Part shown: positions 1-50,235 of the stretch, one piece after another
How the letters are laid out: each line of letters opens with the position of its first letter
How positions within the stretch are numbered: position 1 is the first letter of the stretch
IMG/VR virus record: IMGVR_UViG_3300005549_000003
Span: 1-50,235 of that record
Source: a virus
Direction: 5' to 3' (one strand)
DNA: 50,235 nucleotides
Translations under genes and position numbers: made by a program
The notes under the pieces: generated by a model
What the model was told of the DNA's origin: nothing
Seen by the model: the letters and a program-made list of their open reading frames with translations, nothing else
Database searches by the model: none

Positions 1-110
1 CCAACTTTGATTAATCTTCTTTTACTGAGCCATACAGTATAAAAAGAAAAAATTTCGTAAGGGCTAAACTCCCCACCGGGTTTACCAAGAGCATAATTTA
101 ATAGGAGAGA
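1..110. repeat. Terminal direct repeat, left copy (circular closure)
   Basis: These 110 bases are identical to the last 110 bases of the window. The repeat lies inside one reading frame that continues across the join, which is the signature of a circular contig cut at an arbitrary point. A physical terminal repeat is possible, but no end-associated feature such as a cos site or terminase recognition repeat is visible here. Confidence 0.9.
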
Positions 111-164
111 AAAGCAAGAGGATAATAAGGCGAACCACAACACAAATGAAATATCGTAAGTCAT
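1..164 (-). CDS. CxxCxGFW membrane protein, 5' part (join-spanning gene)
   Basis: The start is ATG at 164, reading leftward. The frame is open to base 1 and continues in the same phase from base 50125, giving a 145-residue protein (unique bases 164..1 then 50125..49852). The N-terminus (MTYDISFVLWFALLSS) is a transmembrane segment of about residues 5-25. The middle is soluble and charged. A second hydrophobic region carries the motif CIICTGFW. This CxxCxGFW signature resembles the DUF1360 type of small membrane protein; that link is from memory of the family and is tentative. Its stop overlaps the next start (ATGA), so it belongs to the head-gene operon. The function is unknown. Confidence 0.8.
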   Translation of the reverse strand, partial: MTYDISFVLWFALLSSCFSLLLNYALGKPGGEFSPYEIFSFYTVWLSKRRLIKV

Positions 165-218
165 TAAATCAAAAATACAAAAAATACCGGGATAGTACAG
201 GATTTATATAATCATGAA

Positions 219-434
219 TTGGTGAATGGTTCTTTAAATACTATTGGGTTACGGATAACGCCATCAGGGAAAGTTGCAATAAAAAATCATGAATTTGAAA
301 CAAGACCAGAGAGAAGAGCAAGAATGGCTCTGTTTATTTCTAAATTAGCTCTAATAATTTCAAGTTTAGCACTACTGATAACAGTGCTATCAATATTGCT
401 AAAACGCTATACAATTTGGCCTTTTGATAAATAA
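219..434 (+). CDS. Small membrane protein, probably 5'-frameshifted
   Basis: This plus-strand frame lies in an otherwise leftward region. It encodes a soluble half (ITPSGKVAIKNHEFETR) followed by a hydrophobic C-terminal anchor of about 20 residues. The frame is open back to about 168 but has only TTG (219) or GTG (222) as starts. A plausible true N-terminus begins at ATG 146 in another frame (MKYRKSLNQKYKKYRD) and would join this frame if one base near 194 were removed. That suggests a frameshifted gene or a sequence error. It has low GC at third positions, as phage genes here do. The overlapping minus-strand frame 340..567 is a rival reading. The function is not recognised. Confidence 0.45.
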   Translation: MVNGSLNTIGLRITPSGKVAIKNHEFETRPERRARMALFISKLALIISSLALLITVLSILLKRYTIWPFDK

Positions 435-584
435 AATCAATTTCATTCGCCTTCGGCTCATGTTTGCCGAATACAAATTCTTTTTTAAGACTGTCACTAA
501 ATAAGATTTTTTTAAGCTTAATACTTATTGATTTTAGCGCATAAAAAAATCTTATTACCAACTTCATAATGCTAATATAGCAAA
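435..584. other. Intergenic gap with one weak hairpin
   Basis: No convincing gene is seen here. A 6-bp stem (TTCGGC/GCCGAA, 452-457 with 466-471) follows the plus-strand frame, with a T-rich run only about ten bases later, so it is at best a weak terminator. A minus-strand frame at 340..567 crosses this gap but is judged a shadow. Confidence 0.4.
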
Positions 585-920
585 TTAAAGTGAAACATTA
601 ATAACCGTTTTAAACCGAACACAATCATAATCTTCACCGTCAACTGTCACACTTAACAAATTACCATTTGAATCAAATATCTGTCCCGTAAATTCAAAAT
701 TCTCATTCAGTCCTGATATATCGAAATGAATATTTTGCCCCTCGGTTTGTTCTTCAGTCAAAGTTATTTGAGTTTGAAAATAATCCAATACTAAAGTATA
801 ATTATTCTCAGCCCCACTTTCTGCGCCCGAAGGTAAACCACCTGCCGCTTTATCAATCACAAGTGAGCCGCAGACAGGATGAGAACAAAGATTCAATATT
901 TTTACACAGCAACAAGACAT
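585..920 (-). CDS. Small cysteine-rich structural protein
   Basis: The protein has 111 residues if it starts at ATG 920 (MSCCCVKILNLCSHPVCG). An upstream start at 950 would give a longer overlap with the preceding gene, so 920 is preferred (19-bp overlap). The N-terminus is crowded with cysteines. The rest looks like a beta-rich domain (NENFEFTGQIFDSNGNLL). It sits after the tail-completion-type genes in the neck region, so a minor virion role is likely, but no family is recognised. Confidence 0.7.
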   Translation of the reverse strand: MSCCCVKILNLCSHPVCGSLVIDKAAGGLPSGAESGAENNYTLVLDYFQTQITLTEEQTEGQNIHFDISGLNENFEFTGQIFDSNGNLLSVTVDGEDYDCVRFKTVINVSL

Positions 921-1444
921 TTCTTTAATGGGTTTTCGAGAGTTACACAAAAATCTTCATCACAGGTATCGGGTTGTAATATCCACAAGGCATAAATATC
1001 AATAGCAAAATAAGCTGTTGTGGCTCCAAAGTTATAATCACCGGAACTTTCGTCTTTTAAAAGTTTAAATTTATCTCTTGAAATAGATTTCAATTTGGTT
1101 CCTGAGATCAAAACAGATTGCATTAGCTTACTAAGTATTTTGTTATGTTCTTCAGAAGGGGCATGATCTTCAAAATAAACTATCCGCAATGTTGAACGCA
1201 TATTATACCCTTTTCCACAACTTGCTAATCTCAAATCTGATTGAACTTCGTCATCCCCGTTTCTACGAATATAAAGAGTGAAATACTGATCCGAAGGCAC
1301 AAGAGATTCCCATTCATCTTTTATATTCACGGCTACAAATTTCTGCCCGTCATCATTTGTAATCATTTCTGCTGAGTGATAAACCCTATCAAATTTGTCT
1401 ACCAAATTATTCGCAATATTTTCTATGACTTCATTATATGTCAT
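902..1444 (-). CDS. Candidate tail terminator / tail completion protein
   Basis: This is a 180-residue soluble protein (MTYNEVIENIANNLVDKF). It overlaps the gene upstream by four bases (ATGA at 1441-1444), showing translational coupling. Size and position, directly after an HK97 gp10-like protein and among portal and neck genes, fit a tail terminator. The alternation of helices and strands (TLYIRRNG, STLRIVYF, ATTAYFAIDIYALW) also fits that fold. No motif proves it, so the assignment rests mostly on gene order. Confidence 0.6.
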   Translation of the reverse strand: MTYNEVIENIANNLVDKFDRVYHSAEMITNDDGQKFVAVNIKDEWESLVPSDQYFTLYIRRNGDDEVQSDLRLASCGKGYNMRSTLRIVYFEDHAPSEEHNKILSKLMQSVLISGTKLKSISRDKFKLLKDESSGDYNFGATTAYFAIDIYALWILQPDTCDEDFCVTLENPLKKCLVAV

Positions 1445-2010
1445 CCTAAAATTTCTTTAATTAAAATAACCCCTTGTTCTATAACCTTATCTTTCTCTGA
1501 ATCATTCAAGCGGAAAATTTTAATCCCGTCTCCTTTTGTCGAACCTTTGCCGCCGTTCCTGATATTTGTAATTTGGTTTTCCTGGCCTCTTGCTATTTTG
1601 GCTGCTTCGTCATTGTTAAATTGAAGTATCGCAGACTTTTCATTTTCTACTTGTGTTTCAATTGATCTTCTTAAACCCCCTTCAAGTTCCAAATCTTTTT
1701 TTGCGATCTGTCTGCCTCGTAATAATCTTTTTCTTTGGTAGGAAGTTAAATCTTGACCAACAACAGCTTTATTTCTTTTATTTTGTGTCCTATTCTTGGT
1801 AGATTTTATTGCCCTTGCTTTTCGTTTATTTCCAATATACACCCCGAAATCGTTTCCTTCAATATCCTTGTTTTCCTGAAATACTCTTTGCTGTAATAAC
1901 CCATTACCAACATTCACAGAAGCAACTAAAGCATCTGCAAATTTACCATTCTCAAAAGACTGTTTAAGTCCTTCGATTTTCTTGGCTAATATCGTTACAT
2001 CAAAAGGCAT
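1441..2010 (-). CDS. HK97 gp10-like neck / tail completion protein
   Basis: The protein has about 189 residues and starts at ATG 2010 (MPFDVTILAKKIEGLKQSF). A TTG three bases upstream is a less likely start. The middle is very basic (NKRKARAIKSTKNRTQNKR). The C-terminus ends in a pattern common to HK97 gp10-type proteins, an IFRLNDSEKDKVIE helix followed by a short terminal helix. Its start overlaps the stop of a 13-residue peptide (TGATG) and its stop overlaps the next start. A role in joining head and tail is inferred from this and from context. Confidence 0.65.
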   Translation of the reverse strand: MPFDVTILAKKIEGLKQSFENGKFADALVASVNVGNGLLQQRVFQENKDIEGNDFGVYIGNKRKARAIKSTKNRTQNKRNKAVVGQDLTSYQRKRLLRGRQIAKKDLELEGGLRRSIETQVENEKSAILQFNNDEAAKIARGQENQITNIRNGGKGSTKGDGIKIFRLNDSEKDKVIEQGVILIKEILG

Positions 2011-2051
2011 CAATAATGCGGCTTTGGTTTTACAGGTTTTTTAGGTTTCAT
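2010..2051 (-). CDS. 13-residue basic Pro/Lys peptide, possible coupling ORF
   Basis: The predicted peptide is MKPKKPVKPKPHY. Its stop overlaps the next ATG as TGATG, so it may keep ribosomes on the message between genes that are otherwise 60 bases apart. Its composition of only lysine, proline and aromatic tail residues is non-random, and similar lysine-proline minipeptides occur between phage structural genes. Real expression is uncertain. Confidence 0.4.
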   Translation of the reverse strand: MKPKKPVKPKPHY

Positions 2052-2069
2052 GTTATTATATTTTAAGGA

Positions 2070-3062
2070 CTAACCCGAAGCCCATGCGACACTCACCATT
2101 CTGGTACAAGTTACACATTCATCATTCAGATTATTTAAAGCTGCCCCCATGTTATCAGCTATCCCTTTAACTTTATCATCACCGTTCAATCTTTGATAAT
2201 AAAGAGCCATATAACGATCTGCAAGACTTAATTTTTCATCTTCATCAAACGAAGCATTACGATTATTACGCTGTGTTACTGAAAACTCACTGAAATATCT
2301 TGCTGCACTCCTGTAAAGCAACGTAACTGCAAAAAGTTTTGGCTGTTGATTTATGATGTTACACATGATAGAATCAAGCGAACAAACAACCGAGGCACAA
2401 GGAATAAAGGCATATTGTGTGGCAAATTCAGCACCGTTTAAAAGACCCTTAACTGATAAGTCTTTACTTTGAGCCGTTGAACCTGAACAACCGCATGATT
2501 TTGTAGTCGGGCAATTCAACGCCGTTACTAAAACACCTTCTTCGTCAAAATAAATCTTTACCGATTTGGCAGTAGTTTTGAAATTGATATTCGTAATTAC
2601 TAATTCAGTTCCGGCAACAAAATCTTTATTGATCACCTTTGGTAAAATTCCGTCATCCAAAACGATTGTATAATTTCCGGTACTTGCAATCATTACTTTC
2701 AAAGAATCAATAGACAGATAACCATTTTTAGTAGTGGAAAGATTGTTTACAATTACTCCTGTAAACGGTTGTGAACTGGAAAGACCCGTATAAGTACAAA
2801 CATTGCAAAACGAGTTTAGCGATGACTTTATACTGTACCCTTTTGGTACAAGCGTTTCAATATCGGTAATTAAAAATCTTGCTGAAGCTTCGATGATTTC
2901 CCGGCCAAATGTCAAACCAGATCCGTTAGATTGTTTTGTAAGTTGAGCCAAAGCAAGACGATCAACCCCCTCAATATCGTCCAAAAAAAATAAGGGCGTT
3001 GCCGTATCAGCAGTACAAAGCTCTTTTAAATTCACCAAGTCTTTAAGACAATCTATTGCCAT
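2070..3062 (-). CDS. Cysteine-rich virion protein of unknown role
   Basis: The protein has 330 residues. The start is taken at ATG 3062 because it overlaps the upstream stop as TAATG; a longer frame reaches 3113 but would run 52 bases into that gene. It contains many cysteines (FCNVCTYTG, CPTTKSCGCSG, CASVVC, CVTC). The C-terminal helix-rich stretch ARYFSEFSVTQRNNR resembles a packing or oligomerisation helix. It follows the MuF-like gene, so it is probably a head or connector component. The family is not recognised. Confidence 0.75.
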   Translation of the reverse strand: MAIDCLKDLVNLKELCTADTATPLFFLDDIEGVDRLALAQLTKQSNGSGLTFGREIIEASARFLITDIETLVPKGYSIKSSLNSFCNVCTYTGLSSSQPFTGVIVNNLSTTKNGYLSIDSLKVMIASTGNYTIVLDDGILPKVINKDFVAGTELVITNINFKTTAKSVKIYFDEEGVLVTALNCPTTKSCGCSGSTAQSKDLSVKGLLNGAEFATQYAFIPCASVVCSLDSIMCNIINQQPKLFAVTLLYRSAARYFSEFSVTQRNNRNASFDEDEKLSLADRYMALYYQRLNGDDKVKGIADNMGAALNNLNDECVTCTRMVSVAWASG

Positions 3063-3886
3063 TATGCTGCGGTTTTTGTTTTTATCGGATACCAACCATG
3101 CCGACAACCCCAATGAGCGAGGTTTATAGGCATAGTCTCAAATGTTGTTCCCTCAATGAGTCCATTTTTCTTAGCGATCTTTTCAAACTCAGGCCATTTT
3201 TCTTTAGTCAATTTTTTATCTAATTCGTTATAAACAAATTTACATTGAGGACTTGAATTGTCTATGAGTGTGCCGGTCATCAACAGCGTATCCATTTTAA
3301 AAGTGTCTAAAATCTTTTTATTGATCATGCCTGAATAGCTATCCACAGACTGCTGAGCCGTTTGTTCTATGTACCGACCCAATTTACCACTCACGTCTTT
3401 ACCGCCTTGTATATAATCCTTAATCGCTGTACGGGCATCTGAAAGGCTTAATCCTCCAGTCACATTTTGATAAATCAAATCTCTTAAAGGCTGAACGAAG
3501 TTTTGATTAAGCCCATTACCTAACATTTGTTCAATAGTTTCATCAATCACGATCTTTTTTTGAACTTCAAAGTCAGGAACTTTTATTCCATTGGTCTCTT
3601 TTTGAAAATCAGTTATAGCTTCTGAAATCGGGTTCATTCTTTTTACAAATTGAGAAATAGCTCCTGAAAATTCAGGCGTGGTTTGTAGTAAGTCAAGAAC
3701 CTGAACAGTTAATTTATTCAATTGTTTAATGAAATCCTTATTACCTACGATCTTCCCGCCTTTAATATCAAATACGTCCTCAATAGCTTTTAGCATGATA
3801 GCGTAAGCAGCCGAACCCATTTCATCAATGTGTTTTGACAGTTCTTTGACTGCTTTTTCTTTTGCTTTATCTATTTCGTTAGGCAA
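3062..3886 (-). CDS. MuF / SPP1 gp7-like minor head protein
   Basis: The protein has about 274 residues. The start is TTG at 3886, overlapping the portal stop by 8 bases. It is mostly alpha-helical. The C-terminal part has the MuF hallmark of a conserved Cys/His cluster near the end (INLAHWGCRHGWYP), preceded by SPQCKFVYNELDKK. Proteins of this family bind the portal, sit inside the head and help packaging or ejection. Its position directly after the portal gene is the normal one. Confidence 0.8.
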   Translation of the reverse strand: MPNEIDKAKEKAVKELSKHIDEMGSAAYAIMLKAIEDVFDIKGGKIVGNKDFIKQLNKLTVQVLDLLQTTPEFSGAISQFVKRMNPISEAITDFQKETNGIKVPDFEVQKKIVIDETIEQMLGNGLNQNFVQPLRDLIYQNVTGGLSLSDARTAIKDYIQGGKDVSGKLGRYIEQTAQQSVDSYSGMINKKILDTFKMDTLLMTGTLIDNSSPQCKFVYNELDKKLTKEKWPEFEKIAKKNGLIEGTTFETMPINLAHWGCRHGWYPIKTKTAA

Positions 3887-5675
3887 CGTTACTATTTACA
3901 GGGTTAAGAATGTTTGTTCTTAATTCTTTGGTCAAATCGTATTTGTCAACTTCAGCACTCAGTTTTTTAATTATTTGTTCATCTTCCAAATCGAACAGAG
4001 TTTTGTCAATCTCGTACATCTGAATTAAAATAGGATAAGCCTTTTGATGAATAATTAACTCCTTAGTTCCGATAGAACCCATTCCTTTGAAACTTGCTAA
4101 TTCATCATTAGAATAATACAAAAGTAAATCATACTTCTTAAGAATATGTAAAGCCCTTTTTACTGGACTTGATTCACTTATAAACTTATTCACGAATGAA
4201 TCTATTTGACTGGCTTTGATTGGAACGGGAGCCGAGCTTTCCAAAATCTTACTCAAAGCATCGAAAGCCTCTTGTTCTGTCAGGATCGCAAATGAATAAG
4301 GTTGTTCAACCGACACTTTAATAGGTGAACCGTTTACATAGTTCTCTAAATACTGTAACCCCATTTGAAGATTATTGTAAAGAACCTTCGAGATATTAGC
4401 GAGCCATGCATAAAGTTCTTCCCGATCAATTTCTTTGCTCTTTGCCGATTCTGTATTACCTGTCTCAACTTTCTGTTGAACAAAAACAGCCATTTCAGCC
4501 TTTTCGATATATCTGTCTGGTTGTTCTTTTGAGTAGTTTAAAATCCCAACATCAGGAGTATAGAACTCAACCGAAGGCGTGGAAAAAACTTTATTATCCT
4601 GATCGAAAGAATCGTGAACCTTCCGATAGGTCTTATATGGGCTTTGAATAGTAATAAATTTTGATCCTTTGCATTTTCTGCATTGCTCCCAACCGCCGGG
4701 GCAATCAGTACAGGCGTTCTTTCCTTGACCGTTGCACGCATCACACTCTTGCTGAACCTCTGACATTCTCGGATAAGAGTACATAAGGTCAACGGCTCTT
4801 AAATTTCTATCAGCTACTAAAGCCTTGTTCCCAAACGGCACGAAAGATTGCACGAATGATTCATAAACATCTTTTTCAACTTCGATTCCTCCGTTCTCAT
4901 AGTAAGGCAGAGTTTCAAATTCTTTTGAGTGTTGAAAAAATTCATACTTAAATTCTGTGTCTCCTGAATTCTCTTTATAAAATCTTATGAAATGTGTTTT
5001 AGTGAAAACATGGTAAACAGTATTTAAATAAGTAACTTCCAATCTTCGGTTAAATGTTCTCATTGAGCCATGCCGGACATTTGGAATACCAGGAGCTAAT
5101 TCATAATCATAATCTATAAAAACCTCCTTTGTATATTCCTTATCAATGAACTCGTATTTTTTTTCACTCTCTACTTCAGATTTAAAAATCAAAACATCAT
5201 CCTTTACGACAACTAAATCTTTATAACAAACATATCTATAAAGGTCGTCTGTATATTCCAAAGGATACCAAACACAAATACCGTTAGGATCAGTGGCAAT
5301 TGCGTTCTTGATCCAATCTTCTAAATACTGCGAAAAAAAAGATCCTTCATTTTCCTGATATTCTTCAATAATGGTTTTAGTCTTTTCGGAAATCTGAATA
5401 TTATAAGACGAGTTATTAAAAACCCTTACGATGTTATTAATTGCTTTCCAGATCGAAGCTTTTGTAATTGGTTCAAAAGAATCAACGCAGTGTTTCTGAG
5501 AATCGGGATGTTCATTAGGGTAAAGTCCAGTGACCTTATCAAACATTAAACCTTTAGTATGAACCTGAAGATTATAAGCTAACTGACCGGCGATTTGTCT
5601 CCACCATTCAGGCATCTTTGCTTCTTGAATCATCTTAACTAACGGATCTAAAATTTCTGGTGCAAGTTCTGCCAT
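3879..5675 (-). CDS. Portal protein with DnaJ-like zinc motif
   Basis: This 598-residue protein is assigned as the portal, the dodecameric ring for DNA entry and tail attachment. Support comes from its size, its place directly before the MuF-like gene, and a long helix-rich C-terminal half typical of portals (SAKSKEIDREELYAWLANI, then helices to residue 598). Around residues 309-340 lies an unusual cysteine cluster, CDACNGQGKNACTDC then CRKCKGSK, four CxxC pairs with DnaJ-like CxxCxGxG spacing, which should bind zinc. Known portals do not need this. Translation is coupled to the next gene by an 8-base overlap. Confidence 0.75.
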   Translation of the reverse strand: MAELAPEILDPLVKMIQEAKMPEWWRQIAGQLAYNLQVHTKGLMFDKVTGLYPNEHPDSQKHCVDSFEPITKASIWKAINNIVRVFNNSSYNIQISEKTKTIIEEYQENEGSFFSQYLEDWIKNAIATDPNGICVWYPLEYTDDLYRYVCYKDLVVVKDDVLIFKSEVESEKKYEFIDKEYTKEVFIDYDYELAPGIPNVRHGSMRTFNRRLEVTYLNTVYHVFTKTHFIRFYKENSGDTEFKYEFFQHSKEFETLPYYENGGIEVEKDVYESFVQSFVPFGNKALVADRNLRAVDLMYSYPRMSEVQQECDACNGQGKNACTDCPGGWEQCRKCKGSKFITIQSPYKTYRKVHDSFDQDNKVFSTPSVEFYTPDVGILNYSKEQPDRYIEKAEMAVFVQQKVETGNTESAKSKEIDREELYAWLANISKVLYNNLQMGLQYLENYVNGSPIKVSVEQPYSFAILTEQEAFDALSKILESSAPVPIKASQIDSFVNKFISESSPVKRALHILKKYDLLLYYSNDELASFKGMGSIGTKELIIHQKAYPILIQMYEIDKTLFDLEDEQIIKKLSAEVDKYDLTKELRTNILNPVNSNVA

Positions 5676-5711
5676 AATAAAAGTTAAGGGGTCGTTGCCA
5701 ACCCCCGTTAA

Positions 5712-6323
5712 TTAAGCTGCTTTTGGAACCACTGCTGAAAGTCCTGTAACTGAGTAAGTCTTAGGCAAACCAAGTTCAACCCATGATAACTCTAATTCGA
5801 TTGTTTGAAGTTCTTCAAAATTATCAGGAACGATCCAGTTAAAATCTGAAGTAGCAAAAATTCCAATAGGTAGAACCGTATTATCTCCATCACACATACG
5901 AGCGATTAAAAGATAATTCCCTGATGAATTGATAAGGGCATTAATTTGTTCATGTGTTACTTTGTCTGCTGACTTATCAAAACATTTAAGAACATACTTC
6001 AAAGCCCATGTTGTAGAGATAACTTGCTCAACCTTGCAAGAACTTAATCGTTCTTTTTTGTCTGTCTTTTTTGTGATCGAACCAAGACCGACACCCATAT
6101 TTCCAAGTGCTGAACCGCCGCCCGATCCTGCTGTTAAAAGATCAGTCCACCATGCAGTATCTAAAATGTTTGTCTCGGACATTACTTCATCACAAGGAAT
6201 AAAATAAAGATCATTCACGCCGCCCGGCGAAGTTGTACAGCTACAACTTGCGGTTGCAACAGGAAACGGCGTTGCCGGACATTCCACTGAAGGAACGCAG
6301 GCTGCTGCTGTTAAAACTGGCAT
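5712..6323 (-). CDS. Candidate major tail tube protein
   Basis: This is a 203-residue, cysteine-rich protein. The N-terminal half is low-complexity (SCSCTTSPGGVND, GSGGGSALGNMGVG) and the C-terminal half is beta-rich (TWALKYVLKCFDKS, GNYLLIARMCDGDN, LELSWVELGLPKTYSV). Size, predicted beta content and location at the tail/head boundary, between tail genes and the portal, fit a tube or spike subunit. The assignment is inferred from context and no diagnostic motif was found. Confidence 0.5.
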   Translation of the reverse strand: MPVLTAAACVPSVECPATPFPVATASCSCTTSPGGVNDLYFIPCDEVMSETNILDTAWWTDLLTAGSGGGSALGNMGVGLGSITKKTDKKERLSSCKVEQVISTTWALKYVLKCFDKSADKVTHEQINALINSSGNYLLIARMCDGDNTVLPIGIFATSDFNWIVPDNFEELQTIELELSWVELGLPKTYSVTGLSAVVPKAA

Positions 6324-6359
6324 AATTTAAAAATTTTTAATTTAAAAAATCTTAGGTAA

Positions 6360-6443
6360 TTAAGCCATACCGTTTTGGCACTTTGAAGTGTAAGCCGTTC
6401 CCGGCACAAAAGATAAGTATATGTAAATATAATTAATTTCATC
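6360..6443 (-). pseudogene. In-frame coding remnant after a stop codon
   Basis: Directly after the TAA of the gene ending at 6444, the same frame stays open for 27 codons and looks coding (IYLSFVPGTAYTSKCQNGMA) before a second TAA at 6362-6360. There is no ATG in frame. It may be the severed C-terminus of the upstream protein or a relic of another tail protein. Rare readthrough is possible but there is no sign of a readthrough context. The rest of the 6324-6443 gap is AT-rich and holds nothing else. Confidence 0.35.
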
Positions 6444-7127
6444 TTAACAAGTTCCCCCTGTTGCGCTGTTTCCTTTACAACCACTCACAAATGCTCCATT
6501 AGGCGAACCGTTAATTGATATGATCGTTAATGTAACACTTGTCGAGCTATCCAAACTATTATTCGTCACTGCTGCTAAATTTATAGAAGCAGTTGTTCCA
6601 ACCATTGTTATTGTCGTATCTGCTGTTATGCTTATAAAATGCGAAGCCGTATCTGTGAAACAACCTGAACTCTGCGAATCACTCGTCCCGTCAGGACTTG
6701 AAATTGTCAAATCTGCTCTCGTGAATAAACCTGAATTTTTAGCAATAGACCCGTAAAAAGAAGCTCTTACCAAAACAACGTCTCCCGGCGTTCCACCTGA
6801 AAGTAAGTAAGTAGAATAAATTCCTGAACAAGGATTCACTAAACTAATTTCATACGTTGTTCCACTTTCTGCACAAGGCGTTGACCAGGGAATTAACTCA
6901 CCAAGTAATTGACCGCTTTCGCCGCTTTCTGTACAGTCTGATTGAAGTGTACCCTCATAACAAGTGCCTTCAGGATTTATATTATCTATAAACTGAATAG
7001 GTGAGGATGAAAAATTTCCCTCATCAGTATAAGGATCACCTGAACCTGCTACCCGCCACTTTAGGTTGTACCCATTAGCGGGAGCGGGTGTACATTCTAT
7101 AAAAGGAACAGTAATAGTATTTGGCAT
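6444..7127 (-). CDS. Structural protein with fibronectin-like, Ser/Thr-rich sequence
   Basis: This 227-residue, cysteine-containing protein starts with a beta-sandwich-like stretch (PANGYNLKWRVAGSGDPYT) of the kind seen in Bacteroidetes phage tail and fibre proteins. The rest is rich in Ser, Thr and Gly strands (ADTTITMVGTTASINLAAV). It lies between tail proteins in the late operon, so a virion surface role is likely. A short open frame continues after its stop codon. Confidence 0.65.
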   Translation of the reverse strand: MPNTITVPFIECTPAPANGYNLKWRVAGSGDPYTDEGNFSSSPIQFIDNINPEGTCYEGTLQSDCTESGESGQLLGELIPWSTPCAESGTTYEISLVNPCSGIYSTYLLSGGTPGDVVLVRASFYGSIAKNSGLFTRADLTISSPDGTSDSQSSGCFTDTASHFISITADTTITMVGTTASINLAAVTNNSLDSSTSVTLTIISINGSPNGAFVSGCKGNSATGGTC

Positions 7128-7139
7128 AATTATTTATTT

Positions 7140-8072
7140 TTAACCACTTTCAAAAGTTACCTCAGCACCAATTATCTCAGGATTACAACAAACTATTTCG
7201 TTATCGTTCCAAACTACCGTAGCATTAATTCCACTCGGATCACAACATTCTTCAACAGGCGCAGCACATGGATCAAGTTCACAACTGAACGACTGATAAC
7301 AACTTTCTTTAAAAGTCGCTGTTGGTTTCCACATTCTTTTACAATCTTCTACTTTCTCAAATTGAGTTTCGTTTACTAAATATTTAGTATCCCCAACCCA
7401 AACTTCTCCACGGTAAAAAACCGCATCTATTTCTGAAACGTACCACTCAGGAACCAACTCAGCCATAAATTGATAAAGTTTCTCCTTCTCGGTTCTGAAG
7501 TTTCTTGTCCTGCCTTGCTTAAAAGAATTTTTAATCGCATTTAAAGTGACTTCCACCCCTCTTAAATAAAGTTCATGTTTGTAAACTACCGTTAAGTCAC
7601 CCATTGCTTCGGGGCTGTCAGTAGTGCCAAAATAAACTCCTCCACAATCGTAAGAAAGTTTATTATCTAAATTCCCGTAACAACCTTTTATCAAAGTAAG
7701 TGTTTCGCAATTATTAGAAACACAATATTCTTCAGAAAAATAAATATAATCAATGCCTGAGATCGTTAAAGTAATTGCAATTACAAAACAAGTCGGCGAA
7801 GCCCCTGAGAAGTTTTTAAAAACCCCGTACCAATTTTCATTCGTGTCCTGACCTACCACGTAAGAAGCGGGAACAATCGTTTCAATCGTGCCACCGCTGC
7901 AAGTATTGATAAGCTGATATTGCACTGCATCCGGCCTGCCAGTCATTCTAATATAAAGCTGAACCTCTGACAATGAAGGCACAGGAACACGGTAGGGCAT
8001 TTGATCCCTTTGGCAGTTATTTGAGTAACTACCGTAATTTGAGATCGTTCCTGTTCCTGAAATCATTATCAT
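7140..8072 (-). CDS. Tail-associated protein, cysteine-rich
   Basis: This is a 310-residue protein. The N-terminal half is beta-rich with paired cysteines (QLINTCSGGTIET, YCVSNNCETLTL). The central part, KHELYLRGVEVTLNAIKNSF then RTRNFRTEKEKLYQF, and the segment ELVPEWYVSEIDAVF look globular. The C-terminus has a cysteine cluster (SCELDPCAAPVEECCDP). It sits with the baseplate/tail genes downstream of the tape measure. It is probably a tail-tip or baseplate component; the family is not named with confidence. Confidence 0.65.
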   Translation of the reverse strand: MIMISGTGTISNYGSYSNNCQRDQMPYRVPVPSLSEVQLYIRMTGRPDAVQYQLINTCSGGTIETIVPASYVVGQDTNENWYGVFKNFSGASPTCFVIAITLTISGIDYIYFSEEYCVSNNCETLTLIKGCYGNLDNKLSYDCGGVYFGTTDSPEAMGDLTVVYKHELYLRGVEVTLNAIKNSFKQGRTRNFRTEKEKLYQFMAELVPEWYVSEIDAVFYRGEVWVGDTKYLVNETQFEKVEDCKRMWKPTATFKESCYQSFSCELDPCAAPVEECCDPSGINATVVWNDNEIVCCNPEIIGAEVTFESG

Positions 8073-8098
8073 ATCATCTGTTTTTCATGGGGGCTTTT

Positions 8099-8683
8099 TT
8101 ATAAATCAATTATATTATAATTTATATTTACCCTTAGCTTGTTGCCCGCATTGCCCCCTGTTAAAACTCCATTCGCTGCATTATAAAGAAATATGTTTAA
8201 TGGCTGATCGTCTAAATCTGCTCTGTTCCATCCTGAATTCCCGGCCGGACTTGCTGTATCGCTCAGTTGGTTGGCTATCAATTGGCCTATTGACGCTTCA
8301 CCCCATGCAAGTATATTACTAACCCCCGCCCCAACCGCCTCTTTTAGTTGTGATGTTAGCTCAGCGTTTTCATTAGGGTCTCCAAAATGTATTCTTGCGT
8401 TACCGGCAATGTTACCATAATTAGCAAACCACGGGCTAATCCCTATGATTACCGATTGTACAATAACTCCTTTACCAACTCCGGGTGCAGCTATTAATTC
8501 AAATGGGGTTGTCGGTAAATTAATTATATCATCATTATCTAATTCAACCGTTGCACTCAAATACCCTGTACTTCCTCCGCCGCCGGGATTTGCCTCAATA
8601 TAATCAGCAATTTCATTTATAACTTCACGAGCATCGTGTTTATCCGTAATCATTGCTTGTATTTGTTCAATTGTCTTTGCCAT
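8099..8683 (-). CDS. Tail-tip accessory protein
   Basis: This 194-residue protein has a short helical head (MAKTIEQIQAMITDKHDAR), a glycine linker (PGGGGSTG) and a beta-rich body ending NKLRVNINYNIIDL. Helix, Gly linker and beta body is the usual layout of small fibre or receptor-binding subunits. It follows the large baseplate-like protein. It could be an adsorption protein; this is inference from layout and position. Confidence 0.6.
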   Translation of the reverse strand: MAKTIEQIQAMITDKHDAREVINEIADYIEANPGGGGSTGYLSATVELDNDDIINLPTTPFELIAAPGVGKGVIVQSVIIGISPWFANYGNIAGNARIHFGDPNENAELTSQLKEAVGAGVSNILAWGEASIGQLIANQLSDTASPAGNSGWNRADLDDQPLNIFLYNAANGVLTGGNAGNKLRVNINYNIIDL

Positions 8684-8688
8684 AGTTT

Positions 8689-10791
8689 TTAATTTATAAT
8701 CATGTGTGAGCCATTAATTACTAAACATCTTTCATTGATCTCAAAAGTATTACACTCAATCGGAACCACAGGTGTTTCATGCCTTCTTAAAACTACTCCT
8801 TTGAGATTGATTTTATTATTGTCATAGTCTACGTTTATATTTCCGATTCTTACATAAACCGAATAATTGTTTCTTTCTTCTAACTTAACCACTTTCCCAA
8901 TTACTGCGTATTGATTCTCAAAAACCCCGAAAAGATTCAGCATGTCTTCGCAAAGGTCAACATTCCATTTAGCATCTTGGTGAGATTCTAAACTCTTCAA
9001 AGGATTATCTATCGGATCGTGGTACTTGTCGAAAAGATTTTCTTTAAAATCCCCATCAAAATATAAAGGATAATTATAAACGTTTAAATCAGGATTATCT
9101 TCAGCAATCTTATTCTTAACGTTATAAGGAATTGAATCTGGATTATAAAAAGTGTTCGGACTTGGTAAAGCGATTTCCGCAACACACTTTGCCCGTTCTT
9201 TACTTAGCCCATCCCAAAGAATCAGTCGGGGAGTAAGAACTTGCTCTGAAGTTAATCTAACAGATCCCGAATAAGTTGGCTCATTTACAAAAGTGTCTAA
9301 TTGATTATTTGCTTTGTCTGCGACTATGATTAACCAAGCTGCAAAAACAACCGTAAGAGCAACCGCCGCCGGTGCTGTAATCACACCGGCTGTTAAAGCG
9401 GCTATGACAACAAAAATTATTGTAAGCAAAATTAAAGCACCTGTTTTTCCGTCATTGATAAGAAGTTTCATATAGTCTTTTGCCCGTCCATCTCTCACGA
9501 ATCCTGTAGGAGCAAATTCAAAATTCTTTACTTTCTCGCCTTCTAACATTGGATTATTTGCTGCACCATCATAATCAATAATATCTGAATAAAGTGTGGA
9601 CATCTCCTGAGAGGCTAAATCTGAGCCATCATCCTGATATTGGTATCTTCCAAAAGCGGGTTTTTTGTCACCGTTGAAAGTGTATCTTAAATCATAAATT
9701 GGTTCTGCGCCGTCCTCTGTGAAGTCATAAATAGGCTCAACGTTTATTAAGTCTTTTGTGTACCTGAAAACAATCGTGTTATTAGGAGTGACGTACCATT
9801 CAGCCGCAAAAACTGTTTTTAGTTTATCGAAAAGTTCAGCGATTGTAATTAACCAACGATTATCAAAGTGATAATACAAAGCAGGAGATTGAATGTCGTT
9901 CTCATCTGATTCGTGCATATACCCCGCCTGCGGGTAGTAAAGACAAAGCTTATCCCATTCCTCGCCTTCATCGAAAATTGTGTCCATTTCTAATTCACAT
10001 TTACCCGCTACGTTCTCAATATAAGTCCTCACCAAAGGAGCATCTACAAATCTATTTGCATTTAAAATTTTTCGGGTATCATCCTCAATCGTTCCACCTG
10101 TGATAAAGTCTATTAAAAGGATTGACGGATTTGAGTAAAAGAATAACATTAAAGCCATTCGTGCTGATTGAATAAGTCGGGGACGGGGTTCTATACAAGT
10201 CAAAAAGCAAGGGTGGTCTTTTAAGCCAGATTTAAACCAGCCTTGCCAATCATCCCAAATAAAGGTCTTGTGAATGCACGCCCAATTCATATCCTGTTCT
10301 CTTAATTTAATATGAAACTGACATGGCTCATCTACCGGTGCAAATTCAATATTATCATTCTTAATTTCAAATAATCTATAAGTTCCACCGGCTATTAAAT
10401 CAATAATTTTTACCTCAATAGCGTTTAAAATTTGACATTCATTTGAAAGTAGCCAATCATAAATGAATTGATAAGCTGAATCAAAAAACATCAGGTCTGA
10501 AGAAATTCCCTTGTCGTAGTTAGAACCGTCTTTATTTGTTTGTGAATTTGTCGAGTTTCCTGCGTTCACCTTGTCCCACGTTAAAGCAAGTTTTTCAACG
10601 TTTTCAATATATTTTGTGAAATCATACCAGCCATCCACAGGGGTTATATCAGCGAACGTGGTTGAGTTATCAACAGTTCCCGGCACATATTCTGCAAATC
10701 CAGTTAAGGGGGAGCATTGAACTGAAACGTTGTTCCCCTCAAAAGTATTTTGCCTTCGCCTGAGCAATATTTGAAATCTTCCGTTAAACAC
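8689..10791 (-). CDS. Large tail-tip / baseplate protein
   Basis: This 700-residue protein starts at GTG 10791 inside the end of the tape measure gene (8-base overlap). Directly after the tape measure is where distal-tail and tail-lysin proteins are encoded. It is mostly soluble, with one strongly hydrophobic stretch near the middle (LLTIIFVVIAALTAGVI then AVALTVVFAAWLIIVA) that could act as a membrane-insertion hairpin during DNA entry. The N-terminal section is rich in aromatic residues. No catalytic motif was recognised. The hydrophobic hairpin is unusual for this class. Confidence 0.65.
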   Translation of the reverse strand: MFNGRFQILLRRRQNTFEGNNVSVQCSPLTGFAEYVPGTVDNSTTFADITPVDGWYDFTKYIENVEKLALTWDKVNAGNSTNSQTNKDGSNYDKGISSDLMFFDSAYQFIYDWLLSNECQILNAIEVKIIDLIAGGTYRLFEIKNDNIEFAPVDEPCQFHIKLREQDMNWACIHKTFIWDDWQGWFKSGLKDHPCFLTCIEPRPRLIQSARMALMLFFYSNPSILLIDFITGGTIEDDTRKILNANRFVDAPLVRTYIENVAGKCELEMDTIFDEGEEWDKLCLYYPQAGYMHESDENDIQSPALYYHFDNRWLITIAELFDKLKTVFAAEWYVTPNNTIVFRYTKDLINVEPIYDFTEDGAEPIYDLRYTFNGDKKPAFGRYQYQDDGSDLASQEMSTLYSDIIDYDGAANNPMLEGEKVKNFEFAPTGFVRDGRAKDYMKLLINDGKTGALILLTIIFVVIAALTAGVITAPAAVALTVVFAAWLIIVADKANNQLDTFVNEPTYSGSVRLTSEQVLTPRLILWDGLSKERAKCVAEIALPSPNTFYNPDSIPYNVKNKIAEDNPDLNVYNYPLYFDGDFKENLFDKYHDPIDNPLKSLESHQDAKWNVDLCEDMLNLFGVFENQYAVIGKVVKLEERNNYSVYVRIGNINVDYDNNKINLKGVVLRRHETPVVPIECNTFEINERCLVINGSHMIIN

Positions 10792-13700
10792 GTTTATTAA
10801 TTTCCATTTGAGTTATATAATCTGTTACCATTGATGCCACCCCATCACGGTCAATTTTATTTTCAACATGAATTTTCTTTTTTAAAATCTGCCTTTGAAG
10901 TTCATTGTTCTCTTTAAGTAAATTACTATGCTCATTTAAAAGAACAGCCATCCGTCCATCTGATCCAATACTTATTTCAGCCGCCTCCTTAATCCTTTCA
11001 TAGTTTACCTGCGGTACGGATTTAACCTTATGGTAAGTTTGTACGAATTTATTCAAGTGATCTGCGGGAACCGTCCCGTCATAAATTGCTGCAACGGTTT
11101 CTTTGTACTCTTTGTTTCTGTGAGCCGGAATAACCGCTTCATGCGGGTGAAGTGTAGCCGTAAAGCCACCTTTTTCATCTTCTTTCCCACCCTTACCCGT
11201 GTCTTTTGTTCCTTTAAATAATCGGGGCTGGTTTCCTTGAAGGCTTTTGACTAATCCATAACCAGTAGCCAAAGCACCCACTATGATGGCTATTTCAGCT
11301 ATCGTTTCTGCTGCACCTATTCCTGTGGCAATCTTCGCAATTGCTCCCGTGATCCCTACAAGGATTTGAGAGGCCTGTAAGGCGGCATCAATCCCCAGTT
11401 GTTTGCGGGCTGCGTTTTCTCTTGCTACCTGAAGTTCTTTTAATCTATCTTCTTCAGCTTTTAAATACTGAGCGTTCCCCCTCTCAGCGATTCTTTGAGC
11501 AGCATCAACACGTTTTTCCTGAAGTGAAATTGAACGGTCTAAAGCGTTAGCTTCAGCCTCATTTGCTTTTTGCCAGAATTGAATAATGGAATCTGTTACT
11601 TGTCCGATAGCTTCAGCATATTGCTGAACTGATTCAACTTTTTTAGAAGTGTCACTCGTTCCTTTATCTTTTGCGTCCTCAATTGCATCCTGTGTTTTTT
11701 TATCGGTTAGTTTTTTGTCTAACTCATCACGTAAACGAATTAATTCTTTATAATGTGCAGAAGTTTTATCTTCTGTTATTTTAATTTGATTGTCTAAAGA
11801 ATCTAATTCGCCCTGAAGAATAAGAATATCCCTGTTTCTTTTTTTTGCGGCGTATTCTTTTTGGATCTTCTCTAATTGTTTTTGAAATTCTTCATACTTA
11901 ATTTTTCCCTGAAGAAAATTATTCGAAGCCGCCCGAATCCTTTCTGAGCTTTCTTTATCATCAATCAGATCAATTTCGAGTATAGCGTTTTCAAAAAACT
12001 TCAAAGCATTTTTAAAACTGTCAGCCGCTAAAGCCTGCCTATCTTGCGCAGCTTTAATTATAATATTTGTTTGTTCATCCTCTCCTGCCTGAACAATTGC
12101 ATTTTTAGCCTCCTGATATTTTTCTTCACCAATTAAAAATTTATCAAGTTCTAAAGCCTGTAATCTTTTATCTGTGTTAATTTTTGAATCTTCAATCTCC
12201 TGTTTTTCGTTGAAGTCAATTAACTGCCTTCTTTTGTCGAATTCGTCCTGTAAAAGATTGATCGTATCTAAAGTATTTTTATCCTGAAGGTCTTTAAGCT
12301 CTTCATTTAGCTTTTGCCTTGCATCTGAAACTTTTTGATTAAACTCTCCTAAAGCCTGATCAAGCTGAACCTGATTTATTCTGGTAGTAAGTTCAATAAG
12401 TATTTCAGATTGCGCCTGAGTAAGTTTTTTATTCTTAACCAAATCATTCAGGCTTAAAATTTCTTTTTCAAGTGAGGCCTGAAATTGTTTTCTGATCGTT
12501 CCTTCAGATTCAAAACTTTTAGCTGTTACCTCCGCAAGTTTGGCCTGAAGTTCTTTTAACTTCTGAGCAAAAACGTTTTCTATATCCTTATCACCTTTAG
12601 ACCCCGGCGGCGGAACCAAATTATCAGCAGTAATAAAACTTGACCCTACTTTCGTGGCTATCCTTAATTCAGCTTCAGCGGCTCCTAAGTCTTCAAAAAG
12701 TTTTCTTAACTCTCTTGGAATATTCGTATTTGCAATTTGAATTGAAGTTCTTTGTTGGTCAATAGTCCTCAATTGATTTCTTACCGCCTCATCTTGTAAT
12801 AACTGAAGTTTTTTACTATTAGCTGAACCGGCTTTTATTTGGTCATCACTTAACCCAGATAAGGCTAAAACTTCGTCAATTGAAGGCGGCTTAATTCCTA
12901 AGAGTTTTGAACGATTAGCTATTAAAACATTTGCCCGATCTTCTAAAGCTTTTTGTTCGTCTCTTAATCTTTGCGTTCTCCCGGCGGTTTCTTTGTCAAC
13001 TATAACAGGAGACTTGGCCTCAATTTCAGCCTGAAGTTTAAAAACTGCTTCAGCCTTTTGTGCTATAATTGTTTCAGCCGCTCTTGCAAGACCCCTTTCT
13101 TTTATTTTGGCAATTTGTGTATCAATAGCCGCATTAATCAGTTTAATGTTATCAATCTGTTTTAGGTCAATCTTATTCGCCTCATCTGCGGTTTTATTGT
13201 ACTCTTTTGCAAGTCGTACCCGTTCTTTTTGAGGGATAGTTAAATCATTAAGCCTGTCTTTTATCAGTCCTAAATGAGTGACTTCAGCAGCAAACGACTT
13301 TGCGGCCTCTTGACCAACCTCAGTAAGTGCTTTCTGTTCTTCAGCCGCTTCTTTGCTGGCCTCTGAAATTTCATTAAGTTTAATAACTAAAAACGCTATA
13401 CCAGCAATTACAGCCCCGATTCCCGTCGCTGCAAGTGCTAACCTAAAAACCCGCAACGCTCCCGTGGAAGCCCCTACAATCGCCGTATAGGTGGCCTGTG
13501 CAGCCGATTGTAAATTGGTTGCTATAATGCTACCTCTTTTTGTTTGCTCAACCAATAATTCTAAAGAGTGTAATAACTGCATTGCAGCAAATAACTGCAT
13601 TGTTTTCTTTTGAAGTTCTTCAGATTGATCGCCAGCTAAAATTGAAATGGCTGTATATGCCTCAAACCCGGCAATAGCAGAACTTACAGCAGCCTTCCCA

Positions 13701-14539
13701 AAATCTAAAGCTCTTGTTTGGGAAGATAAAACAGCAACCCTTTCTCTTTGTTGTTTATATAATTCACTTAAATGAGCAACATGAATCTCTAAATCCTGAT
13801 ATTCTTTTGATGCACCCTTACCAGCTTCTACAAGTCTTGCCAATTCATTATTACCGTTAAGAATTTCCTGCCTTAGTGAAATAGTTGCGCCCCCTGCAAA
13901 TTTAGCGGCTTCGTCATACTGTTGAAGCGCAATCTTGCCTTGTTCAACTATTGGAGCAAGTTGTTTAAATTCTTCACTATCTGAACTCATTCCCTTCAAT
14001 GCCTCATCTGCTAATTGAATTGAGTCTCGTAATTCGTCAAACTCTTTTTTGGTTTGAGCTACAACTTGAGCATGAGCCGCCAAATCAGGTATGTTTAATG
14101 TTTGATTTATTTGTGCAGATAAACCCGCAGCTACTCCTGGAGGCGGTATTAGCGGTTGTCTTGTTGGTAATTCCCCCGCCCTCTTCGATATATTCGCAAA
14201 ATCCTGCGCCGCTTTTTGTGCCGCCTCGTAAGCCTTACGATTATTATTTACAAGGTAAGTAAGTTTGACTTGTTCTTTTTGGGCATCGGTTAATGATTTT
14301 TCCAACTGCTTACGGTAACGCTCATTTGTACCTGTGTAATCATCTAAATCCTTCTTTGCTTTTTGTAAAAATTCTGAATTTTGTTTGAGGGCAAGTTCAT
14401 TCGTTTGAAGTCTTTTATTTGCATCCTCTTGTGCTTGTGCGAATTTCTTTGTAGAACCAGACAATGATTCAATCCCAGCTATATAAGCGGAATCGTCAAT
14501 CTCAACTTTGTAAATTATTTTTTGAATATCATCAGGCAT
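10784..14539 (-). CDS. Tape measure protein
   Basis: This is the longest gene here (1251 residues), starting at ATG 14539. It is dominated by coiled coil with many Lys/Glu/Gln/Ala heptads. There are two hydrophobic regions, about residues 366-386 (LALAATGIGAVIAGIAFLVI) and about 1063-1100 near the C-terminus (ALQASQILVGITGAIAKIA and following). Length, coiled coil, membrane segments and a pair of frameshift-linked chaperone genes just upstream are diagnostic of a tape measure, which sets tail length and helps DNA cross the membrane. It implies a long flexible-tailed virion (siphovirus type). Confidence 0.93.
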   Translation of the reverse strand: MPDDIQKIIYKVEIDDSAYIAGIESLSGSTKKFAQAQEDANKRLQTNELALKQNSEFLQKAKKDLDDYTGTNERYRKQLEKSLTDAQKEQVKLTYLVNNNRKAYEAAQKAAQDFANISKRAGELPTRQPLIPPPGVAAGLSAQINQTLNIPDLAAHAQVVAQTKKEFDELRDSIQLADEALKGMSSDSEEFKQLAPIVEQGKIALQQYDEAAKFAGGATISLRQEILNGNNELARLVEAGKGASKEYQDLEIHVAHLSELYKQQRERVAVLSSQTRALDFGKAAVSSAIAGFEAYTAISILAGDQSEELQKKTMQLFAAMQLLHSLELLVEQTKRGSIIATNLQSAAQATYTAIVGASTGALRVFRLALAATGIGAVIAGIAFLVIKLNEISEASKEAAEEQKALTEVGQEAAKSFAAEVTHLGLIKDRLNDLTIPQKERVRLAKEYNKTADEANKIDLKQIDNIKLINAAIDTQIAKIKERGLARAAETIIAQKAEAVFKLQAEIEAKSPVIVDKETAGRTQRLRDEQKALEDRANVLIANRSKLLGIKPPSIDEVLALSGLSDDQIKAGSANSKKLQLLQDEAVRNQLRTIDQQRTSIQIANTNIPRELRKLFEDLGAAEAELRIATKVGSSFITADNLVPPPGSKGDKDIENVFAQKLKELQAKLAEVTAKSFESEGTIRKQFQASLEKEILSLNDLVKNKKLTQAQSEILIELTTRINQVQLDQALGEFNQKVSDARQKLNEELKDLQDKNTLDTINLLQDEFDKRRQLIDFNEKQEIEDSKINTDKRLQALELDKFLIGEEKYQEAKNAIVQAGEDEQTNIIIKAAQDRQALAADSFKNALKFFENAILEIDLIDDKESSERIRAASNNFLQGKIKYEEFQKQLEKIQKEYAAKKRNRDILILQGELDSLDNQIKITEDKTSAHYKELIRLRDELDKKLTDKKTQDAIEDAKDKGTSDTSKKVESVQQYAEAIGQVTDSIIQFWQKANEAEANALDRSISLQEKRVDAAQRIAERGNAQYLKAEEDRLKELQVARENAARKQLGIDAALQASQILVGITGAIAKIATGIGAAETIAEIAIIVGALATGYGLVKSLQGNQPRLFKGTKDTGKGGKEDEKGGFTATLHPHEAVIPAHRNKEYKETVAAIYDGTVPADHLNKFVQTYHKVKSVPQVNYERIKEAAEISIGSDGRMAVLLNEHSNLLKENNELQRQILKKKIHVENKIDRDGVASMVTDYITQMEINKRV

Positions 14540-14587
14540 TCGTAAGAGTTGAATACCCGTTTGTTTTTAATAGCGATGTGAAGATAG

Positions 14588-14812
14588 TTAAACTTTTTTA
14601 ATCTTGTTTTTTCGGTTTATTATTCTTATTGCAGCCTCATTAAAACCATATTTCTTTATCATGTACTTGCTAATAAATATTATAGTTGTTGGAGTGCCTG
14701 TATTAATAATACAATCATCACTACATTCTGTAACATCACCCATTGGTAAATTTACAATTTCTGATATCCCGCCTTGTATATGCTGTGTATTAGCAAATCT
14801 ATTTGTAGACAT
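14588..14812 (-). CDS. Small protein between chaperone and tape measure
   Basis: This 74-residue protein starts (ATG 14812) three bases after the stop of the frameshifted chaperone frame. The sequence includes PMGDVTECSDDCIIN and a basic C-terminus (RIINRKNKIKKV). No family is recognised. Its position suggests a role in tail assembly. Confidence 0.65.
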   Translation of the reverse strand: MSTNRFANTQHIQGGISEIVNLPMGDVTECSDDCIINTGTPTTIIFISKYMIKKYGFNEAAIRIINRKNKIKKV

Positions 14813-14814
14813 CT

Positions 14815-15560
14815 TTATTTTAATTTTTCAAGTTCTTTATTTTTTGTCTCTACCTCCTGAATAAACAAAGATAACTCCTGATAAAATTCGCCGACTGAAT
14901 AATTTAGCAAGCGATCCCTCTCTGAAATAACCCCGTTCACTATTGACCTTTGCATTAACATCATGTGTCTCTCAGCCTCGGCTGCTTTTTTAATCTCACT
15001 GTCAAAAGAACCTATTGGCCGTTGCTTACTGTCGAAGCAATTCGGGAAAGCAGATTTAAGTGCCTCGTATAGTTTTCTGTTGCTTTCATCTGCAACTTTA
15101 AAAAAAAACCGTGCATCTCGATGTCGGCCTCCAACAAACTCATTTTCTTTATTTGTAAATTGTTATCAAATCCGTCTATTGCCTCGTCATTTATACAATA
15201 GTACACGCAAACCAAAGAACTCATTTGCTTCACTGGATCTGTGGCGTTGTTTGATTTAGTTTCAAAATCCAAAACATTCGCATAAGCTTTTTCAAATTTT
15301 TCAGGATCATTAGACTTCAGAATTGTTTTTAATCCATTAATGTGTGAACTCAAATCATCTTTACTTAATCCTAAAGCATACAAAGAACTTATTTTAGTGG
15401 CTGCAAAATTTCTCGTATAAGGTAAAGTCATCAGGTCATCGAAGCTCCACCATTTATTACCTTCTTTGTCCGTGTAAACCATAGTCATTGAACAAGCACT
15501 GCCCGTTAAAGAATTTGAATAAGTGCGTTTATTATTTTCTTCTTTACTTAATTTCCACAT
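14815..15560 (-). CDS. Tail assembly chaperone fusion (gpGT-like), via -1 frameshift
   Basis: If ribosomes slip -1 at 15099-15105, the 182-residue frame is extended: 154 residues from frame 0 plus 94 from the -1 frame give about 248. The extension (KVADESNRKLYEALKSAF, then DSEIKKAAEAERHMM, ending NKELEKLK) has no ATG near its beginning but is clearly coding. It stops at 14815, three bases before the next gene. This matches lambda gpG/gpGT, where the longer product, made in minor amount, recruits tail tube subunits to the tape measure. Confidence 0.75.
15012..15560 (-). CDS. Tail assembly chaperone (gpG-like)
   Basis: This 182-residue protein starts at ATG 15560, which overlaps the previous stop as TAATG. 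The mid-part GNKWWSFDDLMTLPYTRNF then KISSLYALGLSKDD resembles a compact helical chaperone. Near the C-terminus the codons GGT TTT TTT TTA AAG provide a slip site. Position (just upstream of the tape measure) and the overlapping -1 frame support the call. The product normally wraps the tape measure before the tube polymerises. Confidence 0.75.
   Translation of the reverse strand: MWKLSKEENNKRTYSNSLTGSACSMTMVYTDKEGNKWWSFDDLMTLPYTRNFAATKISSLYALGLSKDDLSSHINGLKTILKSNDPEKFEKAYANVLDFETKSNNATDPVKQMSSLVCVYYCINDEAIDGFDNNLQIKKMSLLEADIEMHGFFLKLQMKATENYTRHLNLLSRIASTVSNGQ
15099..15105 (-). promoter_or_regulatory. -1 ribosomal frameshift slippery heptamer U UUU UUA
   Basis: In frame 0 the codons are GGT TTT TTT TTA AAG. 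The heptamer T TTT TTA fits X XXY YYZ and is the same as the HIV-1 gag-pol slip site. The -1 frame is open from here to 14815 and encodes a plausible chaperone extension. No stimulatory stem-loop or upstream Shine-Dalgarno was worked out by eye. Confidence 0.75.
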
Positions 15561-16804
15561 TATGCACTCTGCTTTAATTTAATTTTCTGTTCGATTATTT
15601 TAAACTCTGGAATTGGAATAATGAAATCACCAGTATAACCAACCTTCTTACACTTTTCCATAATCTCATCGGCGAAATTCCAACTAAGAATTATTATGTA
15701 ATCTGGCTTACCGATATTATCCAAACTTACAATAGGGATATAAGTCCCTGGAGAAAATTTACCGATCTTTTCAGGTGTTTCGTCAATGATGTAATCTATC
15801 ACATAATTATTTATACTTGCACAGTTTAAAAGTGTATTTCCTTTTGCCGAAGCTGCGAAAGCTGCAATCTTTTTTCCTTTTGATTTTAATCTAATCAAAT
15901 TGCCCATAAAATTATCAATGGTTTTCTTCGCCTTTACAGCAAACTTTAAATAGTCGTCTTTAATTAACTTATACTCGTTCTGAAGTATAAAAGTTTGCAC
16001 TGAATTTTGCTGCTCACCGTAACCAATATGAACCCTCACAGATCCGCCGTGAATATCTTTCTTCTCTACTTTCTCAACATTTAGTCCAAATTGTTTAACA
16101 AGTTGTATTAAGGGACGAATTGAAAAATAAGAAAGATGTTCGAAATAAATCGTATCGAATTCATTATTCCAGATAAAATCTATTATGTAAGGAAACTCTA
16201 AAATTAATTTCCCTTTAGGCTTAAGAACCAACTTCACAGCCTGAATAAATTCCTTCACGTTGTCCACATGAGCAAAAACATTCGTTGCCGTTATTAAGTC
16301 AGCCATAGGCCAGCAGGTCTGCATAAGATGTTCTGCCGCCGGTAACCCCCAAAAAGTAGAGTACATTCTTATTCCTTGGCTTTCATTATGCTTTATTAAA
16401 TTTCTGGCAGGATCAATATTCAAACATTTCGTATATCCGATTTCTTCTTTGAACTGATTAAGTAAAGCCCCATCATTACCGGCTATATCAATATGAAAAG
16501 AACTTTCAGTTAAGCCATATTCTTCTTTTAAGTCTTTGGCCATTTGCCTGCAATGAAGGATATAACCCTGGTTTATACTTGACCTATAAACATAATGAGA
16601 AAATAAAACTTCAGGATCAATCACACCTGAAAGCTGGCTTAGTCCACAATCTTCACATAACATAACTCTTAAAGGATAACGATCCGCTTCTTCGTTTTGA
16701 TCAGTACATAAATTATTTGAGAGTGGAAGAAAGCCAAGATCAATGTATTTAGTTAATCTTTCGGAATCGCATACTCGGCATTTTGTGTGCTGTGTGAAGC
16801 TCAT
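15560..16804 (-). CDS. NDP-sugar C-methyltransferase-like enzyme
   Basis: This 414-residue protein has the full three-part layout of TylC3/TcaB-type sugar C-methyltransferases. It has an N-terminal zinc-binding domain (CRVCDSERLTKYIDLG; CEDCGL), an SAM-binding domain (FHIDIAGNDGALLNQF; GKLILEFPYI) and a C-terminal domain (AFAASAKGNTLLNCASI; DYIIDETPEKIGKFSPG). Length matches the family (about 410). Such enzymes add a methyl group to a keto-sugar nucleotide carbon to make branched sugars. Here it sits between a glycosyltransferase fusion and tail genes and is coupled to the chaperone gene. Its substrate is unknown. Confidence 0.85.
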   Translation of the reverse strand: MSFTQHTKCRVCDSERLTKYIDLGFLPLSNNLCTDQNEEADRYPLRVMLCEDCGLSQLSGVIDPEVLFSHYVYRSSINQGYILHCRQMAKDLKEEYGLTESSFHIDIAGNDGALLNQFKEEIGYTKCLNIDPARNLIKHNESQGIRMYSTFWGLPAAEHLMQTCWPMADLITATNVFAHVDNVKEFIQAVKLVLKPKGKLILEFPYIIDFIWNNEFDTIYFEHLSYFSIRPLIQLVKQFGLNVEKVEKKDIHGGSVRVHIGYGEQQNSVQTFILQNEYKLIKDDYLKFAVKAKKTIDNFMGNLIRLKSKGKKIAAFAASAKGNTLLNCASINNYVIDYIIDETPEKIGKFSPGTYIPIVSLDNIGKPDYIIILSWNFADEIMEKCKKVGYTGDFIIPIPEFKIIEQKIKLKQSA

Positions 16805-16828
16805 TAAAGTAAAGATAATAATTATTAT

Positions 16829-16930
16829 TTACCAATCATAAGACGCTAAAACCCATTGCCGCCTATCTTCTTTTTCATCTAATAACTCTTGGTAATATTT
16901 TTCAGATGCAGAATTTTTTTGCGCAACCAC
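16829..16930 (-). CDS. Short or interrupted ORF (33 residues)
   Basis: From GTG 16930 the frame encodes a charged, coding-looking peptide (SEKYYQELLDEKEDRRQ then WVLASYDW). The same frame extends upstream to ATG 16975 (MNLNIKENYWD) but is split by TAA at 16942-16940. It may therefore be a two-piece decayed gene or a short gene with a GTG/TTG start. It lies between the glycosyltransferase fusion and the C-methyltransferase. No function is recognised. Confidence 0.4.
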   Translation of the reverse strand: MVAQKNSASEKYYQELLDEKEDRRQWVLASYDW

Positions 16931-16984
16931 TAAGAGCAATTAATCCCAATAGTTTTCTTTGATATTTAAGTTCATTTTCCATAA

Positions 16985-19771
16985 TTATCTTTTGTAAATT
17001 ACAATAAATCCATTCATAAACTGAATACTCTCAAACAAAGGTAATGGGCTATGACAATCCTCTCTGCAATGCCATCCCTTCCCCCAATCATTAAATTCAA
17101 CAGGTGGGTTTATTGGAACATTTCCACGTTGTCCTTTAAAATGAATCTCATCTGCCAATCCTTTAAAATATTCTACTGTTGAAATTGGATGGTTCTTGTA
17201 TTCTTTCCAATAAGAAGTAGTAGTATCTTCAACTATATAAATTCCACCATTTCTAACATAGGGGAAAAGAGTTTCAAATGTAAGTATTTGTTCCATCCAG
17301 AAATGATTCCCATCATCTATTATAAAATCAAATGGTGCAAATTGTTCAAGGTTTTTAAGTTGCGCCCTATCTCTTTGGTCGAGCAAGTGGAACTTCATTC
17401 TGTCGGCAGAATAATTAACGCATGATTCACATGGCTTTGAAATATCTGCACCATGAATAGTGGCTTTTGTAAAATAATCAGTCCACATTCTCAATGACTG
17501 CCCCTGCGCCACTCCTATTTCTAATATTGATGTAAACGCTTCTCTGTACGGAGATAATATTTTATCATACTTAACCGCATAGTTATGGTATCGGGAAGAT
17601 TTATCCGCCTTGTGGCTGATAGCCATATCGTCTAAAATACTATTGATTACCATATTGGGCGTGCCTGATTTAATAGGTGTAAAAATTGATTCATGTTTTC
17701 TCATTAAGTTCAAATGTCCTCTTACCCCCGCATCCCATAAAGGTGATTGTTTCAAGTCCTTATTAATCATTACAGGCGTTTTGCCCATTCTAATAATTTG
17801 TTCATAGAATGCGGTGCCGCTTTTATGCTCAAACTCATAGCAATGTTCCCTATGCGCTATCGGATCTTTCGGGAACGTAAGTTTATTAGCTATTTCTTTA
17901 GTAACAAAAAATCCTGTCGTTCTGATATGTGTCTTTACTTCACTTGATATTTCATAACATGGGATATAACCATCTTTGAGCTTATTAAGATATTGTTGTA
18001 CGAAATCCTTTTGCATTGGGATGCAATCATCAGTTACCCAAATTAAATTCTGCCAATCATTAGGAAAGCCCTGTAGCCTTTCTTTGCATACATCTTGGAA
18101 AGCGCCTAAATCAAACCCTTTGTTTTCTCTCGGTACATACCTTATGCCGTTGTCCTTACATAATTGAAAGTATCTGTCATTATTACTTTCTTGGTTGTGT
18201 ATAACCACCAATTCTGCACCCGCTTTATCGCATTGATTCCAACAATTTACCCATAACCTTAGATTTTCAAATCTGTTCCAGACAATAATAACAACAAGTG
18301 TTTTTGTCTGAATCGGCATACTCTCTTTCCACCACAGGTCATGCCATTTGTGCATCCGTTTATCCAGTTTAGATTTTAGTTTTTTAAATGGCTTAGATTC
18401 CTGACAATGCACAATAATTGGATTCGAAGGAACCGGCAACCCCGGACAAACCTGTTCATAAATATCTTGGTAATCCCATTCTAAAGGCAATAGTTTTATT
18501 TTCAAATCTTCCATGTAAATAAAATCATTCAAAATTCCTTCATCAATAGAATATGAAAAGGATGCTGTATTTGCATAGTTTAATAATTTTTTATACCATG
18601 TTTCTTTTATAATAGATTTATTCGCTACTAATAATGCAGGTTGAATATCTATTTTACCCTCAGACATTCTTTTGGTGAGATTAGCAAGACGCAACCCCTG
18701 CCTTTCTAATTGTGGCACAAGTTTATGAAAGCATTTAGAAACAATGTGATCTTCAACAGAAATAAGATCGTATTCATTAAGCTCTTTACTAAATAAATAA
18801 GAAATGTCTTTAACACAAATACAATCGGAGTCAATACATATTACCCGGTTATATTCGGTCATGTTGAATATTTCGTAACGATACCACGAAGAAGCATATT
18901 TTTCAACAGGCAGTTCCTCACTGTATTTTACATTGCTATACCTGGCTTTTATATCATCGGTAACAAAATGACAATTCTCTTTCCCTAATTCATTCAATAC
19001 ATCTATATCCGACGTAATTACTTTAAAGTCTATATTAGTGCAATCAGTATGTCGTTTAATTGAATTAAAAAGAGTCTTCCCTGCTTCTTTGTAATGTTTA
19101 TCAAATGCTGTAACAATGCAAATTTTATCAACCGGGTCAAGGAATGTTTTATCGTGTTCTTCCTGCCTGTCTAATCGTTTCCAGTATCCAACATCCCACA
19201 TTGGTGAAATAGCATTCGGCGCAACCTGAACAATATCTAAACCCATTGCTCTTATTTGCTCGGTCATTGTCTGCTTGCCGCCCTTGTGTTCGAAATGATA
19301 ACAATCTTGTTTTGTCTTAACGGGATCAACGGGAAACTTTAATCTTAAAGAAGTTTCTTTTCGTAAACAAATTCCGGTTGTTCTGACATGAACTACATTC
19401 CCTGGTTTTGATGTTGAAATCTGCATACAAGTCAATCCTACATTTTCGGCCATCTTATCAATGAACGGGTCAATAAAATCTTTCTGCATCGGGAATGTAT
19501 CATCTGTACACCAAAGTAAATGCGTCCAATCATTTGGGAAGCCTGCTAATCTTTCTTTGCAAACATCCTGAAAAGAACCAATATCAAAGCCTATGTTTTT
19601 TCTGTGGATAAGATGTGTATTCTCGCAAATTGATTCAATTCTTTTTATATCATCACCTGTATGGATTATAATTAATTCAGCGTTTTTAGTTTCGCATTGC
19701 CTCCAACATGAAATCCATCTTTTAATGTTCTCATACCTATTAAAAACTATAACAGCAACGATTATTTTCAA
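16985..19771 (-). CDS. Multidomain glycosyltransferase-O-methyltransferase fusion
   Basis: This 928-residue protein starts at TTG 19771 (TTGA overlap with the previous stop). Four domains are visible. Residues 1-215 are a GT with DD at 90-91 (LLWCTDDTFPM). Residues 216-485 are a GT8-like domain with DSD at 314-316 (VICIDSDCIC). Residues 488-700 are a second copy of the first domain (DD at 581-582, VTDDCIPM; FQDVCKERLxGFPNDW is shared by both copies). Residues 725-928 are a class I SAM methyltransferase with EIGVAQG (751-757), DDGNH (819-823) and VEDTTTSYW, resembling MycE-type metal-dependent sugar O-methyltransferases. It probably builds and caps a short methylated glycan in the cytoplasm. 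The acceptor is unknown: virion protein, host surface sugar or DNA are all open. Confidence 0.85.
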   Translation of the reverse strand: MKIIVAVIVFNRYENIKRWISCWRQCETKNAELIIIHTGDDIKRIESICENTHLIHRKNIGFDIGSFQDVCKERLAGFPNDWTHLLWCTDDTFPMQKDFIDPFIDKMAENVGLTCMQISTSKPGNVVHVRTTGICLRKETSLRLKFPVDPVKTKQDCYHFEHKGGKQTMTEQIRAMGLDIVQVAPNAISPMWDVGYWKRLDRQEEHDKTFLDPVDKICIVTAFDKHYKEAGKTLFNSIKRHTDCTNIDFKVITSDIDVLNELGKENCHFVTDDIKARYSNVKYSEELPVEKYASSWYRYEIFNMTEYNRVICIDSDCICVKDISYLFSKELNEYDLISVEDHIVSKCFHKLVPQLERQGLRLANLTKRMSEGKIDIQPALLVANKSIIKETWYKKLLNYANTASFSYSIDEGILNDFIYMEDLKIKLLPLEWDYQDIYEQVCPGLPVPSNPIIVHCQESKPFKKLKSKLDKRMHKWHDLWWKESMPIQTKTLVVIIVWNRFENLRLWVNCWNQCDKAGAELVVIHNQESNNDRYFQLCKDNGIRYVPRENKGFDLGAFQDVCKERLQGFPNDWQNLIWVTDDCIPMQKDFVQQYLNKLKDGYIPCYEISSEVKTHIRTTGFFVTKEIANKLTFPKDPIAHREHCYEFEHKSGTAFYEQIIRMGKTPVMINKDLKQSPLWDAGVRGHLNLMRKHESIFTPIKSGTPNMVINSILDDMAISHKADKSSRYHNYAVKYDKILSPYREAFTSILEIGVAQGQSLRMWTDYFTKATIHGADISKPCESCVNYSADRMKFHLLDQRDRAQLKNLEQFAPFDFIIDDGNHFWMEQILTFETLFPYVRNGGIYIVEDTTTSYWKEYKNHPISTVEYFKGLADEIHFKGQRGNVPINPPVEFNDWGKGWHCREDCHSPLPLFESIQFMNGFIVIYKR

Positions 19772-20418
19772 ACTTCAAATTTTGATTTATTAGGGAATAG
19801 TTGTTTAAGCAAAGGTAATGCTGATTTCAAAGAATATTCGCCCGTCGAAAAACATGGTTTACCATTAATGAATTCAGCAGGGTTTTTAATGTCGTTCTTT
19901 TTTATCAATTTGCAATCGGGGAATTCAATACCTTCTACCCCCAAATAATTACAGCACATACTTTTCAAAATTACATCTTGTGTAAAGTGTTCACTTGCTT
20001 CTTTAAATCGCTGATCGTAAATTAAAGGATAATGACCGTCAAAGTTTTTAAACGTCTTACCCATTGCTTCTAATTGTTTTTGCAAAGGTCTTGCCCCGCT
20101 TTCGGAATAAGTTTTTAAAGAACCATTCCAATAATAAGGAAATTCAGTTGCCGGTTGTAATAAAAAAACGTCATCATTCATAAAGAGTATTTCTTTTGCA
20201 TATTCCAACCCCGCCAAAATCTTTCTTCTTATTGATAATTGCTTTTTACCTGGAATATCTCCTAAGTCAATCCACGTAATATTTATAAGCCAATCGGGAA
20301 TATATTCGCCAATTATTAAAACTTCATAAGGTACGGGGATAAACTTTTCAATTGATCTGAGACTAAACATAAGTTCTGTGTAATCTTTCTGAACAGCTAA
20401 AGGATAAACTATAATCAT
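19768..20418 (-). CDS. Glycosyltransferase, stealth/GT2-like
   Basis: This 216-residue protein starts at ATG 20418 (ATGA overlap with the preceding gene). The sequence has a nucleotide-sugar fold start (YEVLIIGEYIPDW), then RRKILAGLEYAKEILFMNDDVFLLQP, in which the NDD motif resembles the metal-binding acidic pair of GT families. DGHYPLIYDQRF and HFTQDVILKSMCCNYLG follow. It probably transfers a sugar or sugar-phosphate as part of the same cassette as the next two enzymes. The donor cannot be told from sequence. Confidence 0.7.
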   Translation of the reverse strand: MIIVYPLAVQKDYTELMFSLRSIEKFIPVPYEVLIIGEYIPDWLINITWIDLGDIPGKKQLSIRRKILAGLEYAKEILFMNDDVFLLQPATEFPYYWNGSLKTYSESGARPLQKQLEAMGKTFKNFDGHYPLIYDQRFKEASEHFTQDVILKSMCCNYLGVEGIEFPDCKLIKKNDIKNPAEFINGKPCFSTGEYSLKSALPLLKQLFPNKSKFEV

Positions 20419-20663
20419 AACAGCTTATGTATTTTAGCTTCTTCCTCTTTACATTTTTTATTCAGAAAAAATAAAGCATCCTCATAAGTAAATTCGCCAA
20501 ATACACTACCCTTTATTCCTCTAACTCTTATTTCAAAAGAACTACTTAATAAGTTAATTCTATTACTTCCGATAAGCAATTGTGCATCTCTATAATATTC
20601 CATCTTTCTAATAATCTTTGAGATTTGTAACGCCTTACTTAGCTTCTTTTGTTTTGTTGTCAT
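20415..20663 (-). CDS. Small protein upstream of glycosyltransferases
   Basis: This 82-residue basic protein (MTTKQKKLSKALQISKII) has a predicted helical N-terminus and a strand region (INLLSSSFEIRVRGIKGSV). It is coupled to the glycosyltransferase by an ATGA overlap and overlaps the 40-residue ORF upstream by 29 bases. The function is not recognised. Confidence 0.65.
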   Translation of the reverse strand: MTTKQKKLSKALQISKIIRKMEYYRDAQLLIGSNRINLLSSSFEIRVRGIKGSVFGEFTYEDALFFLNKKCKEEEAKIHKLL

Positions 20664-20757
20664 ATAAAATTAAGGCCGGAACAATAAACGTCGTATCACC
20701 ACCGTGAAAGGAAAGTGCATTTACTGAACCGGCTTTAAATTTGAAATATTTTTGCAT
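20635..20757 (-). CDS. 40-residue hypothetical protein
   Basis: The start is ATG 20757 (MQKYFKFKAGSVNALSFH). It ends at 20635, overlapping the next gene's start. The sequence looks coding (GGDTTFIVPALILYD, few rare residues), and it is the first frame after the terminator array downstream of the terminase. It could be the first gene of the glycan operon. Confidence 0.5.
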   Translation of the reverse strand: MQKYFKFKAGSVNALSFHGGDTTFIVPALILYDNKTKEAK

Positions 20758-20801
20758 ACGATAGTGATACGATACGCTAATGTACAAATTTATTTAATAA
20801 A

Positions 20802-20840
20802 AAAAGCGGTTAAGATAAACAGGCATATCTCCCCGCTTTT
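20802..20840 (-). terminator. Hairpin with U-run (tandem terminator 3)
   Basis: The arms AAAAGCGG and CCGCTTTT (20802-20809, 20833-20840) pair perfectly. An inner 5-bp stem (AGATA/TATCT) lies inside. The minus-strand transcript continues into a run of seven or more U. It is the third of three hairpins downstream of the terminase. Confidence 0.6.
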
Positions 20841-20878
20841 GCTGAGCTGTGCTATGTGTAAATCTAATATACAAAAAA

Positions 20879-20898
20879 GCCCTCGTAGAAACGAGAGC
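20879..20898 (-). terminator. Intrinsic terminator (tandem terminator 2)
   Basis: On the minus strand the stem GCTCTCGT/ACGAGGGC, 8 bp with one G-U pair and a 4-base loop, is followed by six U. This is the best-formed terminator in the spacer and would end the terminase transcript. Confidence 0.75.
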
Positions 20899-20942
20899 CG
20901 GTTTTAAAATCCATGTCCTTTGAAAACCAAAAATATAAAGAA

Positions 20943-20968
20943 AACCGGCAAGACCAACCCTGCCGGTT
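20943..20968 (-). terminator. Hairpin with U-rich tail (tandem terminator 1)
   Basis: The perfect 8-bp stem AACCGGCA/TGCCGGTT has a 10-base loop and is followed on the minus strand by TTTTC and further T-rich sequence. Confidence 0.55.
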
Positions 20969-20992
20969 CAACCAAAACCGACGATGAAAGAA

Positions 20993-21142
20993 CTATCTTA
21001 AATTAGTTAATAAGCATCTGCAAAACATTATAAGGCTCGCCTGAACTAAGATAACCAAATCTTCCTGACTATATAAATCTATTTCTTCCTGAATTAATTC
21101 TGACAAAGTATTGAAAGTTGTTGAATCGGATTCTAAACACAT
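20993..21142 (-). CDS. 49-residue acidic protein after terminase
   Basis: The start is ATG 21142, five bases after the TerL stop. The protein is acidic (LSELIQEEIDLYSQEDLV) and then hydrophobic near the end (ILVQASLIMFCRC). It is probably co-transcribed with terminase. The function is unknown. Confidence 0.6.
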   Translation of the reverse strand: MCLESDSTTFNTLSELIQEEIDLYSQEDLVILVQASLIMFCRCLLTNLR

Positions 21143-21146
21143 TTTT

Positions 21147-22427
21147 TTAATGTCGTTCGCTGAGTATGTTGGATTCTTCTGAATAAATACGAAGGTCTAA
21201 AAACTTATGCAAAAAAGTATAATTAAAATATCTCCAACAATCCAGTAAATGCGATTGATGTTTGTCTTTTGTCTTATCAATTCCCCCTTCTGAATCAACT
21301 TCACATTCTTCAATATCTAAAATAAGATAAGGCACACGGTCTGAAAATAAATAATCTTTATGCCTTCCGAGAAGTGAATTACAAAGAACTCTTGTATTTT
21401 TTATTCTTGGATTTGCTGCAGGAAGTTTGAAGTTGCCCATCCCTAATTTAAGAACCTCCTTAATAATCTTGTAATAATTCAAATCCCTTTTTAAAGCCGT
21501 TCGTGCCTGACCGCTTGCGTCTCCGGTAACTAATAACATTTTATCAGGATAATCGGAAATTATTCGATTGCAAAGCTCATACATATCGCTGTTAAGTAAT
21601 CTGTACTCATCCAATATTCTTACTTTTTCTAATCCATCACACTGACCAACCAAACAAGTTATTGGCTCCACGTTCATATCGAAAGAAAGTATTACAGGAA
21701 GATTCGGTATCAATTCCAATCCTTTTACAATATGCTTCTCTCTTGAAAAATTGTAGATAAATTTATTAACCGCTAAGGTTACATCTTCCGCAAGGAACTC
21801 ACACCTAAAAGTTGCCTCGTCTAACTGATCTCTTGCTGAATCAATTTCCTTCGGGTCAAGATACGGATTATCATAAGTTGTAAAAGTCCAACTTGCCCAC
21901 TCAGGAGAAACTATTTTAGCTAACTTTTTAAAGTAGGTTGACCCAAACCGGGGAGTTGACAGGAACCAAGCATCACCATGAAGGTCTACAAGTGTCGGTC
22001 TGATCACCCTAACCCAAGCCTCCTCTAAATTCCTTGCAGCTTCGGCTTCATCAATTACAACTCTTTTATAATTTCTTCCCCTTATTGAATTCGGATCTTC
22101 CAAACTCCAAAAATCAATTACTCCGCCGCCAAAAATCTCAATCCTTTTTTCTGTTTCGTTCTTAGCCTGAGTAATCGGGTATAGAATGTCTGACATTGCC
22201 CGCCAAACTTCCATCAGCATTTTATATGTGGGCGCAAAATACCCCACTGTAAAGCCGTTTAAAGCCCCGTTACGGTCGTATTCTGGACTTAGTAGTAACT
22301 CCTCTGAAAGTTTTGTTTTGCCCCACCTGCGCCCGCAACGAAGCACATTAAACCGCTTCGCCTGTGTGATGACCGTTTGTTGGAGCGGGTGAAGTGTGTT
22401 CAGCCTGAGTTGAAGTGTGTCTGACAA
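21147..22427 (-). CDS. terL: Terminase large subunit
   Basis: This 426-residue protein starts at TTG 22427. The ATPase domain has Walker A GRRWGKTK (residues 32-39), Walker B RVVIDEAEA (122-130) and a coupling-type motif STPRFG (157-162). The nuclease domain has SFDMN (D250), TGDASG (D303) and a C-terminal acidic/His segment (DKHQSHLLDCWRY). It pumps DNA into the prohead and cuts it. It overlaps the small-subunit gene by about 80 bases. The length is normal. Confidence 0.95.
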   Translation of the reverse strand: MSDTLQLRLNTLHPLQQTVITQAKRFNVLRCGRRWGKTKLSEELLLSPEYDRNGALNGFTVGYFAPTYKMLMEVWRAMSDILYPITQAKNETEKRIEIFGGGVIDFWSLEDPNSIRGRNYKRVVIDEAEAARNLEEAWVRVIRPTLVDLHGDAWFLSTPRFGSTYFKKLAKIVSPEWASWTFTTYDNPYLDPKEIDSARDQLDEATFRCEFLAEDVTLAVNKFIYNFSREKHIVKGLELIPNLPVILSFDMNVEPITCLVGQCDGLEKVRILDEYRLLNSDMYELCNRIISDYPDKMLLVTGDASGQARTALKRDLNYYKIIKEVLKLGMGNFKLPAANPRIKNTRVLCNSLLGRHKDYLFSDRVPYLILDIEECEVDSEGGIDKTKDKHQSHLLDCWRYFNYTFLHKFLDLRIYSEESNILSERH

Positions 22428-22662
22428 TTTCTAAAGTTACTTTGTTTATTCGGGCGTTTATCTCAGTTGGGATCAATCTTGCAGCAATTTGGTAAAAATC
22501 TCTTGGATATTTTTCAGCAAAGGCTTTTAAGTTTACTTTTGGGTTTTCTTGAATCTCATTAAAAACCGAAAGCACGGTTTCCTTTACCGTTCTGGTTAAA
22601 TGGTTTGTAGCTCCTTCTGGCCTACCCGGATTACCCTTTTTAAATTTAGTGTCGTTTTTCAC
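22348..22662 (-). CDS. terS: Terminase small subunit-like (DUF5681-type) protein
   Basis: This 104-residue protein starts at GTG 22662. The N-terminus NPGRPEGATNHLTRTVKE is the signature of DUF5681-type phage proteins, commonly encoded next to TerL and thought to bind the packaging site. The C-terminus is Ser/Thr/His-rich. It is the first gene after a terminator, so it probably opens the late operon. Confidence 0.75.
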   Translation of the reverse strand: MKNDTKFKKGNPGRPEGATNHLTRTVKETVLSVFNEIQENPKVNLKAFAEKYPRDFYQIAARLIPTEINARINKVTLEIVRHTSTQAEHTSPAPTNGHHTGEAV

Positions 22663-22705
22663 CGTTATTATCGGAAAGTTACAGTTTATTACACAAATGA
22701 AAAAA

Positions 22706-22722
22706 CCCCGTTAAAACAGGGT
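22706..22722 (-). terminator. Intrinsic terminator before the terminase genes
   Basis: On the minus strand, stem CCCTGTT/AACGGGG (one T-G pair) is followed by TTTTTTC. It separates the leftward early block from the late block. A possible -7 element TAACTTTC lies just downstream, about 10-15 bases before the terS start, but it lacks a good -33 box. Confidence 0.7.
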
Positions 22723-22744
22723 AAAATAATTCTTCCGGGATTGA

Positions 22745-23086
22745 TTAAGGATTGTTTGGATCTGTTTCAGCATCAAGGGCTGTAGTTGTTGCTCCAATAG
22801 CGTCAACCTTTGCGCCAACTCCGTCTACAAGTGTTCCAAGCTCTGCAACCTCGGCTGCTGTGGCTCCGTTCTCCAATAAGTCGGCAATTTTCGCTTTTAG
22901 CGCAGTTACATCTAATTGAATACCGGAAACATTTGTTCCAATGGTATCAAGTGCTGTACTCTGTGCCGCTATTTTTGCTTTCAATGCGTTTACAACTTCT
23001 GACATTTCGTTAAGTTTTTGAATGATTAAATCTAATTTACTGTCGTCTTGATGAATGTGAATATGGATATGTTCGTTCCATGCCAT
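22745..23086 (-). CDS. Coiled-coil protein with His-rich N-terminus
   Basis: The 113 residues start at ATG 23086 (MAWNEHIHIHIHQDD). A TTG just upstream is less likely. The rest is a long heptad coiled coil (LDLIIQKLNEMSEVV, then VTALKAKIADLLENG). The alternating His near the start could bind metal. It is the last gene before the terminase terminator and may be a trimeric structural or head-decoration protein. No family is certain. Confidence 0.65.
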   Translation of the reverse strand: MAWNEHIHIHIHQDDSKLDLIIQKLNEMSEVVNALKAKIAAQSTALDTIGTNVSGIQLDVTALKAKIADLLENGATAAEVAELGTLVDGVGAKVDAIGATTTALDAETDPNNP

Positions 23087-23110
23087 GTTCAAATATAAGA
23101 TTTTTTAAAC

Positions 23111-23266
23111 TTAAAAAGGTAATTTTTCGTAATGAATGATAATTCTCGTAAAAGGAATTCTAATAAACCAATAATCCCAATAGTTCAACCAGAAAACCCT
23201 TTTAGTTATTTCTGATCCTTTTTCTGCTTTCCAAATCTTTATTGATTTTAGTTTTGTTAGTCTCAC
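23111..23266 (-). CDS. 51-residue aromatic-rich basic protein
   Basis: The start is GTG 23266 after an AGAG-rich stretch. The sequence (IKIWKAEKGSEITKRVFW, NYWDYWFIRIPF) is rich in Trp, Tyr, Lys and Arg and ends EKLPF. No family is recognised; it may associate with membranes. Confidence 0.55.
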   Translation of the reverse strand: MRLTKLKSIKIWKAEKGSEITKRVFWLNYWDYWFIRIPFTRIIIHYEKLPF

Positions 23267-23290
23267 CTCTATTCTGTTTAGACTGTGGTT

Positions 23291-23560
23291 TCAATCTTCA
23301 AAAAGTTTCGGCAATGGAACAACTTTAATAGCCGGTTCTTTCTTTGGTTTCATCGCATTCACGAATCTTATAAACCCGCCCATGTCAGTGGCATTTGTAA
23401 TCACCCGCTTTGAATCGACGGGTTGTTTTACCGTCTGCCCATTGTGATCCTTACAAACAACTTCTTTTTTAGCGGAAGATTTATAACCTTCCAAAAATCC
23501 GTCTGAGTTTTTATAAATTTCCCATTTATTCCACTCGCCTAAGTATTCAAGTTCTTTCAT
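23291..23560 (-). CDS. Hypothetical early protein
   Basis: This 89-residue soluble protein (MKELEYLGEWNKWEIYKN) has a compact alpha/beta N-terminus and a basic, proline-containing C-terminus (KPKKEPAIKVVPLPK). It is in the leftward early block and its role is not recognised. Confidence 0.65.
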   Translation of the reverse strand: MKELEYLGEWNKWEIYKNSDGFLEGYKSSAKKEVVCKDHNGQTVKQPVDSKRVITNATDMGGFIRFVNAMKPKKEPAIKVVPLPKLFED

Positions 23561-23582
23561 AATATTTCAATTAAAAGTAAAC

Positions 23583-23933
23583 TCATTCTTGATTTAATCC
23601 CCAAATAAGTAAAAGTATTTTCTCCAAGACTGGTTTCCATTTCTCACTCAAGTTTTGTTTTTCAACCCACCCGGAAAAATCTTTCTTCCCTTCAAATTCC
23701 TTCAAATGTTCCTTACCATATTTCACTGCAAATTGACAACCCATTTTTATTGAATCGAATTTTAAGAAAGAAGAAATAAACGCTTTTGGATCTTCTTTGT
23801 AAGCATCACAATAACTCACTAAACACCTTCCCCCGAAATTCAAAAGAGCATCGTCAAGAACTTTCAGGAATTGAATATTGCTAACTCCTGAGTTTTCTTT
23901 TAAGTGAATGTATTTACTTGTTATTACTTCCAT
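23583..23933 (-). CDS. Hypothetical early protein
   Basis: This 116-residue protein has a basic middle (KYGKEHLKEFEGKKDFSG) and a hydrophobic end (VLEKILLLIWGL). It lies directly after the Dam-like gene. The function is unknown. Confidence 0.65.
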   Translation of the reverse strand: MEVITSKYIHLKENSGVSNIQFLKVLDDALLNFGGRCLVSYCDAYKEDPKAFISSFLKFDSIKMGCQFAVKYGKEHLKEFEGKKDFSGWVEKQNLSEKWKPVLEKILLLIWGLNQE

Positions 23934-23951
23934 TAAAGAGGGTTATTGATT

Positions 23952-24416
23952 TCAAAATTGTTTAAAAGTTAGGTTATTATTTATAGAATTAAAATGAACA
24001 ATCATTGAGCTAAACGGAGCCGTATATTCTGCGCCTTTAAATCTTACTCTTTTGTCAATCCAATAGATAGTATTACCTAAACAATATTTTTGGAACCAGT
24101 CAGAAGATGTGGAAACAGGCAATAAAGCAATTATATTAGAATGGCTTGATTCCTTTCTACATTTCGCAACCCACTTATCAATATTTCCCCTGCTATAAGG
24201 GGGATTAACAAAAACAATATTATTATGCCAATCGAAAGAAAGTCCATCCTGAACAGGCGTAAAATAATTCTTACACTTTGCCGTTTCTTCTGTACAACAA
24301 GGGTCGAGTGTAAAATGAAACATCTTATTAAGTGGTTTAAATATATGATCCGGAGTTTCCCACAGATCTTTATTATCATGATCAGAGGCCAATATCATTT
24401 CTTTAGTTCTTATCAT
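23952..24416 (-). CDS. Phage DNA N6-adenine methyltransferase (Dam family)
   Basis: This 154-residue protein has the short Dam-type layout of phage N6-adenine methylases: LWETPDHIFKPLNKMF, then LDPC (37-40), then the catalytic NPPY (FVNPPYSRGNID, residues 71-74), then SSDWFQKY and RVRFKGAEYTAPFSSMIVH. It transfers methyl from SAM to adenine N6. Likely uses are protection from host restriction or marking its own DNA. The domain matches the stand-alone family length. Confidence 0.9.
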   Translation of the reverse strand: MIRTKEMILASDHDNKDLWETPDHIFKPLNKMFHFTLDPCCTEETAKCKNYFTPVQDGLSFDWHNNIVFVNPPYSRGNIDKWVAKCRKESSHSNIIALLPVSTSSDWFQKYCLGNTIYWIDKRVRFKGAEYTAPFSSMIVHFNSINNNLTFKQF

Positions 24417-24428
24417 AACAACTTATTT

Positions 24429-24542
24429 TTACCAACCAATATCTTCTTTATCTTCTTTAGTTAAATTGACTATAATTATTGTAACCCACCAAGGCGAAAA
24501 ACAAACAACAACAAACACCAATTTTAATAATATCTCTCTCAT
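24429..24542 (-). CDS. 37-residue small membrane protein
   Basis: The start is ATG 24542. One hydrophobic segment (ILLKLVFVVVCFSPWWVTI) is followed by an acidic tail (NLTKEDKEDIGW). It is too short for family assignment. Confidence 0.5.
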   Translation of the reverse strand: MREILLKLVFVVVCFSPWWVTIIIVNLTKEDKEDIGW

Positions 24543-24574
24543 ATTTTTAATTTTGTTTATCAGCTTTGCTACTA

Positions 24575-24955
24575 TCAGGCTTGTGTTGCTATGAGTTCTT
24601 CTGTTTCTGCAAATACATTTTTAATATCTTCTGCCAAATCAATTTGACTTGAATAGTGTTCAGCCTGCTCAAAAAAGTCACCGAGTTTTTGACGACAATA
24701 CTCTGTCCAAATACCGTATTGCATTGCATAGGGCAAATCGTGAAACTTAGGAGTTGAATATTCCACGCCTGAAATCTCACCATTGGCTGCTCGGCTGATG
24801 ATGGTTTGATAATAATGTTTATTAAATAATTTACCCCAATCAACGGCTTTTTTATATTCATCAATCCAATCACAAAAATGTTTTGTTGCTTTCGGGTATT
24901 TCTCCATCATTTCGTTGAAGAAATTTTCTTTTGTAAGTGTTTGTTCTAAGTTCAT
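24575..24955 (-). CDS. Hypothetical early protein
   Basis: The protein has 126 residues from ATG 24955 (MNLEQTLTKENFFNEMM). An in-frame start at 25006 would overlap the gene upstream. It is helical and acidic/aromatic (KHFCDWIDEYKKAVDW) and ends ETEELIATQA. No family is recognised. Confidence 0.65.
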   Translation of the reverse strand: MNLEQTLTKENFFNEMMEKYPKATKHFCDWIDEYKKAVDWGKLFNKHYYQTIISRAANGEISGVEYSTPKFHDLPYAMQYGIWTEYCRQKLGDFFEQAEHYSSQIDLAEDIKNVFAETEELIATQA

Positions 24956-24987
24956 AATTATAGTTTTTATTTTTTTACTTGCTACTA

Positions 24988-25533
24988 TCAGATTCCGTTC
25001 AACCATTTAATTTTATCTAATGTATCCCTCATTAATTCGAAATATTTATAAACTATATCTGCTGTAAGCGGTTCAAACAAGTGCATTTTATCGGGATAGT
25101 TTTCAGATACATAGACAACCGTTTTATGAGAAAATGTAGGGCATCCATCGCAATCAAACATTGAATAAACTTCGTTGTCTTTCATTTCGCCGTCATAATG
25201 TCCATGAACAACCCCCGGTTCATAAACGGCATCAGAATTTTTACCGTACCCGATATGTTTTATTATTCCGTTAACAGGCCAAAATAAAGGCTCAAACTTT
25301 GTAGGATGCCAAAACTTATACAACCCGTCTGGCTTACCCATAGAATAAACAACTTCACCCTTCTTAATTTCAGGGAAGGGTAATAATTTTATAGTAGCAC
25401 CTTCTAAATTTGCCGTGTATATTTTTCTCCATCCCAGATAAGAAGTAACCACAAGTTTATCGCCAACTCTACGAAATGGCCGAAACGTCAGGTAACGTTT
25501 AACTATACCAATCTTTTCATTTGTTTGCTCCAT
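24988..25533 (-). CDS. Hypothetical early protein
   Basis: This 181-residue protein begins MEQTNEKIGIVKRYL. The sequence is mixed alpha/beta with aromatic clusters (YKFWHPTKFEPLFWPV; MFDCDGCPTFSHK). The CDGC pair could bind metal. The function is unknown. Confidence 0.7.
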   Translation of the reverse strand: MEQTNEKIGIVKRYLTFRPFRRVGDKLVVTSYLGWRKIYTANLEGATIKLLPFPEIKKGEVVYSMGKPDGLYKFWHPTKFEPLFWPVNGIIKHIGYGKNSDAVYEPGVVHGHYDGEMKDNEVYSMFDCDGCPTFSHKTVVYVSENYPDKMHLFEPLTADIVYKYFELMRDTLDKIKWLNGI

Positions 25534-25544
25534 TATTTCTAATT

Positions 25545-25985
25545 TTAAAAAGGTAAATTATCCGAATTATCAACGCTTCTGTGTAGTGTACCATCCCTTA
25601 AGTCTTCAATAACGCCATCATGTATCTCATGATCTTCCAAATCATCTGCGTCCTCATGTGTAAAATCACTAATAACTTCTTTACTCAACATATCTTCAAT
25701 GTATTGTTCAAATATCTGTAATGTTGTGTAATAAGTTTTATCATATCTTGCATCCTTACCATTAAACCACATTATTTCCCCCTGATGAGTAACGCTTTTT
25801 ATCCAGCTACTATTTTCTTTCCACTTCAAAAAATGAAGCATCTTTTCAATAGCATCTAAGTAACCAAATGTATATGAATTGTGTGCCCTAACATCTCTGA
25901 TCCGGTCAATAGACGCAGAACTTATTCGCAGCCTTTTAACGTGTTCGTTCGCACGCAAGTCAACATAGTCTTTAATATTTTTCAT
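25545..25985 (-). CDS. Hypothetical protein with SSB-like acidic tip
   Basis: This 146-residue early protein has a basic N-terminus and an acidic C-terminus ending SVDNSDNLPF. That tip resembles the SSB C-terminal peptide (DxDDxPF), which recruits replication and recombination proteins. No other domain is recognised. It may interact with host replication enzymes by mimicry. Confidence 0.65.
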   Translation of the reverse strand: MKNIKDYVDLRANEHVKRLRISSASIDRIRDVRAHNSYTFGYLDAIEKMLHFLKWKENSSWIKSVTHQGEIMWFNGKDARYDKTYYTTLQIFEQYIEDMLSKEVISDFTHEDADDLEDHEIHDGVIEDLRDGTLHRSVDNSDNLPF

Positions 25986-25996
25986 ATCATTTTAAT

Positions 25997-26284
25997 TCAA
26001 AAAGAATTTGGATAAGCCTGTTTTACTGCATCCTCAATTTGTTTTTTTGATGGGTTGTGCCTATAATACTGTTGAACAAAGTCAGAAATAGCTTGGGCAA
26101 TAGTTGCGCCGGTTCCTTCAATATAATGAGGCCATTCCCCTAAGTTACAATTCCAGCCATCATCTACGATTTCAAGTTTTGGCTTTAGCCCATTAAATAT
26201 AAGCATCTCATTTTCTGTTTGAAGATTTTTCATTATCTCTTGATGAATTTGCTCTTCACGCCACCCGTCAGTAAATGTTATCAT
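25997..26284 (-). CDS. Hypothetical early protein
   Basis: This 95-residue protein (MITFTDGWREEQIHQEIM) contains GATIAQAISDFVQQYYRH and a basic end. Nothing diagnostic is seen. Confidence 0.6.
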   Translation of the reverse strand: MITFTDGWREEQIHQEIMKNLQTENEMLIFNGLKPKLEIVDDGWNCNLGEWPHYIEGTGATIAQAISDFVQQYYRHNPSKKQIEDAVKQAYPNSF

Positions 26285-26287
26285 AAA

Positions 26288-26419
26288 TTATTCTGTTTTT
26301 ATTGTGTGGTAAGATAATTCGGAGTAGTTTATAACTGAATGCCATTTTTCGGCGAGTACCTTATCAGTAAATACAGCCATTATTTCTTTTGTGATCGTAT
26401 GTTGTAAGATGTATATCAT
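26288..26419 (-). CDS. 43-residue hypothetical protein
   Basis: The start is ATG 26419 (MIYILQHTITKEIMAVF). It sits tightly between neighbours (3-base gap on each side), which supports it being a real small gene. The function is unknown. Confidence 0.55.
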   Translation of the reverse strand: MIYILQHTITKEIMAVFTDKVLAEKWHSVINYSELSYHTIKTE

Positions 26420-26423
26420 ATAT

Positions 26424-26945
26424 TTATTTTTTATTTCTCAAATTTAGTAAGTCAGAAAAACTCAATCCGTGATTACAGTAAGTTTTAAAAGTTTCTACCA
26501 CACAAGCTGACCTGCATTTTTCGTTGTCATTTTTATAAGTCGTTTGAATATGCTGAACTTCCTGTACTGTAAATTTCTTTAAAAGTTTCTGATTTTTCAT
26601 TAATTCGTAATGCTTTGAAAGTTGATTAAAGTCAACACTCGTAGGATGCTTCTTATAGGCCATTAGAACGGCGTCAAGCTTCTCTATTTCCGTGACAGGT
26701 TCTTTCATTGCTTCGGTTTGAAATCCTTTTACAGTCGGTCTCTTGGTCTGAAAATTGTTATTTGCCCACCTTGTTAATCTTCTGCCTGTGTCCCAGGTTT
26801 TTTCTAATTCCCATCTTTGTTTGGTTCCTGACTTGTTAGGTTCAGTCCAATATTCCACGAATTCAGTTATTAAGTCCGTAGGAAACTTTAACCGGAAAGG
26901 GTCACACCTTTTTTTTAATAGTTCTGTTTTTTCTTCTAAAGTCAT
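26424..26945 (-). CDS. Replication-accessory-like protein
   Basis: This 173-residue protein carries EFVEYWTEPNKSGTKQRW followed by ELEKTWDTGRRLTRWANN, a motif common in Bacteroidetes phage and prophage proteins encoded with replication genes. The rest is helical and basic (KHYELMKNQKLLKKFTVQ). A role in replication initiation or restart is inferred from this and from its neighbours. The stop of the small upstream protein overlaps its start (ATGA). Confidence 0.6.
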   Translation of the reverse strand: MTLEEKTELLKKRCDPFRLKFPTDLITEFVEYWTEPNKSGTKQRWELEKTWDTGRRLTRWANNNFQTKRPTVKGFQTEAMKEPVTEIEKLDAVLMAYKKHPTSVDFNQLSKHYELMKNQKLLKKFTVQEVQHIQTTYKNDNEKCRSACVVETFKTYCNHGLSFSDLLNLRNKK

Positions 26946-27082
26946 TGAGAAATTATTTTCCTAATTTCTTTGTCTATCTTTTTTGCCTTGCTTAAAGGGA
27001 CACGATAAGAAAGCGTTTTAGTTGGCTTTCCTTTAGGCCTTCCCGATCCTTCACGCTTGCCTCCCCTTGTTTCTTGTTTCAT
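26942..27082 (-). CDS. 46-residue AT-hook-like basic protein
   Basis: The start is ATG 27082, preceded by AAGGAG, one of the few clear Shine-Dalgarno-like sequences here. The sequence TRGGKREGSGRPKGKPTK has AT-hook-like GRP/RPKG repeats, followed by a short helix. It probably binds DNA minor groove. The stop overlaps the next start (ATGA). Confidence 0.7.
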   Translation of the reverse strand: MKQETRGGKREGSGRPKGKPTKTLSYRVPLSKAKKIDKEIRKIISQ

Positions 27083-27094
27083 ATCTCCTTTTAA

Positions 27095-27177
27095 AAAAGT
27101 TAGCCGTTGATGGGATTACTCCGTCTTTCATCCGATGTATAAAGATCTTTCCCGCAACCGGACTTTAACGGCCAACT
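27095..27177 (-). ncRNA. Candidate structured RNA A
   Basis: On the minus strand, the arms AAGTTGGCCGTT and AACGGCTAACTT (27177-27166, 27106-27095) pair over 12 positions with one mismatch and are followed by a U-run. The loop holds a core (27124-27140) nearly identical to one in a second element at 33912-34023. It fills the gap between two genes and could be a terminator with a large loop, a leader structure or a small RNA. Confidence 0.5.
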
Positions 27178-27399
27178 TTATTTTATTTGTTTTTTTAATC
27201 GTCTAATAGCATACTGATAGCCTTCGTAAAAACCGTTGAAATATATAAAATGAGTTCTATGTTGTTCCTCTATTTTACCATTGTATTTCTTCATAGCCAT
27301 ATTCCAAATTGTTGGTCTAAATTCAAGAATGCTGATAACCCTTGAAATACTTTTGTCACTAAGACCCCCTCTGATTATTTTTATGTTTTTATGTTTCAT
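27178..27399 (-). CDS. Hypothetical early protein
   Basis: This 73-residue basic protein (MKHKNIKIIRGGLSDKSI) ends FYEGYQYAIRRLKKQIK. It is coupled to its upstream neighbour by an ATGA overlap. The family is not recognised. Confidence 0.6.
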   Translation of the reverse strand: MKHKNIKIIRGGLSDKSISRVISILEFRPTIWNMAMKKYNGKIEEQHRTHFIYFNGFYEGYQYAIRRLKKQIK

Positions 27400-27596
27400 T
27401 CTGTTGCTCTTGTCATTTCTTCGCTATCTGGTAAATTTTGCTCCAATGCGAGCGAAACGTCTTCTATGAATAATATTTTACCACTTTCACAATCTTGCCA
27501 AAACTCATCTTCCCATCCGTATAGTTCACCACGATAAAACACCATACCGTTTTCAAACGTGGTTCTTGATTCATAATATTTAGGCTTAGTTGACAT
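27396..27596 (-). CDS. Hypothetical early protein
   Basis: This is a 66-residue acidic protein (MSTKPKYYESRTTFENG). It is the first gene after the origin-like region and has its own promoter-like sequence at 27626-27657. The function is unknown. Confidence 0.6.
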   Translation of the reverse strand: MSTKPKYYESRTTFENGMVFYRGELYGWEDEFWQDCESGKILFIEDVSLALEQNLPDSEEMTRATE

Positions 27597-27625
27597 AATT
27601 AATGATTTTGAAGATTATTAAAGAA

Positions 27626-27657
27626 GCAAGTTAATGGATAGTCTTGATTTCTGCAAA
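27626..27657 (-). promoter_or_regulatory. Bacteroidetes-type promoter
   Basis: On the minus strand, TTTG (27657-27654) is followed by N20 and TAACTTGC (27633-27626), close to the consensus TTTG-N19/20-TAnnTTTG. The predicted start of transcription is about 20 bases before the ATG at 27596. Confidence 0.6.
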
Positions 27658-27673
27658 CAAATATCAAAATAAG

Positions 27674-27682
27674 TTATCCACA
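27674..27682 (+). promoter_or_regulatory. DnaA box TTATCCACA
   Basis: This is an exact match to the strict bacterial DnaA box, located in non-coding DNA. Only one perfect box was found in this gap, so the origin call relies on context as well. Confidence 0.65.
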
Positions 27683-27988
27683 ATACAGGATTTATAACGG
27701 GACACCCTTCCTGCCTCGCTTGTGACAATCTTCAAAGATTCTTGACCCCTTCAATAGATAGTTTAAAATGAGCCTACCTATTTAAGCATTTAAGGCTTTT
27801 CTATATTCACCTTATTGCGAAGAACCCGGCTTTTACTTTTTCGTTGCTCATTCGTCCCTTTTTACCCGGTTGTCATCCTGAAGGACATTGCCGGGATTAA
27901 GCCATTTGAAAATTAAATACTAACTTTGAGTTGTTCGAGGCCTTGTCAACCTCACTCAGTCTAAGCCTTAAAAACACTGAGTTTTATG

Positions 27989-28315
27989 TTAGCCCCCGGT
28001 TTTTAGTACCGGGGTTTGCTTTTTTATTTTTCGTTTACGACCGTGTATTTCTTTTAGATACTTTTTTATAGTCAAAATCATAGCATCCCTAAAAGTGTCA
28101 GGATATACAGTAACAACAAAGTTCTTTTCGCCTTGCTTCTCTAAGATAAATCCAGCATAAGGAATCATCTCACCTAATGTTGAATTTTTTGGAACCCAAT
28201 ATTTTTTAAATTGTTGAGAAACTAAAACGCCTAAATTTTGAAGATCCTTTGCTGTTGGCTCTGGAAGATTTTTCTCTGAACATATCCAACGGGAGTACTC
28301 GTAAACAGTATTCAT
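27989..28315 (-). CDS. Hypothetical early protein
   Basis: This 108-residue protein (MNTVYEYSRWICSEKNLP) has a basic C-terminus (KEIHGRKRKIKKQTPVL). Its last codons fold into a strong GC-rich hairpin (CCCCGGT/ACCGGGG) followed by T-rich sequence on the plus strand, a possible plus-strand terminator. It is preceded by a hairpin and a promoter-like element. Confidence 0.65.
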   Translation of the reverse strand: MNTVYEYSRWICSEKNLPEPTAKDLQNLGVLVSQQFKKYWVPKNSTLGEMIPYAGFILEKQGEKNFVVTVYPDTFRDAMILTIKKYLKEIHGRKRKIKKQTPVLKTGG

Positions 28316-28323
28316 AAATAAAT

Positions 28324-28361
28324 AAGCTCAGAGTTAGTGTATGCGCACCTTCTCCGAGCTT
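28324..28361 (-). promoter_or_regulatory. 5'-leader hairpin
   Basis: On the minus strand, AAGCTCGGAG pairs with CTCTGAGCTT (one G-U), then a symmetric AA/AA internal loop, then GGTG/CACT with loop CGCATA. It lies just upstream of the ATG at 28315 and close to the predicted transcription start, so it may control translation or message stability. Confidence 0.55.
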
Positions 28362-28363
28362 TA

Positions 28364-28406
28364 CAAAATTATATAACCGTTTTTATATCGCATACTATAT
28401 AAACGG
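28364..28406 (-). promoter_or_regulatory. -7 element with adjacent inverted repeat (operator candidate)
   Basis: TAATTTTG (28371-28364, minus strand) is a perfect TAnnTTTG -7 element. Immediately upstream is the near-perfect inverted repeat CCGTTTATAT...ATATAAAAACGG (28377-28406) with one bulge. No clear -33 TTTG is present at the right spacing. A repressor or activator binding here would control the downstream gene. The rest of 28407-28463 shows nothing. Confidence 0.5.
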
Positions 28407-28463
28407 GTATCCTATCTATCGAAGGTCAGTAAATGATTTCATATTTCCAAAAACAGTTTTCAA

Positions 28464-28733
28464 TTATTCAAAAATTAAATCATTCTTAGCGACTTTCACG
28501 ACTGTCCCTTTCCTTCTCAACTCCTTACAAGTACAAACTGATCTTACTTTTTCACCCGATGGTAGTTTAAAGATGTAGTAAGACTTGTTTCCGATTTTCT
28601 TTGACCACTGGACTTTGAGTTCAATTGAATCGTTAGGAACTTTATCAAAGCCTTGTCCTTGTGCTGCACATGATAATAAAGCTGCGATTACTAACATTAA
28701 CGGCCAAACATACCAGTATTTATCTTGTTTCAT
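28464..28733 (-). CDS. Secreted or membrane-anchored early protein
   Basis: This 89-residue protein has a signal-like N-terminus (WPLMLVIAALLSCAAQGQG), possibly a lipobox (LLSC), and a small soluble domain with CTCKELRRKG. It is coupled to the upstream gene (ATGA). It could act in the envelope early in infection, for example in exclusion, but that is inference. Confidence 0.6.
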   Translation of the reverse strand: MKQDKYWYVWPLMLVIAALLSCAAQGQGFDKVPNDSIELKVQWSKKIGNKSYYIFKLPSGEKVRSVCTCKELRRKGTVVKVAKNDLIFE

Positions 28734-28933
28734 TCAGTTTCTATATCAAGTTCGTTTAATAAATCTTGCACTATAACAGAATCTTTATTCATCTTTAAAG
28801 ATTTCAAAACAGCTATTGAAAGGGTTTTTAGCGTCGTTGAATTATCTGGAAGCCCGCTATCGTTATATTGAAACGTAACAGATTTTAATCCGAGGTCATC
28901 CCCTATAATAAACATTAACTGGATCGCTTTCAT
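28730..28933 (-). CDS. Hypothetical early protein
   Basis: This 67-residue acidic protein (MKAIQLMFIIGDDLGLKS) is translationally coupled to its neighbours by ATGA overlaps at both ends. The function is unknown. Confidence 0.6.
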   Translation of the reverse strand: MKAIQLMFIIGDDLGLKSVTFQYNDSGLPDNSTTLKTLSIAVLKSLKMNKDSVIVQDLLNELDIETE

Positions 28934-29061
28934 TTATTAAATTTTGAGTGTTTTGCTTCCCATTTATCATAAGACCCGCAGCCATCCCGTTCGGTTCTGC
29001 ACGAAGCTAAAAAGATAATTAAAATAATTAATAGTAACCAGCCTAAATCTTTCTTTTTCAT
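28930..29061 (-). CDS. 43-residue lipoprotein
   Basis: The start is ATG 29061 inside the stop of the upstream gene (ATGA), and its own stop overlaps the next start. A hydrophobic segment (LGWLLLIILIIFLASC) ends in a lipobox LASC, followed by RTERDGCGS. It is a typical tiny phage lipoprotein and may act at the cell surface. Confidence 0.65.
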   Translation of the reverse strand: MKKKDLGWLLLIILIIFLASCRTERDGCGSYDKWEAKHSKFNK

Positions 29062-29480
29062 AATTCAATTTTTAATTCTTCGCCGGTTAATGCGAAATAA
29101 AGGTTTTGTAATTGGTGAAGATATTTAAGGTTTGCTCTTTTGTTATGATTATAAACTATTTCCCCGTCCCTGTCATTTTGCGTTGATGATATTTCAAAAT
29201 ATTTTTCATCAAAATCTCCTATCAAATAACTTGTTTGAATAGTCGTTAGATCAAATCTCTTATAATCATGGGTAGAGACGCAATCAACAATAAAATTAGC
29301 TTTCCATAATATTTGTGGCGTTATAGGAATCGGATTTGGCGTTGTGGTTTCTGAACTATACGTATCATTATTCTCATCATCAAAAGAAAATATACCATCA
29401 TCAAACAAAGAAACTACCTTGCAATATTCGCCACCGTATTCAACCAAATTTCCTATTCTCAATTCGTTTGCCTTTATCAT
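29058..29480 (-). CDS. Conserved Bacteroidetes-phage early protein
   Basis: This 140-residue protein opens with IKANELRIGNLVEYGGEY and contains NPIPITPQILWKANF, a pattern often seen in Bacteroidetes phage and prophage proteins of unknown function. It is coupled to both neighbours by ATGA overlaps. Confidence 0.7.
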   Translation of the reverse strand: MIKANELRIGNLVEYGGEYCKVVSLFDDGIFSFDDENNDTYSSETTTPNPIPITPQILWKANFIVDCVSTHDYKRFDLTTIQTSYLIGDFDEKYFEISSTQNDRDGEIVYNHNKRANLKYLHQLQNLYFALTGEELKIEL

Positions 29481-29662
29481 TTTGTACCGTTTGCGATTTG
29501 TTCAGCGACCTTTGCAGCCTCTTTAATTGTTTCGACCTCAGCCTTGATACTTTCTTCAAGATCGTTTTTTAGATCAACACGCTCTTGTAGTGGCATCGCC
29601 AAAGCCCCCTTTTTTATTGATTCAACATTGCGGGGTTGCCTCACCGTTTTTTCTTTTGTCAT
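29477..29662 (-). CDS. Small Lys/Glu-rich coiled-coil protein
   Basis: The protein has 61 residues from ATG 29662 (MTKEKTVRQPRNVESIKK), preferred over a longer frame. It is charged and probably helical (KAEVETIKEAAKVAEQIA). Confidence 0.6.
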   Translation of the reverse strand: MTKEKTVRQPRNVESIKKGALAMPLQERVDLKNDLEESIKAEVETIKEAAKVAEQIANGTK

Positions 29663-29690
29663 TTTTATTAATTTTAAATTTTTAAAAGAG

Positions 29691-29715
29691 CCGGTCACTG
29701 TAGAAACAGAACCGG
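29691..29715 (-). terminator. Candidate terminator hairpin
   Basis: Stem CCGGT/ACCGG with an inner CTGT/ACAG stem and AGAA loop is followed on the minus strand by GCTCTTTT then A/T-rich sequence. It lies between two early genes and is probably a partial terminator. Confidence 0.5.
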
Positions 29716-29750
29716 ATTTGTTTTGTCCACCCTCTTTAGAGAGAGAAAGT

Positions 29751-30023
29751 TTAAAAGAGCTTATTGTAATAGGCCTCAGCCTTTTTCTTTTCGCTGTTTA
29801 AAAGCCAGTGAATGCGATATTTTCTTTTGCGCCCAAACTGATTTGTAAATGGTCTATCAACGTGCTTTAAAGTTATCCCCCTTTCCTGAAGCTCCTTTCT
29901 CAAAATTGAGATAGATCCTCTGAACATATTGAAAACAGTCTGTCTTTCTGAAATTCCTTTTGAGTTTTTAATTAACTTGTATAGGATAAATGTTTTTTGG
30001 GAGTTAGGCTTATTCATTGGCAT
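29751..30023 (-). CDS. Winged-HTH-like small DNA-binding protein
   Basis: This 90-residue protein contains TFILYKLIKNSKGISERQ, then NMFRGSISILRKELQERG and FGRKRKYRIHWLL, a helix-turn-helix plus wing pattern. Alternative starts are at 30023 and 30017. It probably binds DNA next to the DnaA-like gene. Confidence 0.55.
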   Translation of the reverse strand: MPMNKPNSQKTFILYKLIKNSKGISERQTVFNMFRGSISILRKELQERGITLKHVDRPFTNQFGRKRKYRIHWLLNSEKKKAEAYYNKLF

Positions 30024-30316
30024 TTTTTTATAATGGTTTCAATGTCTATTGTTATTTGAACATTTCTTTTTACCAAAGCCGTTCTTATACTTTCAGCATG
30101 AAGTTTAACGGTTCTCGGATTTGCATAGTGCAAAAACTTACGAATAAAAACAACGGGTATTTCAAACTTCCTTGCTATATAACAAAAATATTTTCTTCCC
30201 TCATTAATTCTTACCGCAGTATGCCCGGCGCAAAAGAAAAGGTTTTCATCAAGTCTTAAATACCTAGAAACTTCTTTCGCTATTTTATAAAGTTGTCTTG
30301 TTGTCTCTGTTGCCAT
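30014..30316 (-). CDS. DnaA domain IV-like protein
   Basis: This 100-residue protein contains RKYFCYIARKFEIPVVFIRK followed by NPRTVKLHAESIRTALVKR. It resembles the DnaA DNA-binding domain (helix-turn-helix followed by HSTVLHA-type helix), without ATPase domains. It could recognise DnaA boxes, such as the one at 27674, and steer host initiation. The similarity is by eye. Confidence 0.55.
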   Translation of the reverse strand: MATETTRQLYKIAKEVSRYLRLDENLFFCAGHTAVRINEGRKYFCYIARKFEIPVVFIRKFLHYANPRTVKLHAESIRTALVKRNVQITIDIETIIKKCQ

Positions 30317-30665
30317 AGTGATTAATTATAAATTCTAACTCGAAATCATTCCAGGTTTTTCTTTGTCTTGCTGCCATCCCCAAAAGATCCAAAGCAGATT
30401 GCCCGTATCTTCTAACTATTCCTTGCCTATACCCGATTTCATTTCCCGCCTTTGATAAATTGCAATGAATACATTGACCGTTTACATTAATTTCGTTGAA
30501 CTGTAACGCCGAATAAAGATGACCATGATATAAATGTCCTGCATTATGCACCCCGCCCGTTATACACGAAATACATCCTTTATTTTTGTCACGTTCACGA
30601 ATCCATGCGTTAAACACTTTGACAGCTTTTTTAAAAAGAACTTTATTCACTTTTTGTTTTTTCAA
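30285..30665 (-). CDS. ninG: NinG/Rap recombination endonuclease
   Basis: This 126-residue protein has the NinG pattern: FNAWIRERDKNKGCISC, then AGHLYHGHLYSALQFNEIN, then NGQCIHCNLSKAGNEIGYR. Paired Cys and His ligands are conserved. NinG (lambda Rap) resolves branched recombination structures. The length and order of ligands fit the family. Confidence 0.85.
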   Translation of the reverse strand: MKKQKVNKVLFKKAVKVFNAWIRERDKNKGCISCITGGVHNAGHLYHGHLYSALQFNEINVNGQCIHCNLSKAGNEIGYRQGIVRRYGQSALDLLGMAARQRKTWNDFELEFIINHYGNRDNKTTL

Positions 30666-30804
30666 GATATTCCCTTATTTTTTGAATAACATCGTAACTC
30701 AACCCGTCAACCTGATATAACGCTCCAAGAATTTCATAATTATTCATGCCTTGTATTATCATTCCTATTATTATCGCCTGAACTATTTCGTTTTGGTAAT
30801 TCAC
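30643..30804 (-). CDS. 53-residue hypothetical protein
   Basis: The start is GTG 30804. It overlaps the NinG start by 23 bases in another frame. The sequence is helical (EIVQAIIIGMIIQG, SYDVIQKIREYLEKT). It is probably real but without known function. Confidence 0.6.
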   Translation of the reverse strand: MNYQNEIVQAIIIGMIIQGMNNYEILGALYQVDGLSYDVIQKIREYLEKTKSE

Positions 30805-30815
30805 GGTAAATCAGT

Positions 30816-31187
30816 TTACATACTCATTTGCGCCTTACGATAGCTTATGACAGTTCTTAATGCGTCAATTTGATGAACTGCTGAACTATTGATCCGGTCA
30901 AGTTTATTTACTAAAAAGTTTTCCTCTCTGCAAAGTGCGTCAATCTTTTTGTGAATTATTGTTGTACTCCAATCCCCCGCAAGAGCCTCTTTCAAAGCGA
31001 TAGTTATTGAATCGTTTTTCTTACAATCCAATAAGTATTTAGCCTGTGCTAAAAGATCGCCTGACTGAGCCATAAGAACCTGAAGTAATTCGAGCCGGTC
31101 AATTAAACCCTCGTCCTGATCCCCTGGTTTCTGCTCCAAAAAGGCTTGCATCTTGTCGGCTTTCTCTTTTATTTGTTCTGAAGTCAT
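30816..31187 (-). CDS. Helical early protein
   Basis: This 123-residue protein (MTSEQIKEKADKMQAFLE) is highly helical and charged. Its start overlaps the previous stop (ATGA). The function is unknown. Confidence 0.65.
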   Translation of the reverse strand: MTSEQIKEKADKMQAFLEQKPGDQDEGLIDRLELLQVLMAQSGDLLAQAKYLLDCKKNDSITIALKEALAGDWSTTIIHKKIDALCREENFLVNKLDRINSSAVHQIDALRTVISYRKAQMSM

Positions 31188-31453
31188 GTTGTAGGGTCAT
31201 TTGCGGCCTGTTTAACGGCCTTGTTTAAATCCCTCATCAAAACCAGTTCACCGTTTCTGACCCTCGCCAAAGGGTTTATTTGACGTTCTGAGAGGGTTTT
31301 TAGGAGTTCGTTGTAAGTCACCTCGTCAATTTCACCGATCCCGGTTAAAATTAGTTCCCTTTCCTCGCTTGACAGACCGGCCTCATAAGTCAGGGAAATG
31401 AGTTCCCGTTGCATTTCTTCTTCAAGAATGAATATGTTTTTTGCGTTAATCAA
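31184..31453 (-). CDS. Hypothetical early protein
   Basis: This 89-residue acidic helical protein (MINAKNIFILEEEMQREL) overlaps both neighbours. No family is recognised. Confidence 0.65.
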   Translation of the reverse strand: MINAKNIFILEEEMQRELISLTYEAGLSSEERELILTGIGEIDEVTYNELLKTLSERQINPLARVRNGELVLMRDLNKAVKQAANDPTT

Positions 31454-32117
31454 AGGTCAAAAATTTAGGTTCGTTTCCTTCAGACATTGGTTGCAATTCT
31501 AAATTAGCCGCCTCACCTTCGGGTGTATTGGTTTGTAAAGCGCCTATTGCTTTTGAAAGTTTCAGCATTTCGCCGCTACACATATAAAATCCTTGCTTAA
31601 TATACTTTTGCATTCGCCACATTGTAGATAAAGGGAAAGGAAGTTTATTAATCATTAATTGACGTTTGGCAAGATCAATGAAAAAAGTTTCATGTGTATA
31701 AACGATCCCTAAATCAACAGCGGCGCAACAAACCGTGAAATCAAATTCTTCAATACAGGTTTGAGCATTTGCGAAATACTTTTTTACTAAATCATATTTT
31801 CTTCCTTTGTAAAAAACCTTTAAAACATTATCATTCTCAAATAACTTTTTTGCTTTAGGTTTCTTAATTTCAACAAGCCTTTCGATATTATCCTGATCGA
31901 ATTCTTTGATATACTGAACTTCTGCTTCAAAAAGATAAGTCTTACAATTTCCAAAATCCAACTCAGAAGGGAAGTAAAGATCAACATCAGAAGATAATCT
32001 TCCTATGCTAAAGTAATCCCTAACACAGCCACCGGCAACCCAAACAGTACAATTTACGGATAGCTCTTTAAGGATTACTTTAGAAAAGAATTTTACACAA
32101 TTTTCAAACTGTAACAT
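31446..32117 (-). CDS. PcnB/CCA-type nucleotidyltransferase-like protein
   Basis: This 223-residue protein has the nucleotidyltransferase signature VWVAGGCVRDYFSIGRL with GG at 29-30, followed by SDVDLYF (D44 and D46, the metal-binding pair). This is the head motif of poly(A) polymerase and tRNA nucleotidyltransferase. The C-terminal RNA-binding domains of those enzymes are not evident, so the substrate is uncertain: tRNA, nucleotide, protein or sugar. It sits with SSB-like and NinG genes. Confidence 0.75.
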   Translation of the reverse strand: MLQFENCVKFFSKVILKELSVNCTVWVAGGCVRDYFSIGRLSSDVDLYFPSELDFGNCKTYLFEAEVQYIKEFDQDNIERLVEIKKPKAKKLFENDNVLKVFYKGRKYDLVKKYFANAQTCIEEFDFTVCCAAVDLGIVYTHETFFIDLAKRQLMINKLPFPLSTMWRMQKYIKQGFYMCSGEMLKLSKAIGALQTNTPEGEAANLELQPMSEGNEPKFLTFD

Positions 32118-32128
32118 ATTATTGAATT

Positions 32129-32761
32129 TTAGAAGGGCAAATCACTTATTTCTTCATCTACTGTTTCGTTCGTGTCCATTGCCTTACTATGTGGGTTTTT
32201 CATAGCAGCATATTCTAAAGAACCCTGCATTTTAGTCTTAATGAAATCGGGTAAGGTATCAAATTTAGCCTGATCGAAACTATCATAACTCAAAATAAAA
32301 GACGGGTTAATTTGTGCCGGGGCTTTCATTCCTTTTGGCATTGCTGTAATTCCTGCGATTTGTTCGTAAAAAGAAGATGGGTCAGAAACTTTAGGCCTGT
32401 GAATAATATTAAGCATACAAGCAGCCCCGACAAGTTTTGTAATATCAAAACACTTCGCTTCGTCCTCGGTGAAATCTTTACCCCTCCATGATTTCAAGTC
32501 TTTTCTTAGATTTGATTTTTCGTGCATTGATAAAGTGTACTCCTTTGAGATGGCTAAAGGTTGTTCGCCTTTGTCTTCACGAAAGACTTTTAATTCAGTC
32601 GGAAGTTCCCAACCAATGCGAACCTTTTTTAAAATCGTTTGCTTACCCATTACAAATTCTGTGACCGTACCTACTTCGATCATAGAATAACACCTCGCTA
32701 TGTAATTTCCGGCTGGAATTAATTCCCTAACCGTTCCTGAAGTTGTAGCGTTAATACTCAT
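32129..32761 (-). CDS. SSB / DUF669-like ssDNA-binding protein
   Basis: The protein has 210 residues from ATG 32761 (MSINATTSGTVRELIPAG). The core pattern EYTLSMHEKSNLRKDLKSW then GKDFTEDEAKCFDI, with LVGAACMLNIIH, is that of phage ssDNA-binding proteins. The C-terminus ends DEEISDLPF, an SSB-type interaction tip. It would coat single-stranded DNA and recruit partners. Confidence 0.8.
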   Translation of the reverse strand: MSINATTSGTVRELIPAGNYIARCYSMIEVGTVTEFVMGKQTILKKVRIGWELPTELKVFREDKGEQPLAISKEYTLSMHEKSNLRKDLKSWRGKDFTEDEAKCFDITKLVGAACMLNIIHRPKVSDPSSFYEQIAGITAMPKGMKAPAQINPSFILSYDSFDQAKFDTLPDFIKTKMQGSLEYAAMKNPHSKAMDTNETVDEEISDLPF

Positions 32762-32772
32762 TTTATTTAATT

Positions 32773-32922
32773 TTAATATTGATAAAGATCGTCTCCTGAT
32801 ACGTCCTCCCACTTGGTTACTTGTTTTTTAACATCATTACGATGAATTCTTATTTTAAATATCAAATAAGCAGTAAGGGAGATTACGATTCCAAGCAGGG
32901 CGAAAAAGATTATGTAATTCAT
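32773..32922 (-). CDS. 49-residue small membrane protein
   Basis: The start is ATG 32922. An N-terminal transmembrane segment (IIFFALLGIVISLTAYLI) is followed by a cytoplasmic KWEDVSGDDLYQY tail. It is one of the first leftward early genes. Small early membrane proteins often block superinfection, but that is inference. Confidence 0.65.
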   Translation of the reverse strand: MNYIIFFALLGIVISLTAYLIFKIRIHRNDVKKQVTKWEDVSGDDLYQY

Positions 32923-32928
32923 AGGAGT

Positions 32929-33204
32929 TTAGTTTGAACTTGCATTATCAATATTTTCAAGAGCGTTGTTTATTTCATCAAAAGCAGATTCTAAAGAATT
33001 AAAAGCGTTTTCTAATTCCTCAACAGCAGCTTGCATTGCTTCGCCTTTTTCGCCACTTTGTAAACTTTCAGGCATGTTGTCGTATTTTTCTTGCTCTTCG
33101 TCTTTTACTATTTCAATCTCGCCTTTTATTTCTTCAAGTGTACTGGCAACATCTTCGAGTTTGCCGTGTAACTCTGTTAATCCTTTTCTGGTTTGGTTAT
33201 TCAT
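32929..33204 (-). CDS. First leftward early protein, acidic coiled coil
   Basis: This 91-residue, very acidic helical protein (LEDVASTLEEIKGEIEIV, AFDEINNALENID) starts at ATG 33204, about 20 bases after the -7 element of the leftward promoter. Its composition resembles small phage proteins that bind host factors. The function is unknown. Confidence 0.7.
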   Translation of the reverse strand: MNNQTRKGLTELHGKLEDVASTLEEIKGEIEIVKDEEQEKYDNMPESLQSGEKGEAMQAAVEELENAFNSLESAFDEINNALENIDNASSN

Positions 33205-33222
33205 TTTGTTTAATTTGAAATG

Positions 33223-33253
33223 CTAAGGTAACGATTGTTTTCAATCCACCAAA
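33223..33253 (-). promoter_or_regulatory. Leftward early promoter
   Basis: TTTG (33253-33250), N19 and TACCTTAG (33230-33223) are near-consensus for the Bacteroidetes housekeeping sigma factor. The promoter drives the early block at 33204 and below. Confidence 0.65.
33233..33246. promoter_or_regulatory. Inverted repeat inside leftward promoter (operator candidate)
   Basis: GATTG-TTTT-CAATC forms a 5-bp inverted repeat within the promoter spacer. It is a plausible binding site for the HTH protein encoded next door. Short arms make this weak on its own. Confidence 0.4.
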
Positions 33254-33273
33254 TTTATTTTGCAAATATTTTA

Positions 33274-33304
33274 TTTGTTTATTTAAAAGTAAGTGTTATC
33301 TTGC
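33274..33304 (+). promoter_or_regulatory. Rightward early promoter
   Basis: TTTG (33274-33277), N19 and TATCTTGC (33297-33304) form a Bacteroidetes-type promoter. Transcription would start near 33309-33311, giving a very short leader before ATG 33320. Confidence 0.65.
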
Positions 33305-33319
33305 ATGAAATTAGTAGTT

Positions 33320-33538
33320 ATGCAAACATTAAAAGAATATAAAAAGACCTTTTCCGAAGCAACAAAAAAACTCGTTTCTCTTACTAAGGAATATTCCGAG
33401 GCTGATATTTTGGAATTGGCCGTTATCTTAGAAATGAGTGTTTCCACCGTTAGGAGTTACCGTACTGGGAAAGGAACCAACCTCGAAACAACCTTAACAA
33501 TTATCGAAGCAGTTGAAAAAAGAAATAATAAACTTTAA
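33320..33538 (+). CDS. HTH transcriptional regulator
   Basis: The protein has 72 residues from ATG 33320 (MQTLKEYKKTFSEATKKL). Upstream in-frame ATG 33305 lies before the predicted transcription start. A helix-turn-helix is visible at YSEADILELAVILEMSVSTV followed by RSYRTGKGTN. It is divergent from the early block and probably regulates both promoters. Confidence 0.75.
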   Translation: MQTLKEYKKTFSEATKKLVSLTKEYSEADILELAVILEMSVSTVRSYRTGKGTNLETTLTIIEAVEKRNNKL

Positions 33539-33548
33539 AAACTCTTAT

Positions 33549-33884
33549 ATGAAACTATCAATCAAAAAAACCACTGAGCAAACAGTTGACTTTGAAATTA
33601 ATGAACACATGTTTTTTAAAGAAGTCACAGGTGGAACCATTAAAGAATATGTTGCTGTTATCGAAGAATGTACTTTGGAGGTCTGGTCTTATCCAGAAGT
33701 AAGGACACAAATAGAAAACGCAGCTACTGAAGATCGGGCGCTAAAAATATCTAAGTGTTTGGACAAATGGGAAAGGATTTCTGAAGAGGAATTTTTTGAA
33801 GCACTTGATAACGCTTTGAAAGATTTCGACTTCAAGCCTAAAGCTTTTTTAACTTGTAAAGAAAGTAATCAAGTAATTCTCTAA
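33549..33884 (+). CDS. Hypothetical protein of the rightward operon
   Basis: The protein has 111 residues from ATG 33549 (MKLSIKKTTEQTVDFEIN), acidic with helical parts (SEEEFFEALDNALKDFD). The function is unknown. Confidence 0.65.
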   Translation: MKLSIKKTTEQTVDFEINEHMFFKEVTGGTIKEYVAVIEECTLEVWSYPEVRTQIENAATEDRALKISKCLDKWERISEEEFFEALDNALKDFDFKPKAFLTCKESNQVIL

Positions 33885-33911
33885 TCAGGGAAAGATTCTT
33901 TGAATATAATT

Positions 33912-34023
33912 TAGGCGGTGAACGGTTGGCTTGTAGATACATGGTTGAAAGAATAGATAAGCCATGCACTTGTTGACCGGATGTTCATAAACACTATTCG
34001 TTTTTTCTGAGCATCGCCGCCTA
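33912..34023 (+). ncRNA. Candidate structured RNA B
   Basis: This sits in a 174-base gap with no gene. A closing 10-bp stem TAGGCGGTGA/TCGCCGCCTA (33912-33921, 34014-34023; one G-U) encloses TGGCTT/AAGCCA (33927-33932, 33959-33964) and GGT/ACC. An alternative TGAAC/GTTCA (33919-33923, 33983-33987) competes with the closing stem. GAATAG (33951-33956) can pair with CTATTC (33994-33999) as a pseudoknot. It is too structured for chance; function could be a riboswitch-like leader or a phage small RNA. Confidence 0.6.
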
Positions 34024-34058
34024 TTTACTTTCAATCACAGAGAATAAAAAAATAAAAG

Positions 34059-34448
34059 ATGAGAGAGATAAAATTCAGGTACACATTTCAAAGATTAAAG
34101 GACGGAAAACTTTATCAATCGGTTTGGAGTTTGGAAAGCATCGAAAAAGGGAGCGAAGGTTTTTATAGTATGCTTCATAATAAATTATGGAAACTTATCG
34201 GTAAAGATCAATTCACTGGATTTCGTGATAAAAAGAAACAAGATATATTCGAGAACGATATTGTAAGTTATGCCAGAGAAAAAATGAAAGCAATATTTTT
34301 AGATGGGTGTTTTTGTTTTAAAGCTAAAAATGAATTTCGTTATACAATTACTGGCGGTAAAAGCAAATGGAGGGCAATCAATATCATTACCACTTCATCA
34401 ATTATTGTATCAGATAATTACCATACAAAATTTGAAACAGCAAAATAA
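34059..34448 (+). CDS. YopX-like protein
   Basis: This 129-residue protein opens MREIKFRYTFQRLKDGK and contains IGKDQFTGFRDKKKQDIF then ENDIVSY, the standard YopX domain pattern. YopX proteins are common in phage accessory regions and have unknown biochemical function. It follows the structured RNA. Confidence 0.8.
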   Translation: MREIKFRYTFQRLKDGKLYQSVWSLESIEKGSEGFYSMLHNKLWKLIGKDQFTGFRDKKKQDIFENDIVSYAREKMKAIFLDGCFCFKAKNEFRYTITGGKSKWRAINIITTSSIIVSDNYHTKFETAK

Positions 34449-34585
34449 TGAAACGCTATTATCTAAGAAAATCTTTTTGGGAATGTTGGTTCATTGTAAA
34501 GCTATCAATACTGTTTGGTCAGCCCGAATGGACTTATGGTTGGTGGCTTCACAGAATGAAGCTAATAATTAAAGGTAAAATTTAA
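34448..34585 (+). CDS. 45-residue aromatic-rich protein
   Basis: ATG 34448 overlaps the previous stop (TAATG). The peptide (SFWECWFIVKLSILFG, TYGWWLHRMK) is rich in Trp and basic residues and may be membrane-associated. Confidence 0.55.
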   Translation: MKRYYLRKSFWECWFIVKLSILFGQPEWTYGWWLHRMKLIIKGKI

Positions 34586-34588
34586 AAC

Positions 34589-34975
34589 ATGAAACAGGTA
34601 GAACACAATGGTTATTTATTGCAGGAAGTACCGGGAGGGGCTTACGGATTTGAGGTTTATATGGTTTATCTGAAAAAGAGATTGGCTTGGTGGGAAAACG
34701 GACTTATTGGATCGTCACAAGAGGCTTGCGATTTACCTAAAGCGAACTGGCAAATAATATCCAAAGCATCCGAGATCACAGAAGAACAAGCTAAGGGGAT
34801 TGTGGAACGAGATTACTTTGATGGGATCGGGTATCAATATGCAAACTATAACATAGAGCGCAAATGGACTTTCGGACTGAGAAAAAACACAGCCCTTGAA
34901 TCCTTTCATTCCTTACTAAAAAGCAAAGGGATGAAACCTTCGGAAACGATTATTCTTTTTAATCAACAAAAATAA
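34589..34975 (+). CDS. Hypothetical protein of the rightward operon
   Basis: This 128-residue protein (MKQVEHNGYLLQEVPGGA) contains WQIISKASEITEEQAKGI. It is mixed alpha/beta and the function is unknown. Confidence 0.65.
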   Translation: MKQVEHNGYLLQEVPGGAYGFEVYMVYLKKRLAWWENGLIGSSQEACDLPKANWQIISKASEITEEQAKGIVERDYFDGIGYQYANYNIERKWTFGLRKNTALESFHSLLKSKGMKPSETIILFNQQK

Positions 34976-34980
34976 AAGTT

Positions 34981-35175
34981 ATGGCAACAAGAGTTATTAA
35001 AATCAAAGCAGTAAACAAAAACGGTCACACTGTTAAGTCAATGGAGCTAACAGCCAAAGTAAATCTACAAGGTCTTTATGGTGATGAATGGAATAAAAAA
35101 GTAGAAGAAATAACCGAGGAGTTATTTGACTATGCCCGAAAAAGGTTTTCGCTAAAAGAAATTTCAATCAAGTAA
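34981..35175 (+). CDS. Hypothetical small basic protein
   Basis: This is a 64-residue protein (MATRVIKIKAVNKNGHTV) with strand then helix layout. No family is recognised. Confidence 0.6.
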   Translation: MATRVIKIKAVNKNGHTVKSMELTAKVNLQGLYGDEWNKKVEEITEELFDYARKRFSLKEISIK

Positions 35176-35212
35176 CCATTTTGATATTGTATAATAGCTA
35201 AACCAAAAATAT

Positions 35213-35380
35213 ATGTTTTACGTCTATGATAATTACGGGGCTTATTACGCAAAGACGGATAGTTTTCGTTGGGCGAAGAAAATGGCAGATAGCCAAAACG
35301 GGTATGTTATGGAGTGGTTTGATGGGGGCTACTATTTAGCCTATGACAGTTGCGATTTTTTATGGGAAATATTCGATTAG
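35213..35380 (+). CDS. 55-residue Tyr/Trp/Asp-rich protein
   Basis: The start is ATG 35213 (MFYVYDNYGAYYAKTDSF). It is highly aromatic and acidic (WFDGGYYLAYDSCDFLWEIF), which makes a real compact protein likely. The function is unknown. Confidence 0.6.
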   Translation: MFYVYDNYGAYYAKTDSFRWAKKMADSQNGYVMEWFDGGYYLAYDSCDFLWEIFD

Positions 35381-35499
35381 TAAAAGCTCAATAGCGAACA
35401 GAACGATGCAGTGAGTGACACAACGGAAGCTAAATAGAATTACTTTTTGTTAAGTTAAAAATAGTAATTGCCGGAAAGATGGTAAATAAAAAATAAGTT
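35381..35499. other. Non-coding gap with one AT-rich hairpin
   Basis: AATTACT/AGTAATT (about 35437-35472) forms a stem with a partly paired A/T interior. No U-run follows. Nothing else is seen. Confidence 0.4.
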
Positions 35500-35760
35500 A
35501 TGAGTAGAGAATTAGAAATATTAGAAGCGGCGTGGTCAGCCAATTACGGTTCGCCTGTTTATGATAAATCGCATCTCAAATATAATTACGAATCACTTGT
35601 CTTATCAGCCATGCGAGAATTAGCAAGGGAAAGAAGTATTGGGTTTGCGGAGTGGGTTATTCACGAAAGCACATGGAATATAACACAAGGTAACTTTGAT
35701 TGGGCGAAAACCACCGATCAACTCTATTCCAAGTACATCGAATCCTTAAACATCAAATGA
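35500..35760 (+). CDS. Hypothetical protein of the rightward operon
   Basis: This is an 86-residue protein (MSRELEILEAAWSANYGS) with helix-rich sequence. The function is unknown. Confidence 0.6.
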   Translation: MSRELEILEAAWSANYGSPVYDKSHLKYNYESLVLSAMRELARERSIGFAEWVIHESTWNITQGNFDWAKTTDQLYSKYIESLNIK

Positions 35761-35766
35761 AATGGT

Positions 35767-35952
35767 ATGACACAGCTTAACGATGTAGACCACAAAATAG
35801 TAAGCGAGTTTCTTGGCTTACTGGTTAATCTTGGCATGACACCAACAGAGGCGTACGATACTGTAAATAGAATAATAAGCAAGGAAGGGTGGTCATTTGT
35901 TTTCTTTAACGATATAAAAGATTTTTGGATATGCGACAATGAAGTGAAATAG
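35767..35952 (+). CDS. Hypothetical small protein
   Basis: This is a 61-residue protein (MTQLNDVDHKIVSEFLGL) with an acidic, aromatic C-terminus. No family is recognised. Confidence 0.55.
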   Translation: MTQLNDVDHKIVSEFLGLLVNLGMTPTEAYDTVNRIISKEGWSFVFFNDIKDFWICDNEVK

Positions 35953-35993
35953 CACTACATTAAAACAAAATAATCAATAAATACGGTTTGTAT

Positions 35994-36422
35994 ATGAGTA
36001 AGTATGTACTTGGGTTTTACTTTGATGAAACAATGGAAAATGTTGTTTTAATTAAAAAAGGAAAACCTGAATGGCAAGCAGGATTATTAAATGGACTTGG
36101 TGGTAAAATTGAAGATGGTGAATTACCCATACAGGCAATGCAAAGGGAGTTTAAAGAAGAATGTGGTGTTGATGTTTCCGATTGGATTTATATAGCTACC
36201 ATGTACGGGAACGATTGGAGTGTCGAAGTATTTTATGCCATTGCACAACGTAGTGACAAATTTGATTCAGTAGATAGTAAAGAAGATGAAGAAGTAATAA
36301 CTATTGCAGTTGATGAGTTGTTGGATTGGGAAATCATTTCAAATCTTCAATGGCTAATCCCGCTTTGTATAGATAAACATCAATATGAAAATTCAGAATA
36401 TAAAACCAACATACAATTTTAA
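35994..36422 (+). CDS. Nudix hydrolase
   Basis: The protein has 142 residues from ATG 35994 (MSKYVLGFYFDETMENVV). It has a perfect Nudix box from GGKIEDGELPIQAMQ to REFKEECGV (G x5 E x7 REUxEExGU). Such enzymes cleave NDP-X compounds, for example oxidised nucleotides, NAD, sugar nucleotides or capped RNA. The substrate cannot be read from the box. Confidence 0.9.
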   Translation: MSKYVLGFYFDETMENVVLIKKGKPEWQAGLLNGLGGKIEDGELPIQAMQREFKEECGVDVSDWIYIATMYGNDWSVEVFYAIAQRSDKFDSVDSKEDEEVITIAVDELLDWEIISNLQWLIPLCIDKHQYENSEYKTNIQF

Positions 36423-36424
36423 CA

Positions 36425-36868
36425 ATGCAAAATAACTCATACACCCGAATAGATGATAGGCTGGTGATGGTTGACGAAAGCAGGCCAACGATTAATAGAT
36501 TTGATGAATTAAATCAAACCTACAACTCCCGCCCCTCCTACCTCATCTCCCCTACTGACAGAGATAAATTCAAAGAAGGTGAAAGTTATGAGTTGGACAA
36601 GGATTTTGAATTGAAAACGACTAATGAATGGTGTCAGGAAATTGGTGACGAATGGGGCGCAGCAACAAAATTTCCAATTACCAGAGCCTTTGCAATAACC
36701 AAAGACAATGATTTAGCAATACAGAAGCAAAGTGATGAGTGGGATGAAAAAGAATTTTACAAAGGCTTTGAAATAAAAGTGATGGAAAACAAGGCGCTAC
36801 AAAATGGAATGGGAATACTGATGCTTAATCCGCAAGACTTTAAGAAGTATAAAAATCGTTTAAAATGA
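36425..36868 (+). CDS. Hypothetical protein of the rightward operon
   Basis: This 147-residue protein has a low-complexity middle followed by NEWCQEIGDEWGAATKF. It overlaps the next gene by four bases. The function is unknown. Confidence 0.65.
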   Translation: MQNNSYTRIDDRLVMVDESRPTINRFDELNQTYNSRPSYLISPTDRDKFKEGESYELDKDFELKTTNEWCQEIGDEWGAATKFPITRAFAITKDNDLAIQKQSDEWDEKEFYKGFEIKVMENKALQNGMGILMLNPQDFKKYKNRLK

Positions 36869-37110
36869 CCAAACACAAGAAAATAAAATGTCCAGTTTGC
36901 AAAGGTAAGAATAAGCGGTGTATAGCGTGTAAGGGTAAAGGTGAATTGATTGCCCCCAAACCGAACAACTGGAAGATTGATGTTGACGGGAAGAATAGAA
37001 AGGCAGCCATAAAATTAAGAAAGGCAAATTATAACCTAAGAGAAATTGCAAAGATTTTAGGTTATAGGCATCCTCAATCAATCCAACATTTACTCAATAA
37101 AAATAAATAG
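36865..37110 (+). CDS. Zinc-knuckle plus HTH protein
   Basis: This 81-residue protein opens with two CxxC pairs in DnaJ-like spacing (IKCPVCKGKNKRCIACKG) and is followed by a helix-turn-helix (YNLREIAKILGYRHPQSIQH). It is probably a DNA- or RNA-binding regulator. It overlaps its neighbour by four bases (ATGA). Confidence 0.7.
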   Translation: MTKHKKIKCPVCKGKNKRCIACKGKGELIAPKPNNWKIDVDGKNRKAAIKLRKANYNLREIAKILGYRHPQSIQHLLNKNK

Positions 37111-37111
37111 C

Positions 37112-37903
37112 ATGAACATAAAATGTCAATGCAACGAATCAGACAAAACCGGACAAACTTCTGTAATGTGCTGCAATTGTTGCGGATTACCGGATGAAGA
37201 TTTCTGGACAAATCAAGGCGAATGCTCTCAACGGAGCGACGCAACGGAAGATCAATCAGGGAACGAAATTTGGGAAACAAAAATTGAATCACTTATTAAA
37301 AAAGCCGTTTCACACGCTAAAAGACATTCGTATGAACTGAATGTAGATTCTTACAGAATGGGAGCAGAAGATTTATACGAACTAATTAAAATTGAACCCC
37401 GACTACCAACGCCTGAAACAAAACCAACAGAGGATGTGTATAGATGGGTGAAAGCAAGTGAAAATAATATACCAAAGGACAACGCTTTTGAAATGGATGA
37501 TTACGATAGGCAGTGTATAAGAATTAAAATTGATGGCAATAAAACTATCACAACTGGGTATTATGACCATGAAGAAAAAAGATGGTATTATTGGAATGAC
37601 GAAGAAATTAAAGAAGATGAAATCGAATGGCTTGAAAAACTCCCCATACCAGATAAAGGAGATAAGGAGTATTGGGAACCGGAAATTATTAACGGGTTTA
37701 TTCAGATTGACATTGATAAAAGAACACTCCCAAAAGACGGGCAATATATAAGATTTATAACGGAAACCGAAGATGAACACGAAGGATATTTTGTTGGGGG
37801 CGAGGATGTTTTTAGTGTTAGCGATTCGGTTTGGTTTTTCAAATGGAATGTTCATCAATGGAAAGCAATCGAGCAACCGCAGAGAATAATTGAAGGGCTA
37901 TAA
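37112..37903 (+). CDS. Last rightward protein, Cys-rich N-terminus
   Basis: This 263-residue protein has an N-terminus with CQCNESDK and CCNCCGLPDE, possibly zinc-binding. The central part (VYRWVKASENNIPKDNAF; TTGYYDHEEKRWYYW) resembles DUF551-type phage modules, which are duplicated here. It converges with and overlaps the endolysin gene by six bases; no terminator separates them. Confidence 0.65.
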   Translation: MNIKCQCNESDKTGQTSVMCCNCCGLPDEDFWTNQGECSQRSDATEDQSGNEIWETKIESLIKKAVSHAKRHSYELNVDSYRMGAEDLYELIKIEPRLPTPETKPTEDVYRWVKASENNIPKDNAFEMDDYDRQCIRIKIDGNKTITTGYYDHEEKRWYYWNDEEIKEDEIEWLEKLPIPDKGDKEYWEPEIINGFIQIDIDKRTLPKDGQYIRFITETEDEHEGYFVGGEDVFSVSDSVWFFKWNVHQWKAIEQPQRIIEGL

Positions 37904-38476
37904 CGATCCGCTAAATTTAAGATAAGATGCTGCCAGTTTTTTATCGTAATTGTTCTTGTAATATAAAGCCCCGTTGTAACCTCTTGCAAAACCTTTCCAA
38001 TCTTTAGCTCTCAATTCATCATCAAGCATAGTATTTTTAATGAAGGAGACAAATGCTTTTAAATGTTCGTCCTCGTTTTTATTCATTGCTTCCACGAATT
38101 CCCGGACCGTACCAAAACCTGACAATTTGTAGTTTAGTCCCAGGATTTGAAATTTACCCCATGAGGCCGATTTTAAGGCGGCGTCCCGGCTGATTAGAAT
38201 TGCCCTGTCTAATCTTTCGTGTTGTGCCGAAACCTTCCCATAGGGCTTAGAACCCCACACAGGGTAAAGAATATCTTCAACTCCTTTGAACGTAGAGGGG
38301 TCGATGCCCAATTTCCTAAGTTCCTTCCAAAAAACATGAGGTTCAAAAAGGATCTTACATTGTCCGTCTTTGAGAAATCCATCACCGCCCGACTCAACTT
38401 CTGCAACGGCTTTTAAGGCCGCTACTTCGCAGTTGAGTTGTTTAGCAGAATCTTTATACTGCTGTTCGGTTATCAT
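37898..38476 (-). CDS. Endolysin, DUF3380 N-acetylmuramidase
   Basis: This 192-residue protein matches the DUF3380 muramidase domain over its length: LKAVAEVESGGDGFLKDG (catalytic Glu probably E26), CKILFEPHVFW, YPVWGSKPYG, ALKSASWGKFQILGLNY and FARGYNGALYYKNNYDKKL. It cuts the glycan strands of peptidoglycan. No signal peptide is present, so it needs a holin. It is coupled to its upstream neighbour (ATGA). Confidence 0.93.
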   Translation of the reverse strand: MITEQQYKDSAKQLNCEVAALKAVAEVESGGDGFLKDGQCKILFEPHVFWKELRKLGIDPSTFKGVEDILYPVWGSKPYGKVSAQHERLDRAILISRDAALKSASWGKFQILGLNYKLSGFGTVREFVEAMNKNEDEHLKAFVSFIKNTMLDDELRAKDWKGFARGYNGALYYKNNYDKKLAASYLKFSGSL

Positions 38477-38814
38477 ATCGGATCTTTAATGTGCTTAAAC
38501 TCGTAAATCAATGCGTTCAAAGAAATGATTTGAGTAAGCGAATGTTCGATGAAAATTTCCACCTTATCATTCGGAATGTCAAACTCATCCATGACGTACT
38601 GATTTATGATAGCTTTTTCAGCGTCATCAAGATCGTTGATTTCTGCCTGAACTTCTGACCACGTTTTACCAACTCCAATTAGTGCAAAAACTTCCGGTAT
38701 CAAACCAACAGCTTCGAAGAAAGAAACCTTTTTATCTTGCAGTGCTTTTGCTGCTGACTTACCAAAGTCCAACCCTGCTTTAAGCAGTTTTTTTAAATTG
38801 TCAATTCCTAACAT
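38473..38814 (-). CDS. Lysis-cluster protein of unknown function
   Basis: The protein has 113 residues from ATG 38814 (MLGIDNLKKLLKAGLDFG). It is helical and amphipathic, without a clear membrane segment. It is coupled to the endolysin (ATGA), so it is probably involved in lysis timing or holin function, but this is inference. Confidence 0.6.
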   Translation of the reverse strand: MLGIDNLKKLLKAGLDFGKSAAKALQDKKVSFFEAVGLIPEVFALIGVGKTWSEVQAEINDLDDAEKAIINQYVMDEFDIPNDKVEIFIEHSLTQIISLNALIYEFKHIKDPI

Positions 38815-38840
38815 ATTGTATTTTTTAAAGGTTAAATAAA

Positions 38841-39203
38841 TCATTCTTTACCGTTCCCGTTTTTCAGGAAAACATTAATCAGTCTTTCTATAATAGATTT
38901 CCAATTTGTCATTAAATAGTTTACTAAACTTTGCCCGAGAAGTGTTATCAAAGGAACAACGAAAGCCCCGGCCTCATTCCAACCTTTGTAAACAAAATAA
39001 GTCGCTGCTAAATATCCTACAAAATAACTTATTATAACGATTGCCCAAATTTCTCTTTTACTTAAAACCCTTCTGTTGATCTCAAACGCTATCTTAGCTG
39101 CTACGGCGAGCGAAATAGAAATGATCCATCCTAAGAACTTCATAAAGAACTCAGCTGAATTATTCAGGAACTCTTGCCAGGCCGTAGTATGCGGGTCACC
39201 CAT
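38841..39203 (-). CDS. Candidate holin
   Basis: The protein has 120 residues from ATG 39203 (MGDPHTTAWQEFLNNSAE). It has about three hydrophobic segments (FLGWIISISLAVAAKIAF; IWAIVIISYFVGYLAAT; AFVVPLITLLGQSL) and a basic tail. Its place beside the endolysin makes it the best holin candidate. Its start overlaps the upstream gene by about 40 bases. Confidence 0.65.
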   Translation of the reverse strand: MGDPHTTAWQEFLNNSAEFFMKFLGWIISISLAVAAKIAFEINRRVLSKREIWAIVIISYFVGYLAATYFVYKGWNEAGAFVVPLITLLGQSLVNYLMTNWKSIIERLINVFLKNGNGKE

Positions 39204-39553
39204 TTCACAAATCTTGTTTTTAACAACCATTTATTAAATCCTGTTAGATTTCCTAAAAGCCAAAGAGTAACAAAAACACCCCACACATAATCGTTTAAAA
39301 CTCTCATTTCTGGTACGTAAAAAACTTGCTTAACCACATTTCCGTAAGCAAGCAAAATAAAATACTCAATAAATATTGGTATTGAATTTTTGGCCTGCTT
39401 GTATTTATCTTTCAGCGCATAGAACAACAACAACACCATTATTGACCATGGAATATAAAAGAACTTAGGGTCGCTTCCAGAAGGTATCTTATCCCAAATA
39501 ATATTACCAAAAAGGAAAGCAAACCCGGCAACAAAAATTAGCCTTACTATCAT
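39164..39553 (-). CDS. Multi-pass membrane protein
   Basis: This 129-residue protein has several hydrophobic segments (LIFVAGFAFLFGNIIW; IMVLLLFYALK; YFILLAYGNVVKQVF). It is coupled to its neighbours. It could be a holin, antiholin or envelope modifier. Confidence 0.6.
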   Translation of the reverse strand: MIVRLIFVAGFAFLFGNIIWDKIPSGSDPKFFYIPWSIMVLLLFYALKDKYKQAKNSIPIFIEYFILLAYGNVVKQVFYVPEMRVLNDYVWGVFVTLWLLGNLTGFNKWLLKTRFVKWVTRILRPGKSS

Positions 39554-39753
39554 CTTGGCGGCGGGTTCTGGCCAATAAACCGTGACTGCTCACCAAGTCC
39601 CCATGCAGCAATTGCTGCATCAACTTGAGCCTGATCCGCAAAACATACCGTTGTTGGCAGATTTCCCCAAAGGCAATGTTCTAAAGTTGTAGCGTACTGA
39701 GTACAGTACAACCCTGTTGTGTTATCCTTAATTACAAAATTACATTGTGGCAT
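39550..39753 (-). CDS. Small Cys-containing protein
   Basis: This 67-residue protein (MPQCNFVIKDNTTGLYCT) starts at ATG 39753 and overlaps the next start (ATGA). The function is unknown. Confidence 0.6.
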   Translation of the reverse strand: MPQCNFVIKDNTTGLYCTQYATTLEHCLWGNLPTTVCFADQAQVDAAIAAWGLGEQSRFIGQNPPPR

Positions 39754-39814
39754 AATTAAAATTTTAGTATATTAGTATTCAGTTACGTTTTAATCAGATA
39801 AAGGTTTTTTACCG

Positions 39815-39834
39815 AGCCTCTGTTCTCAGGGGCT
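39815..39834 (+). terminator. Plus-strand intrinsic terminator inside leftward cluster
   Basis: On the plus strand, AGCCTCTG/CAGGGGCT (8 bp, one G-U; loop TTCT) is followed by six T. No plus-strand gene lies between here and 37903, so it is positioned to end rightward antisense transcription coming out of the 33.3-37.9 kb operon. On the minus strand it lacks a U-run. Confidence 0.7.
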
Positions 39835-39837
39835 TTT

Positions 39838-40212
39838 TTATTTTATGTTTTCAATAACGGGTAAATCTTGTTTATCACTTACTTTCGATTCTTCTTTTGC
39901 TGTGAAAGGTAACGTTTCGGTATTTGTTTTTTTAATCACTTCACCTTCTTCTGTAACCGCAACCGCTTTTGATTGAGTAGGCAAAAGAGAAGTCGCAAAC
40001 ACTCCTGTAAATATCCATCCTATATCACTACACAAGTTTACAAACTGTTCAGAAGGATGCACACTTGTATATCTTTCTAAAGCCCACGGAAGTTTTCCAG
40101 CAAGAGCAAGAGCTAATCCTATGACTTTTGTTACAAAGAAAAACTTCGGACTTTTAGAACCGATACGAAACCATATCTCTTTGAAAAAATTTAGAAACTG
40201 ATTATCTATCAT
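39838..40212 (-). CDS. Membrane protein of lysis cluster
   Basis: This 124-residue protein has hydrophobic segments (FFVTKVIGLALALAG; IGWIFTGVFATSLL) and a long charged C-terminal tail (KEESKVSDKQDLPVIEN). The 2-TM plus tail layout fits holins or related membrane proteins. It is coupled to the next gene. Confidence 0.6.
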   Translation of the reverse strand: MIDNQFLNFFKEIWFRIGSKSPKFFFVTKVIGLALALAGKLPWALERYTSVHPSEQFVNLCSDIGWIFTGVFATSLLPTQSKAVAVTEEGEVIKKTNTETLPFTAKEESKVSDKQDLPVIENIK

Positions 40213-40349
40213 GTTTTAGAGTTTATCCAAGGTTCAATTACGTAACAAGTTACAAAAGCTAAAAGCAATGCTTCGTTCCAATGAATTACGAATCGTAACA
40301 AAAGGAAAGCACAAAGAATAATTAATAGTCGAATGATTGTAAGTTTCAT
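40209..40349 (-). CDS. 46-residue membrane protein
   Basis: ATG 40349 lies inside the stop of the upstream gene (ATGA). Two hydrophobic segments (IIRLLIILCAFLLLRFV; ALLLAFVTCYVI) fill most of the chain. It is possibly a small holin partner. Confidence 0.6.
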   Translation of the reverse strand: MKLTIIRLLIILCAFLLLRFVIHWNEALLLAFVTCYVIEPWINSKT

Positions 40350-40702
40350 GATTTTAATTTTGATATTAAAGATAAGATTCCAATTATGGCCGAAATTATA
40401 AGAGCCGCAATTGAAATCCATTTTGACTGAGACTGCTTACCCTCTTGGTTTGAAATCCACGACTTAATAATACTCACATCTTCTTTGATTGGTTTTATTT
40501 CATCCCTCGTTGGAAGTGCTGCAGCCTGTTCTTTTAAAAGAGCAAATTTATTATTAGACGATTCCATTCTTTCTGTTAGTGACGTTTCGGCTTTTTGTAT
40601 CGCTACATCACCTAACCTACTTCTGAGTTCAGCAACTTCTTTAAGGTGATTAGTTTTAATCTCCAAGACCTCTTTCAAAGAATATGTCTCTTTTTCAACC
40701 AT
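40346..40702 (-). CDS. Coiled-coil protein with C-terminal anchor
   Basis: This 118-residue protein has a long helix (LKEVLEIKTNHLKEVAEL, then ELRSRLGDVAI) and a C-terminal membrane anchor (WISIAALIISAIIGILSLI). The coiled coil plus anchor layout is like spanins, but the anchor is at the C-terminus. Its role in lysis is inferred from its location. Confidence 0.65.
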   Translation of the reverse strand: MVEKETYSLKEVLEIKTNHLKEVAELRSRLGDVAIQKAETSLTERMESSNNKFALLKEQAAALPTRDEIKPIKEDVSIIKSWISNQEGKQSQSKWISIAALIISAIIGILSLISKLKS

Positions 40703-40707
40703 CCTTT

Positions 40708-41208
40708 TTATTTAAGAATCACATTACTTAAATGAATCGTATAATCAAAATCGCTTGTAAATGTTCTTATGTTTCCACCTCCTGTTATTGTACATGGTTC
40801 GCTTGCGGGTGCACTTCCTGCTGTATAATAATGATTACAAGTAGCATAAGCACCTGCGTTAGGATCTGGGCTTGCACCGGGAACAAAAACCTGATAAGAA
40901 AACCATTGTGCGTCACTTGAAGTAGAAGAAGTAAAGTCGTTTGCAGACAACTGTTTCAAAATCAAATCTGACACGACAGATAATTCAGTACCCGGTTTTG
41001 CTCTTTTACCTCTTGCCACCGGATCTGATTCAGTTAATCCAGCTTTGTCAAACGCAAGTAAAGCATTTGTATTACCGATTTCTTTTGCAAGTTGTTCGTA
41101 AGACATTTTTTCAACTTTGTGGGTTTCGGTTTTTGATTCTTTGGATTTGCAACTGAAAATAACTGCCATTGAAATAAACAAGGCGAGTATTAGTTTGAAG
41201 TGTTTCAT
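40708..41208 (-). CDS. Lipoprotein
   Basis: This 166-residue protein has an N-terminal signal ending in a lipobox (MAVIFSCKSKESKTET, Cys near residue 20). The remaining chain has Ser/Thr-rich and Cys-containing parts (DPNAGAYATCNHYYTA). It would be attached to the envelope, either as an o-spanin-like protein or a surface exclusion factor. It lies next to the protease gene. Confidence 0.7.
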   Translation of the reverse strand: MKHFKLILALFISMAVIFSCKSKESKTETHKVEKMSYEQLAKEIGNTNALLAFDKAGLTESDPVARGKRAKPGTELSVVSDLILKQLSANDFTSSTSSDAQWFSYQVFVPGASPDPNAGAYATCNHYYTAGSAPASEPCTITGGGNIRTFTSDFDYTIHLSNVILK

Positions 41209-41225
41209 ATATTGTGTTTTTAATT

Positions 41226-42143
41226 TTATCTTTTACCAACCGCTGTTGTTAGCATAGCATCATCATTCTGTTCAGCACAAAAAGGATTTGTACCCGTAAC
41301 CCACAAACCAATAGTAACGTAATAGCTGTTGCCCATCGTTTTTCCTAATGAATATTGATTAACTAAAGACCCACCGGAACAATCCGATTGGTGTCTTAAA
41401 GAAAGTGAATGCCCGGGTTCATGGCTGGCAGCCTCGGCAATATTGTGGACACTATAACCCAAGAGACTTGAAAACACAAACGCCGGTGAATTGTCAGTCC
41501 AGAAGAAACTATTCAAATAAGCTACCCCGCCGCATTGACCGTACCATTCCCAGCTTGTAGTTATCATTACCCTTATTCGTCGGCCTATTGGAGTAGAGTT
41601 AAAAACATTCACATCATTTGTTACTGTTACATTGTATGCTGCATAATGTTGCCTTACTGATGATAAAACGCCGTCAATTTCCACTTGCCCTAAACCAGAA
41701 TTAGCAACCGTAAAAGTTCCCGCCGTGTTCCACATTGTGCCTGAAATATCACCGCCCCAAAAATCAAGATAGATTGTTCCGCCAGTGCCTGTTATTGGAG
41801 GATCGGTTGTACCGCCGCCACCCCCACCGCCTCTGGTTGGTTTACCATGAACACCCCCCGGAGCTTCTTCAATTGGCCTCTTACGTTGGTTAAAATGTTT
41901 CTGCCCGAAACTACAGACTATTCTTTCTCTCTTATTGGGATGCTCAGGATGCACCCTTGCGTTCGTAGCAATAGGCTCAAACCCGTCCTCAATAATTGTT
42001 GTGTCAAGCGGTCTTGTAGTGTCTGCTGCAGGAGTTACTAATACTGTCGGGTTCTTTGTTTTAGGATTACAACTTTCTATAGCTGTTCCTGACAGAGCAA
42101 AAACAAATAATGCAATCGGCCAAAACGGGATTATTTTTTTCAT
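41226..42143 (-). CDS. Metzincin-type zinc protease, lipoprotein
   Basis: This 305-residue protein has a signal peptide with lipobox-like IESC (Cys25), a Pro/Gly-rich linker and a protease domain. The metal site is HEPGHSLSLRH (H241, E242, H245, H251), matching the metzincin HExxHxxGxxH except for Ser in place of Gly. A Met-turn-like KTMGNSYY (Met270) follows, and EQNDDAMLT is near the end. Upstream, IYLDFWGGDISGTMWN and GGVAYLNSFFW match related bacterial proteases. It would be displayed on the envelope and could digest host surface protein. It is unusual for a phage. Confidence 0.8.
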   Translation of the reverse strand: MKKIIPFWPIALFVFALSGTAIESCNPKTKNPTVLVTPAADTTRPLDTTIIEDGFEPIATNARVHPEHPNKRERIVCSFGQKHFNQRKRPIEEAPGGVHGKPTRGGGGGGGTTDPPITGTGGTIYLDFWGGDISGTMWNTAGTFTVANSGLGQVEIDGVLSSVRQHYAAYNVTVTNDVNVFNSTPIGRRIRVMITTSWEWYGQCGGVAYLNSFFWTDNSPAFVFSSLLGYSVHNIAEAASHEPGHSLSLRHQSDCSGGSLVNQYSLGKTMGNSYYVTIGLWVTGTNPFCAEQNDDAMLTTAVGKR

Positions 42144-42334
42144 TTCTTCTTTTTTAATTCAAAAACATACATACTATAACCAATGATGTCAAACTTTGGG
42201 AAGCACTCTTTTAAAGTCTGAATTGCTTTTGCTTTCCGAGTATAAGTTTCACCCGTAGCAACTTTCTCACCGTTATTTGCAATGAGGTTAAATCTCCATT
42301 GCCCATTGCGTGTTTTCTTTATTACTGCTTTCAT
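42140..42334 (-). CDS. DUF1508/YegP-like small protein
   Basis: This 64-residue protein has GQWRFNLIANNGEKVATGE then YTRKAKAIQTLKECFP, matching the short YegP-type repeat. It is coupled to both neighbours by ATGA overlaps. The role is unknown. Confidence 0.7.
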   Translation of the reverse strand: MKAVIKKTRNGQWRFNLIANNGEKVATGETYTRKAKAIQTLKECFPKFDIIGYSMYVFELKKKK

Positions 42335-42546
42335 TTTTTATATTTTACTTCATAAATTGCTTTCGTAAGTGCTTTTAATTCTGCAAGTCTGTCCGGTGAC
42401 TTAACTCGTTTATATTCCTTCAACATTCTTCTTTGACAAATAATAGCCCCTTCTTTTGCTTGCTCAAATTCCTGTCTTGAATATGAAATTCCAATAGCGT
42501 CAAACATCTGATTAACCAATCTTTTAGCTTCCTTATTTGCTGTCAT
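42331..42546 (-). CDS. Hypothetical small protein
   Basis: This 71-residue basic helical protein (MTANKEAKRLVNQMFDAI) overlaps neighbours at both ends. The function is unknown. Confidence 0.6.
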   Translation of the reverse strand: MTANKEAKRLVNQMFDAIGISYSRQEFEQAKEGAIICQRRMLKEYKRVKSPDRLAELKALTKAIYEVKYKK

Positions 42547-42730
42547 AATTTATTTTCAACATACTTAAATTAGGTCTGAAATTTACCGGCCATTGCAAAG
42601 TCTTTTTTGTTTTTCCTCCGATCCAGTTCACTTCATTTTCGCTTACTAACTCAATAATAATTTTTTTACCATTGTCATTAAAGAAGGCTTTTTTATCAGT
42701 CGAATAATATGGGAAAAGATCGTTTCTCAT
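42533..42730 (-). CDS. Hypothetical small protein
   Basis: This 65-residue protein (MRNDLFPYYSTDKKAFFN) is translationally coupled to the fibre-like gene upstream (ATGA). The function is unknown. Confidence 0.55.
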   Translation of the reverse strand: MRNDLFPYYSTDKKAFFNDNGKKIIIELVSENEVNWIGGKTKKTLQWPVNFRPNLSMLKINYDSK

Positions 42731-44082
42731 AATGCTTCACAAGTTATAAATGCCTGATATCTTCCTGCCCCAAAAGTTCCACTAACAGCAATTGCGTATG
42801 TTATATTCACTCCCGATTTTGCATAAATAACCATAGACCCGTTTACTGTTCCTGTTGTTGTACTATTATTCACAGTTGTTGTTACTACGGTTCCGGTTAC
42901 TGATTGTAACAACATCACATGAGATTGCGCTACACTACCTAAAGCATCAGTATAAGTTATTGTCACCGGACCAGCCACAGGTGAAGTTCCGGTTGTTGTA
43001 ATTTTTAAATAAATAGCAATCCTATAAAATCCGTCTGCAGGCGGGGTAAATAATGTTGTTGTTGAAGTTGCCGAAGCTGTTGCAGCTATTTGAGCAGTCG
43101 CCACACGCCCTACGACCGTTGCTGTTGAAGCCGGAAAAGTATAAGTCTTTGCCGCTGTTCCGGTGAATGTTGAACTACCCGTTGTAAATGTGTGACCGTT
43201 TACCGAAGTTGGCGTTATTGCGCCTAAAGTAAACGACAAAGCCCCGTCTGAATTTGTAGCAGATACCCCGTTTCCTGTCGTTACCCTATTTACCAAAGTT
43301 CCCGTAGTTGCTGGTAATGTTTGAACAGTTGCCGTTCCCGCTGCTGATGTTGGTTGTATTGTCGCATCCCCGGAAGTATTACCGAACATTTTAATCGAAC
43401 CAAGTGTTGTATTATTAACGCCTAAAATAACCTGTGGAGTAGCCGATGTAAACGTTTGTGCCGCTGACCATGAATTTGCATTACCCACATTTAAACCAAT
43501 TGTCCTTGCTGTTGATCCATTGTAAGAACCTGAAAAAGTTAAAGAAGAGTTAGTCGCTGTTAAATCCGCAAGGGTAACATTTCCACTTAAACCAAAACCA
43601 GCAACTGTTGTAGTTGTAGGCACATAACTTCCGCTTGCCTGCGCCCCAATATCAGAAAGCATTTCTGCTGCTGTTCGTGCCGTAACCGTATTGTCAGCGT
43701 TTATTTTTAAATATCTTATTGCAGAAGGATTAGTAAGTGTGAATAAATTTGAACCAACTGTTGTTGCGCCTAAATTAGTCCTTGCTGTCGCCGGTGTGAC
43801 TTCAGATAAATTGTTTGCAGGATTCAGAGGAGTAAAACCGAGTGTTGCCTGTTTCCCCGCCAATAAAGCATTTACACTATCAGCTAATTTCTGTCTGTAT
43901 GCTCTTGTTGAAAAAGTCGCACTGTCTGACATAGTTAATTTGCTGGCTAAAGATAAAGGCACACTTGTACCAACGGTCAATTGCCCATTTTCGTCAAGTT
44001 CTTTGATGTTAAGTCTCAAAGTATCGGTTTGCCCTTGTGCGAGGTAAGAAATCAGTAAAGAAGTTATTAAGATATATTTCAT
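42727..44082 (-). CDS. Fibre-like protein with signal peptide
   Basis: The 451 residues start with a signal-type N-terminus (MKYILITSLLISYLAQGQ). A repeat- and Ser/Thr-rich fibre-like body follows (GKQATLGFTPLNPANNLS, a common tail-fibre motif; SGSYNGSTARTIGLNVG). The C-terminal part has TPPADGFYRIAIYLKIT. It would be exported, unlike normal virion proteins made in the cytosol. It is coupled to the next upstream gene (ATGA). Confidence 0.75.
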   Translation of the reverse strand: MKYILITSLLISYLAQGQTDTLRLNIKELDENGQLTVGTSVPLSLASKLTMSDSATFSTRAYRQKLADSVNALLAGKQATLGFTPLNPANNLSEVTPATARTNLGATTVGSNLFTLTNPSAIRYLKINADNTVTARTAAEMLSDIGAQASGSYVPTTTTVAGFGLSGNVTLADLTATNSSLTFSGSYNGSTARTIGLNVGNANSWSAAQTFTSATPQVILGVNNTTLGSIKMFGNTSGDATIQPTSAAGTATVQTLPATTGTLVNRVTTGNGVSATNSDGALSFTLGAITPTSVNGHTFTTGSSTFTGTAAKTYTFPASTATVVGRVATAQIAATASATSTTTLFTPPADGFYRIAIYLKITTTGTSPVAGPVTITYTDALGSVAQSHVMLLQSVTGTVVTTTVNNSTTTGTVNGSMVIYAKSGVNITYAIAVSGTFGAGRYQAFITCEAL

Positions 44083-44699
44083 TGTACTGTGTATGTAAAA
44101 GTAAATGAATAAGTATCATTTGATAAACTTAAAGCCTTAAAAACTATCCTTGCACGATCGTTGCTGGCATCCGCTTTGATCCTTCCCGTTAAAGAAGCTA
44201 CCTGATCTGAAACCGCCGTACCTGCGAGCGAAGCATCTGCGGCAAGATTAGAGGCCACCGGTAAACTAACGCCTATTTCTGTCGAAGTACTTGCTGCTAA
44301 AGTACAATCTATACTTATTTGACCTGCTACATAAACAACGTTACCTACCCTGATCCATGCACACTGAAAGGCTGTTGAGCCTGCTATGTTGGTCACACCC
44401 GTTAAAGTTGGGGTATAAGTTCCTGAATAAAGAGTTTGATTTTGAAAATTCGTCCACAACCCATCACCTCTTTGGGTGTAATTTCCGAATCCTTCAGGAA
44501 TCACCGGCTCAAAAAATTGATCGTAATGTTCTTTCGTGAAAGCTACGAATGACCCACTGATAAAAAGACTATCAGTAAAATTCTTTTGTTTTATAGTGTC
44601 AATTGTTTGGTCTGCGTTTAATCTAAGTCCATAAGTCTTGAATTGTCCAAAAGACTGAACCGAGATTAAAACAAGTATTATTAAGAGTATCTTTTTCAT
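44079..44699 (-). CDS. Small fibre-like protein with signal peptide
   Basis: This 206-residue protein has a clear signal-type N-terminus (MKKILLIILVLISVQSFG). The body is fibre-like (NTYSFTFTYTVQ-type ending and NQTLYSGTYTPTLTGVTN). It is probably exported with its neighbours and may form a trimeric surface knob. Confidence 0.7.
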   Translation of the reverse strand: MKKILLIILVLISVQSFGQFKTYGLRLNADQTIDTIKQKNFTDSLFISGSFVAFTKEHYDQFFEPVIPEGFGNYTQRGDGLWTNFQNQTLYSGTYTPTLTGVTNIAGSTAFQCAWIRVGNVVYVAGQISIDCTLAASTSTEIGVSLPVASNLAADASLAGTAVSDQVASLTGRIKADASNDRARIVFKALSLSNDTYSFTFTYTVQ

Positions 44700-44702
44700 A
44701 AT

Positions 44703-46871
44703 TTAATTATTACGTCTACCGAAAGCCATATATTCAATAAACAAATCTCTGTTAGTAGTTCCGGCTGATTTTAAAAACAACAGTCCTATACTTGTGATCC
44801 GTGTTGAACCCGTTGGGATGTTTGTTGAAATCGTACCGGCTAAAACTTTATTAATGTAAAAATAAGCCGTTCCACCTATGACCGAGATTTCGAGTTCGTA
44901 ATCCGTATCTGCGGCAACCGTCGTTGAAGTAGCAACCTCTGTCACTGTATTGTTACTCTCTGTGTGCATGATCCATTTACCGGAAGAATCTGCATGACTG
45001 TATCTAAAACAAACCCCGTCCGTAATCGCTGCCAGTGAGTTCACATCATCAATAAACCCACAGTGCAGAGTATATGTTTCTGTACCGTCTGAAAGATCAT
45101 CTAATCTTAATTTCGTCCCGTAGTTATATCTGAACGAATTCGAAATTGAAATAGCCGCATAACCACTGGCCGCAAAAGTGTAATAGTAACACGAACCAGT
45201 TGTTGTTGTACCCAAAGAGTTTTTAAAAGCAAACATCCACCCATCGGGAATTGAAGTACTATTCATTGAGACGATAGCAGAACCAGTACCCGAAACCGCT
45301 TTTTGAATATACTCTGTACTCGAAGGAGCAGTTAATCCCACGTAGTACTGATACCAGGGCTGATAATTTACTGTTTGCGCTCCCCAGCCTGCGGATTTTA
45401 GGGAATCGACAATTTGTTTTGCCCTGTCATTGCTTACTATTGATCCCGCATGAGCGTAACTTGTGTCTGCTCTTACTGTACTGTCGTTTACATTTATTAT
45501 TCCAGATTGCCCGGTTACTGAATGAATGCCGCCGTCTGAACCACCACTGCCACCGCCTTGAAAAACACCTGTCGTATCTACTGCATAAATTTTCCCATCA
45601 GTCCCAACCATTGCCACCTTTGCTTGTGCTGTATTAAAATTGCTTCCTGTATATGCGGGAAATTCTATTTGGCCGGTTCCATAAAGCCCCAATGTATTTA
45701 TTTCGCTGCCTGCGTTCATAGTATTAAAAACCGTTCTTGCGGTTTTTGCTGTTGCGTCATCCCATAATACATTTAATGACATAGCAACATAACTACTACC
45801 GTCCGCAGCCTGCAAAACATATCTATGTTTTTGACCAAGACCGTTTGCCGCTGTTCCGGTTGTAAACCTATTGTAATCAAACATCGTTCTAACCGTATTA
45901 GTCGAAGAATGCGTAAGTTCGTAATTACCAATTTGCCCACTGCCTGTATTACTTCCGAATATTGTAGTTCCGCTACCTGAATTAATTGCAATTAATGTTT
46001 GGCTTGCGCTTGCATTGTTAATTTGAACCGTGTTTGTTGTTATACTCCCTACATCTGTTACCTGTTGAAGTGTTGGAGTGCTGCCACTTGCCGTTTTCCT
46101 GTACCATCTCCCTGTCACACTATCTTGCGCCAATGCCACTAATCTTACACTTGAATTATAAGGTAGTACAGTAGAACCCAAACTATCAGTTGCGTCGTTA
46201 AGACCAAACCATGTTCTGTTATTTGATACCAAGACACTATTTAAGCCATCGGGGCTAATAATATTTGTTGAGTTTACATTATGATTATATCTGACAGTTC
46301 CATTTAATGATTGCAATTGCGTAGCATCTGAATTACTTGTATAAGAAAATAAAGAATCAAACCATAGGTTATAATTACTGTGACCATTAACATACCTATC
46401 TTCTCCTAAACTAAAATCTCCTGAAGGATGACCGAATTTTTGATTCCCAAACGCCCCCGCCGCAATCATCGAATCAATAACCTGCCGGAGTCTTTTATGA
46501 GTTATTAATGCAGGATCGTAAGCATAAGATGTGTCGATGGAAAAAACGGTTCCTGTTATTCGGATAGGAAGATTTGCTGTGTAAGATGGAATTTCAGAAT
46601 ATCTCATCATTCTGCTCCACCTCATAGGTAAGGAGTCCCGAATCCAAAAATGACCCCCTGCATAGATTTGAGAGCCTTTGTACCAATCAATATAATCTGC
46701 GTTAGCGGCTGTCGTATCGGTGTAAATTCCATTAATAATGCCGTGCCATGCTTTCAATCCACCGTTGATATTGGTTTGAGTTGTAGCTGTACCAAAGCCT
46801 TGATTATTTGGAAACTGAGCCAAACTATTTATAGAAACCAAAATCAATATGAGTAATAATATTTTTTTCAT
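44703..46871 (-). CDS. Large fibre-like protein with signal peptide
   Basis: The 722 residues begin with a signal-type N-terminus (MKKILLLILILVSINSLA). The chain is fibre-like with many short Ser/Gly/Asn repeats and a glycine hinge (VFQGGGSGGSDGGIHSV). The C-terminal part looks like a lectin or laminin-type sandwich (YYYTFAASGYAAISIS, TSIGLLFLKSAG). The predicted export and the position downstream of the capsid genes suggest a host surface interaction role; it may be the receptor-binding fibre or an exported exclusion protein. Confidence 0.75.
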   Translation of the reverse strand: MKKILLLILILVSINSLAQFPNNQGFGTATTQTNINGGLKAWHGIINGIYTDTTAANADYIDWYKGSQIYAGGHFWIRDSLPMRWSRMMRYSEIPSYTANLPIRITGTVFSIDTSYAYDPALITHKRLRQVIDSMIAAGAFGNQKFGHPSGDFSLGEDRYVNGHSNYNLWFDSLFSYTSNSDATQLQSLNGTVRYNHNVNSTNIISPDGLNSVLVSNNRTWFGLNDATDSLGSTVLPYNSSVRLVALAQDSVTGRWYRKTASGSTPTLQQVTDVGSITTNTVQINNASASQTLIAINSGSGTTIFGSNTGSGQIGNYELTHSSTNTVRTMFDYNRFTTGTAANGLGQKHRYVLQAADGSSYVAMSLNVLWDDATAKTARTVFNTMNAGSEINTLGLYGTGQIEFPAYTGSNFNTAQAKVAMVGTDGKIYAVDTTGVFQGGGSGGSDGGIHSVTGQSGIINVNDSTVRADTSYAHAGSIVSNDRAKQIVDSLKSAGWGAQTVNYQPWYQYYVGLTAPSSTEYIQKAVSGTGSAIVSMNSTSIPDGWMFAFKNSLGTTTTGSCYYYTFAASGYAAISISNSFRYNYGTKLRLDDLSDGTETYTLHCGFIDDVNSLAAITDGVCFRYSHADSSGKWIMHTESNNTVTEVATSTTVAADTDYELEISVIGGTAYFYINKVLAGTISTNIPTGSTRITSIGLLFLKSAGTTNRDLFIEYMAFGRRNN

Positions 46872-46872
46872 T

Positions 46873-47253
46873 TTATGCCGGTTTATACGGTGTTACCATT
46901 TTGTCACCTGCGAACCATTGATTAGGTGATCGGTCAATTTCTCCTGTTCCAGAATTAAAAGTGTAATCTTCATCTATAAATTCAATTGTCTTATTCACGA
47001 TAATAAAATTCATTTCAGTCGCTCCTATTAAAACCGGATTACTAAAGGTCGTCAATCCTGCTGTCAAATCCCCATCAGACTCTTTCCACATCGGAGCAGC
47101 ATACTGAGAACCCCCGCCTCCAATAGTTGCCGGGTCAACTAATACCGTCGAAGTAGCGAGTGGTGCCGCAGGATCATGCACCATTATTTTTTTGCCTGTT
47201 AAACTATAACCCCCCGGCGCATCTGGTATCCCGTGTATATTTATATCTGACAT
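46873..47253 (-). CDS. Small structural protein
   Basis: This 126-residue protein (MSDINIHGIPDAPGGYSL) is Gly/Pro/Thr-rich and has no signal peptide. It lies between the capsid protein and fibre genes. It could be a head decoration or fibre-attachment protein. Confidence 0.65.
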   Translation of the reverse strand: MSDINIHGIPDAPGGYSLTGKKIMVHDPAAPLATSTVLVDPATIGGGGSQYAAPMWKESDGDLTAGLTTFSNPVLIGATEMNFIIVNKTIEFIDEDYTFNSGTGEIDRSPNQWFAGDKMVTPYKPA

Positions 47254-47265
47254 AATTATTAAAAA

Positions 47266-47285
47266 AGGGCGACCGAAGCCGCCCT
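47266..47285 (-). terminator. Strong terminator after the capsid gene
   Basis: On the minus strand, AGGGCGGC/GTCGCCCT (8 bp, one G-U pair) with a UUCG tetraloop is followed by six U. It would lower expression of fibre and lysis genes relative to the capsid. Confidence 0.85.
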
Positions 47286-47311
47286 ACGGCTATTAAAAAC
47301 AAACGGGGAAA

Positions 47312-48415
47312 TTAAGCTGATTCACAAACCGGCGTTTCAGGATTTCCGCAAGCATGAATTTGAACAATACCATTCACTCCCGCCAAATCTTCACCACAAC
47401 CACCTGCCAGATTAACCGCAAGCTCTGCTGAAAGGAAAGGCTCATAAGTCCAACTCTTACACTTGTAATCGTAGTACCAGTCAAAATCTACCTCAATTCC
47501 AGTCGCAGGATCGGTAAAGGTTCCGTGTGTATAAAGGTCGGTGATAGCTCTTGCTTTTTCACCTTTATATTCGTTCCACGTAACCAACTGAGCCGCCCCA
47601 GGTGCTACTTGAAGGAAATCAGAAAGACCAAGAATGTTATCTGAATTACGATCATAATAAATGAAAGGAAGTTCTTCATTCAAGTTATTAAGATCAACTC
47701 CCATTGCATTTAATCCTTGCCATTTCTTGAATTCAGCGATCATAGCAAGCGTTTGACCTCCGATGAGCGCAAACTGCCCATCGTTGCCGGCGTTCTTCCA
47801 GTACTGATTCAGGAAGAAAATTGCCATTGCATTCAGGTTTGATTGACCTGTATCTGCGTTTGTGGTAAAGAAAGTCAGGTCGGTCGTAGCTGCTCCAAGA
47901 GCATTCGTACCGACTTTTGTTACAAGGATCTCAAAAATTCTTTGATCTAAACTTTCAATCCATCTTTTGTTAAAACGTGCAATTTGACGAGTAATATAAG
48001 ATGTGTCACTTTCCAAACAATATCTTGCAAGGTCTGATTCTGCAAAAGTCAACTGAACCGGCTGTGCGCCTGATCCTTCGCCTTCACAAACTCTGTAAGG
48101 AGGACTTGTAAGCTCGAAAACTACTTCCTCTGCGGGATTTGCAAGATCAACTCTTGTCGTATTACAATCGGCTGCGAGTGAACAAAGATCAAAACAGAAA
48201 GGATTATCAACCATCATTGCGATGGCTCTTTTTTTACCGGGGATGCTTTGAACGTCTATTTGACGAAAGCCCCTCATATTTTGTGGCGAACGCAGGAATT
48301 TTAAAAGACCTATCGAACCAAGTGTTCTGAACTCTGCCGCATTCTGCCCGTAAAATTCGACTAATTTGGCTTCAAGCGATTTACACGCATAAGCCCCAAC
48401 TGCTGAGTAAGGCAT
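47312..48415 (-). CDS. Major capsid protein
   Basis: This 367-residue protein comes directly after the scaffold-like gene and before a strong terminator. Length and fold pattern (N-terminal helix and arm, then IPGKKRAIAMMVDNPF; a later segment AMIAEFKKWQGLNAMGVDL; strand-rich C-terminus) fit an HK97-type major capsid protein. It carries unusually many cysteines (FCFDLC, YKCKSW, GGCGED, HACGNPETPVCESA). Assignment is by context and length, without a diagnostic motif. Confidence 0.75.
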   Translation of the reverse strand: MPYSAVGAYACKSLEAKLVEFYGQNAAEFRTLGSIGLLKFLRSPQNMRGFRQIDVQSIPGKKRAIAMMVDNPFCFDLCSLAADCNTTRVDLANPAEEVVFELTSPPYRVCEGEGSGAQPVQLTFAESDLARYCLESDTSYITRQIARFNKRWIESLDQRIFEILVTKVGTNALGAATTDLTFFTTNADTGQSNLNAMAIFFLNQYWKNAGNDGQFALIGGQTLAMIAEFKKWQGLNAMGVDLNNLNEELPFIYYDRNSDNILGLSDFLQVAPGAAQLVTWNEYKGEKARAITDLYTHGTFTDPATGIEVDFDWYYDYKCKSWTYEPFLSAELAVNLAGGCGEDLAGVNGIVQIHACGNPETPVCESA

Positions 48416-48519
48416 AATTTTTTGTTTTAAAATGTTTTAAAATAGTGTTTCAGATCACTGCTGATCACTGTTTTAGTTCACTTGGAACAAAAAATATGCA
48501 CTTAAGCCTGTGCCGGCAC
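48416..48519. promoter_or_regulatory. Capsid-gene leader with direct repeats
   Basis: On the plus strand, GATCACTG occurs twice (CAGATCACTG CTGATCACTG, near 48457-48475), and the palindrome GTGCCGGCAC lies near 48509. The stretch is otherwise AT-rich. It is a candidate regulator or promoter region for the capsid gene. No perfect TTTG/TAnnTTTG pair was found. Confidence 0.4.
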
Positions 48520-49398
48520 TCAGCCTTCTGCGGCTATCTTCTTACTTATCTTTTCTTGTATGTGAGGAGCTACAACCATCTTAAGGGTTCCGTTATCAGG
48601 TGTGACTTTTATTACACCTGATCCAGATTGAGCCTCAGTTTTCTTTTCAATCCAACCCCTCTCCGTAGCGATTTCAGTCAAAGCATCTTTCAAAGTTAAT
48701 TCATGCGAACTTCCATTCTTTAAAACTTTCATTTGAGGATTTGCTTTTTGTCTCAACTCCACCGAGTAATCACCAACCCTTTCAAATGAATATTTAGATT
48801 GTAAAATTTGATTTGCTGTTGCTGCTATATCCCCTGCGGAAATTTTCAAACCCTGTATAGAACTCAATTCACCAATTAAAGCAGCGTTGAAAATAGCTGC
48901 CGTTATTTTTGCGTTCGATTCACCCTCGTATTTAGTTTTAAATTTTTCCTCAATCCCTTCAAAACCTTCAAGTTGTTTTCTTGCAGCGATCAAATCTTCT
49001 TGTAGCTTCTTATCCCCTGTTTTTGTTTTTGTGTACCTCTCAGCAATCACAGGAATAAGGCTTTCAATTTTATCTTTTGTTTCAGCCGGAAGATCTTCAA
49101 GGTCTGCCTCGGTCATTCCCAAACCCTTCAATAATTTATCAGTGACTATTTTAGCCGCTCTGCCAAACTGTGAAGATTCCAGTTTCTTCTTTACTTCAAC
49201 CGGTAATTTCTCTAAAGTCTTATCGGTAAAAAATTCAGGATCGTTTTCGAATTGAGTTTTATAACCTGTTTTTACTTTCTCGGCATATGGTTTAGGGTCG
49301 AATGTTCCCTGATCTGCTTCGGGTAAAGAATCTATTTTTTGAGCATCTTCAGGAGATACACCAAGATTTGTAAGAAGGTCAACGATGTGTTTAGGCAT
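48520..49398 (-). CDS. Candidate capsid scaffolding protein
   Basis: This 292-residue protein is very helical and charged (KLPVEVKKKLESSQFGRA; TGDKKLQEDLIAARKQLEGF) and lies just upstream of the major capsid gene. Size, composition and position fit a scaffolding protein, which is removed after shell assembly. There is no protease motif. Confidence 0.7.
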   Translation of the reverse strand: MPKHIVDLLTNLGVSPEDAQKIDSLPEADQGTFDPKPYAEKVKTGYKTQFENDPEFFTDKTLEKLPVEVKKKLESSQFGRAAKIVTDKLLKGLGMTEADLEDLPAETKDKIESLIPVIAERYTKTKTGDKKLQEDLIAARKQLEGFEGIEEKFKTKYEGESNAKITAAIFNAALIGELSSIQGLKISAGDIAATANQILQSKYSFERVGDYSVELRQKANPQMKVLKNGSSHELTLKDALTEIATERGWIEKKTEAQSGSGVIKVTPDNGTLKMVVAPHIQEKISKKIAAEG

Positions 49399-49399
49399 A

Positions 49400-49855
49400 T
49401 TATTGAATTTTTGCTTTTTTGACTTTAGTTACTTTAACTTTTTCGGCAGGCATTTCAGTTACCCCGTTTTCAGCTTTCATCTTAAATCCTGGAAGGGTCA
49501 ATAGTTCCTGATCACTCAAATCTACTACAACTGATTTCTTAGGTCGTGCTGTTATTGAATTCGGTTTCTGCTTTACTTGACCCCTGAAGCCAATCGCTAC
49601 ATAACTTTTTAATCCGTTTCTTTCTCTTAAATTCCAGAGATTTTCAAAGGTTGAAAGCGTTGGAAGTTGTTTCTCTTTTGGAAGTTTACTTTTGGAATCA
49701 ATGATTAAAAGATAAGCCCTTTGCATGGTCATGTTCGGGTAAGCCTTTGCCAGTTCTTTGATCTGTTCTGAAGTCAAGGTTTGAAGTCCTTCAATTTGCT
49801 GTGGCGTTAAAGCGGCTGCATTTGCCGGATTGTAAAGCTTTACTATTTCGCTCAT
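49400..49855 (-). CDS. Head-region protein of unknown function
   Basis: This 151-residue protein begins MSEIVKLYNPANAAALTP. It has a helical N-terminal half and a basic tail (VKVTKVKKAKIQ). Its start overlaps the upstream membrane-protein stop (ATGA). It could be a head accessory or scaffold partner. Confidence 0.65.
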   Translation of the reverse strand: MSEIVKLYNPANAAALTPQQIEGLQTLTSEQIKELAKAYPNMTMQRAYLLIIDSKSKLPKEKQLPTLSTFENLWNLRERNGLKSYVAIGFRGQVKQKPNSITARPKKSVVVDLSDQELLTLPGFKMKAENGVTEMPAEKVKVTKVKKAKIQ

Positions 49856-50235
49856 AAGAATTTATTAATTACCCTGATTAAAACCTGTGAAATTACAATA
49901 ATTGCTGCTGATTCTATAACCGTTGATTGTGCTAATATACTAATAATTAAAGAAATCCAAAAACCTGTACAAATTATACACATTCCAAAAGCCCGTTCCC
50001 ATGTGAAAAAAGGTTCTGCAGCGTTGTAAATTATCCTATTGAAATCATTTATTATTTGTATTTGTTCGTACTTCTTTTTACCTGAAAGACTTCCCGATAA
50101 CTGATTAATGTAACTACTATATAAGCCAACTTTGATTAATCTTCTTTTACTGAGCCATACAGTATAAAAAGAAAAAATTTCGTAAGGGCTAAACTCCCCA
50201 CCGGGTTTACCAAGAGCATAATTTAATAGGAGAGA
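49852..50235 (-). CDS. CxxCxGFW membrane protein, 3' part (join-spanning gene)
   Basis: The frame runs open from base 50235 to its stop TGA at 49852-49854 and is the same gene as the one starting at 164. It contains FTWERAFGMCIICTGFW and a second hydrophobic region (ISLIISILAQ; AAIIVISQVLIRVI). The duplication of 110 bases at the window ends explains why both ends show part of it. Confidence 0.8.
   Translation of the reverse strand, partial: SLLLNYALGKPGGEFSPYEIFSFYTVWLSKRRLIKVGLYSSYINQLSGSLSGKKKYEQIQIINDFNRIIYNAAEPFFTWERAFGMCIICTGFWISLIISILAQSTVIESAAIIVISQVLIRVINKFL
50126..50235. repeat. Terminal direct repeat, right copy
   Basis: This is an exact copy of bases 1-110. It marks the overlap of a circular contig. 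The unique genome length is about 50,125 bases. Confidence 0.9.

Follow-up and report, generated by a model that had tools for sequence, protein, structure and literature searches.

A phage gene joining three glycosyltransferase-type domains and a sugar O-methyltransferase: a conserved core with an exchangeable N-terminal slot

The four-domain gene and its surroundings

The locus raises the question of what a phage would do with a single protein that combines several glycosyltransferase-type domains with a sugar O-methyltransferase, and on which acceptor such a protein would act. The gene is located in a stretch of viral DNA of 50,235 nucleotides (IMG/VR record IMGVR_UViG_3300005549_000003), which is called the window below. 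The open reading frame occupied exactly positions 16985–19771 (928 codons), as given in a preliminary description that had named no strand; it lies on the minus strand, where its start codon, TTG, and the TGA stop codon of the upstream gene overlap. The four domains and the motif positions of that description were also recovered: A1 (residues 1–214) and A2 (488–701), with the aspartate pairs at 90–91 and 581–582 and the segment FQDVCKERLxGFPNDW in both copies, a GT8 domain (216–486) with DSD at 314–316, and a C-terminal methyltransferase domain, MT (708–928), with DDGNH at 819–823. An assembly artefact was rejected, since an independent contig (L002) carries the same A-GT8-A-MT architecture, being about 76–83% identical to the window over the last three domains. 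The frame represents a real, intact and conserved multi-domain enzyme. No transmembrane segments were predicted in it. The full-length AlphaFold model, built from a ten-row alignment, reached a pLDDT of 55, which is too poor for the mutual orientation of the domains, and was not used.

The minus-strand gene order begins with a terminase gene, followed by two terminator-like hairpins (20878–20969, minus strand; 12 and 9 stem pairs; the scanned region held four such hairpins, where 4.5 were expected), which separate it from the glycosylation cassette. Then come two small ORFs and the gene of a Stealth_CR2-like putative sugar transferase of 216 aa (19768–20418, minus strand), lying directly upstream of the enzyme gene with a 4-base overlap. 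Its product matched PF11380 weakly (E 8e-7, below the cut-off) and phrog_7999, a group of unknown function, at E 2.5e-15, and its homologues were found near an A gene in other phages. Downstream of the enzyme gene, an NDP-sugar C-methyltransferase of 414 aa (15560–16804, minus strand) with Methyltransf_13 and Methyltransf_14 domains (PF08484, E 2.3e-37; PF08421, E 8.5e-19) is followed by three small genes and a protein of 1251 aa. The latter had no family match; judged from its length and coiled-coil look it is a probable tape measure, and a 1249-aa homologue comes after the terminase in another contig (L021). The late-gene location assumed in the preliminary description was supported, the cassette sitting between the terminase and the probable tape-measure gene with no known capsid gene adjoining.

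Elsewhere in the window, the right end holds a scaffold-like gene with a weak PF06810 match (47312–49398, minus strand), and further probable late genes occupy the left end (1–5675, minus strand); the late-type genes at both ends suggest a circularly permuted genome. The 598-aa protein encoded at 3879–5675 (minus strand) includes a CxxCxGxG-type zinc ribbon at about residues 304–342 (weak Anti-TRAP match, E 2e-4) and is possibly a portal with an inserted DnaJ-like zinc ribbon; tblastn found no homologue of it in deposited phages. A Dam-type DNA N-6-adenine methyltransferase (PF05869, E 6e-26) is encoded at 23952–24416 (minus strand).

Domain folds and conserved residues

The two A domains (A1, 19130–19771; A2, 17669–18310; both minus strand) were identical in 89 of 213 positions (42%, E 6e-62), which is far beyond chance, and the profile match of A1 reached E 2e-97. 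The repeated domain had been taken for a glycosyltransferase, and the structural comparison agreed with this: an AlphaFold model of A2 from an alignment of 40 A domains (pLDDT 96.2) matched in the PDB, using Foldseek, mostly GT-A glycosyltransferases at E about 1e-6 and TMq about 0.5–0.62, among them chondroitin synthase/polymerase, TarP and GlcAT, with a cytidylyltransferase of similar fold as the best match. The best viral structural matches, in BFVD, were RgpF-like proteins. A GT-A glycosyltransferase fold is predicted for the A domains from this model. Eleven residues were invariant across the 40 A domains, including D94, D95, H128, R130 and D193 in alignment numbering; D94–D95 correspond to residues 581–582 in A2 and 90–91 in A1, and A1 retains all eleven, both aspartates included. 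Although A shares the predicted fold with RgpF- and GT2-like GT-A enzymes, it differs from them in being nearly confined to phage contigs, and the A2 of the window belonged to no Pfam family at E 0.01, Glycos_transf_2 (GT2) included. A few A domains elsewhere weakly matched PF05045, PF13506 or PF00535, and the A profile produced only chance matches among PDB sequences.

The domain between the two A copies (18314–19126, minus strand) scored 41.7 bits against PF01501, above the Pfam cut-off of 24.3, which substantiated its initial recognition as GT8-like. Its sole solved relative was the C-terminal region of WbbM (6u4b, E 6e-10), and the DxD motif, DSD in the window, was present in 6 of 6 aligned relatives. 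In the GT8 family the C-terminal motif is of the HxxGxxKPW type. In contrast to it, the phage enzyme and its relatives have an invariant HCQESKPF, in which the H, K and P are kept, but not the G and W, and the spacing is shorter by one residue.

The C-terminal domain (16988–17650, minus strand; LEIGVAQGQS, DDGNH, and ED at 848–849) is of the MycE type, as had been proposed, and is a predicted SAM- and metal-dependent sugar O-methyltransferase; it matched MycE (3ssm) at E 1.5e-18 and TylE (8ia9) at E 6.5e-17, and a profile search reached E 3.9e-22. The active residues of the MycE family are Tyr208, Asp275, His278 and Asp304 (PMC9275233). In the phage domain, Asp275, His278 and Asp304 correspond to D820, H823 and D849, which were invariant in a ten-sequence alignment, while Tyr208 had no equivalent, falling by alignment in a MycE insertion absent here. 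For this reason the domain is referred to as a MycE-like catalytic domain and not as a MycE orthologue: it is homologous to the catalytic domain of the macrolide sugar O-methyltransferases MycE and TylE and has the same Asp/His/Asp residues, but lacks the Tyr208 loop and the N-terminal part of MycE and is fused to glycosyltransferases. Judging from the conserved residues, MT would depend on SAM and a divalent metal for methylating the hydroxyl of a sugar. The acidic and catalytic residues of the domains were kept in the homologues.

Architectures of the relatives and the N-terminal slot

In the IMG/VR scans, A was found at 46 loci, MT at 61 and GT8 at 7, counts that include repeat loci of one contig and near-identical phages. 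The architecture A-GT8-A-MT was shared by the window, L002 and L011. In L005 a GT42-like domain precedes GT8-A-MT; in L003 that domain has its own gene immediately upstream (phrog_4603, E 1.8e-32), and the enzyme itself starts with a short domain instead. In L004 a 39-residue A remnant precedes GT8-A-MT, and its GT8 forms a sister pair with the one in L011, which has a full A1. In L014 a short unassigned N-terminus takes this position, and L013 encodes a protein of 1207 aa with the order GT8-GT8-A-MT and an extra C-terminal region. GT8-MT accompanied by a separate A-GT2 gene was found in L006. Most other loci encode A-GT2 proteins of about 400–450 aa; GT2-A occurs in L039, and L049 has a similar protein; in seven loci (L036, L038, L040–L043 and L046) MT and A are encoded by neighbouring genes that overlap. 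The N-terminal slot hence holds an A domain of one of three lineages, a second GT8, a GT42-like domain or a short domain, or is empty. The four-part fusion is unusual, as first stated, but not unique, several other phage contigs carrying GT8-A-MT cores; a limited literature search found no relevant report of a phage GT-GT-methyltransferase fusion.

In the tree of A domains, the core A domains, with A2 of the window included, formed one clade (100/99), while A1 fell in a different place for each of the window, L002 and L011, that of L011 within an A-GT2 clade. The AU test rejected A1 and A2 of the window as sisters (p 2e-50) and also a single clade of the three A1 domains (p 6e-7), with p-values that are somewhat optimistic, since the groups were named post hoc from the tree. 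Joining A1 of the window to the A2 clade was not rejected (p 0.057), and a deep common root of the two remains compatible with the data. Of the internal duplication claimed in the preliminary description, the homology of the two copies stood, but their origin by duplication in place did not: they represent separate lineages and the slot has been exchanged. The single clade of core A domains, together with the scattered A1 domains, indicates that the core was inherited as a unit, while the N-terminal domain was exchanged; on the sequence evidence, GT8-A2-MT is a conserved core with an N-terminal slot exchanged between phages. The core was under purifying selection (pN 0.09–0.20 against pS 0.57–0.91), and with synonymous sites near saturation it is the contrast that is usable and not the ratio. 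Another GT-methyltransferase fusion, with an MT related to that of the window, was present in L100–L104 (ORFs of 861–884 aa); in L100 a rhamnosyltransferase-like region (PF11316) precedes the MT-related domain.

In 32 of the 42 related loci a C-methyltransferase gene was located no more than 5 kb away, and an RmlD-like reductase/epimerase domain was often its neighbour or fusion partner. Homologues of terminase, portal, capsid or tape-measure genes were located within 10 kb in at least 29 of the 42, many of the contigs being short; this count describes the set and is not an enrichment test, because the structural-gene queries were partly drawn from the same loci. In L003, L005 and L013 the major head gene is closely followed by the cassette, with one small gene between; the cassette includes, in somewhat varying order, GT42-like, GT8-A-MT, C-methyltransferase, GT2-like and sulfotransferase genes and is followed by a small connector-like gene. 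A capsid gene lies 102–389 bp from the enzyme gene in four further loci (PF05065 in L011, homologues in L029, L044 and L115). The short domain at the N-terminus of the L003 enzyme (GGxLR...F.A...E.P) resembles part of the small post-head gene (22–33% identity, three sequences; segments concerned, L003:9785-10003, L003:8659-9105 and L005:8960-9427), a similarity that gives a weak hint of a link between enzyme and virion. In L002, the A-GT8-A-MT gene and the C-methyltransferase fusion flank a gene of 237 aa (L002:4102-4815) that looks, by eye, like a GIY-YIG homing endonuclease.

Proposed function, acceptor and host

We slightly favor the reading that this is a soluble late phage enzyme adding sugars in sequence, with O-methylation as the cap and most likely a virion protein as the acceptor. 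A1, GT8 and A2 would each transfer a sugar from a nucleotide-sugar donor onto the growing acceptor. MT would O-methylate a sugar hydroxyl, a step dependent on SAM and a divalent metal that probably caps the chain, and an unusual donor, a C-methylated deoxysugar, is probably supplied or modified by the neighbouring C-methyltransferase. The acceptor would most likely be a capsid protein, or one of the tail or fibre, and, with GT8-A2-MT fixed, the exchange of the N-terminal transferase between phages would alter one sugar. We infer that all domains work on one chain, in a given order and with methylation as the cap, to give one defined methylated oligosaccharide on the virion. The virion acceptor is suggested by the late-gene context, by the lack of detected polytopic membrane partners and by the precedents of A064R and the mycobacteriophages (see below). 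The late-gene location indicates timing at most and not the target, and would equally suit a host-surface enzyme.

Such an enzyme, modifying LPS, capsule or S-layer glycan and thereby hiding receptors from superinfecting phages or keeping the progeny from re-adsorbing, is a serious rival, even if we consider it rather unlikely. Phage seroconversion is well known, WbbM, the nearest solved GT8 relative, is an O-antigen enzyme, and the RmlD, C-methyltransferase and sulfotransferase neighbours resemble surface-polysaccharide genes. However, the genes are located among late genes and not among lysogenic-conversion genes, and no GtrC-like polytopic membrane protein, flippase or integral acyltransferase was found among 415 neighbouring ORFs, of which two, the probable tape measure and an antisense ORF, had three or more hydrophobic segments; in the control, GtrC of P22 was detected (8 segments) and GtrA was underestimated, so small flippases could be missed. 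It is improbable that one or more of the domains, most likely A1, are non-catalytic modules for acceptor recognition or docking, which would in effect make the protein a GT8-A2-MT machine with variable targeting: the slot is indeed dispensable, being absent in L006, reduced to the 39-residue remnant in L004 and holding the short domain in L003, but A1 keeps the complete set of invariant residues and the alternatives in the slot are mostly glycosyltransferase-like (GT8, GT42-like). Phage glucosyltransferases acting on DNA exist and MycE acts on a small macrolide, but it is very improbable that the sugars go onto phage DNA bases or a small diffusible molecule instead of a protein or envelope glycan, given that the Pfam-scanned window genes (an incomplete scan) included no base-hypermodification genes, only the Dam methylase, and that we know of no MycE-type O-methylation of DNA-linked sugars.

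For the favored assembly of a methylated glycan on the virion, the closest functional precedent, by analogy, is A064R of the chlorovirus PBCV-1, a protein of 638 aa with two rhamnosyltransferases and an O-2 methyltransferase of proven activity, which makes the outer part of the capsid glycan and finishes it; A111/114R of the same virus includes three glycosyltransferases (PMC7826918, PMC9614988). As in the phage enzyme, one viral polypeptide unites successive glycosyltransferases and a C-terminal sugar O-methyltransferase. In contrast, A064R comes from a virus of eukaryotic algae, while the phage enzyme has three GT-type domains, a MycE-type methyltransferase and an N-terminal domain that is exchanged among relatives, and A, GT8 and MT had no homology, detectable at the thresholds used, to the PDB-deposited A064R-D1, the one part compared. 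Mycobacteriophage capsids are reported to be glycosylated (Freeman 2023, cited in PMC13313380, PMC11256854). The mycobacteriophage glycosyltransferase and methyltransferase genes share with the phage enzyme homologues of the MT domain, and in a mycobacterial prophage an MT relative lies beside a glycosyltransferase gene, upstream of the terminase; they differ in being separate genes, in other hosts, with no match to A or GT8.

A wider interpretation, put forward tentatively, is that the relatives make up an undescribed phage-specific family of modular glycan assembly, with a fixed GT8-A-methyltransferase core and an exchangeable N-terminal cartridge, whose particles may bear differing O-methylated glycans with C-methyl sugars, and in which A would be a new GT-A family. 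If so, the N-terminal exchange would resemble antigenic variation of the particle, one soluble protein of the phage would make a methylated oligosaccharide, and the A064R principle of algal giant viruses would extend to bacteriophages; the natural domain swaps would provide a ready series for testing whether one module corresponds to one sugar, and a phage-specific GT-A family without a Pfam model would be added, along with a compact glycoengineering tool. The novel points are the proposed new GT-A family and the exchangeable N-terminal module, the principle of multidomain glycosyltransferase/methyltransferase proteins being already known. To our knowledge, glycosylation of the virion has been shown in few cases among tailed phages. 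The data suggest that these phages make a variable coat of methylated sugars, with their own particles as its most likely site.

Cellular genomes hardly ever carry the A domain: a pattern scan detected it in 2 of 84,980, once on a contig with a capsid homologue (L115) and once in a MAG of the Chitinophagaceae, adjoining genes for baseplate J, P2 tail I and DUF6519 (L116), and a profile search in 3 of 299 Chitinophagaceae genomes (one partial) and, for the phylum, in 1 of 396. Within INPHARED, no phage had most of the 928-aa protein, and the A domain was present in one uncultured phage of 595 kb only; no cultured phage with such a cassette turned up. These occurrences make a Bacteroidota host likely for the window. 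Megablast of the first 25 kb of the window against deposited phages gave no match, and the terminase, at 28% to many phages, was uninformative on the host, as was a search for Bacteroidetes-type promoters (TTTG, 17–22, TAnnTTTG; none found, about 4 expected by chance); no Rfam elements or tRNA were found. At the Chitinophagaceae locus (L116:1-9245), the A-GT2 gene and a second GT2 gene come after those for baseplate J, Tail_P2_I and DUF6519, and the opposite strand carries SLOG-cluster and relaxase genes nearby; the locus could be a phage or phage-tail-like system equipped with glycosyltransferases.
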